Positions 1 to 5,524 of a DNA stretch of 5,524 nucleotides are shown here, piece after piece; position 1 is the stretch's first letter; every line of letters starts with the position of its first letter. Position numbers and translations under genes: made by a program. The notes below the pieces were generated by a model. The model was not told where the DNA came from, did not search any database, and worked only from the letters and a program-made list of their open reading frames with translations. Source of the DNA: Legionellales bacterium (GTDB taxonomy: Bacteria > Pseudomonadota > Gammaproteobacteria > PIVX01); NCBI GenBank assembly GCA_013215905.1, contig JABSQI010000128.1:1-5524 (forward strand), written 5' to 3'.

Positions 1-1771
<1,771 letters not shown>

Positions 1772-1774
1772 CTA

Positions 1775-4700
1775 TTATTTCTGTTCTAAATCAATATTTA
1801 TACCAAGAGCACGTATCTCTTTTACAAGCACATTAAAAGACTCTGGCATGCCTGCTTCCATACGATGATCTCCGTCAACAATATTTTTATATATTCTTGT
1901 ACGCCCTGTAACATCATCAGATTTCACAGTTAGCATTTCTTGTAGAGTATAAGCTGCGCCATAAGCCTCAAGTGCCCATACCTCCATTTCACCAAATCTT
2001 TGCCCACCAAATTGAGCTTTACCACCTAGTGGTTGTTGAGTAACCAAGCTATAAGAACCAGTAGAACGAGCATGCATCTTATCATCAACAAGGTGATTCA
2101 ATTTTAGAATATACATATAACCAACAGTTACAGGTGTATCAAACTTTCTACCAGTTCTACCATCACTTAAATTTATTTGTCCATGCTCTGGAAGACCTGC
2201 AATATTTAGCAATCTCTTAATTTCAGACTCACTTGCCCCATCAAAAACAGGGGTAGCAATAGGAACTCCATTTTTTAAATTGTGGCTTAATCTGACTACT
2301 TCATTATCATTTAGCTGAGATAAATCAATATTTTTACCAGAATCACCATTATATATCTTGTCTACAAAATCGCGGATTTCAACAGGATTCCTATTCTCAT
2401 CTAACATTTTTCCAACTTGTAGTCCCAAAGTTTTTGCGGCCCACCCTAAATGTGTTTCTAAAACCTGCCCGACATTCATTCGAGAAGGAACACCAAGAGG
2501 GTTCAATACAATGTCAACAGGTGTACCATCAGGCAAATATGGCATATCTTCTACAGGCACAACTCGGGATATAATCCCTTTGTTACCATGACGACCAGCT
2601 AATTTATCACCTGGTTGTAGCCTACGCTTAACAGCAAGATGAACTTTAACAATCTTTAAAACACCAGGAGCAAGATCATCTCCCTGGTTAATCTTATCTT
2701 TTTGTTTATTTAATTGTTCAGTATTTCTGATTTTACCTGCCTCTAGTTGCTTCTCTAACAATTCAACTTTTGAATTTAAGGCATCATCACTTAAATTTAT
2801 TTTAAACCACTGCTCTCTATCAACTGTATTTAAATACTCTTCACTAATAACTGTGCCTCTTGTTAACTGATTTGGGCCAGCATCAGCTGTACTATTTAAT
2901 AATATATTTTTTAATCTATTATATATGTCCTGTTCCAAGATTCTTAATTCATCATCTAAATCTTTTTGAGCTTGAGCAAGAGCGCTATCAGATATAAACT
3001 GAGCTCTAGAATCTTTACTTATTCCATCTCTTGTAAAAACCTGAACATCAATAACTGTACCATTTATTCCTGAAGGTACTCGCAAAGAAGTATCTTTTAC
3101 ATCAGAAGCTTTTTCACCAAATATTGCTCTTAAAAGCTTTTCTTCTGGGGTTAACTGGGTTTCTCCCTTAGGAGTAATTTTCCCAACAAGAATATCACCA
3201 GGAGCTACTTCCGCTCCTACATAAACAATTCCTACTTCATCCAGCTTAGATAAAACACCATCGCCAACATTAGGAATATCAGAAGTAATTTCTTCCTTAC
3301 CAATTCTGGTATCTCTTGCAATACAGGTTAATTCCTCTATATGAATAGAAGTAAATCTATCTTCTTGGACTATTTTCTCAGATAACAAAATTGAATCCTC
3401 AAAATTATATCCATGCCAAGGCATAAAAGCCACTAACAAATTTTGTCCCAAGGCTAATTCACCCATATCTGTACATGGCCCATCAGCTAGAATATCTCCT
3501 TTAGAAATTTTATCGCCTGACTCCACTAATACTCTTTGATTAATACATGTGTTTTGATTAGATCGGGAATATTTAGTCAAAGTATAAATATCTACACCTG
3601 TATCGCCATCTAAAGTTTCAGTCTCATTTACTCTAACAACTATTCTACTAGCATCTACAGAATCAACAATACCATCTCTCTTAGCAACTAAAGCAACACC
3701 TGAATCAACGGCAACTGTCCTTTCCATTCCCGTTCCCACTAGAGGTTTCTCAGAAATTATCGAAGGAACTGCTTGACGTTGCATATTAGAACCCATCAAA
3801 GCCCTATTAGCATCATCGTGCTCTAAAAATGGGATTAAAGATGCAGCAACAGAAACTACTTGTTTTGGAGATATATCCATATAATTAATATTACTAGCCT
3901 GAGTCATGGTAAACTCATTCTTATGTCTACATGGGACAAAATCTTCTACAATCTTTCCCTCAGCATCCAAATTAATATTTGATTGAGCTATATAGCATTC
4001 GTGCTCAACAATTGCTGAAAGATAATCAACTTTATCAGTTACCTTTCCATCAACAACACGACGACAAGGAGTTTCTAAGAAACCATATTTATTTGCTTTA
4101 GCATAGATAGCTAATGAATTAATCAACCCAATATTTGGACCTTCAGGGGTCTCAATAGGACAAACTCTACCATAATGAGTTGTATGAACATCCCTTACCT
4201 CGAATCCAGCTCTTTCTCTCGATAGACCTCCTGGCCCTAGGGCAGACATTCTTCTTTTGTGAGTAATCTCTGATAATGGATTTGTTTGATCCATAAATTG
4301 AGATAATTGGTTGGTACCAAAGAAAGAGTTAATTACTGATGATAATGTTTTCGCATTAATTAAATCAGAAGGTGTAAATACCTCATTATCTCTTACATTC
4401 ATTCTTTCACGAATAGTTCTTGCCATTCTTGAAAGACCAACACCAAATTGGTTGTACAATTGTTCACCAACCGTTCTAACTCTTCTGTTACTTAAGTGAT
4501 CAATATCATCAACTAAAGTTTTAGAGTTTATTAACTCAATTAAATATTTGATAATAGATATGATATCTTCTCTAGACAATGTTCTAACATTATCTGGAGT
4601 ATCCATATCTAATTTTTTATTTATTCTAAATCGACCTACTTCTCCTAAATCATATCTCGTTTCAGAGAAAAATAATTTATCGATAACACCTCTTGCAGTT

Positions 4701-5524
4701 TCTACATCAGGCGGCTCAGCATTTCTCAGTTGTCTATAGATATGTTCTACAGCTTCTTTCTCTGAGTTAGAAGGATCTTTTTGTAAAGTGTTGTAAATAA
4801 TTGCATAATCTGCAGAATTTACATCTTCTTTATGAAGGATAATTGTTTTAGAACCTGATTCAATTATTTGATCAATGTGCTCTTTTTCAAGAAGTGTTTC
4901 TCGATCAATAATTACTTCATTTCTTTCAATAGAAACAACTTCTCCAGTATCTTCATCAACGAAATCTTCTACCCAAGTTTTTAATACTCTTGCAGCTAAT
5001 TTTCGTCCTAAAATCTTTTTAAGTCCTGATTTACTAACTTTTACTTCGTCAGCTAAATCAAATAACTCTAATATATCTTTATCAGTTTCGTATCCAATAG
5101 CTCTAAAAAGAGTAGTTACAGGTAACTTTTTCTTTCTATCGATATAAGCATACATTACACTGTTAATGTCTGTAGCAAATTCAATCCAAGAACCTTTAAA
5201 AGGAATTACTCTTGCTGAATATAATTTAGTACCATTTGCATGGCGACTTTGACCAAAGAATACACCTGGAGATCTGTGTAATTGAGATACAATTACTCTT
5301 TCTGCTCCGTTAATTACGAATGTTCCTTTATTTGTCATATAAGGGATAGTCCCTAAATATACATCTTGAACGATTGTTTCAAAATCTTCGTGCTCAGGAT
5401 CTGTACAATAAAGTTTTAATTTGGCTTTTAAAGGTACACTGTGTGTTAAACCTCTATCAATACACTCATCTATCGAATATCTCGGTGGATCTACAAAGTA
5501 ATCCTGAAACTCCAATACGAATTG
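1775..5524 (-). CDS. rpoB: DNA-directed RNA polymerase subunit beta, 5' end beyond the right edge; apparent Bacteroidota/Gammaproteobacteria chimera
   Basis: This encodes the second-largest core RNA polymerase subunit, which forms one side of the active-site cleft and binds rifampicin. Visible are 1,249 residues ending in TAA at 1775-1777. The frame is open through the right edge (QFVLEF...), so the TTG at 5515 is an internal Leu codon; about 60-65 N-terminal residues are missing, judging by flavobacterial homologues. In order there are the beta1/protrusion with [20 protein letters not shown], the lobe ([18 protein letters not shown]), the rifampicin pocket at 4238-4318, the fork region with [20 protein letters not shown], the flap region, and [12 protein letters not shown] with the two NTP-contacting lysines (codons 2603-2605 and 2579-2581; E. 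coli K1065 and K1073). The C-terminal anchor is [20 protein letters not shown] and the protein ends [10 protein letters not shown]. Residues before about 4290 are Flavobacteriia-like. Those after about 4240 are gammaproteobacterial, so the gene as shown probably joins two organisms. No frameshift or internal stop occurs. Confidence 0.97.
4238..4318 (-). other. rpoB: Rifampicin-resistance-determining region of rpoB, sensitive-type residues
   Basis: This stretch aligns without gaps to E. coli RpoB residues 507-533. It reads [15 protein letters not shown] followed by [12 protein letters not shown]. The positions most often changed in resistant strains keep the sensitive state: Q513, D516, H526, R529 and S531 (E. 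coli numbering). T replaces N at 518, which as I recall is the usual Bacteroidota residue and not a resistance change. The apparent taxonomic switch lies inside this region, so the residues come from two sources and should not be used to predict the phenotype of either. Confidence 0.85.
4240..4290 (-). other. Probable chimera junction inside rpoB
   Basis: Upstream in the reading direction (higher coordinates), the protein has Bacteroidota residues up to DQTNPL (codons 4274-4291); gammaproteobacteria usually have DQNNPL. Next comes S415 (codon 4271-4273; Q410 is the first residue of QTNPL, counted from the TTG at 5515), where gammaproteobacteria have Ser and most Flavobacteriia have Ala. The two Leu codons of ALGPGGL (4238-4240 and 4223-4225) are CTA, a codon I did not find among about 35 Leu codons to the right but which recurs to the left. 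By codons 4163-4183 the sequence is clearly gammaproteobacterial (H-T-T-H-Y-G-R-V; Bacteroidota have H-Y-T-H-Y-G-R-L). The stretch between, EITHKRR, is nearly invariant across bacteria and is a natural place for reads of two species to be joined. The exact base cannot be fixed by eye. Confidence 0.7.
4291..5524 (-). other. Segment of Bacteroidota (Flavobacteriia-like) origin
   Basis: This is the 5' part of the assembled rpoB. Diagnostic blocks include [20 protein letters not shown] at the right edge, [33 protein letters not shown] (5162-5200), [40 protein letters not shown] and [18 protein letters not shown]. They match flavobacterial RpoB as I remember it nearly residue for residue. E. coli-type sequence is very different there, for example RGSWLDFEFD in place of [10 protein letters not shown]. 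Leu is almost always TTA, CTT or TTG. The assignment to Bacteroidota is firm; the class is likely and the genus unknown. Confidence 0.85.

Follow-up and report, generated by a model that had tools for sequence, protein, structure and literature searches.

A change of phylum within an rpoB reading frame that is best explained as a join made during metagenome assembly

The window (the whole stretch of 5524 nucleotides analysed here) carries two genes, both on the minus strand. The first, rpoB, is a single open frame of 1249 aa (positions 5524-1775), truncated at its 5′ end by the window edge, and is followed by rpoC, which extends to the left edge of the window. Three segments could be distinguished within rpoB: a flavobacterial 5′ part (4220-5524, residues 1-435 as read, N-terminus missing), a switch stretch common to both lineages (4185-4221) that codes for [12 protein letters not shown], hereafter the motif, and a gammaproteobacterial 3′ part (1775-4183, residues 448-1249 and the stop codon). 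The 5′ part of rpoC occupies positions 2-1708, its start at 1708 being assigned by homology. In the large protein collection the hybrid RpoB corresponds to entry P0001, which has one member, on a single contig. As this contig measures 5524 bases, the window probably represents all of it.

The rpoB gene of the window derives from two sources, Bacteroidota and gammaproteobacteria, as an earlier note based on the sequence alone had proposed; separate searches and trees place the halves in different phyla. Trees of 35 rows each were built with a quick method, and the phylum split received an SH-aLRT support of 100 (no bootstrap) in both the N-part and the C-part tree. Since the two trees put the window in different phyla with this support, chance is not at issue. 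With residues 1-435 the window falls inside Bacteroidota, together with protein P0002 (end branch 0.007), and with residues 448-1249 inside Pseudomonadota, together with P0121 (end branch 0.076). In the same trees P0121, P0122 and P0124 carry gammaproteobacterial N parts, and P0002, P0017 and P0047 carry Bacteroidota C parts. The window RpoB thereby resembles RpoB of the Vicingus family (Flavobacteriales) at residues 1-435 but not at 448-1249, whereas its likeness to RpoB and RpoC of Legionella-like gammaproteobacteria covers residues 448-1249 and rpoC but not residues 1-435. As a whole it groups neither with Bacteroidota (N part only) nor with gammaproteobacteria (C part only).

The switch had been placed by the earlier note between 4163 and 4290, and the present data both confirm and narrow this interval. 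Identity to the flavobacterial protein P0002, counted per block of 50 residues, is 47-50/50 for residues 1-450 and 33/50, 18/50, 35/50 and 21/50 in the four blocks that follow. For the gammaproteobacterial protein P0121 the corresponding values are 14/50 to 30/50 in the blocks before residue 400, rise to 45/50 for residues 401-450 and stay at 35-50/50 beyond. The last Bacteroidota-typical residue is S435 (codon 4222-4220) and the first residue typical of the gammaproteobacterial relatives is T448 (codon 4183-4181). The third base of codon 447 (position 4184) is C in all five flavobacterial rows that reach this point, and T in the window and in five of six gammaproteobacterial rows. Bracketed by these three positions, the switch lies within approximately 4185-4221, i.e. 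within the stretch coding for the motif, and the lineage-specific wording quoted in the earlier note for each side is present in the sequence.

The residues flanking the motif were compared in 336 fetched proteins, which are the best-hit lists of three protein searches and not a random sample. The residue before the motif is S in all 214 proteins that are Bacteroidota-like in both halves, and the residue after it is Y or F. In the 119 proteins that are gamma-like in both halves the motif is preceded by T (118) or N (1) and followed by T, P, A or I. The pattern is looser among the comparison loci, of which 127 out of 133 could be scored, with the motif present in a usable frame (L101-L104, L121 and L129 lack it and were left out; some of the loci come from the same genome). 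Among the 74 Bacteroidota-like loci, T precedes the motif in one and H follows it in one, and A precedes it in four of the 53 gamma-like loci (betaproteobacteria included). S435 is therefore typical of Bacteroidota, not absolute.

The flavobacterial part is closest to the Vicingus family. Among the best 120 matches listed from the protein collection for residues 1-425, P0002 ranks first with 99% aa identity, and the rows that name an organism give Vicingus, Vicingaceae, Flavobacteriales or Bacteroidetes. Entries labelled Vicingus or Vicingaceae share 90-97% aa identity with this part; one of them, P0047, belongs to Vicingus serpentipes. At the DNA level 41 of 46 Vicingus-family genomes match the flavobacterial part, the nearest being G849 (97% over 1327 bases, contig C134) and G857 (95%), both of this family.

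The gammaproteobacterial part groups with Legionella references. In the best 120 matches listed for residues 450-1249, P0121 (88% aa identity) and P0122 (82%) are followed by Legionella and relatives from about 75% downwards, with named Legionella proteins at 73-74%. In DNA, among 140 sampled genomes of one order, identity reaches 73% at best when the full match is counted, and up to 77% when only a portion of it is. The rpoC product shares 84-85% aa identity with those of three loci of the same Legionella-like group (L107 at 85%), which agrees with the earlier reading of this gene as gammaproteobacterial. That reading had limited its collinearity with E. coli to residue 464; in the match table, query residues 17-582 correspond to residues 1-566 of the E. 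coli beta-prime chain in one stretch of equal length, so that this limit does not stand.

The join itself was searched for in several collections. A protein search with residues 360-540, in which 8000 candidates were scored and 120 listed, gave no listed protein above 80% identity except the window. Whole-protein relatives encoded on genome contigs (best 80 of 594) reach at most 63% in their best segment. The genome searches covered samples of 369 (324 scored), 140 and 295 genomes, each taken from a larger group, and also 42 genomes of one order. A DNA query across the join (4061-4340) matches 41 of the 46 Vicingus-family genomes, and the best join-crossing match is 86% identical (bases 3-275 of 280); the sole 96% match to this query in the same genomes halts at the end of contig C134 of G849. 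The exact 59-base join sequence had no match in viral contigs. A distant search across the join in plasmid records returned 47 records, all with 60-80% identity. None of the 127 comparison loci carries a mixed rpoB; all are unmixed. Besides the 214 and 119 proteins that are uniform in both parts, the 336 fetched proteins include three mixed ones, i.e. the window, P0240 and P0241.

P0240 (1306 aa) and P0241 (954 aa) are each encoded on one contig, of 13,828 and 7,234 bases, respectively. P0240 switches from Flavobacteriaceae-like to gamma-like at the same motif, and its branch is long in either tree (0.14 and 0.52). P0241 switches from Bacteroidota-like to proteobacterial-like at the motif or somewhat upstream of it. 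It has T at position 435, as does one of the 74 Bacteroidota-like loci, and its break may accordingly lie slightly upstream of the motif. The C part of P0241 has no clear closest reference in a reference set that does not include alphaproteobacteria. In each of its two parts, either protein is clearly distinct from the window; their parents are therefore not those of the window, and they are likely to be the same kind of false join between other parents.

The motif also coincides with a contig end in the nearest flavobacterial genome. The rpoB contig of G849 (C134, locus L129; 3481 bases), which matches the window at 97% DNA identity, ends inside the motif, where position 1 of L129 is equivalent to 4198 of the window. 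Assembly of another genome thus broke off at exactly this point, although the G849 sample is possibly not independent of that of the window. A later part of a flavobacterial rpoB is found on another G849 contig, C186 (locus L130), which overlaps C134 for 313 bases (L130 positions 8-320) at only 89% identity and is therefore apparently derived from a different strain or species. G849 may thus mix strains or species at rpoB.

As stand-in parents, 12 flavobacterial loci (two of them from one genome; 11 of the 12 stop before the end of rpoB) were paired with 11 gammaproteobacterial loci. The longest exact in-register match among these 132 pairs is 28 nt and begins in codon 435; the true shared length may differ, as the gammaproteobacterial stand-ins, counted over the full match, share only about 73% DNA identity with the window. 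The join lies within a stretch shared by both sources, with the gammaproteobacterial parent represented by stand-ins. When 859 windows of 36 nt are ordered by their mean identity across the stand-in pairs, the motif comes 65th; ordered by best pair, it comes second (with ties). The longest exact run lies upstream of the motif, at residues 400-419, in 55 of the 132 pairs, and starts at residues 420-439 in five. Judged by the rank in mean identity and by the runs at 400-419, other stretches of the gene are equal or better joining points.

Taken together, these data indicate that the contig is very probably a chimera made in assembly and not the gene of a real hybrid enzyme. Reads or graph paths of a flavobacterium of the Vicingus family and of a Legionella-like bacterium, both presumably present in the same sample, would have been joined at the conserved rpoB stretch that codes for the motif. 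Because the two genes are homologous and in register at this point, a false join keeps the frame open and looks like one gene. An artificial join is favoured because the hybrid occurs on one contig only in the protein collection, the relatives of each half are ordinary in the opposite half, and 127 of 127 loci are unmixed; it is favoured further because the nearest flavobacterial contig ends in the motif and the two other hybrids change at or near it. The same evidence supports, as the best explanation, the proposal of the earlier note that two co-occurring species were joined at shared k-mers during metagenome assembly. The assembly reading is weakened by the fact that other stretches are better conserved between the stand-in parents than the motif.

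Shared k-mers that link graphs and give rise to chimeric contigs are a failure of metagenome assembly described in the accessible part of PMC7299287. The cases presented there resemble the window in having two sources, a shared stretch, one contig and parents whose relatives are ordinary. They differ in that they involve closely related species and sequencing errors, whereas the window involves two phyla and a conserved housekeeping motif.

It is improbable that the join was made in the library, before assembly, by template switching at the shared rpoB stretch during PCR or whole-genome amplification. Such switching needs just a short shared stretch, like the one found between the stand-in parents, and would likewise yield a one-off hybrid; P0240, P0241 and the G849 contig end at 4198, however, are explained at least equally well by graph branching. 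It also counts against a library origin that a lone chimeric molecule would rarely attain the depth needed to build a contig, unless amplification were heavy. We infer that the joining step was probably that of the assembler rather than of library preparation.

A real homologous recombination between phyla, in which a Legionella-like bacterium acquired flavobacterial DNA in place of its own rpoB 5′ part, and with it a hybrid RNA polymerase, appears highly improbable. Transfer of rpoB by homologous recombination within a genus is described, in the accessible part of PMC5742357, for Mycobacterium yongonense; that case comprises one genus and several strains, whereas the window comprises different phyla and one contig. 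The intact reading frame and the position of the break in a homologous, conserved stretch would suit such an event, and P0240 and P0241 could be interpreted as additional cases. However, the 5′ part has 97% DNA identity and up to 99% aa identity to known flavobacteria all the way to the contig edge, and as it is still so close to the donor family, the recombination would have to have happened very recently. No second break appears up to the window edge, which lies inside the flavobacterial part, and the hybrid is present in no other record searched (all 127 loci being unmixed). An exact match of at most 28 nt, as found among the 132 stand-in pairs, is short for homologous recombination.

The corresponding biological picture is a living gammaproteobacterium whose beta subunit carries recently acquired flavobacterial lobes, the motif region being a natural recombination point used repeatedly (in the window, P0240 and P0241); we regard this as scarcely credible. 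A single lineage with an RpoB that is unusual throughout was rejected, since the relatives that match one half have an ordinary RpoB in the opposite half, and so was a plasmid origin, the window being without a near match in plasmid records. Two matches to this rpoB stretch in the plasmid collection, H3 and H5 (2.1 and 3.7 Mb, respectively), look like chromosomes filed as plasmids.

As biology, the hybrid gene very probably means nothing. Its interest is that conserved stretches of rpoB can serve as false joining points between phyla, with the gene staying in frame, and that protein collections list the resulting records like any other RpoB: three of the 336 best-hit proteins, the window included, look mixed. 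Marker-gene trees and claims of core-gene transfer between phyla should be screened for such joins.

Base composition was not used as independent proof of two sources, since GC3 is nearly equal in the two halves (0.172 and 0.193), though the overall GC content is slightly lower on the flavobacterial side (0.30-0.32 to the right of position 4250 and 0.32-0.38 to the left of it).

Two further observations concern the relatives of the gammaproteobacterial part. The loci with the 73% full-length DNA matches, L105 and L106, belong to genomes of about 0.5 Mb (G427 and G419, respectively), similar in size to the reduced genomes of symbionts. For at least 14 of the 120 proteins listed for this part (P0121, P0124, P0128, P0129, P0130, P0132 and others), the longest contig measures approximately 15-17 kb, as would be expected if a repeat, e.g. 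two tuf genes, flanked the rpoBC operon on both sides.
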